From contig JAHBVV010000001.1 of NCBI GenBank assembly GCA_019637335.1, positions 62,001 through 126,000 of the forward strand: a stretch of DNA of 64,000 nt, in the 5' to 3' direction. The notes below the pieces were generated by a model that did no database searches, was not told the DNA's origin, and saw only the letters and a list, made by a program, of their open reading frames with translations. Shown one piece after another: positions 1 through 64,000 of this stretch (the stretch's first letter is position 1; every line of letters begins with the position of its first letter). Both the position numbers and the translations under genes were made by a program. Origin of the DNA: Candidatus Hydrogenedentota bacterium (lineage in GTDB: Bacteria > Hydrogenedentota > Hydrogenedentia > Hydrogenedentales > JAEUWI01).

Positions 1-319
1 AACCAATGGGAGCGCGGGCAGCTTCGCCGCCGGGGACAGCCGGGACGGCTATCCTACATTTGCGCCTTGCGGCGCTGAACACAGGCGGGACGCCTGTGCC
101 ACTTTCTTTTCCCGGTTGTTTTGGCGGGGCGATCTGCTTCCGTCTGGTCTTGCGCTCCCTCCGCCGCAGACAAGAATGTCCGCGATCCCTTGCCGTGCTT
201 CCTCGTATATCAACGGTCCGTTTGTGCTGTTTCCACACGTTTCTGCTTCAGGCGGCTAAAATCTTCCGCTACTTGCAAATTTCGGGGCGCCGTGCTACCA
301 TTGCGGTAACAAGGAGTGT
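1..319. other. Intergenic region with two GGGAC-centred palindromes
   Basis: I see no convincing gene here; the short open frames lack a good ribosome site and coding character. Two small inverted repeats share the same loop, GGGAC: a 4-bp stem at 38-50 (AGCC/GGCT) and a 7-bp stem at 80-98 (CACAGGC/GCCTGTG). They look like members of a small dispersed palindrome family. The last 80 bases lead into the Cys-rich gene at 320, with AAGGAG at 311-316. Confidence 0.5.
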
Positions 320-709
320 ATGGTGCTTCGCTTTTTCCACATAGGGTTTGCCCTGGCGCTGTCGCTGACGGCGCTGGCGGTGCGCCCGTGCCTGTGCTGC
401 GAAATGCGGGCCGAGGCGGAACAGGCGGAGCCCACGGCGTGCCACGCGTGTCCGGAGGAGACCCCGGCGCGCGCACCGGAAAAGGGCCACGATTGCGACA
501 GCGGAAGCGGTTGTTGCTCGCTCTCCGCCCGCCATGACGCGGTTTCTCCGCCGAATCATGCCCTTACCCACACGCTGACCCTCGAAAAGGTTCCGGCAAT
601 TGCCGCAATCGCCGATGCGCCTGTGCACAGCGCTTCCTTCCCCGTGGGCCTCACCCCCTCCCCCGCATCCCGAACGACTCTTCACCTGAACTGCGTCTAT
701 CGCTGCTGA
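320..709 (+). CDS. Small secreted cysteine-rich protein ahead of the metal efflux operon
   Basis: A 129-residue protein with an N-terminal hydrophobic segment (about residues 4-22) that looks like a signal peptide or lipoprotein leader; Cys residues follow it directly. The mature part holds clustered cysteines (CLCC near 25-28, CHAC near 42-45, CDSGSGCC near 60-67) and several His and Met residues. It ends in a C-terminal Cys. The next gene, 43 bases downstream on the same strand, is a CusB-type metal-efflux adaptor. I therefore infer a periplasmic metal-binding or sensing role, but I do not recognise a named family. AAGGAG sits only 3 bases before the ATG; the in-frame GTG at 323 would be better spaced. 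Confidence 0.6.
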   Translation: MVLRFFHIGFALALSLTALAVRPCLCCEMRAEAEQAEPTACHACPEETPARAPEKGHDCDSGSGCCSLSARHDAVSPPNHALTHTLTLEKVPAIAAIADAPVHSASFPVGLTPSPASRTTLHLNCVYRC

Positions 710-751
710 TCCGATCGCGTTCCCCGTTTCCCTTCCGAAGGGGCGCCCTGT

Positions 752-2950
752 ATGCGCCCAGATCCTGGAACCGAGAGGCTCAACGCGATGCGCGACTTCC
801 TCAAGTCCATCTTAACACGGACATCCTACCTTCTTGTTCTGACGTCCATTCTGGGCGCATTCGCCGCGGGATTCTACCTGCGCGGCGGGTCGGGCGGCGC
901 GGAACACGCCCCCGATGCGGCGTATTCCGGTCCGGATGCGGCTGAACCGGCGGCCAGCGCTCCCACCACCTGGACGTGCTCCATGCACCCGCAGATCCGC
1001 CAGCCCAATCCCGGCAAGTGCCCCATCTGCGCGATGGATCTAATCCCCGCTGGGGATGATGACGGCGGGAACAGCGCGCCGCGCGTGCAGCGATTCAGCG
1101 CGGCGGCGGCGGCGATCATGCGCGTGGCGACTGTGCCGGCGTACCGCGCAACCCCGGAAGGCCAGCGGGTGCTGCTCGGGCGCGTTGAGGCCGACGAAAC
1201 ACGTCTGGCGACCATTGCGGCGTGGGTTCCCGGGCGCATCGAAAAGATGCACGTGGCTTTCACCGGCGAGGTGGTGAGCGCGGGCGAGGCGGTGGTGACG
1301 TTGTACAGCCCGGAACTGCTTTCGGCGCTGGCGGAGCTGCGCCTCGCGGAAGAAGCGCTATCCCGCGCGGAGGCCGGCGGACCGCTCCGGGGCGCCATGG
1401 AGGACAACGCCTCCGCGGCTCGGGCGAAGCTGCGCCGGCTGGGGCTCTCGGACGGGCAGATTGCCCCATTGATCCGGGAGGGCCGGGGCGACCGGATCGT
1501 TATCACCGCGCCCGCGGCCGGCACCGTGGTGGAGCGTCTGGGTCAGGAGGGCATGTACGTCGAAATGGGCGAGGCGATCTACCGGCTGGCGGACCTGTCC
1601 CGCGTGTGGGTGAACCTGGAGGCCTACGAGAGCGATCTCCCGTCGCTGGCCCTCGGATCCGAGGTCGAATTCACGGCGGAGGCGCTTCCCGGCGAGCGCT
1701 TCACCGGGACGGTGGAGTTTATTGACCCGGTTATCGATCCGCAACGCCGGATCGCGCGTGTGCGGCTATCGCTATCGAACCCGAATGGGTTGTTGCGTCC
1801 GGGGATGTTCGTGCGGGCGCAGGTGGGTGTCGGCCCGTCGTCCGCGGGGGAACAGGATGCGCCGGACGATGGGATGCTCATGATCCCGGCGACCGCGCCG
1901 CTGATTACCGGCAAGCGCGCGCTGGTGTACGTGATGGTGGAGGCGGGCGAGCGGCCGGCCTTCGAGAGCCGGGAGGTGGTGCTCGGTTCGCGCGCGGGAG
2001 ACGCCTATCCGGTGTTGAGCGGCCTGAAGGAAGGCGAGCTCGTGGTGACGCATGGCAACTTCCAGATCGACAGCGCGGTGCAGATCCTGGCCAAGCCGAG
2101 CATGATGAATCCGGAAATCCTCGTGGAGCAGTGGGCCGGCCGGACGGTGGCCGCGCCCGAAGTGTTGAAACAGCAGCTTGAGAAGGCCGTTCTCGCCCAT
2201 GCCGCGCTCGCGGACGCCGCCGCGCACCCCGAGATGCCCGGGCACGAGGGCGCGCTGGCCGCGTTTCTCGACGCGCTTTCGGGGGTATCCCACGACGACA
2301 TGCCGGCGGACGCCCACGGATTCTGGAATGAAATGACCATGAAAATGGCCAACGACGCGACGGCGGCGCTGGAGTTGCCGGACGCGGACGCGCGGGCGGA
2401 GGCCCTCGACCTGCTGGCGGAACGCGTGGCAATGATCCAATCGGTGTTTGGACTGGCGGATGGACGCGCGGGCGGCCCGGCGCGCTCCGAAGCGCCGGCG
2501 CTGGCCCCCGTGTTCGAGGCGTACCTGTCGCTCCAGCAATCCCTGGCTGCCGACGACGGCGCGGAAGGCGCGGCGCGGGCGAACGCCCTCCTTGAGGCGG
2601 CGCGGGCGGCTTCGGGCGACGGGCTTCCGGACGCGTGGGAGGGCCACCGGGAAACGCTCGTCGACGCCATCGGCGCGATCGGGTCCGACGCCACCCTGGA
2701 ATCGATCCGGGAAGCCTTTGCCGGAATCTCCAACGCCATGATCGCGATTGCGCACGACGTGGGGCTCCCGCCCGCGGATTCGCTGTATATCGCGCATTGC
2801 CCCATGGCCGAATCGGACGAGGGCGCGGACTGGATCCAGCGCGAGAAGGATATTCTCAATCCCTACTACGGATCGGACATGTTGACCTGCGGTTATGTGA
2901 CCGAAACGCTGGTTGATCCGGCGGCTGGCGGGGAGCACGACCATGAGTGA
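752..2950 (+). CDS. CusB-like RND efflux periplasmic adaptor with metal-binding domain
   Basis: Membrane-fusion subunit of a tripartite heavy-metal (Cu/Ag type) efflux pump, 732 residues. After an N-terminal membrane anchor (about 22-46) comes a heavy-metal-binding domain with the motif WTCSMHP...GKCPICAMDL (about 73-98). The barrel-sandwich and beta-barrel region typical of CusB/CzcB follows (about 125-460). The C-terminal third has DUF3347-like features, including AHCPMA and NPYYG. CusB itself is about 400 residues, so this is a long, three-part version carrying extra metal sites. AAGGGG lies 8 bases before the ATG at 752; ATG 788 is an alternative start. The 3' end overlaps cusA by 8 bases, so translation is probably coupled. 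Confidence 0.9.
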   Translation: MRPDPGTERLNAMRDFLKSILTRTSYLLVLTSILGAFAAGFYLRGGSGGAEHAPDAAYSGPDAAEPAASAPTTWTCSMHPQIRQPNPGKCPICAMDLIPAGDDDGGNSAPRVQRFSAAAAAIMRVATVPAYRATPEGQRVLLGRVEADETRLATIAAWVPGRIEKMHVAFTGEVVSAGEAVVTLYSPELLSALAELRLAEEALSRAEAGGPLRGAMEDNASAARAKLRRLGLSDGQIAPLIREGRGDRIVITAPAAGTVVERLGQEGMYVEMGEAIYRLADLSRVWVNLEAYESDLPSLALGSEVEFTAEALPGERFTGTVEFIDPVIDPQRRIARVRLSLSNPNGLLRPGMFVRAQVGVGPSSAGEQDAPDDGMLMIPATAPLITGKRALVYVMVEAGERPAFESREVVLGSRAGDAYPVLSGLKEGELVVTHGNFQIDSAVQILAKPSMMNPEILVEQWAGRTVAAPEVLKQQLEKAVLAHAALADAAAHPEMPGHEGALAAFLDALSGVSHDDMPADAHGFWNEMTMKMANDATAALELPDADARAEALDLLAERVAMIQSVFGLADGRAGGPARSEAPALAPVFEAYLSLQQSLAADDGAEGAARANALLEAARAASGDGLPDAWEGHRETLVDAIGAIGSDATLESIREAFAGISNAMIAIAHDVGLPPADSLYIAHCPMAESDEGADWIQREKDILNPYYGSDMLTCGYVTETLVDPAAGGEHDHE

Positions 2951-5900
2951 CCCCACGCGCCCCGATACGCCCGCGCCGCGCGAGGCCGAGCCGGAACGCC
3001 GGAACCTGGTGGATCACGTCGCCTGGTTCTGCATCAACAACCGGTTCGTGGTCGCCGTGGTCACGGTGTTCATCTTTTTCTGGGGGCTGGCCGTCGTGCC
3101 CTTTGACTGGCCGCTCGACTGGCTCCCGCGCAACCCGGTTCCGGTGGACGCCATTCCGGATATCGGGGAGAACCAGCAGATCGTATTCACGGAGTGGCCC
3201 GGCCGATCCCCGCAGGACGTGGAGGATCAGGTCAGCTATCCGCTGACCGTGGCGCTGCTGGGCGTGCCGGGCGTGAAAACGGTGCGCAGCTTCTCCATGT
3301 TTGGTTTCTCCAGCATCTACATCATTTTTGACGAAGGCATCGAGTTTTACTGGTCGCGCAGCCGCATACTGGAGAAGCTGAACAGCCTGGCGTCCGGCAC
3401 GCTGCCGGAGGGGGTGCAACCCGCGCTGGGTCCGGACGCCACCGGGCTGGGCCAGATCTTCTGGTACACGCTGGAGGGCCGGGATCCCGAGGGAAACCCG
3501 GCGGGCGGCTGGAACCAGCAGGAGCTGCGGTCCGTTCAGGACTGGATCGTGCGCTACGCGCTGCTTGCGGCGGAGGGCGTGAGCGAGGCGGCGTCCATCG
3601 GGGGCTACGTCCAGGAGTACCAGATCGACGTGGACCCCGACGCGATGCGCGCGCACGGGGTCATGCTGGAAGACATCTTCATGGCGGTGCAGCGCTCCAA
3701 TATCGATGTGGGCGCGCGCGAGCTCGAAGTCAACCAGGTGGAATACCTGATCCGGGGCCGGGGCTTCCTGGAATCCGTGTCGGATATCGAGGAGACGGTG
3801 GTCAGGCAGACCGGAAACGTGCCGCTGCGGGTGCGGGACGTGGCGCATGTCAGCACGGGGCCCGCGATGCGGCGCGGCGCGCTCGACAAGGATGGCGCGG
3901 AGGCCGTGGGGGGCGTGGTGGTGGCGCGGTACGGGGCCAACCCGCTTCAGGTCATCAAGAACGTGAAGGCGAAAATCGACGAAATCGCCGGGGGGCTGCC
4001 CGAGAAGCCGCTGATCGATTTCTCGACGGCGCCGCGGGAGACGGTGGCGGCCTTCGCGGCGTCGGAGGGCTTTGCGGGGTTCGACGGCGCGCTGGTGAAC
4101 GACGAGGCGTGGCTCGATTGGATGCGCGCTACGGGCCGCGGCGCCTGGCCGGCGTGGCTGACGCTGAGCAAGGTGACGGTTGTCCCCTTCTACGATCGCA
4201 CGGGCCTGATCTACGAGACGCTGGGCACGCTCAACAGCGCGCTGGTGCTGCAAATCCTGGTGACGATCATCGTGGTGATCGTGATGGTCAGGCATTTGCG
4301 CAGTTCGTTGCTCATTGCGTCCGTCCTGCCCCTGGCCGTGTTGCTCACCTTCATGGCGATGAAGCAGTTCGGGGTGGATGCGAATATTGTCGCGCTGTCC
4401 GGGATCGCGATTGCCATCGGGACGATGGTGGACATGGGCGTCATCCTCTGCGAGAACATGCTCAAGCACCTGGAGGGCGCGAAACCCGGCGAGAACCGCC
4501 TCCACATCATCTACCGCGCCACCAGCGAGGTGGGCAGCGCGGTGGTGACCGCGGTATCCACCACGGTGGTGAGCTTTCTGCCGGTCTTCACGATGATCGG
4601 CGCGGAGGGCAAACTGTTTCAGCCGCTGGCGTTCACCAAGACCTTCGCGCTCGCGGCGTCGGTACTGGTCGCGTTGACGATCATTCCCACGCTGGGCTAC
4701 GTGATCATCGGCAAGCGGATTGGCGTCCGGTCGCTGCGCTTGGCTGCCGATGTGCTGATCGTGATCGCCGGCGCGATTACCTGGATGGCCGGCGTGCCCT
4801 GGGCGGGGCCGGTCGCCGTGGCGCTGGGGCTACTCCTGCTTGCGGGCGAGTTCGCGCCGCCGCTGGCGTACCGCGCCGGTTCGTGGTGCGTGAACCTGCT
4901 GGCCGCCTTCGCGGTCGGCTGGTTGCTCACCGCCGCGTGGATGCCGTTGGGCGCGGACCACACGCTGCTGGAGAACGGCCTGTTCGTGCTTGGCGCCGTG
5001 GGCGGCCTGCTGGTCACCGTGCTGATCTTCCAGCGGATCTATGTTCCGCTGCTGCGCTTCTTCCTGGCCCACAAAATTACCTATCTCGTCCTGCCCGCGA
5101 CGATCATTCTGCTTGGGCTCAGCGCGTGGCTGGGCGCGGGGCGCACGCTCGCCTTCCTGCCGGAGTCCTGGAAGCAGGGGCCGGTCTACGAGAAGGTCTA
5201 CCACGCGTTTCCCGGGCTTGGGAAGGAGTTCATGCCGAGCCTGGATGAGGGTTCCTTCCTCTACATGCCGACCACCATGCCGCACGCGGGCATTTCGGCG
5301 GCGCTGGACATGATTTCGTACCAGGACCAGGCGATCGCCGCCATCCCGGAAGTGGAGAACGTGGTGGGGAAGATCGGGCGCGTGGAAAGCGCGCTGGACC
5401 CCGCGCCGATCGGCATGGTGGAGACGGTGATTAACTACAAGCCGGAGTACGCGCTCGACAGGAACGGATCCCGCGTACGCTACCGTTACGACGCCGAGAC
5501 GGAGGCCTTCGAGCGGGATGAGCACGGGGCCCTTATCGAGGATCCGCGCGGCCGTCCGTACCGGCAGTGGCGCGCCCACATTAAGTCGCCCGACGACATC
5601 TGGAAGGAGATCGTGGACGCCGCGCAGTATCCCGGCGCCACGAGCGCGCCCATGCTCCAGCCGATCGCGGCGCGGCTGGTGATGTTGCAGAGCGGCATGC
5701 GCGCGCCCATGGGCGTGAAAGTGAAGGGGCCCGACCTGGAGACGATCGAGCGGGTCGGCCTGGAGATCGAGGCGCTGCTCAAGGAGGTTCCGGGCGTCGC
5801 GCCGGCCACGGTCATCGCGGATCGCATCGTGGGCAAGCCCTACCTGGAAATCGATGTGGACCGCGAGGCCACCGCGCGCTACGGGTTGGATGTGCGCGGC

Positions 5901-6917
5901 GTGCAGGACATGATCGAGATGGCCATTGGCGGCGAGCGGCTGACGACGACGGTGGAAGGCCGCGAGCGCTATCCGGTGCGCGTGCGCTACCAGCGCGAAC
6001 TGCGCGATTCCATCGAGGCCATCGACGTGCTGCCGGTATCGCTGCCAAATGGCGAGCATATTCCGCTGTCGCAGGTCGCCAGCATCCGCTACGTGCGCGG
6101 GCCGGAAACCATCAAGAGCGAGGATACCTTCCTGCTGGGCTATGTGTTGCTCGACAAGGAGCCGGGATACGCCGAGGTGGATGTGGTCGAGAACGCGCAG
6201 GCGTTGCTGCGCGAGCGCCTGGCGTCCGGCGCGTGGCGGTTGCCGCCGGGCGTGAGCTATACCTTCGCGGGGTCCTACGAAAACCAGCTCCGCGCCCAGA
6301 AGACGCTGTCCTTCGTGCTGCCGCTGTCCCTGTTTGTGATCTTTCTGATCCTGTATCTCCAGTTTCGCGACACCGTGGTGACGGGACTCATATTCAGCGG
6401 GATCGCGGTCTGCTGGGCGGGCGGATTCATCCTGATGTGGCTCTACGGCCAGCCGTGGTTCCTCGATTTCGAGGTGGCCGGGGTGCACATGCGCACGCTG
6501 TTTCAGATCAATCCCGTCAACCTCAGCGTGGCGGTTTGGGTCGGCTTCCTGGCGCTGTTTGGCATCGCCACGGACGACGGCGTCATGATCGCCACCTACG
6601 TCAAGCAGCACCTGGCGGAGGCCGCCCCGAAAAGCGTTGCGGAAATCCGCGAAGCGGTTGTGCGGGCCGGCGAGCGCCGCATCCGGGCGTGCCTGATGAC
6701 CACCGCGACCACCGTGCTGGCGCTGCTTCCCGTGCTGACGTCAACCGGCCGTGGCTCGGACATCATGGTGCCCATGGCCATTCCCTCCTTCGGCGGAATG
6801 GCGCTGGAACTATTCACCCTCTTCCTCGTGCCCGTGTTGTATTGCTGGGTCGAGGAAGCGCGGTTTCACGGGCGGCGCGCGGCGGCGCGCCTGGCCGGGA
6901 AAGGAGACGAGCCATGA
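2943..6917 (+). CDS. CusA/CzcA-family heavy-metal efflux RND transporter, long form
   Basis: Proton-driven inner-membrane pump of the HME-RND family, 1324 residues against about 1050 for CusA. It shows the proline-rich start and the IPDIGENQQI motif near residue 75. The TM4 segment AIGTMVDMGVILCEN carries the conserved Asp (about 496). A Met-rich stretch MLQSGMRAPMG (about 915) resembles the Met relay zone of CusA, and GSYENQLRAQKTL precedes the second membrane block. Extra hydrophobic helices sit in the middle (about 595-740) and account for much of the added length. I start at ATG 2943 because GGGGAG precedes it and ATGAGTGA overlaps the cusB stop; ATG 2913 lies well inside cusB. The stop overlaps the next start (ATGA). 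Confidence 0.93.
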   Translation: MSDPTRPDTPAPREAEPERRNLVDHVAWFCINNRFVVAVVTVFIFFWGLAVVPFDWPLDWLPRNPVPVDAIPDIGENQQIVFTEWPGRSPQDVEDQVSYPLTVALLGVPGVKTVRSFSMFGFSSIYIIFDEGIEFYWSRSRILEKLNSLASGTLPEGVQPALGPDATGLGQIFWYTLEGRDPEGNPAGGWNQQELRSVQDWIVRYALLAAEGVSEAASIGGYVQEYQIDVDPDAMRAHGVMLEDIFMAVQRSNIDVGARELEVNQVEYLIRGRGFLESVSDIEETVVRQTGNVPLRVRDVAHVSTGPAMRRGALDKDGAEAVGGVVVARYGANPLQVIKNVKAKIDEIAGGLPEKPLIDFSTAPRETVAAFAASEGFAGFDGALVNDEAWLDWMRATGRGAWPAWLTLSKVTVVPFYDRTGLIYETLGTLNSALVLQILVTIIVVIVMVRHLRSSLLIASVLPLAVLLTFMAMKQFGVDANIVALSGIAIAIGTMVDMGVILCENMLKHLEGAKPGENRLHIIYRATSEVGSAVVTAVSTTVVSFLPVFTMIGAEGKLFQPLAFTKTFALAASVLVALTIIPTLGYVIIGKRIGVRSLRLAADVLIVIAGAITWMAGVPWAGPVAVALGLLLLAGEFAPPLAYRAGSWCVNLLAAFAVGWLLTAAWMPLGADHTLLENGLFVLGAVGGLLVTVLIFQRIYVPLLRFFLAHKITYLVLPATIILLGLSAWLGAGRTLAFLPESWKQGPVYEKVYHAFPGLGKEFMPSLDEGSFLYMPTTMPHAGISAALDMISYQDQAIAAIPEVENVVGKIGRVESALDPAPIGMVETVINYKPEYALDRNGSRVRYRYDAETEAFERDEHGALIEDPRGRPYRQWRAHIKSPDDIWKEIVDAAQYPGATSAPMLQPIAARLVMLQSGMRAPMGVKVKGPDLETIERVGLEIEALLKEVPGVAPATVIADRIVGKPYLEIDVDREATARYGLDVRGVQDMIEMAIGGERLTTTVEGRERYPVRVRYQRELRDSIEAIDVLPVSLPNGEHIPLSQVASIRYVRGPETIKSEDTFLLGYVLLDKEPGYAEVDVVENAQALLRERLASGAWRLPPGVSYTFAGSYENQLRAQKTLSFVLPLSLFVIFLILYLQFRDTVVTGLIFSGIAVCWAGGFILMWLYGQPWFLDFEVAGVHMRTLFQINPVNLSVAVWVGFLALFGIATDDGVMIATYVKQHLAEAAPKSVAEIREAVVRAGERRIRACLMTTATTVLALLPVLTSTGRGSDIMVPMAIPSFGGMALELFTLFLVPVLYCWVEEARFHGRRAAARLAGKGDEP

Positions 6918-8326
6918 ACTTCGCCGTCTTAATGTTGGCGGCCATCGCGGGGTTGTCCGCGACGGCGGCCCCGGAAATGGCGGCGCCCGAAGCGGCCCCG
7001 CCCCTCGACCGCGCGCACCGCGCCGACAACACCGAACTCGCCGGCTATATCGAGGAGGCGGTGGCGCGGAACCCGGAATTGCAGGCGCTGCACGCGCGCT
7101 GGCTTGCGGCGCTGCAACGCGTCCCGCAGGCGCGCAGCCTGGACGATCCCATGTTCCGCTTCAGCTACTTTGTGAAGAGCCCGGGCAAGGACTTTCAGCT
7201 GGTTCTCGGACAGACCTTTCCCTGGTTTGGCACGCTGCGCGCCCGGGCGGATGAAGCGGCGCACGAGGCGGAGGCGGCCTTTGCGCGCATGCTGGTTGCG
7301 CGCAACCGGATTGTGCTGGACACGAAGCTCGCCTACTACGAGCTCGCGGCGCTGGACGCGACCGAGTCCATCCTGGAGGCGGAGAGCGCGTTGCGCGGCG
7401 AACTGGAGAAACTGGCGCGCGAACGCTACGCGCTGGGCATGGAGATGCAGGACGACGTCCTCCGCCTGGAGAACGAGCGCGAGAGCCAGTACGATCAGTT
7501 ACTTTCGCTACGGGAGCGGCGCCCATCGGTGGCCGCGGCGCTCAACGAGGCGGCGGGCCGTGATCTGCTGGCCGAGGTGGCGCCGCCATCCGAAATCGAG
7601 GCGCCGCCCGCGCCGCCGGAAGCGCCGGATATCGCCGCGCTGATCCAGCGGATGCACCCGGAACTGCGCGAACTCGAAGCCCTGGCCGACGCCGCGGCGG
7701 CCGGTGTAGTCGTGGCGCGGAAAATGGGATATCCCGAGATCGCGCTGGAGACCATGTACGAGTTCGGCAGGAACCCGGGCAGCGCGGGCATGGATCCGCT
7801 CGCCCCGGGCCGGATCGGGACCTACCGCCGCCTGGCGGAGACCGCGCTGGGCCGGACGCCCTTTAATCCGGCCGACACCGCGATGGATCTCTATGATCTC
7901 GGCTATCGCGAATCGATGAAGGCCGAGGACGAGTGGTCGATCACCCTGGGCCTGAGCCTGCCCATCTGGCGCAAGAAGGTGCGCGCCGGCGTGGCGGAGG
8001 CGGAGCAGGAGGTGCGCGCCATTGAGTTCGAACAGGCGGCAGTACGGCGGCGGCTGGAGCGCGAAGTGCACGGCGCGCTCTTCCGTATGCGCGACGCGGA
8101 GCGGCAGTACCGGCTAGTGCGGGAGCGCCTGCACCCCACGGCCGCGCGGACCACGGCCATCGTGCGCGAGCGCTACGCCTCGGGAGACCTGGACACCGTG
8201 CTCGCCGAAGTGCTGATGGCCACCGGCGACGAGTTTGCTATAGACAGGATGGGCGTCGAATTGCTGCGCGCGTGGCGATCCGCGTCGGCGGAAGTCGAGT
8301 TCCTGCTCGGCGGTCCCTGGGAGTAG
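6914..8326 (+). CDS. TolC/CusC-like outer-membrane efflux protein
   Basis: Outer-membrane channel partner of the efflux pump, 470 residues, with a signal peptide (about 1-22). The body consists of long amphipathic, Ala/Glu/Arg-rich helices in two related halves, typical of the OEP family. Conserved-looking segments include GQTFPWFGTLRARADEA near 100 and LGLSLPIWRKKVRAGVAEAE near 345. The ATG overlaps the cusA stop, and GGAG lies 8 bases upstream. It closes the three-gene adaptor-pump-channel operon; no cusF-like chaperone or two-component regulator follows in the window. Confidence 0.9.
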   Translation: MNFAVLMLAAIAGLSATAAPEMAAPEAAPPLDRAHRADNTELAGYIEEAVARNPELQALHARWLAALQRVPQARSLDDPMFRFSYFVKSPGKDFQLVLGQTFPWFGTLRARADEAAHEAEAAFARMLVARNRIVLDTKLAYYELAALDATESILEAESALRGELEKLARERYALGMEMQDDVLRLENERESQYDQLLSLRERRPSVAAALNEAAGRDLLAEVAPPSEIEAPPAPPEAPDIAALIQRMHPELRELEALADAAAAGVVVARKMGYPEIALETMYEFGRNPGSAGMDPLAPGRIGTYRRLAETALGRTPFNPADTAMDLYDLGYRESMKAEDEWSITLGLSLPIWRKKVRAGVAEAEQEVRAIEFEQAAVRRRLEREVHGALFRMRDAERQYRLVRERLHPTAARTTAIVRERYASGDLDTVLAEVLMATGDEFAIDRMGVELLRAWRSASAEVEFLLGGPWE

Positions 8327-8415
8327 ACGGCGGATGCGCGGAAGAAGCAAGACGGTGGCTGCAACCAACAGTAGTGAACCGCGAATGGACGCGAATGAAC
8401 GCGAATAGTAATTGT

Positions 8416-8848
8416 GGTAACACTTTAGCCGTTTGAAGTAGGGCGTTCGCCGATTCGAGATTCCTTACCTACACTGGATGTATTCGTCATTCCCGCGAAG
8501 GCGGGAATCCAGAGGGTTTGCGAGGTTAACGTTGCATGGTCTCTGGATCCCCACTTTCGTGGGGATGACGGTTTAACTGGTGCGGACGCCTCAAGAGCTA
8601 CACGTTAGTGCGGAGGTCCTACAGCGTCATTCCCGCGAAAGCGGGAATCCAGTGGAGTTCGGAGGTTTGTGCGATCGCGTTGCTGGATCCCCGCGTTCGC
8701 GGGGATGACGGATCTGGTCGTTCCTTCCATAGTGTAGAGTGAGTTAAGTATATCGACAGGCCATCATACACGAATGACGAATACATCCCGTGTAAATGGG
8801 GCGTCTCGTATCGGCGAACGCCCTACTTCAGACGGCTAAAGAATTACC
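8416..8848. mobile_element. MITE-like element A with 77-bp inverted terminal repeats
   Basis: Bases 8416-8492 and the reverse complement of 8772-8848 align over 77 bases without gaps; the best part is the outer 45 bases (TTTAGCCG...GAAGTAGGGCGTTCG). There is no coding capacity inside. The interior contains two paired palindrome units of the GTCATTCCCGCG/GGGGATGACGG type, and bases 8561-8760 resemble the 202-bp element at 45361. GCGAATAG occurs just left (8401-8408) and directly right (8849-8856). The left copy is the third unit of a 10-bp tandem (8381, 8391, 8401), so it may not be a true target duplication. Confidence 0.75.
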
Positions 8849-9019
8849 GCGAATAGAACAGACGCCCGCAAAGATTCGCGGCGGTACAGCCACGTCGTGG
8901 CGGTATATTGCAGCGTTGCGTGGTCGCGCGCGCTTTCCTCCCCGCGGGGTGGGTTCCCCGGAATAGCCGCCCCGGGGGCCGTGCGGGATTCCGCCCAGAC
9001 GCAATGAGGTCCGATCCCC

Positions 9020-9247
9020 CAGGGCAATCGCATTTAGACTCGCTTTCGGTATATGGGCGTAAACTTGAGTCGATTTGGAACCTTGAATCAACGATCGTGA
9101 GCGTTTTGGAGCGCCGGCATCTGTGCCGGCAAGGTCCGGGATTCGCCGCAGGCGAAATGCCAGCGCTCCAATATGCGCCCTTTTTAACATTGAAGGTGGT
9201 TCATGTGGCGCTCGGCTCGAGTTGGAAGATTAAATGCAATTGCCCTG
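9020..9247. mobile_element. MITE-like element B, copy 1, with perfect 10-bp target duplication
   Basis: A 228-bp non-coding element ending in inverted repeats: CAGGGCAATCGCATTTA on the left and the complement of CAGGGCAATTGCATTTA on the right. It is flanked by the identical 10-mer TCCGATCCCC at 9010-9019 and 9248-9257. A near full-length relative lies at 56092-56319 and a truncated one at 49553-49713. Internal palindromes (GCCGGCATCTGTGCCGGC; TTCGCCGCAGGCGAA) could fold. It sits about 120 bp upstream of proS and may affect proS transcription. Confidence 0.85.
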
Positions 9248-9367
9248 TCCGATCCCCGTCTGGCGGCGTTTTGGCGGCTTGTGGTATGATTGCGGGCTGG
9301 CGCGCGGCGTATGGGCCCCGCCCCTCCTTTTCCACACACGAACCAGAAACGCTACAGGAACGCACCC

Positions 9368-10795
9368 ATGGCCAAGGGCATCACCCCGCGCGCGGAAGAC
9401 TACGCGCAGTGGTATATCGACGTTGTACGCAAGGCGGAGATGGCGGATCATTCCCCCGTGAAGGGGTGCATGGTCATCAAGCCGACGGGCTACGGGATCT
9501 GGGAGAAGATCCAGCAGCGGCTGGACCGGATGTTCAAGGAGACGGGCCACGTCAACGCGTATTTCCCGATGCTGATCCCGGAGAGCTTCCTGAAGAAGGA
9601 GGCGGAGCACGTGGAGGGCTTCGCGCCGGAGTGCGCCGTGGTGACGCATGGCGGCGGGAAGAAGCTGGAAGAGCCGCTGGTCATCCGGCCGACTTCGGAG
9701 ACGATTATCTGGGACTCCTACCGGACGTGGATCAACTCCTACCGGGATCTTCCCATCCTTATCAACCAGTGGGCCAATGTGTGCCGCTGGGAAATGCGGA
9801 CGCGGCTGTTCCTCCGGACGACGGAGTTCCTCTGGCAGGAAGGGCACACGGCGCACGCCACCCACGAGGAGGCCGAGGAAGAGACCTACAAGATGGTGCA
9901 AATCTACCGGGAGTTTGCCGAGGAATACCTGGCGATGCCGGTGCTGGTGGGGAAGAAGACGGAGAAGGAGAAGTTCGCCGGGGCGCTGCACACCTACTGC
10001 ATCGAGGGCCTCATGCAGGACGGGAAGGCGCTTCAGGCGGGCACATCGCACCACTTGGGACAGAATTTCGCGAAGGCCTTCGACGTGAAGTTCCAGGACA
10101 AGGACAAGGAACTGAAGTATGTGTACGCCACGAGCTGGGGCGTGAGCACGCGGCTGATCGGGGCGATGATCATGACGCACAGCGACGACAATGGCCTGGT
10201 CATTCCGCCGCGGCTGGCTCCGCTGCCGGTGGTCATTGTGCCGATCTACCGGACCGACGAGGAGCAGGCGCTGGTGCTGGAGCAGGCGCGGGCCATGACG
10301 GAGGGCTGGGACCCGCTGTTTTACCGGATCGATGATCGCGATCACTACAAGCCGGGCTTCAAGTTTGCGGAGTGGGAGCTCAAGGGCGTACCGCTCCGCA
10401 TCGAAATCGGCCCGCGCGACGTGGCCAGCGGCAACGTGGTGGCGGCGCGGCGCGACACCGGCGAGAAGGTGACGCTGCCGATGGCGGGCCTGCGCGAGAA
10501 GCTGGAGGGGCTGCTGGAGGATATCCAGGCGAGCCTGTTTACTCGGGCGCGGGAACGGACCGCCGCAAACACCCATACCGTGGACAGTTACGACGAGTAC
10601 CAGGCGCGGATCAAGGAGGGCGGTTTCTTCCGGGTATTCCTCGATCACGAGAATCCGGAGGTGGAGAACCGCCTGCAGGAGGACACGAAGTCCACCATTC
10701 GCTGCATCCCCTTCGACGCGGAGCGGGAAGAGGGCGAGTGCATGATTACGGGCAAGCCCTGCCACTACCGGGTGGTGGCCGCTCAATCGTATTGA
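9368..10795 (+). CDS. proS: Prolyl-tRNA synthetase, archaeal/eukaryotic-like (type 3)
   Basis: Charges tRNA-Pro with proline in the cytoplasm; 475 residues. Class II motifs are visible: motif 1 around residues 35-60, motif 2 [24 protein letters not shown] (about 141-164, shown only as landmarks RTTEFLWQ and EGHTAH), and motif 3 [10 protein letters not shown] (about 257). There is no inserted editing domain of the bacterial type. The C-terminus has a small Cys-containing domain ([17 protein letters not shown]) and ends in Tyr, as in type 3 enzymes. The start at ATG 9368 is supported by AGGA about 8 bases upstream and by the family N-terminus. MITE B lies just upstream, and the rpsU promoter overlaps the stop codon. 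Confidence 0.95.
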
Positions 10796-10821
10796 CATGG
10801 GGCGCGCTTTATTGGTACACT
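10792..10821 (+). promoter_or_regulatory. Sigma70-type promoter for rpsU
   Basis: TTGACA (10792-10797) and TACACT (10816-10821) are separated by 18 bp. The -35 box overlaps the proS stop codon. About 100 bases of leader separate it from the S21 start codon. Confidence 0.6.
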
Positions 10822-10920
10822 GACAGACCGTGCGGAAACCACGGTTAGCCGAAACACAACCCATCGCCGGCCCTCCCCGGGCTCGCGCGAAATCCAATTG
10901 CGAGGGGAGGTTGAAAATTC

Positions 10921-11106
10921 GTGACGAAAGTTCGCGTTAAGTCCGACGAACCATTCGAAAAGGCGTTGCGCCGCTTCAAGAAGAAGTGCAACAAAGAGGG
11001 CCTGATGCAGCGCATCAAGGAAATCAAGCACTTCGAGAAGCCGAGTGAACGCCGCCGCCGCCGCCTCGCCAAGGCCATGGCCCGCGCCGTAATGGAACAG
11101 AAATAA
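10921..11106 (+). CDS. rpsU: 30S ribosomal protein S21
   Basis: Small basic ribosomal protein of 61 residues that helps 16S rRNA pair with the Shine-Dalgarno sequence during initiation. The typical features are present: N-terminal TKVRVKSDEPFEKALRRFK, a central KEIKHFEKPSE segment and an Arg-rich RRRRRLAKA tail. The start is GTG, with GGGGAGG about 12 bases upstream. It stands as a single transcription unit between its own promoter and a strong terminator, not in the rpsU-dnaG-rpoD arrangement. Confidence 0.95.
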   Translation: MTKVRVKSDEPFEKALRRFKKKCNKEGLMQRIKEIKHFEKPSERRRRRLAKAMARAVMEQK

Positions 11107-11138
11107 ATCCCCTGACGTTATTCTGGATGACGTATGTG

Positions 11139-11168
11139 ACAGGGCTGGATCGCCAGCCCTGTTTTTTT
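11139..11168 (+). terminator. Rho-independent terminator after rpsU
   Basis: A perfect 10-bp stem (ACAGGGCTGG / CCAGCCCTGT), a 4-base loop ATCG, and seven T residues. It separates rpsU from the rpoBC unit. Confidence 0.9.
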
Positions 11169-11245
11169 GTGTCCCCCGGTCCGGGCCGAAACAGGGCCCT
11201 GGACGCCTGCTTTCGCGCGCGCATTTCTTGCCCCTTCGCGCCGAT

Positions 11246-11275
11246 TTGACAGACGAATTTCTTTTTTGCTAGTCT
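11246..11275 (+). promoter_or_regulatory. Probable promoter of rpoBC
   Basis: TTGACA (11246-11251) is followed after 18 bp by TAGTCT (11270-11275). The -10 match is moderate. It leaves a leader of about 120 bases before rpoB, long enough for post-transcriptional control, though I see no clear structured element in it. Confidence 0.45.
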
Positions 11276-11398
11276 GTATTGCTACATTCCACCAAGGGAT
11301 AGATCTGTCTTTCGCCTCTGGATCGCGCGGGGTTGGCCTCGGCCCCGACCGGCTCTAACGCGTTGACAGTATAAACCTTACAGAAAAGGAGTTTCTGC

Positions 11399-15259
<3,861 letters not shown>

Positions 15260-15262
15260 GTC

Positions 15263-19390
<4,128 letters not shown>

Positions 19391-19425
19391 GGCGTTTCGC
19401 GCGCGGGTTACAATGAATGGCGCCA

Positions 19426-19450
19426 GGGCGGCCCGGGTTTCGGGCCGCCC
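19426..19450 (+). terminator. Terminator-like hairpin after rpoC
   Basis: A perfect 10-bp stem GGGCGGCCCG / CGGGCCGCCC with loop GGTTT. No T-run follows, so it may act as a pause or 3' stabiliser rather than a classic intrinsic terminator. Confidence 0.5.
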
Positions 19451-19479
19451 CGCCGGCGCCGCGCGGACCATCCGACGGT

Positions 19480-19508
19480 TTGAGCGCTTTCCCGGGGTGT
19501 GTTATGCT
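19480..19508 (+). promoter_or_regulatory. Putative promoter for the PpiC-like gene
   Basis: TTGAGC (19480-19485) and TATGCT (19503-19508) lie 17 bp apart, about 40 bases before the start codon at 19550. Confidence 0.5.
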
Positions 19509-19549
19509 CTTCCCCACGCGAAAGCAGGTCTTAACACAGGTGTAGATCC

Positions 19550-20500
19550 ATGCCTCCAGCTAAACGAATGGTGCTTCTGCTCGCCGCGGCCGCTTGCATT
19601 GCCGCCGGCGCCGCGGCCGAACTGATCGACGCGGTTGTGGCCACCGTCGACCGGGAAGTCATCCTCCATAGCGATGTGCTCGTGGAGGTTGGACCGGCCG
19701 TTGAAGGGCTCCCGCCCGACAGCGACGAGTTCCGTTCCCTCTATGACGCGGCCCTCGAGCAGGCCATCGAGCAGAAGATCCTCTACCGCGAGGGTGTGCT
19801 CAACAACATCAGCATTACCGACGAGCAGGTAAACGCCCAGATCAAGCGTTACCGCGACCAATACCCCAGTGAAAAGGACTTCATGGACGCGCTCGCGAAC
19901 GCGGGCGAGACCATGAGCGATTTCCGCGAGCGCATCCGCAAGCAGACCGTCGCGCTGTCGATGGGAATGAGCAAGCGCTTCGCGCTGGAGCGTGAAATCG
20001 TGGTGTCCGAGGCGGAACTCGCGCAGTACTACCAGGACAATGTCCGCGAGTTCAACAAGCCGGAGCGGGTGAAGCTTTACCGCATATTCCTTCCCGCGCC
20101 CCGCGAGGGCGAAGCGCGGGCCCGGGCCATCGCGCGCGCGGAGGCCTTGCGCGAGGAACTGGGCCTCGGCGCGGATTTCAGCGAGCTCGCCCGCACGCAC
20201 TCCGAGGGGCCCGGCGCGGAGCAGGGCGGTTTCGTGGGCTGGATCGAGCGCGGAGAACTCATACCGGAGCTCGAGAACGTGGCGTTCGCCCTGAGCCCCG
20301 GGGATGTCAGCCCCATTATCGAGACCGAGTTCGGCGTCATGCTGTTGAAGTCCGAGGAGAAGGTGGAGGCGGGCCTGGCCTCCTTCGACGAAGTCCGCAC
20401 CGAGATTGAGCCGGAATTGCGCCGCGCCCAGGCGGCCGACCGGTACGCCAAGTGGATGTCGGAACTCCGGAAGCGGAGCCGTGTGCGGAAGTTTGAGTGA
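19550..20500 (+). CDS. SurA/PpiC-type periplasmic peptidyl-prolyl isomerase
   Basis: Periplasmic foldase that assists outer-membrane or secreted protein folding; 316 residues with a signal peptide (about 1-23). A SurA-like N-terminal chaperone region (about 24-165, starting IDAVVATVDREVILHSDV) precedes a parvulin rotamase domain (about 175-275). The rotamase markers are FSELARTHSEGPGAEQGG, IPELENVAFALSPGD and TEFGVMLLK. There is one parvulin domain, whereas E. coli SurA has two. It probably has its own promoter after rpoC, and the next gene overlaps or abuts its 3' end. Confidence 0.85.
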   Translation: MPPAKRMVLLLAAAACIAAGAAAELIDAVVATVDREVILHSDVLVEVGPAVEGLPPDSDEFRSLYDAALEQAIEQKILYREGVLNNISITDEQVNAQIKRYRDQYPSEKDFMDALANAGETMSDFRERIRKQTVALSMGMSKRFALEREIVVSEAELAQYYQDNVREFNKPERVKLYRIFLPAPREGEARARAIARAEALREELGLGADFSELARTHSEGPGAEQGGFVGWIERGELIPELENVAFALSPGDVSPIIETEFGVMLLKSEEKVEAGLASFDEVRTEIEPELRRAQAADRYAKWMSELRKRSRVRKFE

Positions 20501-21344
20501 CGCCTTCCCGGAGGCGCGCGGCCAGTTCGAAGGCCACGCCATCCGGGACCGCGCGGCGCGGCAGCGGCGGATGCTCCCGTGGCGCGCCCACCGCATGGCT
20601 TTCTGGATACTCTATGACTACGCGGGCGGCCTGATCGCCCTGAATATCGTGACCCTGGCGGCGGTCCTGCTGCCGGTTTGGCTGGCCGCGCGGGCCCTGC
20701 CCGGCGCGCCGGCCCTCCCCGCCGCGCTGGCGGTTGCGCTGGCGGCGCTTGCCGCGGCGGGCCACGCCAGCCTGGCGGTGTCACTGGTTGCCGGAGAGCC
20801 GTTTTCCGCGCGCCTGGTCTGGCGCGGGGCGCGCCGCCTGGCGGCCGGCGCGTTGGTGATGGCGGCGCTCTTTGGCGCCGCGATGGCCACCGCCGCCATC
20901 GGGATCTGGTTTTACACGTACGAACTGGCCCCGCGGCATCCGGTCGCCGGCCTCCTCGCGGCGGGCGTCTGCTGGGGCGCGGGCGCGCTGGTGGCCATGG
21001 TGGCCGTGTACGCGCCGCCCGCCCTCGTGCATGAAAAAGGCGCGCCGCTCCGGGCGGTGCGCGGCAGTTTTCGGCTGGTGGCCCGGCATCCGGTCCTGTC
21101 GGCGGCCGGGCTCCTGACGGGGCTGGCCAATGCCGCGCTGATGCTGACGCCGCCGGGACTGCTGCTCTTTTCGGGGCTGCCGGCGCTGGTGTCCGGCTGC
21201 TGCGCGTATGAACTCGCCGCCCGCGCGGACGCGCTGGACGCGGCAATCGCGTCGGGCGCGGAGATCCCGCCCGGCGCGCTGGACGAAGACGATCTGTACT
21301 TGAACCGTGGAATCTGTGACTTGCTGTTTCCCTGGAAGGTGTGA
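20481..21344 (+). CDS. Multi-pass membrane protein of unknown function
   Basis: I do not recognise the family. Starting from GTG 20481 it is 287 residues, with about five hydrophobic Ala/Leu/Val-rich helices between residues 45 and 240. A short acidic tail ends in LDEDDLYLNRGICDLLFPWKV (landmark DEDDLYLNRG). The RSFRLVARHP-like loop before the last helices recalls membrane proteins that handle polytopic or GPDase-type domains, but the resemblance is weak. The start is uncertain: GTG 20481 overlaps the foldase stop and has a GGA-rich upstream region, while ATG 20571 and ATG 20595 are alternatives. Confidence 0.6.
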   Translation: MCGSLSDAFPEARGQFEGHAIRDRAARQRRMLPWRAHRMAFWILYDYAGGLIALNIVTLAAVLLPVWLAARALPGAPALPAALAVALAALAAAGHASLAVSLVAGEPFSARLVWRGARRLAAGALVMAALFGAAMATAAIGIWFYTYELAPRHPVAGLLAAGVCWGAGALVAMVAVYAPPALVHEKGAPLRAVRGSFRLVARHPVLSAAGLLTGLANAALMLTPPGLLLFSGLPALVSGCCAYELAARADALDAAIASGAEIPPGALDEDDLYLNRGICDLLFPWKV

Positions 21345-21391
21345 GCCGGCGCTCGGCCGCCCTCCGTGGAAGCCCAGGTATTAACGAATAG

Positions 21392-22690
<1,299 letters not shown>

Positions 22691-22716
22691 ACGGCGCCTC
22701 GGGCGCCCGGGAGCGT

Positions 22717-23013
22717 ATGAAAAAAACGGATTACACGTGGTATTGGCTGGCGCTGGCGCTCGTATGTGCGCTGGCGCTGGCCTATATTGACCGCCACGAT
22801 CTCAAGGGCCGCTACGAGGACTACCGCGAAACCATGCAGGTCGTCTCGGAGCAGGAGGCCCAGGTGGAGGCCCTCAAGGCCCAGTTGGAAGAGGCCCAAC
22901 ACCGGCTGAACGATATGGACACCGATCCGGTGGAACAGGAGGCCACTATCCGGCGCGTCCGGCGCCTCGTCCGGGAAGGCGAAATCGTCTACCGGGTCGA
23001 AGCGCTCAAGTGA
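22717..23013 (+). CDS. FtsB/DivIC-like septum formation initiator protein
   Basis: A 98-residue bitopic protein: a short cytoplasmic start (MKKTDYTWYW), one membrane helix (about 9-24) and a coiled coil (about 35-70) rich in Glu, Gln and Leu heptads. Length, topology and its place directly after eno match FtsB/DivIC, which joins FtsL and FtsQ in the divisome. GGGAG lies 5 bases before the ATG. It is shorter than many DivIC proteins, and sequence conservation in this family is low, so the call rests largely on context. Confidence 0.75.
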   Translation: MKKTDYTWYWLALALVCALALAYIDRHDLKGRYEDYRETMQVVSEQEAQVEALKAQLEEAQHRLNDMDTDPVEQEATIRRVRRLVREGEIVYRVEALK

Positions 23014-23052
23014 TCCCGCGCCGTTCCCGGGCGATGAGAGGACAATCCTGAA

Positions 23053-24030
23053 CTGAGCCACGAGATTCAATTAGAAAGCCAGGAAGAGGCCATCAAGCTG
23101 CTGGGCCAGAATGGCGAGTTGCGCAAGCACCTGCAGGATGCCCGGCAGGTGCGCATCGTCGACCGCGGCGCCAACGTGGCCGTCATCGGAGACGACGAGA
23201 ACGCGAGCTTCATCGCCGAGCTTCTCGGCGAGATGCTTGAACTCGTGCGGCAGGGCCACACCCCGACGCTGCACGACATCCGGCCCGTGCTGGCCGCCGC
23301 CGGCGACGCAACCGCCCGCCCGCGCCTGCGCAAGCCGGTCCCGGGCGCGACGCCGGCCCTGATCCGGCCCGACTTGCGGGTCCGCCCGCGAACCGAGGGC
23401 CAGCAGGAATACCTGGACACCATCGGCCGTTGCGAGATGACCTTCGCCATTGGCCCCGCCGGCACGGGGAAGACCTACCTCGCCATGGCGGTGGCCGTGT
23501 CGTCGCTGCTGAACAAGCAGGTTCGCCGCCTGATCCTGACGCGGCCCGCCGTCGAGGCGGGCGAAAACCTCGGCTTCTTGCCGGGAGATTTGGAAGAGAA
23601 GGTGAATCCCTATCTGCGCCCGCTGTACGACGCGCTGTATTCCATGGTGGATATGACGCGGGTACGGCGGCTCATAGAGGAACAACGGATTGAGGTGGCG
23701 CCGCTGGCGTTCATGCGCGGGCGCACCCTCGATCAGGCCTTTGTCCTCCTGGATGAGGCCCAGAACACCACCACCGAACAAATGAAGATGTTTCTGACCC
23801 GCCTGGGGCAGGGCTCCCGGGCGATAATCACCGGCGACGTCACCCAGTGCGACCTGCCGCGGGGCGCCCGATCGGGCCTGGCGGAGGCCGCGCGCATCCT
23901 CAAACACGTGCCGGAAATCGGCATGGTTCACCTGACGCGCCGGGACGTCGTGCGCAACCCGCTCGTCGAGCGTATTATCAACGCCTACGAGATGGAGCGG
24001 GCCGCGCACGAAGGGGATCCAAGCGCCTGA
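23053..24030 (+). CDS. PhoH-family ATPase, probable CTG start
   Basis: P-loop NTPase of the PhoH/YbeZ type, usually linked to YbeY and RNA metabolism; 325 residues. Walker A is GPAGTGKTYLA (about 138-148) and Walker B VLLDEAQN (about 234-241), followed by TRLGQGSRAIITGDVTQCD (landmark SRAIITGD). The first ATG-like or TTG start (23119) would remove the conserved N-terminus. Homologous-looking sequence LSHEIQLESQEEAIKLLG reads in frame from CTG 23053, with GAGAGGA about 10 bases upstream and a stop codon at 23035. CTG is therefore the most likely start. Its 3' end overlaps the next ATG (TGATG). Confidence 0.9.
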   Translation: MSHEIQLESQEEAIKLLGQNGELRKHLQDARQVRIVDRGANVAVIGDDENASFIAELLGEMLELVRQGHTPTLHDIRPVLAAAGDATARPRLRKPVPGATPALIRPDLRVRPRTEGQQEYLDTIGRCEMTFAIGPAGTGKTYLAMAVAVSSLLNKQVRRLILTRPAVEAGENLGFLPGDLEEKVNPYLRPLYDALYSMVDMTRVRRLIEEQRIEVAPLAFMRGRTLDQAFVLLDEAQNTTTEQMKMFLTRLGQGSRAIITGDVTQCDLPRGARSGLAEAARILKHVPEIGMVHLTRRDVVRNPLVERIINAYEMERAAHEGDPSA

Positions 24031-26519
24031 TGGCTGGCCCGTCACCCACGAAAAAGAAGGTGAAGAAGAAGCGCCTTTCGAAGAAGCGGGGCAAGGCGCC
24101 GATCTCCGCCCGCGCGCGCTGGATCAACCGATTCATCGTCGCGGCGGCCTTTGTCGCGATGGTGGCGTCGATGACCAAGTTCTCCCACCGCGACCCGATC
24201 ATCGAGGTGCTCGAAAGCGAGATCGACACGCAGCTTTCGAGCCGGGAAATCCGCGCCGCCTTCGATTTTGAGACCATCGACCTGGAGCCAACCCAGCGCG
24301 CCCAGGACGAGGCGATGGCGAAGGTTCCCGAATACTACCGGATCAACGAGCCCCGCGTCTCCAGCCAGGTCGAAGCGCTCCGCACACAGATCGCCTGGAT
24401 GAAGGAGCAGCGCCCGAATGTCCGCCGGGCCATTGCCCAGGCCCTCGAGGCGGCGCCCCCGGGATCGGGCGCCGAGGATCTCGTTACCAAGGCCGTGCAC
24501 CAGCACGCGCGCGAATTGATCGGGCGCGCCGAAGTCAAGTTGCCCTTCGGCGATCATGTGCTCGCACTCTGGCTGATGCCGGACAAGGACTCGATGCCCT
24601 CCCTTCCCGAATCCGCGCCACCGGCGCCGGAATCCCCCGAAGAGGCCGCCGAGGACACCTCCCCGCCCGATCCATTCCGGCCCGAGACCCTGACGTTCAG
24701 AACCAGCGATCAAATGGCGCGCCTCGCGGAGGAAGGCCTCGGCACGGTCCTGCGGCTGGGCATCCGGCTGCCGAACCTGCTCCCGCGGGATCAGAACAAG
24801 CAAGTGGCCGTTTTGCGCGACACCCCCGGGGCCGATGGCCAGATCAGCACGGACACCCCCTACGCCGAGATCATGGACCCCGCCGCGGCGACGGAATACC
24901 TGGAGGCGCATCTCTCGCAGCTCGCGAAAAACCTGGCCGGCGAGGACGATTGGGAGGTCCTTCCCGACGCGGCGGCGCCCGTGGCCGCGGCGTACATCAC
25001 CGACACGCTGCGCTTCGATTCCGTATACACCGACGGCGCGCGCGAACGGGCGCGCAAATCGGTTGAGCCGGTGATGAAAAAGATCCTCGCCTCGGAAAAG
25101 ATCCAGGACGGCGGCAGCCGCTGGACGGCGCAGACGCGGTCCGACGCGCGGGTCTACCTCGATCTCCTGCGGGGAGACACGCACCCGCTGGCGCAATTCA
25201 CCAGCACGCTCTTCGCCCACGCGATCCTGGTGGCGCTGGCCCTGGCCTGCCTCTACCGCTCCATCCAGCTTTTTCGCGGGGACGCCGGCGCGAGCGAGCA
25301 GACCCTCTTCCGGCTCGCGCTGCTGCTCATCGCGGGCCTGCTGGTCCTGAGCCGCGTTGCGTTCTACTTCGAGCCCACCGGTTTCATGGTTCCCGTGGCC
25401 GCGTGCGGAATCCTTTACGCGATCCTGGCCAATGCCGGTTTGGCCTCCCTGGTCGGCCTCATCGCCGCCGCCTTGGTGTCCGCGCAATACGGCTACGACT
25501 GGCGCGTGCTCGTCGTCGGCGCCGCCATGACGCTGGCCGGCGCCTTCAGCATCTTCCGGGTGCGCCGCCGCAGCGACATGGCCTCCGCCTCCATCGCCGC
25601 GACACTGGCGGGCGGGCTCGCGATTCTGGCGGCCATACTGGCCATGGACAAGATCCTGGACGAAGCCACGCTCCGCCGCCTGTTCCTGATCGGGTTGAAT
25701 GGCGGCATCTGCCTGCTCGCCGTGCCCGCCGTACTGTCGCCGCTGGAGCGCCTCTTCGGCATTACGACGGACATCACGCTGCTCGAATACTCCGACTTCA
25801 ACAACGAGCTGCTGGGCCGCCTCGCCGTCGAGGCGCCGGGCACGAGCGCCCACAGCCGCATGCTCGGCGATCTGGCCGAGGCCGCGGCCGACGCGATCGG
25901 GGCGAACGGGCTCATGGCGCGGGTCTGCGCGCTCTACCACGACATCGGTAAGATGCGGCGCTCGGAGTACTTCTCCGAGAACCAGAACGGGTACAACATC
26001 CACGACGATCTTTCGCCCCGAATGAGCGCGCGGGCGATCGCGGCCCACGTGATCCAGGGGGCGGAACTGGCGCGCGAGTACCACCTCCCCAAGCCGATCA
26101 TCAACGGGATCCTGGAGCACCACGGCACCTGCCTGATCGGCTATTTCTACCAGCAGGCGGTCAGCCAGCAGAAACACGGGGACGTGTCGGAGGACGACTT
26201 CCGCTACCCGGGCCCCAAGCCGCAACGGCCGGAGACCGCCATCCTCATGATCTGCGACGCCGTCGAGTCGGGCGTGCGCTCCATCAAGAACCCGAACGAA
26301 GAGCGGGTCCGCGATTTCGTGGACAAAATCATCGCGGCGCGCTCGGCGGACCGCCAGTTCGACGACTGCAACCTGACCCTGAAGCAACTGGACATCATCG
26401 CGGAGGTCGTGTCGCAAAGGATCCTGTCGAACCTCCACACGCGGGTGGCGTATCCGCCGGCGCGGGAAGAGGAGCGCAAAATGGACAATGTGATCCCCAT
26501 GTCGGGTAAGATGGAATGA
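24030..26519 (+). CDS. PgpH/YqfF-type 7TM-HD phosphohydrolase
   Basis: Membrane HD phosphodiesterase, 829 residues; PgpH relatives hydrolyse c-di-AMP. Layout: Lys-rich cytoplasmic start, one helix (about 35-50), an extracytoplasmic 7TMR-HDED region (about 50-385), a block of about seven helices (about 390-590), then an HD domain. Metal-site motifs are intact: HSRMLGDLA (about 607), ALYHDIGKMRR (about 635) and NGILEHHGT (about 692). The C-terminal part contains AVESGVRSIKNP and ADRQFDDCNLTLKQL (landmark FDDCNLT), typical of the family. It lies in the phoH-pgpH-ybeY arrangement, with overlapping genes on both sides. Confidence 0.92.
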   Translation: MAGPSPTKKKVKKKRLSKKRGKAPISARARWINRFIVAAAFVAMVASMTKFSHRDPIIEVLESEIDTQLSSREIRAAFDFETIDLEPTQRAQDEAMAKVPEYYRINEPRVSSQVEALRTQIAWMKEQRPNVRRAIAQALEAAPPGSGAEDLVTKAVHQHARELIGRAEVKLPFGDHVLALWLMPDKDSMPSLPESAPPAPESPEEAAEDTSPPDPFRPETLTFRTSDQMARLAEEGLGTVLRLGIRLPNLLPRDQNKQVAVLRDTPGADGQISTDTPYAEIMDPAAATEYLEAHLSQLAKNLAGEDDWEVLPDAAAPVAAAYITDTLRFDSVYTDGARERARKSVEPVMKKILASEKIQDGGSRWTAQTRSDARVYLDLLRGDTHPLAQFTSTLFAHAILVALALACLYRSIQLFRGDAGASEQTLFRLALLLIAGLLVLSRVAFYFEPTGFMVPVAACGILYAILANAGLASLVGLIAAALVSAQYGYDWRVLVVGAAMTLAGAFSIFRVRRRSDMASASIAATLAGGLAILAAILAMDKILDEATLRRLFLIGLNGGICLLAVPAVLSPLERLFGITTDITLLEYSDFNNELLGRLAVEAPGTSAHSRMLGDLAEAAADAIGANGLMARVCALYHDIGKMRRSEYFSENQNGYNIHDDLSPRMSARAIAAHVIQGAELAREYHLPKPIINGILEHHGTCLIGYFYQQAVSQQKHGDVSEDDFRYPGPKPQRPETAILMICDAVESGVRSIKNPNEERVRDFVDKIIAARSADRQFDDCNLTLKQLDIIAEVVSQRILSNLHTRVAYPPAREEERKMDNVIPMSGKME

Positions 26520-26980
26520 CCGCGCGGGTGGCGGTGCGGAACGAGTCGTCGCGCAAGGGCCTCTTCCGGCGGGACGTGCTCGAACGGCTGGCCGGGCGGA
26601 TCTGCGCGGGCGAAGGCCTCGAGGGCGATGCGGTCGAAGTCAGCGTTCTGTTTTGCGACGACGCGGGCATTCAGGCCCTGAACAAGGCCTACCGGAAAAA
26701 GAACGCGCCCACCGACGTGCTCTCATTCGAGCAGGAGCCGGGCCTGATACCGGGCGTGCGGGTTTTGGGCGATATCGTGATATCCCTGGAGACGGTGGAG
26801 CGCCGCGGAGACGGCGACCGCGCCGCGATGCGCGCGGATGTGCGCCTGCTCTTTTGCCACGGGATGCTGCATTTGTTGGGTTACGATCATGCGACGGCCG
26901 CGGAACGGCGCCGCATGGTGGAGAATCAGGCCGGCTATTTGGGCCTGAACGAGGAAACCGCGTGGCGCACGGATCCGTGA
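26516..26980 (+). CDS. ybeY: YbeY endoribonuclease
   Basis: Zinc-dependent endoribonuclease acting in 16S rRNA 3' maturation and ribosome quality control, 154 residues. The metal motif HGMLHLLGYDH (about 119-129) supplies three His. The upstream NAPTDVLSFEQEPG and GDIVISLETV segments are family hallmarks. ATGA overlap with the HD gene before it and GTGA overlap with the CorC-like gene after it indicate one translationally coupled operon. Confidence 0.95.
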   Translation: MTARVAVRNESSRKGLFRRDVLERLAGRICAGEGLEGDAVEVSVLFCDDAGIQALNKAYRKKNAPTDVLSFEQEPGLIPGVRVLGDIVISLETVERRGDGDRAAMRADVRLLFCHGMLHLLGYDHATAAERRRMVENQAGYLGLNEETAWRTDP

Positions 26981-28509
26981 CCGGGAAACCGGGCGGAACT
27001 TTTCGTGGCCGCGAGGTGGAGCGCCGAAGCGCAGTGGACGAGTGCAGTAGGAGCGCGGGCTCCTGGAAAAAAAGTTTCCTGGTGGCGGCCCTCTGGGTGT
27101 CGGTGGCCCTGTTTCTGGCGGGGGCGAACGAAGGCGCGCATACACCGGACCCGCCCGCCGCGGCCCAGGCGGCGGATGCCGCCCCCGGCGCATCGGCCCC
27201 CGCCGCCCCGCCGCTGACCGGTCCCGTGCTGGCGGCCATTCTCGGGCTCCTGTCGCTCTCCGCGTTCTTCTCCGCCTGCGAAGTGGCGTACTTCTCGCTC
27301 GGGCCCCTGCGGGTTCGCGCCATGGGCAACAGCGAGGCCTTCCTGGACCACCAGGTGGCGCGCCTGATGCGGCAGCCCGGCGAACTGCTCACTTCCATTC
27401 TCATGGGCAACTCCATCGTAAACGTGCTGCTGAGCGTCGTGCTCGCCTTTCCCGTGGAGACCCTCTTCGAGCGCTACCTGCCCGAACCGTTCGCCTACCT
27501 CGGCGCGGTTTTCTTCTGCGCGGCGCTGCTGGTGTTTATTGGCGAGATCATCCCCAAGCTGCTTGTGGTGCGGAACAACGAGAACTTCGCCCGCGTAGCC
27601 GCACTGCCCTTGATGCTCGCAAACGCGCTGCTCCAGCCCCTCCGGCATGCGGTTATCTTCTTCATTGGCTACCTTTTCCGGGTCACGCGCTTCAGCCAGG
27701 TTCGCCCCGCCCCCTTCATGACCGATGACGAGTTCGTTTCGCTGCTGAGCGAGGGCGAGGCCACCGGCGCCATCGAAAAAGACGAGCGCGAAATGATCCA
27801 GGGCATCCTGAAGGTAAACGACGTGATGGTCCGGGACATCCTCGTGCCGCGGCCCGACATGATCGCGATTAGCGAGGAAGCGACCGCTGAGGAAGCGCTG
27901 TCGCTCACCTGCGAGCACGCCTATTCCCGGATACCCGTGTACCGGGAGAACCTCGACCAGATTGCGGGTGTCCTCTACGCCAAGGACCTGCTCGCTTTCG
28001 CGGATCAGAACGCACTGGAAGCGCCGATCAAACCCCTGATCCGCAAGGTGAACTACGTTCCGGAAACAATGACCGTGCTGGAGTTCATGAAATCCGTGCA
28101 GCGCCTCCGCACGCACCTCGCCATCGTGGTCGACGAGTTCGGCGGCACCGAGGGCCTGATCACCCTGCACGACGCCCTGCGGGAAATCGTGGGCGACATT
28201 GAAGCGGAAGACCGCGAGGACGTGTATTTCGTCAAGGAACTGGACAAACATACCTACGAAGTCGACGGCAGCTTTCCCTTGGACGAACTGGAGACGATTA
28301 CCGGATTTCCCGTGGAAGACGAGGAGCACACGACCGTTGCCGGCTTCCTCATGGAGCAGAGCGACAAGGTGCTGGAGGTGGGCGACCGGATCGATCACGA
28401 GGGCGTGCTCTACACCGTGGAGGCCATGGACGGCAAGCGCGTGTCGCGCCTGCTCGTGCAGACGCCGGAGCCCGCGCCCGAGCTGACGAATGGGGAGGCG
28501 CGCGAATGA
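26977..28509 (+). CDS. CorC/HlyC-family protein (DUF21, CBS pair, CorC domain), first copy
   Basis: Membrane protein of the HlyC/CorC group, associated with Mg2+/Co2+ resistance or export, 510 residues. From GTG 26977 it has a short cytoplasmic start, a hydrophobic segment (about 30-46), a low-complexity Ala/Pro linker (about 47-75), a DUF21 membrane domain (about 76-270), two CBS motifs (about 285-400) and a C-terminal transporter-associated domain ending near 500. The conserved FSACEVAYFSL and GEIIPKLLVVRNN lie in DUF21; VVDEFGGTEGLITLHD lies in the CBS part. The extra N-terminal helix and linker are unusual. GTG is chosen because it overlaps the ybeY stop. Confidence 0.88.
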   Translation: MTGKPGGTFRGREVERRSAVDECSRSAGSWKKSFLVAALWVSVALFLAGANEGAHTPDPPAAAQAADAAPGASAPAAPPLTGPVLAAILGLLSLSAFFSACEVAYFSLGPLRVRAMGNSEAFLDHQVARLMRQPGELLTSILMGNSIVNVLLSVVLAFPVETLFERYLPEPFAYLGAVFFCAALLVFIGEIIPKLLVVRNNENFARVAALPLMLANALLQPLRHAVIFFIGYLFRVTRFSQVRPAPFMTDDEFVSLLSEGEATGAIEKDEREMIQGILKVNDVMVRDILVPRPDMIAISEEATAEEALSLTCEHAYSRIPVYRENLDQIAGVLYAKDLLAFADQNALEAPIKPLIRKVNYVPETMTVLEFMKSVQRLRTHLAIVVDEFGGTEGLITLHDALREIVGDIEAEDREDVYFVKELDKHTYEVDGSFPLDELETITGFPVEDEEHTTVAGFLMEQSDKVLEVGDRIDHEGVLYTVEAMDGKRVSRLLVQTPEPAPELTNGEARE

Positions 28510-29732
28510 CCACCGCCCTGACACTATTCGCGGCCGGCATCCTGCTGAATGCCTTCTTCGCGGGCTACGAGACCGGCTTCGTCGCAATCAACCGGATCCG
28601 TATCCGGCACCTGGCGGAGGAGGAGAAGAACCGAAACGCCCAGGTCCTGCTGCGCTACATCAACGACCCCGCCCGAATGATTACGGTCGTGCTCGTCGGA
28701 ACGAACCTGGCCCTGGTCATGGGCACGATAGCGCTTACGCGAGAGCTCGGCCCGCTATGGAGCACCATAGTCGCCACGCCGCTCTTCCTGATTTTCGGCG
28801 AAGTGGCCCCGAAAAGTATCTTCCGGATCCATCCCACCCGGCTTTCGCTCCGCCTCCTGCCGGCCATCCAGGCCTTTGACGTCTTGCTCGCCCCCATCGT
28901 CGCCCCCGTGTCCTGGCTCTGCCGCCGGCTCGTGGCCATGGTGGAGGGAGAGCGCCGGAACGACGAGCCCATCATGAGCAGCGTGGAGGACATGCGCGTG
29001 CTCGTGGACGAGAGCGCGGACCAGGGCGCGATCGAGGAGGAGGAGAAGGAAATGATCCACTCCGTGATGGACCTGCAAACGCGGCAGGCGAACGAGGTCA
29101 TGGCGCCGCGGATCAATATCGTGGCCGTGCCGGAGACCGCGACGCGATCGGAATTGATTGCGAAGTTCGTGGACAGCGGCTATACGCGCCTCCCGGTTTA
29201 CCGGGAATCGATCGACCATATCACCGGCGTCGTGAACGCGTTCGACGTGCTCCGCTCGCGCGACTACCGCGGCGACTCGATCGAGGGGTTTGTGCGGGAG
29301 ATTCTGCACGTCCCGGACACCATGAAGCTGGACGACCTGCTGGAGAAAATGCGCGGGAGCAGGCAGCCGATCGCCGTCGTCACCGACGAATACGGCGGCA
29401 CGGACGGCATCATCACGCAGGAGGACGTGCTGGAGGAAATCTTCGGCGAGTTCCACGACGAGTACGACAAGGCCGAGACGCGGATCCGCGAAGTCGGCCC
29501 CGGGGCGTACGTGGTGGACGCCCAAATGGAGCTGGCCGAGGCCGCGGAGAGAATGGGCGTGGAAATCGAAGACGCCGAAGTCGAAACCGTGGGCGGCTGG
29601 GTAATGCACGTCGCCGGGCGCATCCCCGGGATTGGTGAGGCCGTCGAGTGCCCGCCATTCAAGATTACCGTGCTGGAGGGGACGCCCAACCGCGTCTCGC
29701 GGCTCCGTATCGACGTGCGCCGGGATACGTAG
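28506..29732 (+). CDS. CorC/HlyC-family protein, second copy
   Basis: A second, compact member of the same family, 408 residues: DUF21 membrane domain (about 1-165), CBS pair (about 185-320) and CorC domain (about 330-405). Hallmarks are FFAGYETGFVAINR, FGEVAPKSIFR, MAPRINIVAVP and VTDEYGGTDGIITQED. It starts by ATGA overlap with the first copy. The two are clearly paralogous but diverged, so they may form a hetero-oligomer. The phoH-pgpH-ybeY-corC order matches a widespread bacterial neighbourhood. Confidence 0.9.
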   Translation: MTTALTLFAAGILLNAFFAGYETGFVAINRIRIRHLAEEEKNRNAQVLLRYINDPARMITVVLVGTNLALVMGTIALTRELGPLWSTIVATPLFLIFGEVAPKSIFRIHPTRLSLRLLPAIQAFDVLLAPIVAPVSWLCRRLVAMVEGERRNDEPIMSSVEDMRVLVDESADQGAIEEEEKEMIHSVMDLQTRQANEVMAPRINIVAVPETATRSELIAKFVDSGYTRLPVYRESIDHITGVVNAFDVLRSRDYRGDSIEGFVREILHVPDTMKLDDLLEKMRGSRQPIAVVTDEYGGTDGIITQEDVLEEIFGEFHDEYDKAETRIREVGPGAYVVDAQMELAEAAERMGVEIEDAEVETVGGWVMHVAGRIPGIGEAVECPPFKITVLEGTPNRVSRLRIDVRRDT

Positions 29733-29763
29733 CGCGCCCCCGAGGGGCTCCGGGCGCGCGCAA

Positions 29764-29793
29764 TTGGCCGGCGGACCAGCCCCCGTGTATACT
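29764..29793 (+). promoter_or_regulatory. Putative promoter for the DUF502 gene
   Basis: TTGGCC (29764-29769) and TATACT (29788-29793) lie 18 bp apart, about 40 bases before the start codon. A weak GC-rich hairpin (29732-29759, GCGCGCCC/GGGCGCGC) lies just upstream, between this gene and the CorC-like gene. Confidence 0.4.
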
Positions 29794-29834
29794 CCGGGCT
29801 TCAGCCCGAACTGGAACGAGCGAATGCGCCTGCA

Positions 29835-30578
29835 ATGAAGATCGAGCCCGAATACAACAACCTGTCCAGCTTCATGCGCGTCTACTTCAAGCAGTTGCAG
29901 CGCTACATCATGACCGGCGTGATGGTCTGGGTGCCCCTGTTCATCACGATGTGGATCTCGTGGTGGTTCATCTCAAAAATCGGCGGACTCATCAAGTTCG
30001 CGATGGATTACGTCGAGGAAAATGTGAAGCGCGCCGGGGCGCGCGTGCCCGCCCTGAACTTCCTGGAGCACTTCCGCTTCGACTCGCCCATCGCCTCCCT
30101 CGGGACCGGCTTCCTGCTCTGCATCCTGCTGTTCCTCTGCACGGGCTTCCTCACGCGCTACATCGTCGGGCGGAAGATAATCGCGACCGGCGAAATGGTG
30201 GTGGGCAAGATTCCCTTCATCAGCCGCGTCTACCTGGCGGTCCAGCAAATTCGAGATGTGTTCGTGAACCGCGAGGGCGCGGTCTTCCAACAGGTCGTCC
30301 TGCTGGAGTATCCCCGGAAGGGTATCGTCGTCGTCGGTTTCGTCACATCCGCGGATCAGGGAATCGTGCAGGAAACCATGGAACGTAAGCTGCACGCCGT
30401 GTTCGTGCCGACCACGCCCAACCCCACCTCCGGCTTTCTGCTGTACCTGTCGCCCGATGAGTTGTACCCGCTGGACATGAGCGTCGAGGACGCGATGAAG
30501 CTGATCGTCTCGGGCGGCGCCTACATTCCCGGGAAGCATCCGCTTCCCGAATTGGAAAAAAAACCGGCCAGGGGTTGA
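29835..30578 (+). CDS. DUF502 family membrane protein
   Basis: A 247-residue protein with two membrane segments near the N-terminus, GVMVWVPLFITMWISWWF (about 30-50) and FLLCILLFLCTGFLT (about 93-110). A soluble C-terminal domain with GEMVVGKIPFISRVYLAVQQI and TTPNPTSGFLLYLS (both conserved in DUF502) follows. The family function is unknown. It follows the CorC operon but has its own putative promoter. It converges with the gene on the minus strand 16 bases downstream. Confidence 0.9.
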   Translation: MKIEPEYNNLSSFMRVYFKQLQRYIMTGVMVWVPLFITMWISWWFISKIGGLIKFAMDYVEENVKRAGARVPALNFLEHFRFDSPIASLGTGFLLCILLFLCTGFLTRYIVGRKIIATGEMVVGKIPFISRVYLAVQQIRDVFVNREGAVFQQVVLLEYPRKGIVVVGFVTSADQGIVQETMERKLHAVFVPTTPNPTSGFLLYLSPDELYPLDMSVEDAMKLIVSGGAYIPGKHPLPELEKKPARG

Positions 30579-30594
30579 GCCGCGCCGCGCCCTC

Positions 30595-32562
30595 TCAGGG
30601 CGTTCCCGCCGCCATCGCGCCATGATCGGGGACGCCCGGGCGTTCGTACCAGCGCGCGAAGAATTGCGCCGCGGGCCCGGGGTACATCCCGCGCTTCACA
30701 TCCATCCACGTGCGCTGGTCGCCGACCGCGTAGTAGACCCACGTCTTCCCCTCGAACTCGATGAGCGCGGGATCCGACGCGTTGATGCCCTCGTCGAGCC
30801 CGCGCGGGGACAGCACCGGGTTCGCGGCGCTCAACTCCCAATGCTTCAGGTCCTTCGAGCGGGTGATGTAGGTCTCGAAGTAGTGCCTGGGCTTGCGGTT
30901 CTCCAGGTAGAGCACATAGTAATAACCGTCCGCGTAATGGATCTCGGGACACGCGGTGTAGCGGTTCGTTCCGAATGTCGCATCGGGGCGCTTCTCCCAC
31001 GTTTGCAGGTCCTGTGACACGGCGAATTTCGTGGTGAAGGCCGGGTAGTCCGGCGTATTGGATTCGTAGGCCAGCACGTAGCCGTCCGGCCCCTTACAGA
31101 GGCTGCTGTTGAACAGGTGCTCGTTTTCCTGCGCGATGATCACCCGCTTCTCCCACGTTTCGAGATCCTTCGACGAGAACAGCGTCACGTCGTTCCAGTT
31201 CGCGTCCTCGTAGCGCGAGGCGACGGCGTAGAACGTGTCGCCGTCGACGAAGGGGCTGGCGAGGCCGTAGCCCTCGGCGAAACGAGCGACGGGGGTATTG
31301 GTCCGCGCGTCGCGCAGTTCGAGCCAGTAATCCTCCCGCGTACCGCCGCTCCCCGGGCGCACGGCGGCCATATGCATCAGCTTGCCCCGCCAGACGAAGG
31401 GCGACATCTCGCACATGTCCTTCTGCACGAGCGCGACGTCCTGAAGGCCGTGATCCGGCGCGGGGATTTCCGGCGGCGCGATGCGGGCGAAGAGATCGGC
31501 GGGCCACTGCTGGAGGCGGTAGAAGCCCTCGGGCGCCTCCTGCTGGAACTGCACATAGGCCTGGACGTTGCCGGTCGTGGTGTATTGGATATCCCCCTCG
31601 GTTTCCTTGTTCACGCGCACGCCGAAAACCTTGTAGCCCATGACCACGCTATCTTCAAGATCCACGTGCAGCAGTTTGCCCTGCTCCACGCTCTGTATCG
31701 CCCCGTCGATCGGCGTGCCGTGCGGTTGCGAAAAGTTCAACGCGACCAGCGTGCAGTTCTTGAGCTGGATGCGCATACTCGTGTCGAAGCCGAAGTTGCC
31801 CGCCTTCACCGCGCACTGCGGGCTGGCCATGGTGCAGTCTTCAAAAATAATGTCCGGGCGGTCTGGCATGGTCTCGTTCTCGACGCGCACGTACGCCGCG
31901 GCGGTGTCACCCCACCAGTCGAGCGCCCAGAGCTGCGTGCGGCGGAACGTGATCGGCTCGCCATCGCGCGAGAGGCAGCTCGCCACGCCGCCACCGAACG
32001 CGCGGCCGATCCCCACGGAATCCTCGACGATAATGCTGAACGGCTCCACCCGGTTCGTGTTGTCCCAGAAGAGCCCGCCGTCCCCGCCCGTGGCGTAGAG
32101 GTGGCGCAGTTTCCACCGGTCCCAGATCACCGCCGAAAAGGTCGGGTCCTTGTGCTCTTCCGACCAGCCCTCCTGGTTCGATCGGATGTTGCCGTGCCAG
32201 TCGTAGCTCTTGAAGCCCTTGTTCGGGTCGCCCGCGTCCAGGATCACCCAGCCGGCGCGCCCGCCTCCATGCGACCCGTCAAAATCCCCGATGATCTCGT
32301 TGTAGGCGCCTTCCGCGCCGCGGTGCGCCGGCGAAAGCATGGATTCCATATACGTATCGGGCCGCACGATGATCCGGTGGCCGCCCCGGTCGTCCGGGAT
32401 GGCGTCCAGCGCCGCCTGGACAGTCGTGAACGCCGTTGCCCACGTCGTGCCCCCCGCGTCGTTGCCGAGCTTGGAAACATAGAACGTTTCGGCGGGCGCG
32501 GGGGCCGCAATCAGCGGAGCGGCGAACAGCAGGGCGACGAAAAACGGGGCGCGTGGCAACAT
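30595..32562 (-). CDS. Secreted two-domain protein: beta-helix-like plus GH43-like propeller
   Basis: An exported 655-residue protein with a signal peptide (about 1-23). The N-terminal half (about 24-345) starts FYVSKLGNDAGGTTWATAF, the typical opening of right-handed beta-helix/pectate-lyase-like proteins. The C-terminal half (about 365-640) has repeated SSKDLETWEKR, SQDLQTWEKR and SKDLKHWELS blocks, as in five-bladed propeller glycosidases (GH43/GH32-like folds). Substrate and activity cannot be read from the sequence, but polysaccharide breakdown is a fair inference. AGGAG precedes the ATG (minus strand). It is divergent from queE, with 114 bp between them. Confidence 0.8.
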   Translation of the reverse strand: MLPRAPFFVALLFAAPLIAAPAPAETFYVSKLGNDAGGTTWATAFTTVQAALDAIPDDRGGHRIIVRPDTYMESMLSPAHRGAEGAYNEIIGDFDGSHGGGRAGWVILDAGDPNKGFKSYDWHGNIRSNQEGWSEEHKDPTFSAVIWDRWKLRHLYATGGDGGLFWDNTNRVEPFSIIVEDSVGIGRAFGGGVASCLSRDGEPITFRRTQLWALDWWGDTAAAYVRVENETMPDRPDIIFEDCTMASPQCAVKAGNFGFDTSMRIQLKNCTLVALNFSQPHGTPIDGAIQSVEQGKLLHVDLEDSVVMGYKVFGVRVNKETEGDIQYTTTGNVQAYVQFQQEAPEGFYRLQQWPADLFARIAPPEIPAPDHGLQDVALVQKDMCEMSPFVWRGKLMHMAAVRPGSGGTREDYWLELRDARTNTPVARFAEGYGLASPFVDGDTFYAVASRYEDANWNDVTLFSSKDLETWEKRVIIAQENEHLFNSSLCKGPDGYVLAYESNTPDYPAFTTKFAVSQDLQTWEKRPDATFGTNRYTACPEIHYADGYYYVLYLENRKPRHYFETYITRSKDLKHWELSAANPVLSPRGLDEGINASDPALIEFEGKTWVYYAVGDQRTWMDVKRGMYPGPAAQFFARWYERPGVPDHGAMAAGTP

Positions 32563-32676
32563 GGAAGGCTCCTGTCGGTGTTGTTTTCCCGACGCCATGA
32601 TAGCGCATTCGGCGCCCTGATTGTAGAACGCGGAAATAGGCGCGGCGCTCCGGCAGCGTGTACAATAAGGGGCAGC

Positions 32677-33393
32677 GTGTCCCGACGATTCAAAACCCCG
32701 GTACGAACCGTGTCCATCTCTACCATCGATAGCCGCCTGGCGGAACAGGTCCGCCTGAGCGAGATTTACTTCAGCGTCCAGGGCGAGAGCACCTGGGCCG
32801 GGCTGCCGTGCGTTTTCGTGCGCCTGGCGCGGTGCAATCTGCGCTGCCGCTGGTGCGACACGGCGTTCAGCTTCTACGGCGGTGAGAAGCGGCCAATCGC
32901 GGAGGTGCTTGCGGCGGTGGCGTCCTATGGTGCGCCGCTGGTGGAGATCACAGGCGGTGAACCGCTCGCGCAGAAGACCTGCGTCCCGCTGGCGGAGCTG
33001 CTGGTGGAGGCGGGGTATACGGTGCTTGTGGAGACGAGCGGATCCCTGCCCATCAACACCCTGCCGGATGCGGCGATCCGCATTATGGACCTGAAATGCC
33101 CCGACAGCGACATGAGCGCGCACAACGACTGGTCCAATATTGAGTACCTGAGGGCGGATCGCGACGAAGTGAAGTTCGTTATCGCGAGCCGTCGGGATTA
33201 CGAATGGAGCCGGGATGCCGTCAGGCGGTATAATCTCGAAAAGCGTTGCAGGGCCGTGCTGTTCTCGCCGGTCTTCGGGGACATCGAACCAAAAGACATC
33301 GTGGCGTGGATGCTGGAAGACGGCCTGAACGCGGTGCGGTTCCAGTTGCAGATGCACAAGTTCATCTGGCCGCCCGACGCCCGGGGCGTCTGA
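32677..33393 (+). CDS. queE: 7-carboxy-7-deazaguanine synthase (radical SAM)
   Basis: Radical SAM enzyme converting CPH4 to 7-carboxy-7-deazaguanine in queuosine precursor synthesis, 238 residues. It has the cluster motif CNLRCRWC (CX3CX2C variant, about 59-66), the SVQGEST entry loop, and EITGGEPL for SAM binding. GTG 32677 is chosen because AAGGGG lies 4 bases upstream; GTG 32710 is a later possible start without a ribosome site. TACAAT at 32661-32666 could be a -10 box. queD-like and queF genes follow on the same strand. Confidence 0.92.
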   Translation: MSRRFKTPVRTVSISTIDSRLAEQVRLSEIYFSVQGESTWAGLPCVFVRLARCNLRCRWCDTAFSFYGGEKRPIAEVLAAVASYGAPLVEITGGEPLAQKTCVPLAELLVEAGYTVLVETSGSLPINTLPDAAIRIMDLKCPDSDMSAHNDWSNIEYLRADRDEVKFVIASRRDYEWSRDAVRRYNLEKRCRAVLFSPVFGDIEPKDIVAWMLEDGLNAVRFQLQMHKFIWPPDARGV

Positions 33394-33422
33394 TTCCGAA
33401 TCCAGCCCGTTGAGGAACCCCT

Positions 33423-34124
33423 GTGGAAGCCCATCTGACGAAAATCGCGTATGTAGAGGCGGCGCACCGCAACCCCCGCGGCGGGGAAAAGCAGCAGCGG
33501 CTTCACGGCCACAGCTACAAGGTGGAGATCCTGGCGCGCGGCGGGCTCAACCCCGAAATCGGGTGGATCGTGGACTACGCGGAGCTGAAAAACCTGTTTC
33601 GCCCGCTCTATGACACGCTCGATCACGCGTGCCTGAACGACGTGCCGGGCCTGGAGAACGACACGACGGTTTCCGCGCTGGAACGGTGGATTGACGAGCG
33701 GATCGATCCGAAGCCGCCCTGGTACGCCGGGGTGCGTGTGTCGATCGACGGCGATCTGGCCTTTGCGCCGGTGCGCCTGCCCGCCAATCCCTTCGAGAAA
33801 CTGCCCGAGCGGATCCAGTTCAGCTTCGAGGCCGCCCAGGCGCTGCCCCAGCTGCCCGCCGCGCACCCCTGCCACTGTGTCCACGGGCACAGCTACCGTT
33901 TCGAGGTCGGCGCGGCGGACCTGGACGCGCTCGAACCGCACCTGCGCGCCATGTACGACCTCCTGGATCACACGTACCTCAACGAAATTCCCGGGCTCGA
34001 ATGCGCCACCTGCGAGCGCATCTGCGGCTGGGTCTGGCGGCGGCTGGAGGAGGCGGGCCAGCGCCCGGCGGCGGTGGTCGTTCAGGAGACCTACACGGCG
34101 CGCTGCGTCTACTTTGGCGAATAA
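33423..34124 (+). CDS. Tandem QueD/PTPS-like protein with split catalytic residues
   Basis: A 233-residue protein made of two 6-pyruvoyl-tetrahydropterin synthase (QueD) folds in tandem; single-domain QueD has about 120 residues. The first half has zinc ligands His15, His28 and His30 (AAH ... HGHSYKVE) and LDHACLND, but Gln24 stands where the catalytic Cys is expected. The second half has Cys150, His154 and His156 (CHCVHGHSYRFE) and LDHTYLNE, but Gln139 replaces the first zinc His. It sits between queE and queF, so it probably makes CPH4 for QueE. How the halves share the active site is unknown. Confidence 0.88.
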   Translation: MEAHLTKIAYVEAAHRNPRGGEKQQRLHGHSYKVEILARGGLNPEIGWIVDYAELKNLFRPLYDTLDHACLNDVPGLENDTTVSALERWIDERIDPKPPWYAGVRVSIDGDLAFAPVRLPANPFEKLPERIQFSFEAAQALPQLPAAHPCHCVHGHSYRFEVGAADLDALEPHLRAMYDLLDHTYLNEIPGLECATCERICGWVWRRLEEAGQRPAAVVVQETYTARCVYFGE

Positions 34125-34145
34125 GCGCGATACGGAGTTCATACC

Positions 34146-34595
34146 ATGGCGCAACCCACGCCCGCGAAAGAACAGTTCAAGGCGGAAGACAAGATGCTCC
34201 CCTTCAAGGGGCCGGAGGCGATCGAATCGCACCTGCTGGAGTGTTTTCCGTATGAATACGCGGATAAGCCCTACGGCCAGGCGATGGAGATCGAGACGGC
34301 CACGGACGAGTTCACGTCGGTGTGCCCGTTTTCCGGGCTGCCGGATTTCGCGGTGGTGAACATCACGTACGTGCCCGACCGGCTCTGCCTGGAACTGCGC
34401 GCCTTGAAATACTACCTGCTCTCCTACCGCGACGTGGGCATCTGGTACGAACACCTGGTGAACCGCATGCTCGAGGATCTCGTGCGGGCGTGCCAGCCGC
34501 GTTCGATGCGCATCGAGATCGCCTGCAACCCGCGCGGCGGCCTTTCCAGCACCGTCACGGCCGCCTACGACAAGGCCGGCATGGGCGAGATCTAG
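34146..34595 (+). CDS. queF: NADPH-dependent 7-cyano-7-deazaguanine reductase
   Basis: Reduces preQ0 to preQ1, the last free-base step of the pathway; 149 residues, the short type I form. The catalytic Cys lies in EFTSVCPFSGLPDFA (about 56-70), followed by the conserved ELRALKYYLLSYRD (about 88-101) and HLVNRMLEDLV. The start is ATG 34146, 21 bases after the QueD-like gene. It is convergent with queC, with 10 bases between the stop codons. Confidence 0.95.
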   Translation: MAQPTPAKEQFKAEDKMLPFKGPEAIESHLLECFPYEYADKPYGQAMEIETATDEFTSVCPFSGLPDFAVVNITYVPDRLCLELRALKYYLLSYRDVGIWYEHLVNRMLEDLVRACQPRSMRIEIACNPRGGLSSTVTAAYDKAGMGEI

Positions 34596-34605
34596 GAACG
34601 GGCTG

Positions 34606-35292
34606 TCAGCCGTAGGGCAGCGGGTCCGTCGCGCCGCAATCGCGGAACGCGTTCAACCGCTCCACGCAGGTGGGGCAGGTCCCGCAGGCGCTTCCGCCGC
34701 CGCGGTAGCAGCTCCACGTTTCGCTGAAATCGACCCCGAGCCGCCGCCCGAGTTCGACGATTTCCCGCTTGGACTTTTCCACGAACGGCGCGTGGATCCG
34801 CACCGGCTTCTTCCGGTTGAGCGCGAGCACGTCATTAATCCGGCGTAGAAAGTCGCGCGTGCAATCCCAGTACCCGTATTCGTCCTGGGCCTGCGCGCCG
34901 TAGTATACGTCGGCCATGCCGTGCGCCTCGGCGAAGGCGGCGGCCATGGAGAGAAGCATCATGTTGCGATTGGGCACGTAGGTCGGCGGCTGGGAACGAT
35001 CATCCTCGGACAGATCCGCCAGGTCCGGTACGGCCGCGCCCCCTTCGATGAGCGCGGAACCGGCCTGGATCAGCGCGCCCATGAAGGTGATATCCATGAC
35101 GCGGTGTCCCGCGGCGCCCGCCAGGCGCGCCTGCACGGCCGCGCAGGCGAGCTCGCGGCTGTGGCGCTGGCCATAGTTGAAGCTGAGCGCGTGCGCCGCC
35201 GGGCACTCCAGATTGCGGACGACATGGTGCAGCAGAACCGAGGAATCAAGGCCGCCGCTCAGCAGCACGACGACCGGCCGTGTTTGCAACAT
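34606..35292 (-). CDS. queC: 7-cyano-7-deazaguanine synthase
   Basis: ATP-dependent enzyme converting 7-carboxy-7-deazaguanine to preQ0, 228 residues. The PP-loop LLSGGLDSSVLLH lies at about 10-22, and a C-terminal zinc site is made by CYRGGGSACGTCPTC (about 196-210). GAGAGG lies about 7 bases before the ATG at 35292. Together with queE, the tandem queD and queF it completes the steps from CPH4 precursor to preQ1 after GTP cyclohydrolase I, which is not in the window. It is encoded opposite to the other three genes. Confidence 0.95.
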   Translation of the reverse strand: MLQTRPVVVLLSGGLDSSVLLHHVVRNLECPAAHALSFNYGQRHSRELACAAVQARLAGAAGHRVMDITFMGALIQAGSALIEGGAAVPDLADLSEDDRSQPPTYVPNRNMMLLSMAAAFAEAHGMADVYYGAQAQDEYGYWDCTRDFLRRINDVLALNRKKPVRIHAPFVEKSKREIVELGRRLGVDFSETWSCYRGGGSACGTCPTCVERLNAFRDCGATDPLPYG

Positions 35293-35527
35293 GGAAATCC
35301 TCTCGTGCGCGCCGCCGGCCCGCCGGCATCGATTTGAGGGTGCGGCGTTATCAGGCTGCGGCCCGTTTGGGGTATACTCGTGCGAAATGTGGCCCGGCGG
35401 GACGTGGACCGGCCCGCGCCGGATGAATTCCGCCCGCACGTGGCCGCCCGGCAAGCATAGCAGAGACACGGGCCCAAACCCCATCCGGGTCTCCCCGGCC
35501 CCGCAACCAACCAGTGGAGCGATCTTA

Positions 35528-37291
35528 ATGAACGCACGAACTCCCGGATACTTCTTTGCCGCGGCCGCCTTGGCCGGGCTGTTTCTTCACGTGCTGGCGC
35601 CCCCGGCGCACGCGGACGCGAGCAAGCCCTGGGCGTTGCGGAACCTCTACAAGATCCCGATCGAGCGCGGCGTGCTGGTATACGCGGAAGACAACGCCGA
35701 GTGGCGCGTGCTGATGGACGATGGCCAGGTCCTGGCCGACCGCATCGGTTTCTCGGTCGAGTTGGCCGATGGCGCGGCCTTCAAGGGCATCGAGCTGGAG
35801 GATGGCGTTTCCGGACGCGAGCGCTTTTCCAGCCCGCTCGGCGACGGCATCGTCTATTCGGTGACTTTCCCCCCGCGCGACGGCCTGCGCGTGGTGCATG
35901 AACTCCGCACCTTCAATGCCCGCCCCTTTGTCTTTGTCGAAATCAAGGTCGAGAATGTGGGCATGGCCGACAAGCAAATCGCCGCGATCCGCCCCGTTAT
36001 CGCCCAGACTTCCGTCATGCAGGCCCTGAGCCCGCAGGCGAGCGTGCGGCATCGCCGCATGCTGTCGGTGGCCGGCCATCCGGTCGCCGCCCCCCGGCAG
36101 GACGCGACCATGGCCGTGATCCACGATCCCGCCAAGCCCATTTCCTTCGGCGTGGGGCTGATTCCCCGCGGCGCGGCGCGGGGCGTCGTACAGTTTCAGG
36201 AAAGCGGCGGCGAATGGCATGGCGACATCAGCTGCCACTTCGAGCCCTACAAGACGATCAAGCCGGGCGAATCCGTTAGCTCCGATCCCCTCTGGATATC
36301 CCATGGCGTCGCCGAGCCACGGCGCGTCGATCTGAACTACTCGTGGGTCTACAGCACCATGGTGAGCGCCCCGGACCGCAAGTTCGCCGCGCGCGGATGG
36401 TACACCCTCGAGGACAGCGCCGGCCTGGACGCCTATGTGGGCGCGGCCGGGGACTGGAAGGCCGCCGGCGTGGACCACGTCTTGCTCGGCCGCGGATGGG
36501 AAGGCCGACCGGGCTCCTTGGAGGGCGCCGCCGGCCGCTTCCCGAAGAGCATGAAACAGGCCGTGGGCGCGCTGTCCCAGGCCGGACTGACCCCGGGCGT
36601 CACCATCGACCCGCTCGCCATAAGCAAGGGCGACGCGGCCTGGAGCGCGACGTCATCGGACGGGCTGGTGTGGCTCAACCCCCAGAAACTGGAAGGGCTG
36701 CAGGCGCTTGCCCAGAAAGTGCAGGATGTCAAGGCCTGGGGCGTCGGCTTCGTCGTGGTCGACTTCACGGCGGCGCCGGATGAGGTGCTCGGCGCCTTCG
36801 GGCTGACGCGCGCGGAGGCGCAGAACCTCGCCTTTACCGCATTGCGCGAAGCGGCGTCGCCCGTACCGGTGTTCCCGTCGTCGATCTCCACGGTGAGCGA
36901 CGAACTGGATCAATGGCTGGACGCCAGCAGCGCGGTGGCGTGCATGGCCGTCTACGGGATGGATCCGGGCCCGCTCAATTACACGGTGAACGGAAATTCG
37001 CGCATCACGCCGGACCTCCTGGCGGCCGCCCAGTTCTGGCCGGGCCCCATCGAATTTCGCGGCGTGCCCGCGCGCAAGCTGCAGGGCGACCTCCTTGGCC
37101 TGGTGCGGCAGGAGGTGGTGGCCGGCCAGCCCGTCGACGCCGAGAAGGACGCGCCCCGCACCTGGCTGGTCCAGAAACACGACGCGGCGGGCGCCCTGCT
37201 CGAAGAGCGGACCGTTGCGGTCGGCGGCGGCGCGGAAGCCTCGCCGGCGGCGCGCGCGGAAGCGGAAGGCACGGGCGAAAGCGCCTCCTGA
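35528..37291 (+). CDS. Secreted GH36/clan-D glycosidase-like protein
   Basis: An exported 587-residue protein with a signal peptide (about 1-28). An N-terminal beta-rich domain (about 30-270) precedes a barrel-like region containing WYTLEDSAGLDAYVGAAGDW, HVLLGRGWEG and GRFPKSMKQAVGALSQAGLTPG (landmark FPKSMKQAV). These resemble the GW..GDW..RFP..M pattern of alpha-galactosidase-type (GH27/36) enzymes. The expected nucleophile strand may correspond to GFVVVDFTAAPD (about 412), but I cannot confirm both catalytic carboxylates. The last 30 residues are low-complexity Ala/Glu. GGAG lies 8 bases before ATG 35528. Confidence 0.65.
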   Translation: MNARTPGYFFAAAALAGLFLHVLAPPAHADASKPWALRNLYKIPIERGVLVYAEDNAEWRVLMDDGQVLADRIGFSVELADGAAFKGIELEDGVSGRERFSSPLGDGIVYSVTFPPRDGLRVVHELRTFNARPFVFVEIKVENVGMADKQIAAIRPVIAQTSVMQALSPQASVRHRRMLSVAGHPVAAPRQDATMAVIHDPAKPISFGVGLIPRGAARGVVQFQESGGEWHGDISCHFEPYKTIKPGESVSSDPLWISHGVAEPRRVDLNYSWVYSTMVSAPDRKFAARGWYTLEDSAGLDAYVGAAGDWKAAGVDHVLLGRGWEGRPGSLEGAAGRFPKSMKQAVGALSQAGLTPGVTIDPLAISKGDAAWSATSSDGLVWLNPQKLEGLQALAQKVQDVKAWGVGFVVVDFTAAPDEVLGAFGLTRAEAQNLAFTALREAASPVPVFPSSISTVSDELDQWLDASSAVACMAVYGMDPGPLNYTVNGNSRITPDLLAAAQFWPGPIEFRGVPARKLQGDLLGLVRQEVVAGQPVDAEKDAPRTWLVQKHDAAGALLEERTVAVGGGAEASPAARAEAEGTGESAS

Positions 37292-37335
37292 TCGGACGCC
37301 CCCCGCGGGAGGCGGCCCCACTTGAAAGGCAGCGC

Positions 37336-39009
37336 TTGTATTACTCCAGGCTTGGAAAGCATACGGTGAACGCGGTCCGGCTTGCGGAAGTGCTCCAGGT
37401 ATTCGTGAAGCACGGATTCGCGGACCTGCTCCAGCGGGCCGGTTTTCACCGCAGCCTGCCGGCCAAGCTGCTGCGCGGACTGAAGCTCATGGAAGCGCAG
37501 GCGGGGCCGCCGCATACCTTCGGCCACCGCCTGCGATCGGCCCTGGTCGAGCTCGGCCCGACCTTCGTGAAGCTCGGCCAGGTGCTGAGCACGCGCCCCG
37601 ACCTGATCCGGCACGACCTCGCAACCGAGTTGAGCAAACTCCAGGACCGTGTCGACGCGCTGCCCTTCGCAACCATGGAAGCGGTCATGCGCGAGGCGCT
37701 CGGCGGCGGGGCCACCGACCTTTTCGCCGGTTTTGATCGCGAGCCCATCGCGTCCGCCTCGCTCAGCCAGGTCTACCGGGCCACGCTGAAGTCGGGCCAC
37801 CCCGTGGCGGTGAAGATCCAGCGGCCCGGCGTGGCGAAGGTCATCGAGTCGGACCTCAGCCTCCTGCAGCAGGTGGCGGAGTGGAGCGCGGCGCACGTCA
37901 GCGATATCAACTGGCTCGACCCGCCGGGGATCGTGGATGAATTCGCGCGATCGATCCGGCGCGAGCTCGACCTGAGCATCGAGGCGCAGATTATCGAGCA
38001 ATTCCTGAAGAATTTCGAGCACGATCCCGCGGTCATCGTCCCTGGCGTATATCACGAATACACCGCGCGCACCATCCTTACGATGGACTGGATCGACGGC
38101 GTGCGCGTGGATTGCCTCGAAGCCTACCCGGAGCGCAACTGCGACCCCGCCGCCATCGCCATAAACGGCTGCGACGCCCTGTGCCGCATGGTCTTCGAGC
38201 ACCAGCTCTTTCACGCCGACCCGCACCCGGGCAACATTTTCGTCACGCGCGACAACCGGCTGGCCTTCCTCGACCTGGGCATGGCCGGCCACCTGGAAAG
38301 CGCGGATGTCGCGGCGATCGGCGATGTGTTCCTGGCCATCTTCTCGCAGGACAGCCGCGCCTGCGTGGATTCGATCCTGGTGCTCACCGATGGCGGGGAC
38401 CCGGCCGATGTGGAGGTGCTGGAGCGGGAGCTGACGGAGTTCATCGCCTTTGAGGCCCGCGCGATTCTGGCCAGGGGCCAGGTGGCCAAGGGCCTGGAGC
38501 GCGCCACGCAGATCCTCCAGCGCGCGAACATGGAGCTGGCGCCCCGGTTCTCGCTGCTTATCAAAGCCCTGGCCACGATCGAGATGGTGGGCCGCACGCT
38601 CGACCCGAAGCTCGATATGGTGCCGATCATGCGCCCCTACGTGGACCGCCTCATCAAGAAGCGTTTCGCGCCCCGCCAGGTGCTGCGGGACCTCCAGCAC
38701 AACGCGCGCGTGCTGCTGCGGCTGGGACACCAGATCCCGCAGGATGTCGCCTATCTCCTCCAGCAGGTGCGCAATGGAAAGCTCAAGTTCTCCATTCACC
38801 ACGAGCACCTGGAGGACCTGGCCGCGACCATCGACCGCGCCAGCAGCCGCAACACCGTGGGTTTGATTGTCGCCGCCCTGATCGTGGGCTCCAGCCTGCT
38901 GATTACCGTCGAGACCTCCATCAGCCGGCTCGGCGTCGCGGGCTTTGTTTTCGCCGGCCTCCTTGGCAGCGTGCTGGTCATTTCGATTCTCTGGACCCGG
39001 AAATTCTAG
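37336..39009 (+). CDS. ABC1/UbiB-family atypical protein kinase-like protein
   Basis: A UbiB/ADCK-type ATPase, 557 residues, often linked to isoprenoid-quinone synthesis. Family motifs are the KxGQ motif in FVKLGQVLSTRPDLI (about 81-95), the Ala/Ser-rich loop PIASASLSQVYRA (about 139), VAVKIQRPGV (about 157), the catalytic FHADPHPGNIFV (about 293) and the metal site LDLGMAGHL (about 312). Two membrane helices end the protein (about 515-556), as in UbiB. I choose TTG 37336, with AAAGG 8 bases upstream; GTG 37366 is also possible. ispE lies just downstream, which fits an isoprenoid theme. Confidence 0.9.
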   Translation: MYYSRLGKHTVNAVRLAEVLQVFVKHGFADLLQRAGFHRSLPAKLLRGLKLMEAQAGPPHTFGHRLRSALVELGPTFVKLGQVLSTRPDLIRHDLATELSKLQDRVDALPFATMEAVMREALGGGATDLFAGFDREPIASASLSQVYRATLKSGHPVAVKIQRPGVAKVIESDLSLLQQVAEWSAAHVSDINWLDPPGIVDEFARSIRRELDLSIEAQIIEQFLKNFEHDPAVIVPGVYHEYTARTILTMDWIDGVRVDCLEAYPERNCDPAAIAINGCDALCRMVFEHQLFHADPHPGNIFVTRDNRLAFLDLGMAGHLESADVAAIGDVFLAIFSQDSRACVDSILVLTDGGDPADVEVLERELTEFIAFEARAILARGQVAKGLERATQILQRANMELAPRFSLLIKALATIEMVGRTLDPKLDMVPIMRPYVDRLIKKRFAPRQVLRDLQHNARVLLRLGHQIPQDVAYLLQQVRNGKLKFSIHHEHLEDLAATIDRASSRNTVGLIVAALIVGSSLLITVETSISRLGVAGFVFAGLLGSVLVISILWTRKF

Positions 39010-39037
39010 GCCGGGAGAGCGCGGCGAGGAGATGACC

Positions 39038-39931
39038 ATGACGCAACCCGGCAACGAGACCGCGACGTACCGATCCCGCGCCAAAATCAACCTGTACCTC
39101 GACGTGCTGGACCGGCGCCCGGACGGGTTTACGAATATCGAGACCATTTTCCAGTCGATCGACCTCTGGGACGAACTGCGTTTTTCTCCCGCGCCGGACA
39201 GAACGCGGTTTACCTGTAATTTGACCGCGCTGGCGGATCCGGGGGGCAACCTGGCCGTCCGCGCGGCGGAGCTGCTCCGGCGGCACACGGGCGAGGGCCG
39301 CGGAATCGCGATTCATCTGGAAAAGCGCATACCCGTCGCGGCCGGCCTGGCGGGCGGGTCCGGCAACGCCGCCGCGACCCTGATCGCGCTGAACGAAAGC
39401 TGGGAGCTCGGCCTCGCGCCGGAGACGCTCGCGGATCTTGCGGCGGAACTCGGATCGGACGTGCCCTTCTGCCTGGCCGGCGGCACCGTCGCCGCGACGG
39501 GCCGGGGCGAGGTGCTGGAAACGCTTCCGCCGCTGCCCCCGCAATGGCTGGTGCTGGCGCACCCGCCGTTGGCGATCACCGCGGGCCACGCCTACGGCCA
39601 CCCGCGCCTCACGCGCAATCTGACCCCGCCCGAGAACGGCAAGACGCCGCAATTCCGCGCCGCGCTTGATGCGCTGGGCCGGGGCGATGTGGCGGGCCTC
39701 GTGTTTAACCGCATGGAGAGCGGCGTATTTCACGATCATCCGGAGCTGGCGTCCCTCAAGGACGCGCTGCTGGAAGCCGGCTGCGCGGCGAGCGCCATGA
39801 GCGGGAGCGGCCCGACGGTATTCGGGCTTTGCGACAGCGAGGCGGCGGCCCGGCGGGCGGCGGCGCGTATCACGGCCTGCGCCACCTCCGTGGTGGCGAC
39901 CGCCGGTTGCGGCGTGGAGCGCGTGGCGTGA
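39038..39931 (+). CDS. ispE: 4-diphosphocytidyl-2-C-methyl-D-erythritol kinase
   Basis: GHMP kinase of the MEP isoprenoid pathway, 297 residues. It shows SRAKINLYLDV (catalytic Lys region, about 11-21), the ATP loop PVAAGLAGGSGNAAATL (about 101-117), GSDVPFCLAGG (catalytic Asp, about 142-152) and the C-terminal AMSGSGPTVFGLC (about 252-264). ATG 39038 is preferred over 39032 because GAGGAG then lies 6 bases upstream. It is 28 bases downstream of the UbiB-like gene, probably in the same transcript. Confidence 0.95.
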   Translation: MTQPGNETATYRSRAKINLYLDVLDRRPDGFTNIETIFQSIDLWDELRFSPAPDRTRFTCNLTALADPGGNLAVRAAELLRRHTGEGRGIAIHLEKRIPVAAGLAGGSGNAAATLIALNESWELGLAPETLADLAAELGSDVPFCLAGGTVAATGRGEVLETLPPLPPQWLVLAHPPLAITAGHAYGHPRLTRNLTPPENGKTPQFRAALDALGRGDVAGLVFNRMESGVFHDHPELASLKDALLEAGCAASAMSGSGPTVFGLCDSEAAARRAAARITACATSVVATAGCGVERVA

Positions 39932-39969
39932 CCGCGCGCCCGAATTAACCCTGTAAGGACGACAAGACC

Positions 39970-40152
39970 ATGAGCACAACACGTTGCCGCGGGTGCGGGA
40001 CGCCGCTGGAGAATCCAGACGCCCCCTGCCCCACCTGCGGGTTCAGAAAGATTCCCGATTTCCGCAAGAAGGTGCTGCAATTCGCCGCGCTGTTTGCTAT
40101 ATTGGGCCTCATTTGGCTCCTCTTTCTCACCAAGAGCCTCTGGCTCGGGTGA
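39970..40152 (+). CDS. Zinc-ribbon microprotein with one membrane helix
   Basis: A 60-residue protein with two CxxC pairs (CRGCG near 6-10 and CPTCG near 20-24) forming a likely zinc ribbon. A short basic linker (RKIPDFRKK) and a C-terminal helix (about 37-56, LQFAALFAILGLIWLLFL) follow. AAGGA lies upstream of ATG 39970. Its function is unknown. Its position between ispE and the GTPase pair suggests membership in this operon. Confidence 0.75.
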   Translation: MSTTRCRGCGTPLENPDAPCPTCGFRKIPDFRKKVLQFAALFAILGLIWLLFLTKSLWLG

Positions 40153-40188
40153 TCGGCCCCACCCCACACCGGTTGCGCCCGTATTGAC

Positions 40189-41961
40189 ATGGACGATGCA
40201 TTGAGCGAAAACCTCCAGGATCTCGACGCCGCGATCCACGAACTGGAACGCGCGGTCGCGGGACAGCCCGCCCTGAGCGCGGCCCTGTTCGACGATACGC
40301 GCGAATGGCGAAAGCTCCTAACCTTCAAGCTGCTCCCGCAGCTCGCCGGGAAGGATGTGCTCGTGGCGGCGGTCGCCGGGGGCACGAACACCGGCAAGTC
40401 GACGGTATTCAACCTGCTCGTGGGCGCGCCCATGAGCCCCGTGCGCGCCACGGCCGCCGCCACCTGCCGCCCCCTGCTCGCCGGGAGCCCGCTCCGCTTC
40501 GAACAGGGGCTCACGGGCAACCTCGTGCCGGGCCTGCGGGCGCGCCTCCTCGCGCACGACGACGACCCCGTCGACCGAAGCGCCCCGCCCGACGTGCTCT
40601 TCATGAAGGCCTGTGAAAGCCTGCCCGATTTCCTCGTGCTGCTCGACGTGCCCGACGTGGACTCCATCGACTTCATCAACTGGGACGTGGCCGAGAATAT
40701 TCAAGCCGTGTGCGACGTGCTCATCGCCGTGCTCACCGGCGAGAAGTACCAGGATGACAAGGTCATCGCCTACTTCCGGCAGGCCGCCGGGTCCGGGCGC
40801 ATAATACTGCCGCTGATGAATAAGGCCGACCCCGCCGAGGACTACCGGGTGGCGCGGGCGCAACTGGCCGATTTCTGCGAGGCGGTCGGCATCGAGTCCT
40901 CCGCGCGTTTTGCCGTGCCCCACGATTTCGGCCTGATGGACGCCTGCGATCAGCCCATTCTCCCGCTGGGCGGCGCGGAGCCCCTGCGCAATCACCTGGA
41001 ACAGCTCGACGTGGTGCAGACCAAGGCGCAGGTCTACCGCGACTCCCTCACGCACTTCTGCCTCCAGACGGAGGATTTCCTGGCGCGGATGGACGGCGCG
41101 CTCAAGCGATTCGACGCGATCGAGGCCCTCTTCGCGCACCGGGCCGAGGCCATCGCCGCGACCTATGATCCCGAGCCCGACGCCAAAGTGGGCAGGTTGC
41201 TCCACGAGTACATCAAGGCGCGCCGCGGAACCTTCAGCCGGACCATGGGCAACGTGGGATCGGCGATGTACAATCAGATCGCGCCCGTGAGCCGCGCCGT
41301 GGGCAGAATGATACAGCGGCGGCTTTCGCTCTCCAGCGTGCCCGCGCCCCCGACCGCCTCGGAGGTGCGCGCGCACCATGTCCGCGAGCTGGATAATCGC
41401 GTCCGCGACTTCATCCGCGAGTGCACGGAGATGGCGCGGAGCCTCGAATCGCCCGCCCGAGAGATGCTCGAAGGCGCCTTCGAACGGCTTGAAGTCGCCG
41501 AAGTCGTGAACGCGGTCGAGAAGACGACGCTGGTGGACGACAACATCTCCGAGGCCTTCCGCAAACACGCCGAGAAGACGCTGGAGGCCTGGTGGGAAGA
41601 CCACGCCGTGCGCCGCCGCGTCCTCGTGGAGCTGGACGCGCTGCTCATGTTCGCGCCGACCGCCGTGGCCGTGCCCCTCGCCCTCTACACCGGCGGCGTG
41701 GGTGTGCCCGAGGTCATCGCGGCGGCGGGTCCGGTCGCCGGGGACTTCTTCTCCCGCGTCATGGAGCACCAGTTCGCGGACAAGTGGTTTGATTTCATCG
41801 CGCCGTGGCACGCCGAGCAGCAGGCCCGCTTCCGCGACGCCCTGGCCGCGCATGTGCTCGACGCCGCACTCGCCCCCCTGGCCGAGGGCCGCGACGCCCT
41901 CCGCGGCGACGCCGCCCAGACCATCCGGAGGATTCACGAACAGTGTCTGAAAGTATCCTGA
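40189..41961 (+). CDS. Dynamin-like GTPase, first of a pair
   Basis: A large GTPase of 590 residues. The G1 loop is AGGTNTGKSTVFN (about 63-75), G3 LLDVPDVDSIDF (about 151-162, DxxG replaced by DVPD) and G4 LMNKADPAED (about 208). A helical stalk-like region (about 290-465) is followed by a hydrophobic patch near 485-515 (ALLMFAPTAVAVPLALYTGG). Bacterial dynamin-like proteins often act as tandem pairs in membrane remodelling. The next gene, overlapping by 19 bases, is a second such GTPase. No strong ribosome site is seen before ATG 40189. Confidence 0.8.
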   Translation: MDDALSENLQDLDAAIHELERAVAGQPALSAALFDDTREWRKLLTFKLLPQLAGKDVLVAAVAGGTNTGKSTVFNLLVGAPMSPVRATAAATCRPLLAGSPLRFEQGLTGNLVPGLRARLLAHDDDPVDRSAPPDVLFMKACESLPDFLVLLDVPDVDSIDFINWDVAENIQAVCDVLIAVLTGEKYQDDKVIAYFRQAAGSGRIILPLMNKADPAEDYRVARAQLADFCEAVGIESSARFAVPHDFGLMDACDQPILPLGGAEPLRNHLEQLDVVQTKAQVYRDSLTHFCLQTEDFLARMDGALKRFDAIEALFAHRAEAIAATYDPEPDAKVGRLLHEYIKARRGTFSRTMGNVGSAMYNQIAPVSRAVGRMIQRRLSLSSVPAPPTASEVRAHHVRELDNRVRDFIRECTEMARSLESPAREMLEGAFERLEVAEVVNAVEKTTLVDDNISEAFRKHAEKTLEAWWEDHAVRRRVLVELDALLMFAPTAVAVPLALYTGGVGVPEVIAAAGPVAGDFFSRVMEHQFADKWFDFIAPWHAEQQARFRDALAAHVLDAALAPLAEGRDALRGDAAQTIRRIHEQCLKVS

Positions 41962-43586
41962 GCGTTCTGAACCACCTGGAGACCCTGGCGGCCTACGAGG
42001 GCCCGTGGAAGGGCCTGCGCAACGAGACCGCACTCCTCCAGGAGCGGGTGGCCGAGCTGCGCGCGCGCGAATCCCGCCTGGACGACGTCCTCGTGGTGGC
42101 GCTCGTGGGCGGCTCGGGTGTGGGCAAGTCCACGCTGTTGAACGCCATCGCCGGCGACCAGATCGCGCTCACCTCCGCCATGCGCCCCTGCACCACGCGC
42201 CCGACCGTCTACCACCCGCCGGGCACAGAGCTCCCCTTTGAAGAGTGGGACAGCGTGCCCCGGTCGGCGCTGGAAAACCTGGTGCTGATCGACACGCCGG
42301 ACTCCGACAGCATCGTGCACGCGCACCGCGAGATCACCCTGGAAGTGCTCAGGCAGTGTGACCTGATTCTGCTGTGCGCGAGCATGGAAAAATACCTCGA
42401 CGAGGCCACCTGGTCGCTCCTGCGACCCCTGCGCGGGCTGCGCGCCATGGTCTGTGTCGAGACGAAGGCCAGCGATCGCGCCTCGGCCCGGGATCACTGG
42501 ATGGCGCGGCTGGAGGAGCAGGGATTCCAGATTTCGGAGTACTTCCGCGTCAACGCCCTGCGCACGCTCGACCGCAAGCTCTCCGGCGCGCCCGAAAGCA
42601 CCGAGGAGTTCGACTTTCCCGCGTTGGACCAGTTTCTTGCGCGCGAGCTGAGCCGGGAGCGCATCGCGCGAATCAAGCGCTCGAACGTGGCGGGGCTCCT
42701 GCGCAAGGCCGCCCAGCGGCTCGACGAAATCGCCGCGCGCGTCCGCCCGGAGCTCGAACGGCTCGAGAAGGAAGTCGCCGAGGCCGACAAATCCCTCGCG
42801 CGCGCAAGCCTGGCCCTCGCCAGCGGCCACCTCTTTGCGGAGTCCCACCTGTGGGCCTACGCCGTGGGCCGCGAAACCAGCATCCGGTCCAAGGGCGTGA
42901 TCGGCATGCTCTACCGCCTCGTGGAGGCGGCCCGCAGCCTGCCCGTGCGCCTGCCGGGCGTTCTCTCCTGGTATGGCCTGAAGGACGCCGGCGGACGCCG
43001 CGCCGCGGAGCTGCTCACCAGCCAGGAACTCGTCCGCCACGGGGACCGGCTCGTGCCCGATCGCGTGCTGGATCATTACCACACCGAACAAAGCGAGCTC
43101 GCGCTGGCCTTCGTGCGCGCGGGATTCGCCGCGCCCGACGCCTCGGGTGGACAGGCCGAGTTTCAGCAGGAACTGGAGCGGCGCCTCGCCGGGGTGATCC
43201 AGGGGCCCGCCCGCGAGCGCGTCCAGAGCGGCGCGCGCGTCCTCAGCCGCTGGCTTACGGCGATCATGCTCGACGCGCCGCCGCTGGCCTTCCTCGGCTA
43301 CACCGGCTACCTCGTCGTGTCGAAGTACCTGTCCGCCGAGCTGCTCGGGGCCGGGTTCCTGATCCATTCCGCCACGGTCTTCGCGATTATCGCCGGTGTG
43401 GAGCTGGTGGGCTTGTCCTTCGCCGTGCGGTTCTACGCGTGGCTCGCCCGCCAGGGAAGCCTCATGGACCTGCGCGCCGCCCTCCTCGCGCCGCAGCTCG
43501 CCTTCCGCGCGGAAAAGCAAACCATTCAGGAGACCCGGGCGCTGCTGGAGCGGATCGATCGCGTGAAGGCGCTCGTGCTCGACTGA
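41943..43586 (+). CDS. Dynamin-like GTPase, second of a pair, with C-terminal membrane helices
   Basis: A 547-residue GTPase. The G1 loop VGGSGVGKSTLLNAI lies at about 54-68, G3 is IDTPDSDS (about 115-122), and the G4 position reads VCVETKASD rather than NKxD. A coiled stalk (about 240-280 and 390-440) leads to two hydrophobic helices (about 445-500). The start is GTG 41943, with GGAGG about 12 bases upstream inside the previous gene. Overlap and similar size indicate co-translation and probably a heteromeric complex at the membrane. Confidence 0.8.
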   Translation: MSESILSVLNHLETLAAYEGPWKGLRNETALLQERVAELRARESRLDDVLVVALVGGSGVGKSTLLNAIAGDQIALTSAMRPCTTRPTVYHPPGTELPFEEWDSVPRSALENLVLIDTPDSDSIVHAHREITLEVLRQCDLILLCASMEKYLDEATWSLLRPLRGLRAMVCVETKASDRASARDHWMARLEEQGFQISEYFRVNALRTLDRKLSGAPESTEEFDFPALDQFLARELSRERIARIKRSNVAGLLRKAAQRLDEIAARVRPELERLEKEVAEADKSLARASLALASGHLFAESHLWAYAVGRETSIRSKGVIGMLYRLVEAARSLPVRLPGVLSWYGLKDAGGRRAAELLTSQELVRHGDRLVPDRVLDHYHTEQSELALAFVRAGFAAPDASGGQAEFQQELERRLAGVIQGPARERVQSGARVLSRWLTAIMLDAPPLAFLGYTGYLVVSKYLSAELLGAGFLIHSATVFAIIAGVELVGLSFAVRFYAWLARQGSLMDLRAALLAPQLAFRAEKQTIQETRALLERIDRVKALVLD

Positions 43587-43623
43587 TCGCCGTGCGCTTC
43601 GGCGGGCGCCTTCCGTTGCGCGC

Positions 43624-44094
43624 CTACTGCATCACCGCGATGATGATGATGCTGCCGAAAATCGTCAGCAGGATCGCCGCCGTGATCGCCACCACCATCA
43701 CATTGCCCTTCGACATCGCCGGCGCGCTCCCGCCGATGTGGCTGGACGAGGGCCGCGAACGCGCGTGGTCGGGCTCCGGACCCACCCGGTGCCGGGCCTC
43801 TGCCGGCGGGGCCTGCGTCAGCGTCTTCAGCGCCTCGTGCAGCTCCGCCTTCAGCGCGACCGCCTCCGGGTGCTCGAAGTGCGTGGTGATCTCGTCGAGC
43901 ACGTCGAGCGCCTCGTTCGTCTCGCCGATTTCCACCAGGCACCGCGCGCGCGGATACATCACGTTGGGGGAATTGGGGAAGGCCTGATCCAGCTCGTCCA
44001 GCAGGGCGAGCGACTCATCAAAACGGCCCTGCTGAAACAGCATGTCCGCCTGGCCAAATTTGTTCTGTGCAATGTGCCGTTGCATAAAGGACAC
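43624..44094 (-). CDS. TPR-like protein with C-terminal membrane anchor
   Basis: A 156-residue protein: N-terminal helical repeats of TPR type (about 10-90; FGQADMLFQQGRFDESLALL is one helix pair), a disordered Pro/Arg linker (about 92-125) and a C-terminal hydrophobic helix (about 130-153, VMVVAITAAILLTIFGSIIII as landmark AAILLTIFGSI). The tail helix suggests membrane attachment with the TPRs in the cytoplasm. Start codon GTG 44094 or ATG 44085; neither has a strong ribosome site. It is convergent with the GTPase pair. Confidence 0.7.
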   Translation of the reverse strand: MSFMQRHIAQNKFGQADMLFQQGRFDESLALLDELDQAFPNSPNVMYPRARCLVEIGETNEALDVLDEITTHFEHPEAVALKAELHEALKTLTQAPPAEARHRVGPEPDHARSRPSSSHIGGSAPAMSKGNVMVVAITAAILLTIFGSIIIIAVMQ

Positions 44095-44484
44095 CTAATC
44101 GTAGACCTGTATAGATCATACGTGAGGATCGGTGGATAAGCAACTCGAACAGGCCCTGCGTGCGCGCCCGGAATGCGTAATTCGCCACAACAAATAAACC
44201 CGTGAAAGCCGCCAAATAGGGAAAAGGCGCGGGCCGCGGGCCCCGGACGCCCTGCCGTCCGGAGCAGGCCATCATTTTCCCGCCGTGCCGCGCGATCCCG
44301 CATGGGCGCTCCAGCGGCCATGCGAGTTCGTGCGAATACCCGCGATAGTCGCCACCCGTGTTCGCCGGGTTGTGCTCCCGCGCCGCATCGAGGCCCGTCG
44401 CGATCGTCAAGCCCGCGAAAGGGGCTGCTGGTTTAGTGTCTGTGAGGCACGCAGAACCTGCGATGGTGTGTTATTGACCCGGGG
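44095..44484. other. Non-coding stretch between the TPR gene and the palindrome array
   Basis: I see no supported gene. A minus-strand open frame at 44018-44410 overlaps the TPR gene in another frame and has no ribosome site or family features. The first part is the upstream region of the minus-strand TPR gene; the end runs into the repeat array. Confidence 0.5.
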
Positions 44485-44866
44485 CGTCATTCCCGCGCAC
44501 GCGGGAATCCACGCCTTCACGCCACCGCCACCACCTGCTGGATTCCCACTTTCGTGGGAATGACGGGCTACTCGCCACCGCCGCCACGTTCGTCATCCCC
44601 GCCGTTTTCGTCATCCTCGCGAACGCGGGGATCCATGCCTTCACCGCGCCGCCGCCACCACCTGCTGGATTCCCACTTTCGTGGGAATGACGGGCTCCTC
44701 GCCGCCGCCGGCACGTTCGTCATCCTCGCGAACGCGGGGATCCACGTCCTCACCGCGCGACCACCACCACCACCACCTGGATTCCCACTTTCGTGGGAAT
44801 GACGGGCTACTCGCCACCGCCACCACGTTCGTCATCCTCGCGAACGCGGGGATCCAGTCCACTGCG

Positions 44867-45160
44867 TCACCACAATTCCTCCGCCAGGTCGCGCCACTCG
44901 GGATTCTGTTTCTCAATCAGCTCAATCTTCCAGGCCCTGTTCCACTTCTTGATCTGCTTCTCCCGAATAATGGCGGATCGCATGTCCGATAAGAACTCAC
45001 AGTACACCAGCCTGTGAACGCCATACCGCCTCGTGAAACCGGGCCGAACATCCTCTTTGTGTTCCCGAACACGTTGCGCCAAATTGCTTGTCACGCCTGT
45101 GTAAAGGGTGCCATTCCGTTTACTGGCCATAATGTAAACCGCCGGACGCTTATCCTGCAT
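44867..45160 (-). CDS. Small GIY-YIG endonuclease inside the palindrome array
   Basis: A 97-residue single-domain GIY-YIG nuclease. The GIY/YIG strand pair reads AVYIMAS...GTLYTGVTSN (about 7-26), followed by the conserved Arg in LAQRVREHK (about 27-35) and the catalytic Glu in IIREKQIKKWNRAWK (about 65-79). The protein ends NPEWRDLAEELW, so its 3' end runs straight into a palindrome on the + strand (44829-44858). AGGAG lies 7 bases before ATG 45160. An upstream in-frame extension to 45271 only translates a palindrome unit and is not taken as coding. It cuts DNA by family; its specific target is unknown. Confidence 0.88.
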   Translation of the reverse strand: MQDKRPAVYIMASKRNGTLYTGVTSNLAQRVREHKEDVRPGFTRRYGVHRLVYCEFLSDMRSAIIREKQIKKWNRAWKIELIEKQNPEWRDLAEELW

Positions 45161-45360
45161 GCCACACTCCTGGATTCCCACTTTCGCGGGAATGACGGGC
45201 GACTCGCCCACCACGTTCGTCATCTCCGCCACGTTCGTCATCCCCGTGAAAACGGGGATCCACGCCTTCACCGCGCCACCTCCACCGCTACCTGCTGGAT
45301 TCCCACTTTCGTGGGAATGACGGGCGACTCGCCACCGCCACTTTCGTCATCCTCGCGAAC

Positions 45361-45562
45361 GGGGCTGTCGGTTTAACTGGTGCGAACGCCTCAAAACCTG
45401 CAAGTTTGTGCTGCTGTCCTGAGCGTCATTCCCGCGAACGCGGGAATCCAGTGGAATTCCGAGGTTTGTGGGATCGTGTTCCTGGATCCCCCCGTTCGCG
45501 GGGATGACGGATCTGCTCAATCCTTCCATAGTGTAGAGTGAATTGAGTAAACCGACAACCCC
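45361..45562. mobile_element. MITE-like element C inserted in a palindrome unit
   Basis: A 202-bp non-coding element with 15-bp inverted ends: GGGGCTGTCGGTTTA on the left and the complement of GGGGTTGTCGGTTTA on the right. It is flanked by GAAC at 45357-45360 and 45563-45566. Removing the element and one GAAC restores the array unit CGTCATCCTCGCGAAC followed by GCGGGGATCC. It contains its own paired palindrome (45422-45512). A related sequence lies at 8561-8760 inside element A. Confidence 0.85.
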
Positions 45563-45705
45563 GAACGCGGGGATCCACGACTTCACCGCGCCACCACCAC
45601 CGCCACCTGCTGGATTCCCACTTTCGTGGGAATGACGGGCGACTCGCTACCACCGCGCCACCACCACCGCCACCTGCTGGATTCCCACTTTCGTGGGAAT
45701 GACGG

Positions 45706-46058
45706 TACTGGGTGAAAAACCAAACATCCCTCGGGCCTCGCCCCAGACCCCATCAACTTCTATCCCTTGCGAGCCAATGCCACCACTACAAGTTCCCGCG
45801 CCTGAGCTATCGCTATTTTAAGCGGTAAAGCAGTAAAGCAACCAGATAATCACTACCTGGCGAGGCAAAACCCGATGATGCTGTAATCTGTAAGTGATCG
45901 ACAGCGTGCAACTACCGCGGTTCAAGGAACGGCACGCGCCCCGGCCCCCATCGATATCCGTAGGCAGACCATATCTTCCATCGTGCTTGGGCATGTTGAT
46001 TCGCCCCGGAACCTGTCGAAGGATGGAGGTAAGCTCATATCTATGTACTACACACGTA
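45706..46058. other. AT-richer non-coding stretch after the array
   Basis: This stretch is less GC-rich than its neighbours. A minus-strand open frame (45818-46186) shows no recognisable domain, overlaps the better ORF at 46059-46442, and has no good ribosome site. I see no RNA gene or terminator. It is probably part of a small acquired segment extending to about 46600. Confidence 0.4.
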
Positions 46059-46442
46059 CTATGCTCGGACTTTCCAGCCATCCAGATCTCCCGGCAGTTT
46101 AAGCTCCCATTTGAGATAGTACTCAGCAGCGGCAACTGCCGAATCAAACACACGCGAACATCGGTGTGCCACCAATGTCGGGTCAATTGGGTTCGTATGG
46201 GCAGAAAAGGATCTAAACCTACCTTGGGCCTCCCGGTGAATTAAGACCCCCTCCATTGGATTCTCTCCGCTTTCTTCTTGTGGAGCGGCAGGAAACCGTT
46301 CAACGCTTTCAAGAACTCTAGCCAGGTGCTCCAAAACTTCTGAATAGAGAAGCCCTTCATTTATGGAAAGTCCATGTCTTAATCTTTCTTCCATATCGAT
46401 ATGCTCTCCCCTTAGTAGACGTGTCATTATGTGTGCTCTCAA
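46059..46442 (-). CDS. Hypothetical protein in a foreign-looking segment
   Basis: A 127-residue frame with AT-richer codon use than its neighbours. The composition is protein-like, with helical segments (about 8-50) and a C-terminal AVAAAEYYLKWELKLPGDLD stretch. I recognise no family, signal peptide or membrane helix. It starts at TTG 46442, with GGGAGA about 8 bases upstream, or at ATG 46427. It may be cargo of the segment that also carries the palindrome array. Confidence 0.45.
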   Translation of the reverse strand: MRAHIMTRLLRGEHIDMEERLRHGLSINEGLLYSEVLEHLARVLESVERFPAAPQEESGENPMEGVLIHREAQGRFRSFSAHTNPIDPTLVAHRCSRVFDSAVAAAEYYLKWELKLPGDLDGWKVRA

Positions 46443-46482
46443 TTCTTGTGTCTCCCTTAGGGCATATAGAACGAATCAATTA

Positions 46483-46845
46483 TTACAGAATTTGGAATCT
46501 CGCGTTATACTGTACTTTCATGCCGTATTCATTGGTCCGGAGGGTGCTCCTCTTAGAATAGTCTCCCACGTTGAGCAAGTCCAAGCGTTCTTCTCTAATG
46601 AGGGTCCGCAAGCAAAGCGACACCCCGTCGCCGATGTTCACATCGTCCACAAGGCAGGCGTTCGACGCTTCCAGGACGAAGCGGTCCGTGCCCTGAACGG
46701 GCGCATTGTCCGCGCGCAAGACCGCCGCCAGCGCCTGCCCCAACGGCCCGCGCCGGATCACGACCTGGCCCCGGAAGACGGGGGCTTGGATGACGTGCGG
46801 CGTGCCGTCCGCCGTGGCGACGGGGGCGGGTCTTACGTCCCTCAA
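46483..46845 (-). pseudogene. Possible gene remnant at the edge of the foreign-looking segment
   Basis: An open frame of 120 codons. The first two thirds (VATADGTPHVIQAPVF ... NIGDGVSLCLRTL) have the strong GC third positions of genuine genes here, while the last third turns AT-richer. The only start is a TTG without a ribosome site, a few codons after a stop. This looks like the 3' part of an older gene truncated at both ends, with the AT-rich segment joined near 46600. I recognise no family. Confidence 0.35.
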
Positions 46846-46955
46846 ACGTATTGATGGTCTCCGTCAATTGGTGTACGATCAAGAAGTCGGATACCGCGCC
46901 GGTCCGCGCGTGGACTGGCCTACGGGGGAACCGTTTGACGGAAGGGAGTGCGCCC

Positions 46956-47633
46956 ATGTCCCGATTCTTGTTCACCGTTTCCTTGATGTGTCTCATTCTC
47001 GCGTTCGCCTGTGGCGAGGCGTGGGCGCACAAGCCGGTCGTCATTGATGGCGGTCCGACCGACGCCCAAACGGCGCATGACGTGCCCGACCCCGGGGTGT
47101 CCTACGTGGGGTATCATGAGGCGACGCCCGGGGCGCCGGCGCTCTGGTTCACCTTCGAGGCCCGTCAGGGGACCCCGCTGTACCTGCAGCCGGGCGTGCC
47201 CAAGATCGACCGTTTCGGGGCGCTCCGGCCCGCGATGGCGTTGCTTGGGCCGGGTCTTCCGGCGGTGGAGGTTCCCTTCGCCGTGCCCGAGGGCTATGGC
47301 GGGCAGGTTTTCTTCACGGATGACCAGGCGCCTGTTGTGTTCGAGGAGGAATTCACGGGCACAACGTCGTGGCAGTTTCCCGCGGTGGAGCTGGCCGCGC
47401 CCGTCACCGGTCGCTATTACCTGGTGGGTTATCTGCCCGGCGGCGAATCGGGCAAGTTCTGGATGGCTATCGGGGAAGAGGAAGCCTTCGGGCTCGCGGA
47501 CCTGTTCACCTTGCCCCAGACGCTCGTTCAGGTGCGCCTCTTCCACGAGATCTTCCCCTTTGGCGGGATTCTCGGGTGGGCGCTGGTCTTCATGCTGCTG
47601 GCGGTATCCGGTTTCATCTTCTGGTTTCTTTAG
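46956..47633 (+). CDS. Exported protein with C-terminal membrane helix, unknown function
   Basis: A 225-residue protein with a signal peptide (about 1-24, ending ...GEAWA-HKP). An extracytoplasmic beta-rich domain (about 25-195, e.g. ALWFTFEARQGTPLYLQPGVPK) and one C-terminal helix (about 202-224) follow. The repeated GTPLYLQ, GRYYLVGYLPGG pattern resembles secreted jelly-roll-like domains, but I cannot name a family. GAAGGGAG lies 7 bases before ATG 46956. The tspO gene follows within 95 bases on the same strand. Confidence 0.7.
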   Translation: MSRFLFTVSLMCLILAFACGEAWAHKPVVIDGGPTDAQTAHDVPDPGVSYVGYHEATPGAPALWFTFEARQGTPLYLQPGVPKIDRFGALRPAMALLGPGLPAVEVPFAVPEGYGGQVFFTDDQAPVVFEEEFTGTTSWQFPAVELAAPVTGRYYLVGYLPGGESGKFWMAIGEEEAFGLADLFTLPQTLVQVRLFHEIFPFGGILGWALVFMLLAVSGFIFWFL

Positions 47634-47726
47634 CGGGCGAATTCGTCCGTGCCTTGCAGTGCATCCGCCTTGTCTTTTCACGGGACGCCGTTCTGGCGGC
47701 CCGGGCCCGGAGTTGTGAGCGTGCGT

Positions 47727-48209
47727 ATGGGTATTCGAGCCATCAAGAACGTGGGCGCCTTTGTGCTGGCCCAGGCGCTGTGTTTTGGCGCGGCGGGCAT
47801 TGGGAGCGCCTTCACCGCCTCCTCCGTCGGGACGTGGTATCGGGAAATTGCGAAGCCCGACTGGACCCCGCCCTCCTGGGTGTTTGGCCCGGTATGGACG
47901 GTGTTGTACGCGCTGATGGGGGTTGCGGCGTTTCTGGTCTGGCGGACGGGCCGCTGGTCCGAGACGCGCGGGGCGTTGCTCACCTTTCTGGCGCAGCTGG
48001 CGCTCAACACGGCTTGGTCCATTATCTTCTTTGGCGCCCGGAATCCGGGCTTTGCGTTCCTGGAGATCCTGCTGCTCTGGATCGCCATCGTGGCGACGAT
48101 GGTCCTCTTCTGGCGGCGCTCGAAGATCGCGTCTCTACTGTTGGCGCCCTATCTCGCGTGGAGCTCTTTCGCCGCGTTCCTGAATTTCACCATCTGGCAA
48201 ATGAACTGA
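47727..48209 (+). CDS. TspO/MBR-family membrane protein
   Basis: A 160-residue protein with five hydrophobic helices, homologous to the tryptophan-rich sensory protein and peripheral benzodiazepine receptor that bind porphyrins and sterols. The family signature is WTPPSWVFGPVWTVLYALMG (about 39-58), with further conserved ALNTAWSIIFFG (about 90) and YLAWSSFAAFLNFTIW (about 142). The start could also be GTG 47721. GGAG lies about 8 bases before GTG 47721 and 14 before ATG 47727. Confidence 0.92.
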   Translation: MGIRAIKNVGAFVLAQALCFGAAGIGSAFTASSVGTWYREIAKPDWTPPSWVFGPVWTVLYALMGVAAFLVWRTGRWSETRGALLTFLAQLALNTAWSIIFFGARNPGFAFLEILLLWIAIVATMVLFWRRSKIASLLLAPYLAWSSFAAFLNFTIWQMN

Positions 48210-48449
48210 GGGTATCGTTGAGGAAAACAGGCCTGGATGGACCGGGTGCATGCGTATGCGGCTGTGCCGCCGCCGGGCAGACCCGGAATACGCCTCCACG
48301 TTCCGGGACGAATTTCTTTACACGACCCGCTTGTACTGTCGGCGCCCGCTTGCGATAATCCGCGGAGCCGTCCAATGCGGCGTCTGGCTGCACTTGCGGA
48401 AAGTACTGTTCCCGACTATGGCCCAAACCTCAGCGAAGGTCCCTGCCTG

Positions 48450-49394
48450 ATGATGCGTCCCTCCACCACTCGAATCGTACTGGCGACGCTTGTGGCCCTC
48501 GCTGTAAGCGGGCCGCTTCACGGCGAAACGGCTTTGGAGGCGCCAGCGGAGCAGGTATGTGTGATATCGGATGAACGGATCCTCGAATCCAGCGGCCTGG
48601 CGCTTTCCCGGCGGGAACCCGACGCGGTCTGGATCCATAACGATTCCGGCGATACGGCAAGGCTTTTTCTTGTCGGTATGGAGGGGAACACCCGCGGTGT
48701 TTTCCATCTGGCGGATGTCCCCATGCCGTTGGATTGGGAGGACATGTGCAGCTTCACCCTCGAAGGCGAGCCCTGGCTGCTGGTCGGCGACGTGGGGGAC
48801 AACGCGAGCCACCGGCGTTTGGGCGCGCCGGAAAGCGGGCCCGAACGCGCCTGTCGCCTGCTGCTGCTCCATGAGCCCGCGCTAAAAGTCGGAAGCGAGC
48901 AGGACGCCGTCCCCGTGCACGCCACCATTCTTTTCGAGTATGAAGATGGCCCGCGCAATTGTGAGAGCGTGGCGGTGGACACGGAACGCCGAGAGATTCT
49001 CCTGGTTTCGAAGTCGAAATCCACGCCCCTCGATTGCGGCGTGTACACGATTCCCTTGACCCTGGAAGCGGGAACGACATCGGCCGTTGCACGGCGGATC
49101 GGCGAACTGGATACACCCTACGCGACCGCCATGGATATCGCGCCCGACAACCATCGTCTCGTGCTCATATCCGCGCGGGGGGCGCTGGTGGTGGACCGAG
49201 ACCCGGACCAGGAATGGGGGGAGGCGCTGAAAGGGGCGTCAACGTTGCTGACATTGCCCAGGCGAGAGAACGGCGAGACGGTCTGTTTCGGGCGAAACCG
49301 GGATGAACTGCTCCTGAACAGCGAGCGCATCGGGCAGCCCCTCTGGCGCGTCACAATTCCCGCCCCGCCAGGCGCCCGAGCAGGCGATGAATAA
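48450..49394 (+). CDS. Secreted beta-propeller-like protein, unknown function
   Basis: A 314-residue protein with a signal peptide (about 1-25) and repeated beta-strand blocks such as VWIHNDSGDTARLFLVG, MCSFTLEGEPWLLVGDVGDN, NCESVAVDTERREILLVSKSK (landmark VAVDTERREILL) and PYATAMDIAPDNHRLVLIS. The pattern recalls propeller-type esterase or phytase-like folds, but no catalytic motif is clear. GAAGG lies about 10 bases before ATG 48450. It is separated by 240 bp from tspO; I see no gene in that gap. It ends one base before the minus-strand tRNA-Val region. Confidence 0.6.
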   Translation: MMRPSTTRIVLATLVALAVSGPLHGETALEAPAEQVCVISDERILESSGLALSRREPDAVWIHNDSGDTARLFLVGMEGNTRGVFHLADVPMPLDWEDMCSFTLEGEPWLLVGDVGDNASHRRLGAPESGPERACRLLLLHEPALKVGSEQDAVPVHATILFEYEDGPRNCESVAVDTERREILLVSKSKSTPLDCGVYTIPLTLEAGTTSAVARRIGELDTPYATAMDIAPDNHRLVLISARGALVVDRDPDQEWGEALKGASTLLTLPRRENGETVCFGRNRDELLLNSERIGQPLWRVTIPAPPGARAGDE

Positions 49395-49395
49395 A

Positions 49396-49472
49396 TGGTG
49401 GGCGATAGAGGATTCGAACCTCTGACCCCCTGTGTGTAAGACAGGTGCTCTAACCAGCTGAGCTAATCGCCC
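49396..49472 (-). tRNA. tRNA-Val (anticodon UAC)
   Basis: Read on the minus strand, the acceptor stem GGGCGAT pairs with ATCGCCC, followed by A and an encoded CCA. The D-arm region is TAGCTCAGCTGGTTAGAGCA, the anticodon stem CCTGT/ACAGG has loop CTTACAC (anticodon TAC), and the T-arm AGAGGTTCGAATCCTCT is canonical. Length is 77 with CCA. Confidence 0.97.
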
Positions 49473-49508
49473 GGGGGAGAAGCGCGGGGCTTCTGGTGCG
49501 GGGCGCGT

Positions 49509-49537
49509 AGTATAGCACCCGCTTGCGCGTGTATCAA
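49509..49537 (-). promoter_or_regulatory. Promoter of tRNA-Val
   Basis: On the minus strand, TTGATA (49537-49532) and TATACT (49514-49509) lie exactly 17 bp apart. The transcript would start about 30 bases before the mature tRNA 5' end. Confidence 0.75.
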
Positions 49538-49552
49538 ACGAAACGCGGCCCG

Positions 49553-49713
49553 CGGGGCAATCGCACTTAAACCCGCTCTCGGCATATCGGCGTGAACTTG
49601 AGTCGATCCGGAGCCTCGAATCAACAAAAGTGAGCGTGTTGGAGCGCCGGCATCTCCGCCGGCAAGGTCAGGGATTCGCCGCAGGCAAAATACCAGCGCT
49701 CCTTCACGCGCCC
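49553..49713. mobile_element. Truncated copy 2 of MITE-like element B
   Basis: Bases from CGGGGCAATCGCACTTAAAC to CGCGCCC align with the left two thirds of the elements at 9020 and 56092, including the GGAGCGCCGGCATC and GGGATTCGCCGCAGGC blocks. The right inverted end is missing. It is more diverged than the other two copies and lies between tRNA-Val and the DUF1501 stop codon. Confidence 0.8.
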
Positions 49714-49732
49714 GCGGGCGTTTGTCGGTTGT

Positions 49733-50956
49733 TCAGGTGATGAGGTTCATGGGCTCGAAGCTGTCCTTGAGCACGGCTTTGGGGTCGGCGTGGAGCCAGG
49801 ATTCGAGGACGGTGGCGTAGACGCGGCGGAAGTCGGTGTTGAACTTGAGGTCGCCGCGGTCGAGGTCGGCGAGGTCGGGGGTCTGGCCGTGGAGGCCGCC
49901 GCGGACGTTCCTGCCGAGGAGGAACATGGGGGCCGCGGTGCCGTGGTCGGTGCCGCCGCTGCCGTTTTCGTTGACGCGGCGCCCGAACTCGGAGAAGACC
50001 ATGGTGGTGACGCGGTCGGCGGTCCCGTCGCGCTCGAGTTGCTGCTGGAACCGGGCGAGGGCATTGGCGACGTCGCCGAGGAGCTGTTCGTGCCGCCCGC
50101 CCTGGCCGGCGTGGGTGTCGAAGCCGCTGGTGGACACGTAGTAGATGCGGGTGGCGAGGCCGCCGCGGATGAGCCCGGCGACGGTGTCGAGCTGGTTGAC
50201 GCGGGCGGCGCGGCCGCGGCCTCCGTCCATCTGGACCTTGCCGCGTTTTGCGGCGGCGCGCACTTCGCCCGAGCTTTGGACGGCGGCGGTGGTGGTGTGC
50301 CGGAGGAAATCGAGCGTCGGGTTGCCGGTGGCCCCGGTGTTGAGCGCTTCAAAGGCCGCCGTGGAGTCCGCGCCCTGGCCGGCGTTCCAGCCAAACTTTC
50401 CGGGGTCGGTCGTGGAGACGCCGTAGCCCAGGGCGCTGCCGAAGGCCTGGGGGCGCTCGGCGTCGAGCGCGAGGCCCACCTGGGGTTGGGCGGAGCCGCT
50501 GCAGTTGTTGTCGAAGTAGCGCCCGATCCACCCGTCGCCCAGGTATTCGTCCGAGTCGCTCGCGGTGTGCCAGATTTCCATGGACCGGAAGTGCGAGCGA
50601 TCGGGGTTGGGATAACCGACGCCCTGGATGACGGCGAGCTGGCCCTGGTCGTACAGGGGCATGATCGGCTTGAGCGCGTCGTTGAGCCCGAGCTGATCGT
50701 TCAGTTTCAGCAGGCGCCCGGGCCGGAGGCCGAGGTTCGGGCGCGCATTGTAGTAGAGGTCGTTCTCGAAGGGCACAACGGTGTTGAGGCCGTCGTTGCC
50801 GCCGCCGAGCTGCACCACCACGAGGACGCGGCCGTCGTTGAAGCCCTGGATGGCCTGGGCCGTGTCGGCGTAGACGTCGGTCAGGAACTTGGGCGCGAGG
50901 CCGAGGCCCGAAAAAACGGCCAGGCCCTTCATAAAATCGCGGCGTGTCAGAGGCAT
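49733..50956 (-). CDS. DUF1501 protein with Tat signal
   Basis: An exported 407-residue protein of the DUF1501 family (sulfatase-like/alkaline-phosphatase-like fold). It begins with a twin-arginine motif, LTRRDFMKGLAVFSGLGLA (about 3-21). Family features include VVVQLGGGNDGLNTVVPF (about 46-63), RSHFRSMEIWHTA (about 123-135), FDTHAGQGGRHEQLL and VFSEFGRRVNENGSGGTDHG (landmark FSEFGRRV). GGGGAGA precedes the ATG. It is encoded 39 bases downstream of a DUF1800 gene, the usual partner. Members are common in planctomycete-like bacteria; the reaction is unknown. Confidence 0.92.
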   Translation of the reverse strand: MPLTRRDFMKGLAVFSGLGLAPKFLTDVYADTAQAIQGFNDGRVLVVVQLGGGNDGLNTVVPFENDLYYNARPNLGLRPGRLLKLNDQLGLNDALKPIMPLYDQGQLAVIQGVGYPNPDRSHFRSMEIWHTASDSDEYLGDGWIGRYFDNNCSGSAQPQVGLALDAERPQAFGSALGYGVSTTDPGKFGWNAGQGADSTAAFEALNTGATGNPTLDFLRHTTTAAVQSSGEVRAAAKRGKVQMDGGRGRAARVNQLDTVAGLIRGGLATRIYYVSTSGFDTHAGQGGRHEQLLGDVANALARFQQQLERDGTADRVTTMVFSEFGRRVNENGSGGTDHGTAAPMFLLGRNVRGGLHGQTPDLADLDRGDLKFNTDFRRVYATVLESWLHADPKAVLKDSFEPMNLIT

Positions 50957-50995
50957 GTGTCTATTCTCCCCGGTCGCTGGGACCGCGTATTGGCG

Positions 50996-52687
50996 TCAGC
51001 AGAGCTGGTATTCGGCCAGGCTCGTCATGAGGTGAAGCAATTCGTTGCGCTTTTGATCGGGCAGGTTTTCCGGCGTCACGGGCATCCCGGCGTCGGGAAC
51101 GCCGAGGGCCTGGAGCAACGTCTGACGCTGATCGTGCGCGAGCGGCGCGCCGATGAGGCGTTCGGCCAGTTGCGCAATGCACTCGCCCGCCGTGGTGAAG
51201 GTCATGCCCTCGAACATATCGCTCAGCGGGTCGTACTCGGCGGGCGCCTCCAGGCCCAGCTCCTTGAGCAGGGCGCGGCGTTGGGCGGGATTGCCCGTGC
51301 GCAGGATCTTGAGTTTGAACTGGCGTTCTTCCCGCGGGAGGCCCTTGAGTTTCTCGCGGATCTGCTCGCGGAGCGCCGCGCGCGGGTCCTCGGCGGCTTT
51401 TTTCTCGGCGGGCGTCATGGTCATCGCCGGCGGCGCCAGTTCGGGGTCGGCCCCGGCGGGCGCCATCATCATCGCGTCGCCGCCGCCCGCCATCCTCTGG
51501 TTGTGGCCGCGCGTGGCGGCGGAAGCCAGATCGGCGGGCAGGTTGTAGCGGATCAGCAGGGTATTCGCGTTGATCCAGGCACGGTTGCCGTCCCACCCTT
51601 TCACATTCGGCGGGTGGAGCAGGTCCTGCCCGAGGCGCGCGGTGGCCTGCACCATGGCCACCGGGGGCACGGTGTCGAGGGCGAGGTCGTGCGTGAGCTT
51701 GACCACGAACTGGGCCGGGCTCTTAATCTGAGAACCCACCACTTCGGGCGCGTGGAAGGCCTCCGACAGGAAGATTTGCCGCAGCACGGGCTTCAATTCA
51801 AAGCTGGATTCACGAAACGTGCTGGCAAGCGCCGCGACCACGTCGGGATCCGGATTCTCGCTGGCAAAGAATTTCCAGAGCTTGCCGCAGATGAAGGGGG
51901 CGAGGGCTTCCTGCTCGAACAGGATATCGATCATGTCGGCGCCGTCGAAATTGCCCGTCCGCCCGAAGACCGTCTTGGCGCCCGAATCGTGGGCCTGGCG
52001 CCGGAACTGGAACGAACGCCCGTCGCTGCTCCAGCCGGTGAAGGCGCGCGCCGCTTCCTTGATATCCTCCTCCGTGTATTGCCCCTGGCCCAGCGTGAAG
52101 AGCTCCATCAGCTCGCGCGCCCAGTTCTCATTCGGCTTCTGCTTCGTGCTTCGGTCGTTGTCGAGATACCGCAGCATGCAGGGCGACTGCCCCACGTGGG
52201 TGACCAGCGTCCTGAAATTGCCCGTGGCGTTCCGGCGGAAGACCTCCAGCAGTTCGTAGTTGTGCTGGGAAGCGCGCACCTTCTGGGCCGAGGTGGCGAA
52301 GTGCCCGTGCCAGAAGAGGGCCATCTTCTCCTCAAGCGGGCGCGGGCTGACGCGCATGCGCTGGATCCACCAGGCCTGGAGCCTCCGAAGGGCCTCCCGT
52401 TCCTTCCGCTGCTCCTCCTGCTGGAGGGCGCGCCGCTCTTCCTCGCCCAGGCCCCGGCGTTTCGCCCGGCGCTCCTGCTGGGTGAGCGCGGGAATAAGAA
52501 AATCCGGCTCGGGGTACGCGAAGGGCACGTTCTCGTAGCCCAGGAGGTGGTCTACGGCGGCTTCGGGCGCCATTTCCGACAGGCGTACCGCCAGCGAATG
52601 GGGCACACCGAAACCCGCGCGGTTCAGCAGGTGCCGGGCGCTTGCCAGGGACCACGATTCGGGGCCGATGGGGTGCAGACTGGCCAT
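50996..52687 (-). CDS. DUF1800 family protein
   Basis: A 563-residue protein of the DUF1800 family. The opening SARHLLNRAGFG (about 15-26) is characteristic. Further markers are MALFWHGHFATS (about 122), WARELMELFTLGQGQYTEEDIKEAARAFTGW (landmarks RELMELFTLG and EAARAFTGW) and PPNVKGWDGNRAWINANTLL (landmark PNVKGWDG). The C-terminus has a charged Lys/Glu-rich insertion (about 425-470) and no signal peptide. GGAGGAG precedes ATG 52687. It is cotranscribed with DUF1501; both probably act together at the cell surface, though no activity is established. Confidence 0.92.
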   Translation of the reverse strand: MASLHPIGPESWSLASARHLLNRAGFGVPHSLAVRLSEMAPEAAVDHLLGYENVPFAYPEPDFLIPALTQQERRAKRRGLGEEERRALQQEEQRKEREALRRLQAWWIQRMRVSPRPLEEKMALFWHGHFATSAQKVRASQHNYELLEVFRRNATGNFRTLVTHVGQSPCMLRYLDNDRSTKQKPNENWARELMELFTLGQGQYTEEDIKEAARAFTGWSSDGRSFQFRRQAHDSGAKTVFGRTGNFDGADMIDILFEQEALAPFICGKLWKFFASENPDPDVVAALASTFRESSFELKPVLRQIFLSEAFHAPEVVGSQIKSPAQFVVKLTHDLALDTVPPVAMVQATARLGQDLLHPPNVKGWDGNRAWINANTLLIRYNLPADLASAATRGHNQRMAGGGDAMMMAPAGADPELAPPAMTMTPAEKKAAEDPRAALREQIREKLKGLPREERQFKLKILRTGNPAQRRALLKELGLEAPAEYDPLSDMFEGMTFTTAGECIAQLAERLIGAPLAHDQRQTLLQALGVPDAGMPVTPENLPDQKRNELLHLMTSLAEYQLC

Positions 52688-52797
52688 GGGTAACTCCTCC
52701 AGCGGCTCCGCGCCGCGGGCGTTTCACTGCGTTACGGTGATTGAAACACCAGAATCGCGCGGCGGTTCCCAATGCCGGCCATCAGCCCGACCGGCAT

Positions 52798-53325
52798 TCA
52801 GGCCTGGAGGTCCAGGCGGCGCGTTTGCGGGCCGGGAGGCGCCTCCGGGGCCGGCGCCTCGGTCGGCGCGGGAGCGGAACCGGGCGTGGCTGCCGCATCA
52901 TTCGGGCGGTCCGGCGCGTCATTGCTAAGGCCCGCCACGAATTCCCGGGCCGAAGGGTTGGGCTCGGGGCGCACAAACTCCGGTTGGCGCGGTTCCGCGT
53001 CCGGGGGGCGTTCGGCGCGCGGATCGATGGCGTCCGGCCGCTGCGCCTGGTTGAGGCGGGCGCGTTCGCGGAGTTCCTGCACGGTGGGCACCAGTTCGCT
53101 GGCGGCTTCCAGGTTGCGGTCGAGCGTCCGGAGCGCCGCGCCGGAAGGGGAGAGGGTGTTTTCGCCGAAACCGACCCGCACCGGGGGGGCTTCGGGTTCC
53201 TCAATGAGCCGGGGGGCATTCTCGCCGCCGCGATCGCCGGGTGTGGCGGGGCGATCCGGCCGGTACCCGCCAGCCGGTGGCAGCGCCGCTATCGCGCTGG
53301 CTATGCCGCCGATGTCCAGGCTCAT
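52798..53325 (-). CDS. Low-complexity Pro/Ala/Arg-rich hypothetical protein
   Basis: A 175-residue frame starting MSLDIGGIASAIAALPPAGG, with one helical segment in the middle (about 58-85) and long disordered Pro/Glu/Ala-rich stretches. It ends RRLDLQA. There is no signal peptide or recognised domain. GGGAGA lies about 11 bases before the ATG. It could be the first gene of the DUF1800-DUF1501 transcript, 110 bases upstream of it. The coding nature is supported only moderately by composition. Confidence 0.5.
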   Translation of the reverse strand: MSLDIGGIASAIAALPPAGGYRPDRPATPGDRGGENAPRLIEEPEAPPVRVGFGENTLSPSGAALRTLDRNLEAASELVPTVQELRERARLNQAQRPDAIDPRAERPPDAEPRQPEFVRPEPNPSAREFVAGLSNDAPDRPNDAAATPGSAPAPTEAPAPEAPPGPQTRRLDLQA

Positions 53326-53452
53326 GCTGCTGCGAATCTCCCAAGTCGGGCCGCCACGGGAGTTTAGGCCCGGAGGCAACCATACACCTTAATTCTCACA
53401 CAGTCCGGTCGGGGTGTCAAGGCATTTGCCGCCGAATTGGCTCGGAAAATAG

Positions 53453-53481
53453 TTGACACGTGCGGGTTGGAACCGTACTAT
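53453..53481 (+). promoter_or_regulatory. Strong sigma70-type promoter for the VWA-OmpA lipoprotein gene
   Basis: A perfect -35 TTGACA (53453-53458), a 17-bp spacer and TACTAT (53476-53481), about 65 bases before the ATG. Confidence 0.8.
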
Positions 53482-53547
53482 GAATGTCGAACCTAAAACT
53501 TCGTGGGGAATTGCCAACCGGGTTACTTGATCGAGAAGGAGTCGACC

Positions 53548-54594
53548 ATGCTTTCGAACTATTTCCGCGCCGCCGCGCTGCTGGCCACCGGCCTGGCCGT
53601 CGCCGGCTGCACCACCATGGGAAACAAGACCGTCGCCACGGCCCCCGTGACCGTCCCCGGGGAGGGGGAACGCGTATCGCTGCACGAGGTGATGGTTGTG
53701 GTGGATGCGTCGGGCTCGATGTTTCCGGGCACGTCCTTCGCCTACGCCAAGGCGCTGACCCAGTCCATGGTGCGCGCCTTCCCCGATGGAACGTACCGGG
53801 CCGGCCTGCTTTCCTTTGGCGGCGAATGGACCTTTGAATGGCTGGACTACGGCGCGCGGCCGCTGGACCGCCCCGCGCTGGAGGGGGCCTCGGATGATCT
53901 GAAATTCATCGCGGGCTCGACGCCGCTCAACGAAGCGATCGCCTACGCCGGCGACAAATACTTCTCGCGAACGGCCAACCGCGCGCTCATTGTCGTGTCC
54001 GACGGCAAGACCGCGCCACAGCCCCTGCTGGACACGGCGGTCGAAATGGCGTACGGCGGAAACCTCTGCATCCACACGGTGCAGGTGGGGAATGACGCGG
54101 ACGGCGGCAAGCTGTTGCTGGATCTGGCAAGCATCACGCCCTGCGGCTCCTACCGGCATGGCGATTCCATCGCATCCGTGGGCGGCATGGACCAGTTCAT
54201 CCGCGACGTGTTTTTCCAGGATCTCGCGATCATCGAGGTGGTGACGCCGGAAGGCGTGCGGGGCGTGCTGGGCATCGTCTACTTCGATACGGACAAATCG
54301 AACGTCAAGCCCATATACAACGACCTGCTGGATCGCGTCGCCGGCCAGGTGAAGTCCACGCCGGGCATCCTCCTGAGCGTCCAGGGGCACACGGATTCCA
54401 CGGGCGCCGCCGCCTACAACATGGGCCTTTCACAGCGCCGCGCGGATGCCGTGCGCGCCGCGCTGCTTTCCCGCGGGGTAAGCCAGGACCGCGTGTCCAC
54501 GAAGGCGTACGGGGAGGAGATGCCCGCCGCGCCCAACACCACGCGGGACGGACGCCAGCAGAACCGCCGCGCCGAAATCGCCGTGATCGAGTAA
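53548..54594 (+). CDS. Lipoprotein with von Willebrand A and OmpA peptidoglycan-binding domains
   Basis: A 348-residue outer-membrane-type lipoprotein. The lipobox LAVAGC lies at about 15-20. A VWA domain (about 48-210) has the metal site DASGS (about 57-61) and SDGKTAP. The C-terminal OmpA domain (about 230-346) has YFDTDKSNVKP, GHTDSTGAAAYNMGLSQRRA and a DGRQQNRRAEI terminus, typical of peptidoglycan binding. It may anchor the envelope and bind a partner through the VWA metal site. AAGGAG lies 7 bases before ATG 53548. It stands alone between a strong promoter and a terminator, suggesting high expression. Confidence 0.9.
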   Translation: MLSNYFRAAALLATGLAVAGCTTMGNKTVATAPVTVPGEGERVSLHEVMVVVDASGSMFPGTSFAYAKALTQSMVRAFPDGTYRAGLLSFGGEWTFEWLDYGARPLDRPALEGASDDLKFIAGSTPLNEAIAYAGDKYFSRTANRALIVVSDGKTAPQPLLDTAVEMAYGGNLCIHTVQVGNDADGGKLLLDLASITPCGSYRHGDSIASVGGMDQFIRDVFFQDLAIIEVVTPEGVRGVLGIVYFDTDKSNVKPIYNDLLDRVAGQVKSTPGILLSVQGHTDSTGAAAYNMGLSQRRADAVRAALLSRGVSQDRVSTKAYGEEMPAAPNTTRDGRQQNRRAEIAVIE

Positions 54595-54620
54595 TCGCGG
54601 CGCAATGATCACATAGCTTG

Positions 54621-54663
54621 CGCGCCCCCAACGGGCCAAACCCGCTGGGGGCGCGCCCTTTTT
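54621..54663 (+). terminator. Intrinsic terminator after the VWA-OmpA gene
   Basis: A long GC stem (CGCGCCCCCA-CGGG pairing with CCCG-TGGGGGCGCG, one mismatch each side) around loop CCAAA, ending CGCCCTTTTT. Confidence 0.85.
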
Positions 54664-54799
54664 CACCGGCGCCCCCATTGGGTGGGCATCGCATGGCCGA
54701 AACGGTATAATGCCGGAATGCCCGGGGCGGGGCGGGCCGGACGACCGGCGGCACGCACGACATGGGACCCGGGCAGCGAGGAAACGGCGCCAGTATCCG

Positions 54800-56080
54800 A
54801 TGAGTAGCGAGGAAACCTATACCGCCCTGGTCGTGGATGACAGCCCCGATGTGTGCCGCCTGCTGAAGCGCGCACTGAAAGGCGAAGGCGTCGAGTGCGA
54901 CACCGTGCCCGACGGCGTGGCCGCGATGGAGCGCCTGGAGGCCTCCCGGTACGACATCGTCATTTCGGACCTGCGCATGCCGCGTATGCACGGGCACAAG
55001 CTCATGATGGAACTCAAGGGCGCCGGGCGGGACATCCCCTTTGTGGTCATCACCGGCGTGACCGACGCTCGGGTGATCAAGGATCTATACAACCGGGGCG
55101 CGATCGACGTCATCACCAAACCCTTCAATTTCGTGCTCCTCGCGGTGCGCATCCGGCACCTGCTCCGCAAGCGCGGCGAGCTTTCGGAATCCACCGGCGC
55201 GCCGGGGGACATGCGCCAGCAGCTCTCCGAACAGCTCACCGGGACCGCGAACCTGCTCCAGGAAAAACTGGCGGAGGTCACCCGCAGTTTCGAAACCACC
55301 ATTTCCGATCTGAACAAGCAGCGGGACATCCTCGAAAGCGGCTATCTCGGGTCCGTGCGCATCCTCGCCAACCTTATCGAGCAGGTGGGCCACTCCGGCC
55401 GTAGCCACGCCACGCGCGTCGAAAGCGCGGCCAACGGAATCGCGCAGCTTGCCGATTACCCGCCGCACGCCCTGTTGAACTTGAAGATCGGGGCGCTGCT
55501 CCACGAAATCGGGGCCTTCGGCATGCCGGACGCCATCCGGCACAAGCCCCCGTGGTCGCTGGACGCCGAAGAGCGGAAGTTCTACGACCGCTACCCTGAT
55601 ATCGGCGCCGTGTTCCTTTCCGAGCTGAAGGACGGCAAGCCCGTAGTCGAACTGGTCGAAAACCACGCCGAAAACTTCGACGGCACGGGCATCCCGGCGC
55701 GAAAGAAAGGGGAGCAGATCCCCCTCGGCGCGCGGATCCTCCGGGTTGCCGATGGGTGCGACACCTTTCTAATGCACAACCCGGACGGTGACCGGGTCCA
55801 GGCGCTCCACAACCACCTCCTCCAGGAGCGCGGGCGCATGTACGATCCCGCGCTGGTCCCCCTGGCCGTGGAATACTTCGACGAGCGGCTCCGATCCGAG
55901 TCCACGGCTTTTCCGGTGTCCGTCGCGGAATTGCGGGAAGGGCTCGTCACCGCCGAAAACGTGTACGACGACGAGGGGCGCTTCCTGGCCCGGGAAGGCG
56001 TCGAGCTCTCGGGGACCTTGATCCAGCGCATCAAGAGCCTGATCCGCCATTCCGAAATCCGGGTGCGCGAGCAGGAGTGA
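54800..56080 (+). CDS. Response regulator with degenerate HD-GYP-like output domain
   Basis: A 426-residue cytoplasmic regulator. The receiver domain (about 5-125) has the acidic pair VVDDS and the phospho-acceptor Asp in IVISDLRMPRMHG (about 56), plus the conserved Lys in ITKPFNFV. A coiled linker (about 135-190) leads to an HD-GYP-like domain (about 190-350). There the catalytic HDIGK reads HEIGAFGMPD and the GYP loop reads FDGTGIPARKKGEQIPLGARIL. Loss of the HD aspartate and lysine suggests a protein that has lost or changed c-di-GMP hydrolysis. The C-terminal 75 residues are a separate small domain. No partner kinase is adjacent. Confidence 0.85.
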   Translation: MSSEETYTALVVDDSPDVCRLLKRALKGEGVECDTVPDGVAAMERLEASRYDIVISDLRMPRMHGHKLMMELKGAGRDIPFVVITGVTDARVIKDLYNRGAIDVITKPFNFVLLAVRIRHLLRKRGELSESTGAPGDMRQQLSEQLTGTANLLQEKLAEVTRSFETTISDLNKQRDILESGYLGSVRILANLIEQVGHSGRSHATRVESAANGIAQLADYPPHALLNLKIGALLHEIGAFGMPDAIRHKPPWSLDAEERKFYDRYPDIGAVFLSELKDGKPVVELVENHAENFDGTGIPARKKGEQIPLGARILRVADGCDTFLMHNPDGDRVQALHNHLLQERGRMYDPALVPLAVEYFDERLRSESTAFPVSVAELREGLVTAENVYDDEGRFLAREGVELSGTLIQRIKSLIRHSEIRVREQE

Positions 56081-56091
56081 CGGCGACCGTG

Positions 56092-56319
56092 CAGGGCAAT
56101 CGCATTTAAACGCGATCTTGGTATATGGACGTAAACTTGAGTCGATTTGGAACCTTGAATCAACGATAGTGAGCGTTTTGGAGCGCCGGCATCTGTGCCG
56201 GCAAGGTCAGGGATTCGCCGCAGGCGAAATGCCAGCGCTCAAACACGCGCCCTTTTTTACATTAAAGATGGTTCATGGGGCGCTCGGCTCAAGTTGGAAG
56301 TTTAAACGCGATTACCCTG
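56092..56319. mobile_element. MITE-like element B, copy 3
   Basis: A 228-bp element, full-length relative of the one at 9020. Its inverted ends are CAGGGCAATCGCATTTAAAC and the complement of CAGGGTAATCGCGTTTAAAC. Flanks GGCGACCGTG (56082-56091) and GGCGACCGGT (56320-56329) match in the first 8 of 10 bases, which looks like a decayed 10-bp target duplication. It lies directly after the response regulator stop and before the hydrogenase operon promoter. Confidence 0.85.
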
Positions 56320-56336
56320 GGCGACCGGTTTTTCCC

Positions 56337-56364
56337 TTGAAGCCTGGCCAAAACCTGCTACAAT
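56337..56364 (+). promoter_or_regulatory. Probable promoter of the hydrogenase operon
   Basis: TTGAAG (56337-56342) and TACAAT (56359-56364) lie 16 bp apart, starting 18 bases after the MITE. A GC-rich leader of about 140 bases separates it from the first gene, which has AAAGGAGG just before its GTG. Confidence 0.55.
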
Positions 56365-56509
56365 AAAGACAAGCGCACGATACGCCCCGCGGCGCCGCTG
56401 GCGCGGCCCGGGGAACAAGGCGCCGTGTGCGGGGGGCGGGCGCGGCCAAACGCCGCCCGCAGGGGTTGGCGGGCGCGCCCGCGTTCGGGTTGTTTCGAAA
56501 GGAGGAGGC

Positions 56510-57580
56510 GTGTACCTCGTTTCGAAAACCAGCCTCGACCAATTCCTGGCCTGGGCGTGCGGAAGCTACCGCGTCTTCGTTCCGGTGAACCGTAACGGTG
56601 CCCTCCACTTCACGCGCTACGAACCCGGAGCGCCCATTGCCGCCGACCTGGGCGTCTGCCGGGCCAGCGAATCCGCCCGGGACTTCTTCTTTCCCCCGCG
56701 GAAGCGCGTCGCCCTCGGCCTCGGGGGCGATGATGCGGAATCCTCCGAGAAACCCGTATGCCTGGTCGGCGTGAAGGCCTGCGACGTGCACGGGCTCGCC
56801 GTGCTGGACGCGGCCTTTCTCGGCCAAGCCCCCCACGAGCCCCTGTACGCGCGGGAGCGGGCGCGCGGCCTGATCATCGCCTCGGACTGCACCGCGCCGC
56901 GGGAAACCTGCTTCTGCACGGCGATCGGCGAGCATCCCCACGCGTGGGTGGATTTCGATCTGAACCTGACGCCCGTGCCGCGCGGGTATGTCGCGGTGTC
57001 GGCCTCGGAAAAGGGGGACCGCCTGATCGCCGAACATCCGGAATGGTTCGCGCTCGCCGCCGACGAGGATATCGTCGCGCGGGAGACGCTGCGAAGCCGG
57101 ATCGAGCGCCAGGTGCGCGCGCAGTGCGCCGCCGCCGGCGTGCCGGACCGTGCGGCGCTTGACGGCGTAATGGACGGCGCGTACGACAGCGGGTTCTGGC
57201 GCGATCTGGCGTCGGCCTGTGTCGAATGCGGCGCGTGCAATACCGTCTGCCCCACGTGCCATTGTTTTTTGCTGCACGACACCCTCGATGCCGGAGAAAA
57301 CGCGCGCTTCCGGACCTGGGACGCATGCCTCCTGAAGGATTTCGCACGCTGCGCGGGCGGGGGAAATCCCCGGGCGAAGCTCTGGATGCGCCTGCGCAAC
57401 CGCTTTGACAAGAAATTTTCCTACTTTCCTGAAACGGCGGGGATCATCGCCTGCACCGGGTGCGGGCGCTGTGTCACCGCCTGTCCCGCCCGGATTGATA
57501 TTCGGTCCGTGCTGCGGAAGATGGTGGATCATGGCCGTCGCGATCAATCCATACCGGCCGTTATCGGCCCGGGTGCTTGA
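56510..57580 (+). CDS. HydB-like 4Fe-4S electron-transfer subunit
   Basis: A 356-residue protein resembling the beta subunit of sulfhydrogenase/AsrA. It carries two [4Fe-4S] motifs, CVECGACNTVCPTCHCF (about 240-256) and CTGCGRCVTACPA (about 317-329), and an N-terminal domain with KACDVHGLAVLD (about 88) and FCTAIG. In such complexes it passes electrons between a flavin diaphorase and the hydrogenase. The start is GTG 56510, with AAAGGAGG 4 bases upstream. The next gene overlaps by 50 bases, so the pair is co-translated. It opens the group 4 hydrogenase operon. Confidence 0.88.
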   Translation: MYLVSKTSLDQFLAWACGSYRVFVPVNRNGALHFTRYEPGAPIAADLGVCRASESARDFFFPPRKRVALGLGGDDAESSEKPVCLVGVKACDVHGLAVLDAAFLGQAPHEPLYARERARGLIIASDCTAPRETCFCTAIGEHPHAWVDFDLNLTPVPRGYVAVSASEKGDRLIAEHPEWFALAADEDIVARETLRSRIERQVRAQCAAAGVPDRAALDGVMDGAYDSGFWRDLASACVECGACNTVCPTCHCFLLHDTLDAGENARFRTWDACLLKDFARCAGGGNPRAKLWMRLRNRFDKKFSYFPETAGIIACTGCGRCVTACPARIDIRSVLRKMVDHGRRDQSIPAVIGPGA

Positions 57581-58355
57581 GGTCCGCGCCGAAACTCCGT
57601 CGATCAAGACCTTCCGGCTGGAGCCGGCGGAGCCGCTCGTCTTTGCGCCGGGACAATTCATCGAGGTGACGGTTCCCGGCGTGGGGGAGGCCCCCTTCAC
57701 GCCCTCGTCCAGCGCGTCGGACAGGAAGACGCTGGAAGTCACGATCATGCGCGTCGGGCGGGTGACGGAGCGGATTCACGCGCTCCAGCCCGGGGATAGG
57801 GTGGGTGTGCGCGGCCCGCTGGGGAACGGGTACCCGCTGGAGGATTTCGACGGGCGCGAGGTGGTGGTGGTCGGCGGCGGGTGCGGTTTCGCGCCGCTCC
57901 GGAGCCTGATGTACGCGTTCTTCGAACGATCCGATCGGCTGGCGCGCCTCATTTTCCGGGGCGGCTGCCGGAATGATCGCGAACTGCTCTTTCGCGAGGA
58001 ACTTGAATCGTGGACCGCGCGTGCGGATGTGGATGTGAAGCTCACCGTTGACGAGGCCAGCCCCGACTGGCCGGGCCATGTAGGCGTGGTGACCACGATA
58101 CTGGAGGACCTGCCCGTGGACGCGGCTGAGGCGCGTGCGGTGGTCTGTGGGCCGCCGCTCATGATGCGATTTGCCGTGAAGAAACTGGCCGCCCTGGGTT
58201 TTCAGGACCGCCACATCTATCTCTCGCTGGAGGAGAATATGTCCTGCGGGATCGGGCTTTGCGGCAACTGCCGGATCGGCCCCTGGTACATCTGCCGCGA
58301 CGGCCCGGTCTTCACGTGTGACCAGATAAGGAAAATACCGGGGATGGCCATTTGA
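57531..58355 (+). CDS. HydG-like FAD/NAD(P)-binding diaphorase subunit
   Basis: A 274-residue ferredoxin-reductase-like protein, similar to sulfhydrogenase gamma/AsrB. The FAD-binding barrel (about 1-100) contains FAPGQFIEVTVPG and GDRVGVRGPLGNGYP (landmark GPLGNGYP). The NAD(P) domain (about 105-215) has VVVVGGGCGFAPLRSL and AVVCGPPLMM. The C-terminal [2Fe-2S] motif has Cys at MSCGIGLCGNC plus a later FTC (about 239-264). It would oxidise or reduce NAD(P)H and exchange electrons with the HydB-like partner. ATG 57531 lies inside the previous gene. Confidence 0.9.
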   Translation: MAVAINPYRPLSARVLEVRAETPSIKTFRLEPAEPLVFAPGQFIEVTVPGVGEAPFTPSSSASDRKTLEVTIMRVGRVTERIHALQPGDRVGVRGPLGNGYPLEDFDGREVVVVGGGCGFAPLRSLMYAFFERSDRLARLIFRGGCRNDRELLFREELESWTARADVDVKLTVDEASPDWPGHVGVVTTILEDLPVDAAEARAVVCGPPLMMRFAVKKLAALGFQDRHIYLSLEENMSCGIGLCGNCRIGPWYICRDGPVFTCDQIRKIPGMAI

Positions 58356-58376
58356 CCCCCCGCCGGGCGACGACCC

Positions 58377-58907
58377 ATGAACCTGTTTGCGGAACAACAG
58401 CAGCCGGTAGCCATCGCCACGCGGCGGCTCTATATCGATCTCGACATCTGCGCGGAGGCGGGCTGCCCCGTCTGCACGGCGCAGTGCAGCTATTTCTACC
58501 ACCCGGAAAACAACGGGGTGCGGAGCATTGCGGAGATGGCGGCGTACCAGGTGGTGTGCCGCCGCTGCGAATCGCCCCACTGCGTCGCGGCCTGCCCCAC
58601 CGGCGCGCTGGAGCAGCAGCCGGGGCGCGGTCGCTTGCTCGTGCGCCACGCCATGCGCTGCATCAGCTGCCACTCCTGCGCGCACGCCTGCCCCTACGGC
58701 ACGATATACCCGGAGTGCGTGCCGATTCTGCACCACATTTGCGATGGTTGCCTCGATCGTCGGGCGGAGGGCAGCGAGCCGCGTTGCGTGGAAACCTGCC
58801 CGCACTGGGCGCTGCGCCTGGCGCCGCCGGAACTGGAAGAGGACGAGCACACGGTATTTGTCGGGCCGTATCTTGCGGTCCACGTAACCCACTGGAAACG
58901 GGATTGA
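58377..58907 (+). CDS. Polyferredoxin, HycB/HydN-like 4Fe-4S protein
   Basis: A 176-residue electron carrier with four Cys clusters arranged as in HycB/CooF-type proteins. Visible motifs are CAEAGCPVCTAQC (about 22-34), CRRCESPHCVAACP (about 62-75), CISCHSCAHACPYG (about 95-108) and CDGCLDRRAEGSEPRCVETCP (landmark CVETCP, about 133). It probably carries electrons between the HydB/HydG-like module and the membrane hydrogenase. The NuoH-like gene starts 3 bases after its stop. Confidence 0.9.
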   Translation: MNLFAEQQQPVAIATRRLYIDLDICAEAGCPVCTAQCSYFYHPENNGVRSIAEMAAYQVVCRRCESPHCVAACPTGALEQQPGRGRLLVRHAMRCISCHSCAHACPYGTIYPECVPILHHICDGCLDRRAEGSEPRCVETCPHWALRLAPPELEEDEHTVFVGPYLAVHVTHWKRD

Positions 58908-58909
58908 AC

Positions 58910-59832
58910 ATGGCCAGCACGCTTTTCATAGCGATCTTCGGCTTTTTCTTAGCGCGCTGATTGGCCTGGCGGCCAGCGGTCTGGACCGCGTCGTGACGGC
59001 GCGGGTGCAGTACCGCACCGGGCCGCCCCTGGCGCAGCCGTTCCGCGACCTGGTCAAGCTGCGCCACAAGGAGACGTTGATTCCCGACGGGGCCGCGCCC
59101 GCTGTATTCCTCGGCGCGCCGCTGGTCGGGCTTGCCGGGGTGACCGTGGCGGGGTCCATCCTCTGGAGCGCGATCTTTCTTCCCGGGGACGGCGACCTCG
59201 GCGACCTCATTGTCGTTCTCTACCTGCTCACACTGCCGTCCCTCGCCATCATGCTGGGCGGTTTTGCCTCGGCCAATCCGCTGGCGAGCCTGGGCGGCGC
59301 GCGCGAGATGAAGCTGCTGCTCGCCTGCGAACTGCCCTTCCTGATCGCGCTGCTGGTTCCGGTTATTCACGCCGGGTACGAAATCCGCCTGGGCGCGATC
59401 CTTTCGGCGCAGGCGGAAGGCGGGGCCGTGGCCGTGCATCTCTCCGGTGCGCTGGCGCTCGTGGTGGGCGTCCTGTGGATGCAGGCAAAGCTGGGGCTGG
59501 TTCCCTTCGACCTCGCCGAAGCCGAAACGGAGATCGGCGGCGGCGCACTGATCGACTATGGCGGCCCGCCGCTGGCCGTCTACCGCCTGAGCCACGCCAT
59601 GCTGCTGGCCGTGGCGCCGCTGTTCCTGATGGCGCTGTTTCTCGGGGGCGCGCCGCCGACCCTGGTGGGGTTTGCCGGGGGCTTGGTGAAATTCGCGGCG
59701 ATCATCGCGCTGTCCACGGTGATCCGGAATACGAACCCGCGACTCCGCATCGACCAGGCCCTGCGCCTGTTCTGGGGGCCCATAACCGCGCTGGCGGTCG
59801 CCGCTGTGCTGCTGGCGCTGGGAGGCTGGTGA
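58910..59832 (+). pseudogene. NuoH/MbhM-like membrane anchor with apparent -1 frameshift
   Basis: Membrane subunit of an energy-converting hydrogenase (NuoH/EchB/HycD family). The first frame from ATG 58910 reads MASTLFIAIFGFF and stops at 58961. The following frame continues LSALIGLAASGLDRVVTARVQYRTGPP and stays open to 59832. The join falls at a run of five T (58943-58947); a sixth T would restore one gene of about 307 residues. Conserved features after the break are RVQYRTGPPLAQPFRD, the acidic AEAETEIGGG loop (about residue 207 of the restored protein) and about seven further helices. The break could be a real mutation, a base-calling error, or programmed or transcriptional slippage. Confidence 0.85.
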
Positions 59833-59833
59833 T

Positions 59834-60274
59834 ATGTCGGCCGCGGCATTGAAAGCCGTCTGCAACGCGCCGTGGGTGTTCCACTGCTCGACGGGAAGCT
59901 GCAACAACTGCGACATCGAAGTGCTCGACTGCCTGTGTCCGCGTTTCGACGTGGAGCGCTTCGGGATGCTGCTGGCCGGCAGCGTCAAACAGGCCGACGT
60001 GCTCCTGGTCACGGGATCCTGCAACCGGAAATCCGCCGCGCGCCTCAAGCGCCTCTACGAGCAGATTCCCAAGCCCTGTCTCGTCGTCGCCATCGGGGAG
60101 TGCGCGATGTCGCGCGGGATTTTCATCGAGAGCTACAACTGCCCGGTTCCGCTCGACCACATCATCCCGGTGGACCTCTACATACCGGGCTGCCCCCCGA
60201 AGCCGGAGGCCGTCCTCGCGGGCATCGTGCGGCTGGTGGGCCGCGTTACGGCGAAAGGAGACCGCGCCCCGTGA
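59834..60274 (+). CDS. Group 4 [NiFe] hydrogenase small subunit
   Basis: A 146-residue NuoB/EchC/MbhJ-type subunit carrying the proximal [4Fe-4S] cluster next to the Ni-Fe site. Cys ligands are visible in CSTGSCNNCDIE (about 19-30), in VAIGECAMSRGIF (about 85-97) and in IPGCPPKPE (about 117-125). It starts one base after the NuoH-like gene, and its stop overlaps the following GTG. It partners the large subunit at 60744. Confidence 0.95.
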   Translation: MSAAALKAVCNAPWVFHCSTGSCNNCDIEVLDCLCPRFDVERFGMLLAGSVKQADVLLVTGSCNRKSAARLKRLYEQIPKPCLVVAIGECAMSRGIFIESYNCPVPLDHIIPVDLYIPGCPPKPEAVLAGIVRLVGRVTAKGDRAP

Positions 60275-60744
60275 ACCGCGAATCGATACTCAACACGCTG
60301 CGCGCCCGCGCGGGGGAGGATTGGGTGGCGCTGGAGGACAAGGCGCCCGCGCGGGCCTATGCCGAGATCCGGGCCGCGGCGCTGCCCCGGCTTGCCCGCT
60401 GGCTGGTTTCGGAGGCCGGCGCGCGCTTCAACATTGCCTCGGGGGTCGACGGCCGTGACGCGCTGGAGGTCCTCTACCACTTTACCGTGGAGGACATCGA
60501 CCTCGTGCTGACCCTGCGCGTGCGCGTCCCGAAATCGGATCCCGTGCTGCCCTCCCTGGCGGAGGCGATGCCCGCCGCGAACTGGATCGAGCGCGAGATC
60601 AGCGAAATGCTCGGCATCACGTTCACCGGGCATCCCGGCATGAAACGGCTGTTGCTTCCCGATGACTGGCCGGCGGATTCCTACCCGCTGCGCCAGGATT
60701 ACGCGGAGTGGGACGCGGGGGCGATCCGGAATCGAGGTGTGTAA
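60271..60744 (+). CDS. NuoC/EchD/MbhK-like hydrogenase subunit
   Basis: A 157-residue subunit homologous to the 30-kDa subunit of complex I. The C-terminal part contains ANWIEREISEMLGITFTGHPG (landmark EREISEMLGI, about 112-121), LLLPDDWP and YPLRQDY, the family signature. It starts at GTG 60271, overlapping the small-subunit stop (GTGA), and its stop overlaps the large-subunit start (TAATG). It links the peripheral arm subunits and has no cofactor of its own. Confidence 0.92.
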   Translation: MNRESILNTLRARAGEDWVALEDKAPARAYAEIRAAALPRLARWLVSEAGARFNIASGVDGRDALEVLYHFTVEDIDLVLTLRVRVPKSDPVLPSLAEAMPAANWIEREISEMLGITFTGHPGMKRLLLPDDWPADSYPLRQDYAEWDAGAIRNRGV

Positions 60745-61916
60745 TGGCGACGCAGGTCATACCGATAGGGCCCTATCATCCGCTCCAGGAGGAGCCGGAA
60801 TTCTTCCGGCTTACGATCGAGGGCGAACGCGTGGTCGCCGCCGACCTCGAGCTCGGCTATAACCACCGGGGCATTGAGAAGCTGTCGGAGCGGAAGACTT
60901 TCGATCAGTCCACCTTCGTGGTCGAACGGATCTGCGGCATCTGCTCCACGAGCCACCCCTACGCGTACACGCTCGCGGTTGAGGATATCGAGGGGATTCA
61001 GGCGCCGCCGCGCGCGCAGTACATCCGCACCATTATCGCCGAGGGCGAGCGCATTCACTCGCACCTGCTCTGGCTCGGGCTGGCGGGCCATTTTCTGGGC
61101 TACAACACCGTGTTCATGTGGGGCTGGAAGCTGCGGGAAGAAATCCTCGACGTCATGGAGATCCTCTCCGGCAACCGGAACAACTACGCGATGTTCAAGC
61201 CGGGCGGCGTGCGCCGGGATATCCGTCCGCAGGACATCCCGGTCGTTTTGACGAAGATCGAGGGCATAGTTCCCACGCTCCAGATGCTGTTGGACGCGGT
61301 GCGGGACGATCCGGTGATTCACGCGCGGACCGCCGGCGTGGGCATGCTCTCGAAGGCGGGCGCGCTCGCCTGGGGCGCGCTCGGGCCGACCGCGCGGGCC
61401 TCGGGGGTGCGCCGCGACGTCCGGAAGGATTCCCCCTACGGCGCCTACGGGGATATGGAGTGGGACCTGATCGCGGCCGAGAACGGCGATGTGTACGACA
61501 AGCTCGTCATCCGGCTCCGCGAGATGTTGGAGTCCGTGAAAATACTCCGCTACTGCCTCAAATCGCTCCCGGACGGCCCCATCGACCTGAACGTGAAGCA
61601 CATTCCGCCGGGCGAGGGCATCGGCCATGTCGAGGCGCCGCGCGGCGAGTGTTTCCATTACGTGCGGAGCGACGGGACCAACCTCCCCGTGCGCCACAAG
61701 GTGCGCGCGCCGACCTACATGAACCTGCCCACCTTCCAGGAGACGGTGGTGGGATCGATGATCTCCGACGCGGCCATCATTCTGGCGGCCATCGACCCGT
61801 GTTACTGCTGCACCGAGCGCATGGGGGTGTACGACCCCGGCGGGAAACGCCGCTACACCGGCGCGGAGCTCGTGCGCCTGTGCCAGGAAAAAACCGAACG
61901 GTTGAGGAAAGGATGA
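60744..61916 (+). CDS. Group 4 [NiFe] hydrogenase large subunit
   Basis: Catalytic subunit holding the Ni-Fe site, 390 residues. Both Cys pairs are present: ERICGICSTSHPYAY with Cys64 and Cys67, and AIDPCYCCTERM with Cys353 and Cys356. It is thus a true hydrogenase and not a NuoD-type subunit, which lacks them. The spacing and the length (about 390 residues) fit the energy-converting Mbh/Ech-like group. The tail after Cys356 is about 34 residues, so maturation protease cleavage is possible but cannot be judged from sequence alone. No maturation genes (hyp) are in the window. Confidence 0.95.
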   Translation: MATQVIPIGPYHPLQEEPEFFRLTIEGERVVAADLELGYNHRGIEKLSERKTFDQSTFVVERICGICSTSHPYAYTLAVEDIEGIQAPPRAQYIRTIIAEGERIHSHLLWLGLAGHFLGYNTVFMWGWKLREEILDVMEILSGNRNNYAMFKPGGVRRDIRPQDIPVVLTKIEGIVPTLQMLLDAVRDDPVIHARTAGVGMLSKAGALAWGALGPTARASGVRRDVRKDSPYGAYGDMEWDLIAAENGDVYDKLVIRLREMLESVKILRYCLKSLPDGPIDLNVKHIPPGEGIGHVEAPRGECFHYVRSDGTNLPVRHKVRAPTYMNLPTFQETVVGSMISDAAIILAAIDPCYCCTERMGVYDPGGKRRYTGAELVRLCQEKTERLRKG

Positions 61917-61923
61917 CCGCACC

Positions 61924-63573
61924 ATGCCCGATACCGGCGCCCATATCGTCATCGACCGGCTTTCCGGGCTGGCCGCCGGCGGGCTCGGCGTATTCTTCGT
62001 CCTGATCGCCGTGTACGCCGCTGGCTACCTGCGCGGGCGGGGCGGCCGGGTCCGGTTCTACGCCGCGCTGTCGGCCACGGCGCTGCTGTCCGTGGGCGCG
62101 GTGCTGGCCAACCATCTTATAGTGCTGGCGGTGTGCTGGGGCGCGACCGGCCTCTTCATGTACCTGCTGATCGGCATGCCCCGAACCGAGGGCGCGGCCG
62201 CCGCCGCAAAAAAAACCTTCATCATCCTCGGCGCGACAGACGCATTCATGCTTTTGGGCCTGGCGTTCCTCTGGAGGCTGGACAGCCCGCTGTACCTGGA
62301 CCAGGTACACCTGGCGCTCGACACGCCCGAAGCGATCTGGGCGTACCTCCTCCTGGCCGCGGCCGCGCTGGCCAAGGCGGGCGCCATGCCCTTCCATTCC
62401 TGGGTCGCGGACACCGCCGAGCACGCGCCCGTCCCGGTGACGGCCTTTCTCCCCGCCTCCGCCGACAAGCTGCTGGGCATCTACCTGCTGTTGCGCCTGA
62501 ACACCGGCCCCTTCGTGCTGCCGCCGTGGGCGCACGCTGTTCTGCTGGCGATCGGAAGCGTCACCATCGTTGGCGCGGTGCTGATGGCGCTGGTGCAGCA
62601 CGATCTTAAACGCCTGCTCGGCTATCACGCTGTGAGCCAGGTGGGCTACATGGTGGTTGGAATTGGCGCGGGTAACCCGATCGGGATCGCGGGCGGGCTC
62701 TTTCACATGCTCAACAACGCCCTCTACAAGACCGCCCTGTTTCTGTGCGCCGGCAACGTGGAACGGCAGGCGGGCACGACCGACCTCAACCGGCTCGGCG
62801 GGCTCGCGCGGACCATGCCCTGGACATTCGCCATCTTCTGCACGGCGAGCCTGGCGATTGCGGGCATTCCCCCGCTCAATGGGTTCACTTCGAAGTGGAT
62901 GATCTACCAGGGTCTGCTCGAACGGGGACGGGACGGCGATCCGTGGTGGGCGGTATGGATTATTTGCGCGCTGTTCGGCAGCGTGCTCACCCTGGCGAGC
63001 TTTGTGAAGCTCGCGCACGCCGTGTTCCTCGGGCAGCCCAGCGCGGATCCGCCAAGGCAAGTGGCCGGCGAGGCCAGCCCGATCATGTGGGCGCCCGCGG
63101 CCCTGCTGGCGTTGGTGTGCGTTGTGTTTGGACTTTTCGCCTGGGCCGTACCGCTCCACCTCCTGGTCTATCCCGCCGTGCCGGACGTTCCGGTGTTCGC
63201 CGGGCTGTGGCAGCCGCTGCGGGTATCCCTGGCGCTCCTGTTGGCCCTCGGCGGCGGCGCCCTATTCTACGCGGCGGCTGTTCGTGGCCATGTGCGGATC
63301 GTGGAGCCTTTTGTGGGGGGCGAGCGGCTCGCATCCCATCCCGAAATGCGCCTCTCCGGGACCGATTTCTACGACACCATCGAAAACCTGCCCGTTCTGC
63401 GCGGTGTGTACCGCGCCGCGCGCAACGGGCATCTGGACGTTTACGAATGGGGCAAACGCCTCGCGCTCGGGCTGAACCGCGCGCTCGCGGGATTGCACAA
63501 CGGGCTGCTGCCCCGCTATCTCGCGTGGATGATCGCGGCGGCATTGCTGCTGCTCTGCGTGCTCTGGAGGTAA
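61924..63573 (+). CDS. Antiporter-like proton/ion pump subunit (NuoL/N, MbhH/MrpD family)
   Basis: A 549-residue protein with about 14 membrane helices, related to complex I antiporter subunits. Conserved parts include ALAKAGAMPFHSWVADTAEHAPVPVTAFL (landmarks AKAGAMPFHSWV and APVPVTAFL, about 150-180), LVQHDLKRLLGYHAVSQVGYM (landmark KRLLGYHAVSQ, about 224) and GIPPLNGFTSKW (about 317). The last 100 residues form a loop-like tail with a DTIENLPVLRGVYRAARNG motif seen in MrpD/MbhH-type proteins. ATG 61924 follows AAAGGA. It supplies the ion-translocation module of the hydrogenase. Confidence 0.92.
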   Translation: MPDTGAHIVIDRLSGLAAGGLGVFFVLIAVYAAGYLRGRGGRVRFYAALSATALLSVGAVLANHLIVLAVCWGATGLFMYLLIGMPRTEGAAAAAKKTFIILGATDAFMLLGLAFLWRLDSPLYLDQVHLALDTPEAIWAYLLLAAAALAKAGAMPFHSWVADTAEHAPVPVTAFLPASADKLLGIYLLLRLNTGPFVLPPWAHAVLLAIGSVTIVGAVLMALVQHDLKRLLGYHAVSQVGYMVVGIGAGNPIGIAGGLFHMLNNALYKTALFLCAGNVERQAGTTDLNRLGGLARTMPWTFAIFCTASLAIAGIPPLNGFTSKWMIYQGLLERGRDGDPWWAVWIICALFGSVLTLASFVKLAHAVFLGQPSADPPRQVAGEASPIMWAPAALLALVCVVFGLFAWAVPLHLLVYPAVPDVPVFAGLWQPLRVSLALLLALGGGALFYAAAVRGHVRIVEPFVGGERLASHPEMRLSGTDFYDTIENLPVLRGVYRAARNGHLDVYEWGKRLALGLNRALAGLHNGLLPRYLAWMIAAALLLLCVLWR

Positions 63574-63579
63574 CCCAAC

Positions 63580-64000
63580 ATGGCCGCCATCTACCTGCTG
63601 CTGATCCTGGCCATCGCCGGCGCGGTCATTGCGCTGGAAGCGCGGGAAATCCTTTCGTCGGTCATCGCTGTGGGGGCGTCCGGCCTGGCGCTGTCGCTGG
63701 CCTTTCTCCTGCTTCAGGCGCCGGACGTGGCCATCACCCAGTACGTCGTCGAGATTGTGAGCGTGGTCATCCTCATTCGCGCGGCGGGCGTTGCGGGCGG
63801 TGGCGAGAGGGACGCCAACGCGCGCGGCGGGCGGGCCAACGCCGTTGTCGCGGGTCTGTTTATCGCGGTCCTGTTTGCGGTGGTGTGGCGCGCCCCGCCG
63901 GAGCTGCCGCCCTTTGGCGCGCCCGCTATGGTCGTGTCGCAGGCCTATGTGGACCGGGGGCTGGCCGAAACGGGCGCCGCCAACGTGGTTTCCTCGGTCA
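63580..64000 (+). CDS. MbhD/MbhE-like (DUF4040) membrane subunit, cut by window edge
   Basis: Partial gene; 140 codons are visible and the frame is open at the end. The first 65 residues form three helices with the DUF4040 pattern GASGLALSLAFLLLQAPDVAITQYVVE (landmark LLQAPDVAITQYV). A further helix follows (about 88-103), and the visible part ends GAANVVSSV, which resembles the start of the MnhB/MbhE NVVT...RG motif. This suggests a fused MbhD-MbhE-type subunit of an Mrp-like module. ATG 63580 is 7 bases after the antiporter stop, with GGAGG at 63566-63570. More Mrp/Mbh genes probably follow. Confidence 0.85.
   Translation, partial: MAAIYLLLILAIAGAVIALEAREILSSVIAVGASGLALSLAFLLLQAPDVAITQYVVEIVSVVILIRAAGVAGGGERDANARGGRANAVVAGLFIAVLFAVVWRAPPELPPFGAPAMVVSQAYVDRGLAETGAANVVSSV

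Follow-up and report, generated by a model that had tools for sequence, protein, structure and literature searches.

A two-domain QueD of Hydrogenedentota with complementary loss of active-site residues in its fused halves

QueD is the enzyme that makes the precursor of queuosine, a tRNA base. In E. coli QueD, His16, Cys27, His31 and His33 lie in one subunit segment; in rat PTPS the Cys and the zinc His residues come from one subunit and the Asp-His pair comes from its neighbor. The PTPS catalytic triad is described as intersubunit in the title of Burgisser 1995 (cited in PMC2229834), and PMC7546909 places the PTPS sites among three adjacent monomers. According to PMC10767420, mutation of any of the three zinc His residues of PTPS abolishes both metal and activity. 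The motif CxxxHGH is that of QueD/PTPS-I (PMC5041015). In bimodular QueF the C-module retains the catalytic Cys that the N-module no longer has, and the active site is interdomain (PMC5372742). No description of a two-domain QueD was found in the literature searched, which covered few subscription papers.

The window, a 64,000 nt stretch of a Candidatus Hydrogenedentota genome, contains an open reading frame whose translated sequence matches PF01242 (PTPS) at 2e-37 in two stretches of about 110 residues each (Table 1). The halves run singly give 7.7e-20 and 1.3e-16. The full-length tandem scores 118.8 bits with the QueD equivalog model TIGR03367 and thus passes the cut-off of 89.25, but the halves taken singly score 72.8 and 50.2 bits, which are both below it. 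The closest named relative is from a Candidatus Hydrogenedentota MAG (77% identity). By equivalog model, motif and operon the product is identified as a QueD.

Table 1. Positions in the window of the tandem queD gene, of its diagnostic residues and of the neighboring que genes
Feature	Position	Strand	Remarks
Tandem (bimodular) QueD, 233 aa	33423..34124	+	GTG start; PF01242 twice; TIGR03367 above cut-off
N-half T-fold domain, residues 1-118	33423..33776	+	His15/28/30, Asp67-His68, GWIVDY hairpin; lacks Cys and Glu
His15, first of the N-half zinc-type His residues (in the presumably non-catalytic site 2)	33465..33467	+	Kept, apart from f11 and a single f4 sequence
Gln24 at the N-half catalytic-Cys position	33492..33494	+	Cys in 0/55 tandems
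His28-Gly-His30, N-half zinc-type HGH	33504..33512	+	Kept except in f11
GWIVDY hairpin (Gly47-Tyr52), N-halves only	33561..33578	+	Gly47, Trp48, Asp51 55/55 in phylum; Trp position missing in every C-half
Asp67-His68, pair proposed to act in trans in catalysis at the C-half site	33621..33626	+	His68 55/55, Asp67 54/55
C-half T-fold domain, residues 130-233	33810..34121	+	Gln139, His148, Cys150, His154, His156, Asp182-His183, Glu222; GWxxDF hairpin deleted
Gln139 at the first zinc-His position of the C-half	33837..33839	+	Column His or Gln only; one H-to-Q change on tree
His148, invariant among C-halves	33864..33866	+	55/55
Cys150, proposed catalytic Cys (CxxxHGH)	33870..33872	+	54/55
His154-Gly-His156, C-half metal ligands (predicted)	33882..33890	+	55/55
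Asp182-His183 of the C-half, dispensable	33966..33971	+	Lost in f11, genus g8, Streptomycetaceae
Glu222, substrate-anchoring Glu of the C-half	34086..34088	+	55/55
queE, 7-carboxy-7-deazaguanine synthase	32767..33393	+	TIGR04349 5.7e-75; under own cut-off, yet best match by far
queF, single-domain (unimodular) preQ1 synthase	34146..34595	+	TIGR03139 124.6 bits, above cut-off
queC, convergent	34606..35484	-	TIGR00364 181.5 bits, above cut-off

The tandem queD is situated between queE upstream and queF downstream in one operon, and queC follows. Linkage to queE, queC and queF is a hallmark of QueD and is kept in the relatives, where queE or queF adjoins the tandem gene in most loci, those of family f11 included. 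The source genome also encodes FolE, QueE, QueC, QueF, TGT and QueA. The preliminary description had allowed for an inactive protein with another queD elsewhere; no second PTPS-family gene was found above cut-off in the rest of the source genome, which is about 96% complete. The window pairs a single-domain QueF with a two-domain QueD, and E. coli displays the reverse, a bimodular QueF and a single-domain QueD. Beside the que operon, positions 30595-32589 (minus strand) encode a secreted-looking protein whose C-terminal part is similar to glycosyl hydrolase 43.

Two AlphaFold models of the tandem protein display two T-fold units, with mean pLDDT of 82.3 and 79.0. The N-half is modeled with strands at positions 2-15 and 28-38, helices at 52-66 and 83-93, and a strand at 101-108. 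The pTM values are 0.67 and 0.52 with alignment depth on one half each, and the interdomain orientation is unreliable. By Foldseek the first model matches QueD folds, among them E. coli QueD in the PDB, with a probability of 1.00 and a TM by target of about 0.75. Uricase and other tandem T-folds give a weak match over the full length (TM about 0.2, rmsd about 15).

The residues of the two halves are as the preliminary description had them. The N-half carries the three zinc-type His residues with Gln24 in place of the Cys, and the C-half carries Cys150, His154 and His156, its first zinc His being replaced by Gln139. The CxxxHGH motif reads Cys150-His-Cys-Val-His154-Gly-His156 in the C-half and is not present in the N-half. 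Neither half of the window protein therefore has three zinc His residues and the catalytic Cys together, since the C-half set is Gln139-His154-His156 and the His triad lies in the Cys-less N-half. Such a complete domain, which is one of the defining features of QueD, is found in relatives of families f4 and f165 and in Amycolatopsis. Asp-His pairs (Asp67-His68 and Asp182-His183) and a substrate Glu (Glu222) are present in the window protein. Beyond what had been described, the N-half lacks the Glu, the C-half lacks the hairpin, an Asp-His pair occurs in both halves, and Gln139 is common to a large clade.

A residue table was compiled for 55 tandem sequences, 51 from Hydrogenedentota and four from actinobacteria, and the losses are polar. 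The Cys is lost from all 55 N-halves and from one C-half, and the substrate-anchoring Glu from all 55 N-halves and no C-half. The second and third zinc His are missing from 17 and 13 N-halves respectively and from none of the C-halves. The opposite is seen for the residues that would face a neighbor. The hairpin Trp is lost from all 55 C-halves and no N-half, the hairpin Asp is kept in every N-half, the Asp of the Asp-His pair is lost in 12 C-halves and one N-half (a change of Asp to Glu), and the His of the pair is lost in 19 C-halves and never in an N-half. Invariant columns within the phylum include Gly47, Trp48, Asp51 and His68 in the N-half and His148, His154, His156, Glu198 and Glu222-Thr223 in the C-half; Asp67 and Cys150 sustain one change apiece. 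In one sequence of family f10 (L017, genome G021) an Arg is found at the Cys150 position of an otherwise intact tandem, which is either a sequencing error or a dead copy.

Each of these elements is present in at least 97% of 80 distinct single-domain QueDs, a sample mostly obtained with patterns for the Cys/HGH or the LN-I-GLxN stretch, so that its Cys and HGH columns are biased. Set against this retention, the absence of the Cys from 55 of 55 N-halves is not a chance pattern. The earlier suggestion that the losses are complementary and not random is borne out, and the pattern is conserved among the homologues collected. Single-domain QueD relatives without the Cys or the ET motif occur on a phage contig (L082, 1501-1851) and on a Tistrella plasmid (L087, 992-1378), where the gene lies between queE and queC. 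A viral relative found by way of the linker region (L096) proved to be an unrelated protein with one short peptide in common.

The N-half zinc triad and the C-half Asp-His pair are both kept in 35 tandems and both lost in 17, with three mixed cases, as is expected if they form one dispensable site. An independent-pairs test of this co-loss yields three pairs, two concordant and none discordant, and the sign test is non-significant with so few events. The argument therefore rests on the polarity of the losses and on their independent repetition.

Among 62 Hydrogenedentota genomes of at least 80% completeness, PTPS was found in 58, with two matches per open reading frame save for genes cut by contig ends, and no free-standing QueD was found in these genomes. 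Four genomes of family f5 (G024, G036, G044 and G046) show no detectable QueD; QueC is present in three of them and TGT in all four, and gaps in the assemblies, reliance on salvage or an unrelated substitute could account for the absence. In the phylogenetic tree the N-halves form one clade (100/99) and the C-halves another (99/90), which points to a single duplication that on this phylogeny is ancient and phylum-wide. In a wider sample the tandem is also found in one family (f165) of another phylum. Its halves cluster with the Hydrogenedentota halves and its sister family has a single-domain QueD, thus horizontal transfer of the f165 tandem (L180, L193-L198) is likely.

Stages of decay can be read from living relatives: the Cys, the Glu and the hairpin went first and the remainder of the dead site later. 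In f4, part of f5, and f165 the C-half has all catalytic residues and the N-half lacks the Cys and the Glu. The clade of the window protein (f1-f3, f7-f10 and part of f5) is set apart from this stage by the change H139Q, which has a single origin on the tree (clade support 99/97) and is accompanied in the C-half by replacement of Lys149, mostly by Pro, by loss of Cys224 and by a change of Ala221 to Gln. Family f11 is nested within this clade and has lost the N-half zinc His residues and the C-half Asp-His as well, and genus g8 of f5 has lost the His of the C-half pair alone.

Tandem QueDs are also found on plasmids of Amycolatopsis, Embleya and two Streptomyces. The Amycolatopsis sequence represents the first stage, with an N-half that has the three His residues and Asp-His but lacks the Cys and the Glu, and a C-half that is complete except for the hairpin. 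Streptomyces and Embleya represent a late stage in which the N-half keeps Asp-His and the hairpin with a broken zinc site, and the C-half keeps the three His residues, the Cys and the Glu with a broken Asp-His. The halves of the actinobacterial tandems cluster with actinobacterial single-domain QueDs. A shared origin with the Hydrogenedentota tandems was rejected when grouping of the N-halves was forced (p-AU 0.002). As judged from these sequences, the same division of labor between halves evolved twice, independently. At two actinobacterial loci examined, the tandem gene adjoins queE with queC or folE nearby. Actinobacterial plasmids (L089, 5881-8837; L076, 3900-6900) carry deazapurine cassettes of tandem QueD, QueE, QueC or FolE, and nucleoside enzymes.

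We consider it probable that the protein is a bimodular QueD in which two fused T-folds jointly build a single functional 6-carboxytetrahydropterin synthase site in each chain. The zinc His residues and the Cys of PTPS share one segment and Asp-His comes from the neighbor, thus the comparison to be made is of the N-half Asp-His with the metal residues, Cys and Glu of the C-half. The C-half would supply His154 and His156 for the metal, with Gln139 replacing the first His, and likewise Cys150 for catalysis and Glu222 to anchor the substrate. Across the domain interface, the N-half would contribute the pair Asp67-His68 and its GWIVDY hairpin. This site, termed site 1, would be the one retained nearly everywhere. 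Site 2 would consist of the N-half His15, His28 and His30 and the C-half Asp182-His183; its Cys and Glu would have disappeared early and its remaining residues would have been lost together afterwards, so that it would hold a non-catalytic metal at most and would have wholly decayed in some lineages. The N-half Asp-His stays where the N-half zinc site is wholly gone (f11, Streptomyces and Embleya), and the Cys, HGH and Glu of the C-half stay where the C-half Asp-His is gone. Since the window protein has Asp-His in both halves, the trans assignment of the C-half Cys with the N-half Asp-His rests, for this protein, on its relatives.

A single inter-half site had already been proposed in the preliminary description and remains the best explanation, but the division of residues proposed there, in which the three-His zinc site of the N-half meets Cys150 of the C-half, is unsupported and appears most improbable. 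It does fit the residues present in the window protein taken by itself, and the N-half His residues are almost strictly kept outside f11. However, all three His residues and the Cys occur together in the C-halves of f4, part of f5, f165 and Amycolatopsis, which are homologues of the kind that had been named as counting against the idea; f11 has no N-half zinc site and yet keeps the C-half Cys, HGH and Glu; and the QueD Cys falls inside the zinc-ligand segment of one subunit. These same complete C-halves, and the retention of Asp182-His183 in the window protein, would suit a C-half that is a self-sufficient QueD with homotypic sites among C-halves, the N-half being a mere scaffold. This is unlikely, as the C-half Asp-His is lost in f11, g8 and Streptomycetaceae while every N-half retains the His of its pair, and the GWxxDF hairpin is missing from all C-halves and present in all N-halves. 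Conservation of the neighbor-facing residues in the N-half thus argues against a scaffold. Homotypic rings (NNN and CCC) would also fail for f11 and Streptomyces if Asp-His comes from a neighbor in the same ring.

It may further be supposed that the tandem is no longer a CPH4 synthase, being degenerate or in another pterin role, with the queuosine precursor obtained by salvage. The first zinc His is changed to Gln, and PTPS mutants in these His residues lose metal and activity according to PMC10767420; L017 lacks Cys150, and in a few genomes QueC and TGT occur with no QueD found. We regard such a loss of function as very unlikely. The tandem is the sole PTPS in genomes with the remaining preQ1 pathway and stays in the que operon, the Cys, HGH, Glu and Asp-His are near-invariant, Gln139 is fixed with no drift, and CxxxHGH is the QueD/PTPS-I motif (PMC5041015). 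The tandem QueD is predicted instead to be an active CPH4 synthase.

As Gln139 has been invariant since its single origin, it is probably functional, and it is perhaps a metal ligand. The first zinc His is missing from both halves in 13 of 14 f11 sequences, therefore Gln139-His154-His156 is the sole candidate metal site there.

In the composite arrangement the N and C domains would alternate round the barrel. Such alternation is impossible in a ring of three, and either an even-numbered ring or contact across rings is therefore predicted, in distinction to the trimeric rings of ordinary QueD and PTPS. A more inclusive proposal is put forward tentatively and is somewhat doubtful as a whole: a class of bimodular QueDs with at least two fusion origins, in which each half gives one face of the site, the barrel is even-membered, and the metal of the window clade is held by Gln-His-His.

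The fusions constitute a natural and repeated experiment in which a symmetric enzyme of identical subunits is turned into an asymmetric one, and they show which half gives which side of the QueD site. They predict altered ring symmetry within the T-fold family and offer a test of whether Gln can stand in for a catalytic zinc His. They also caution that one motif or one half is a poor basis for judging such proteins.

With respect to known systems, the tandem protein shares with QueD/PTPS-I (TIGR03367; E. coli QueD, 4NTK) the domain family, the CxxxHGH and ET motifs, the operon and the pathway. Unlike these, it has two fused domains, of which the N-half lacks the Cys and the Glu and the C-half lacks the GWxxDF hairpin, and the window clade has Gln at the position of the first metal His. 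QueD2 of Acinetobacter (7V0F) is a QueD paralog with a weak match in sequence and fold, but its 200-aa chain matches as one domain. Mammalian PTPS displays a Zn-His3 site and, by the title of Burgisser 1995, an intersubunit triad; however it is a homohexamer of single domains with another product and a CxxxxxHGH motif. Urate oxidase and GTP cyclohydrolase IB have two T-fold units per chain and sites at interfaces, and PMC5138847 gives uricase interface sites and an even ring, but they show no sequence relation to the tandem QueD past the fold. Bimodular QueF of E. coli and V. cholerae is likewise a tandem T-fold with catalytic elements split between its domains, although it is another enzyme, a nitrile reductase, and the window's own QueF is single-domain. 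Two features of bimodular T-fold enzymes are found in the tandem QueD, which has two T-folds per chain and, across the family, catalytic elements split between them.
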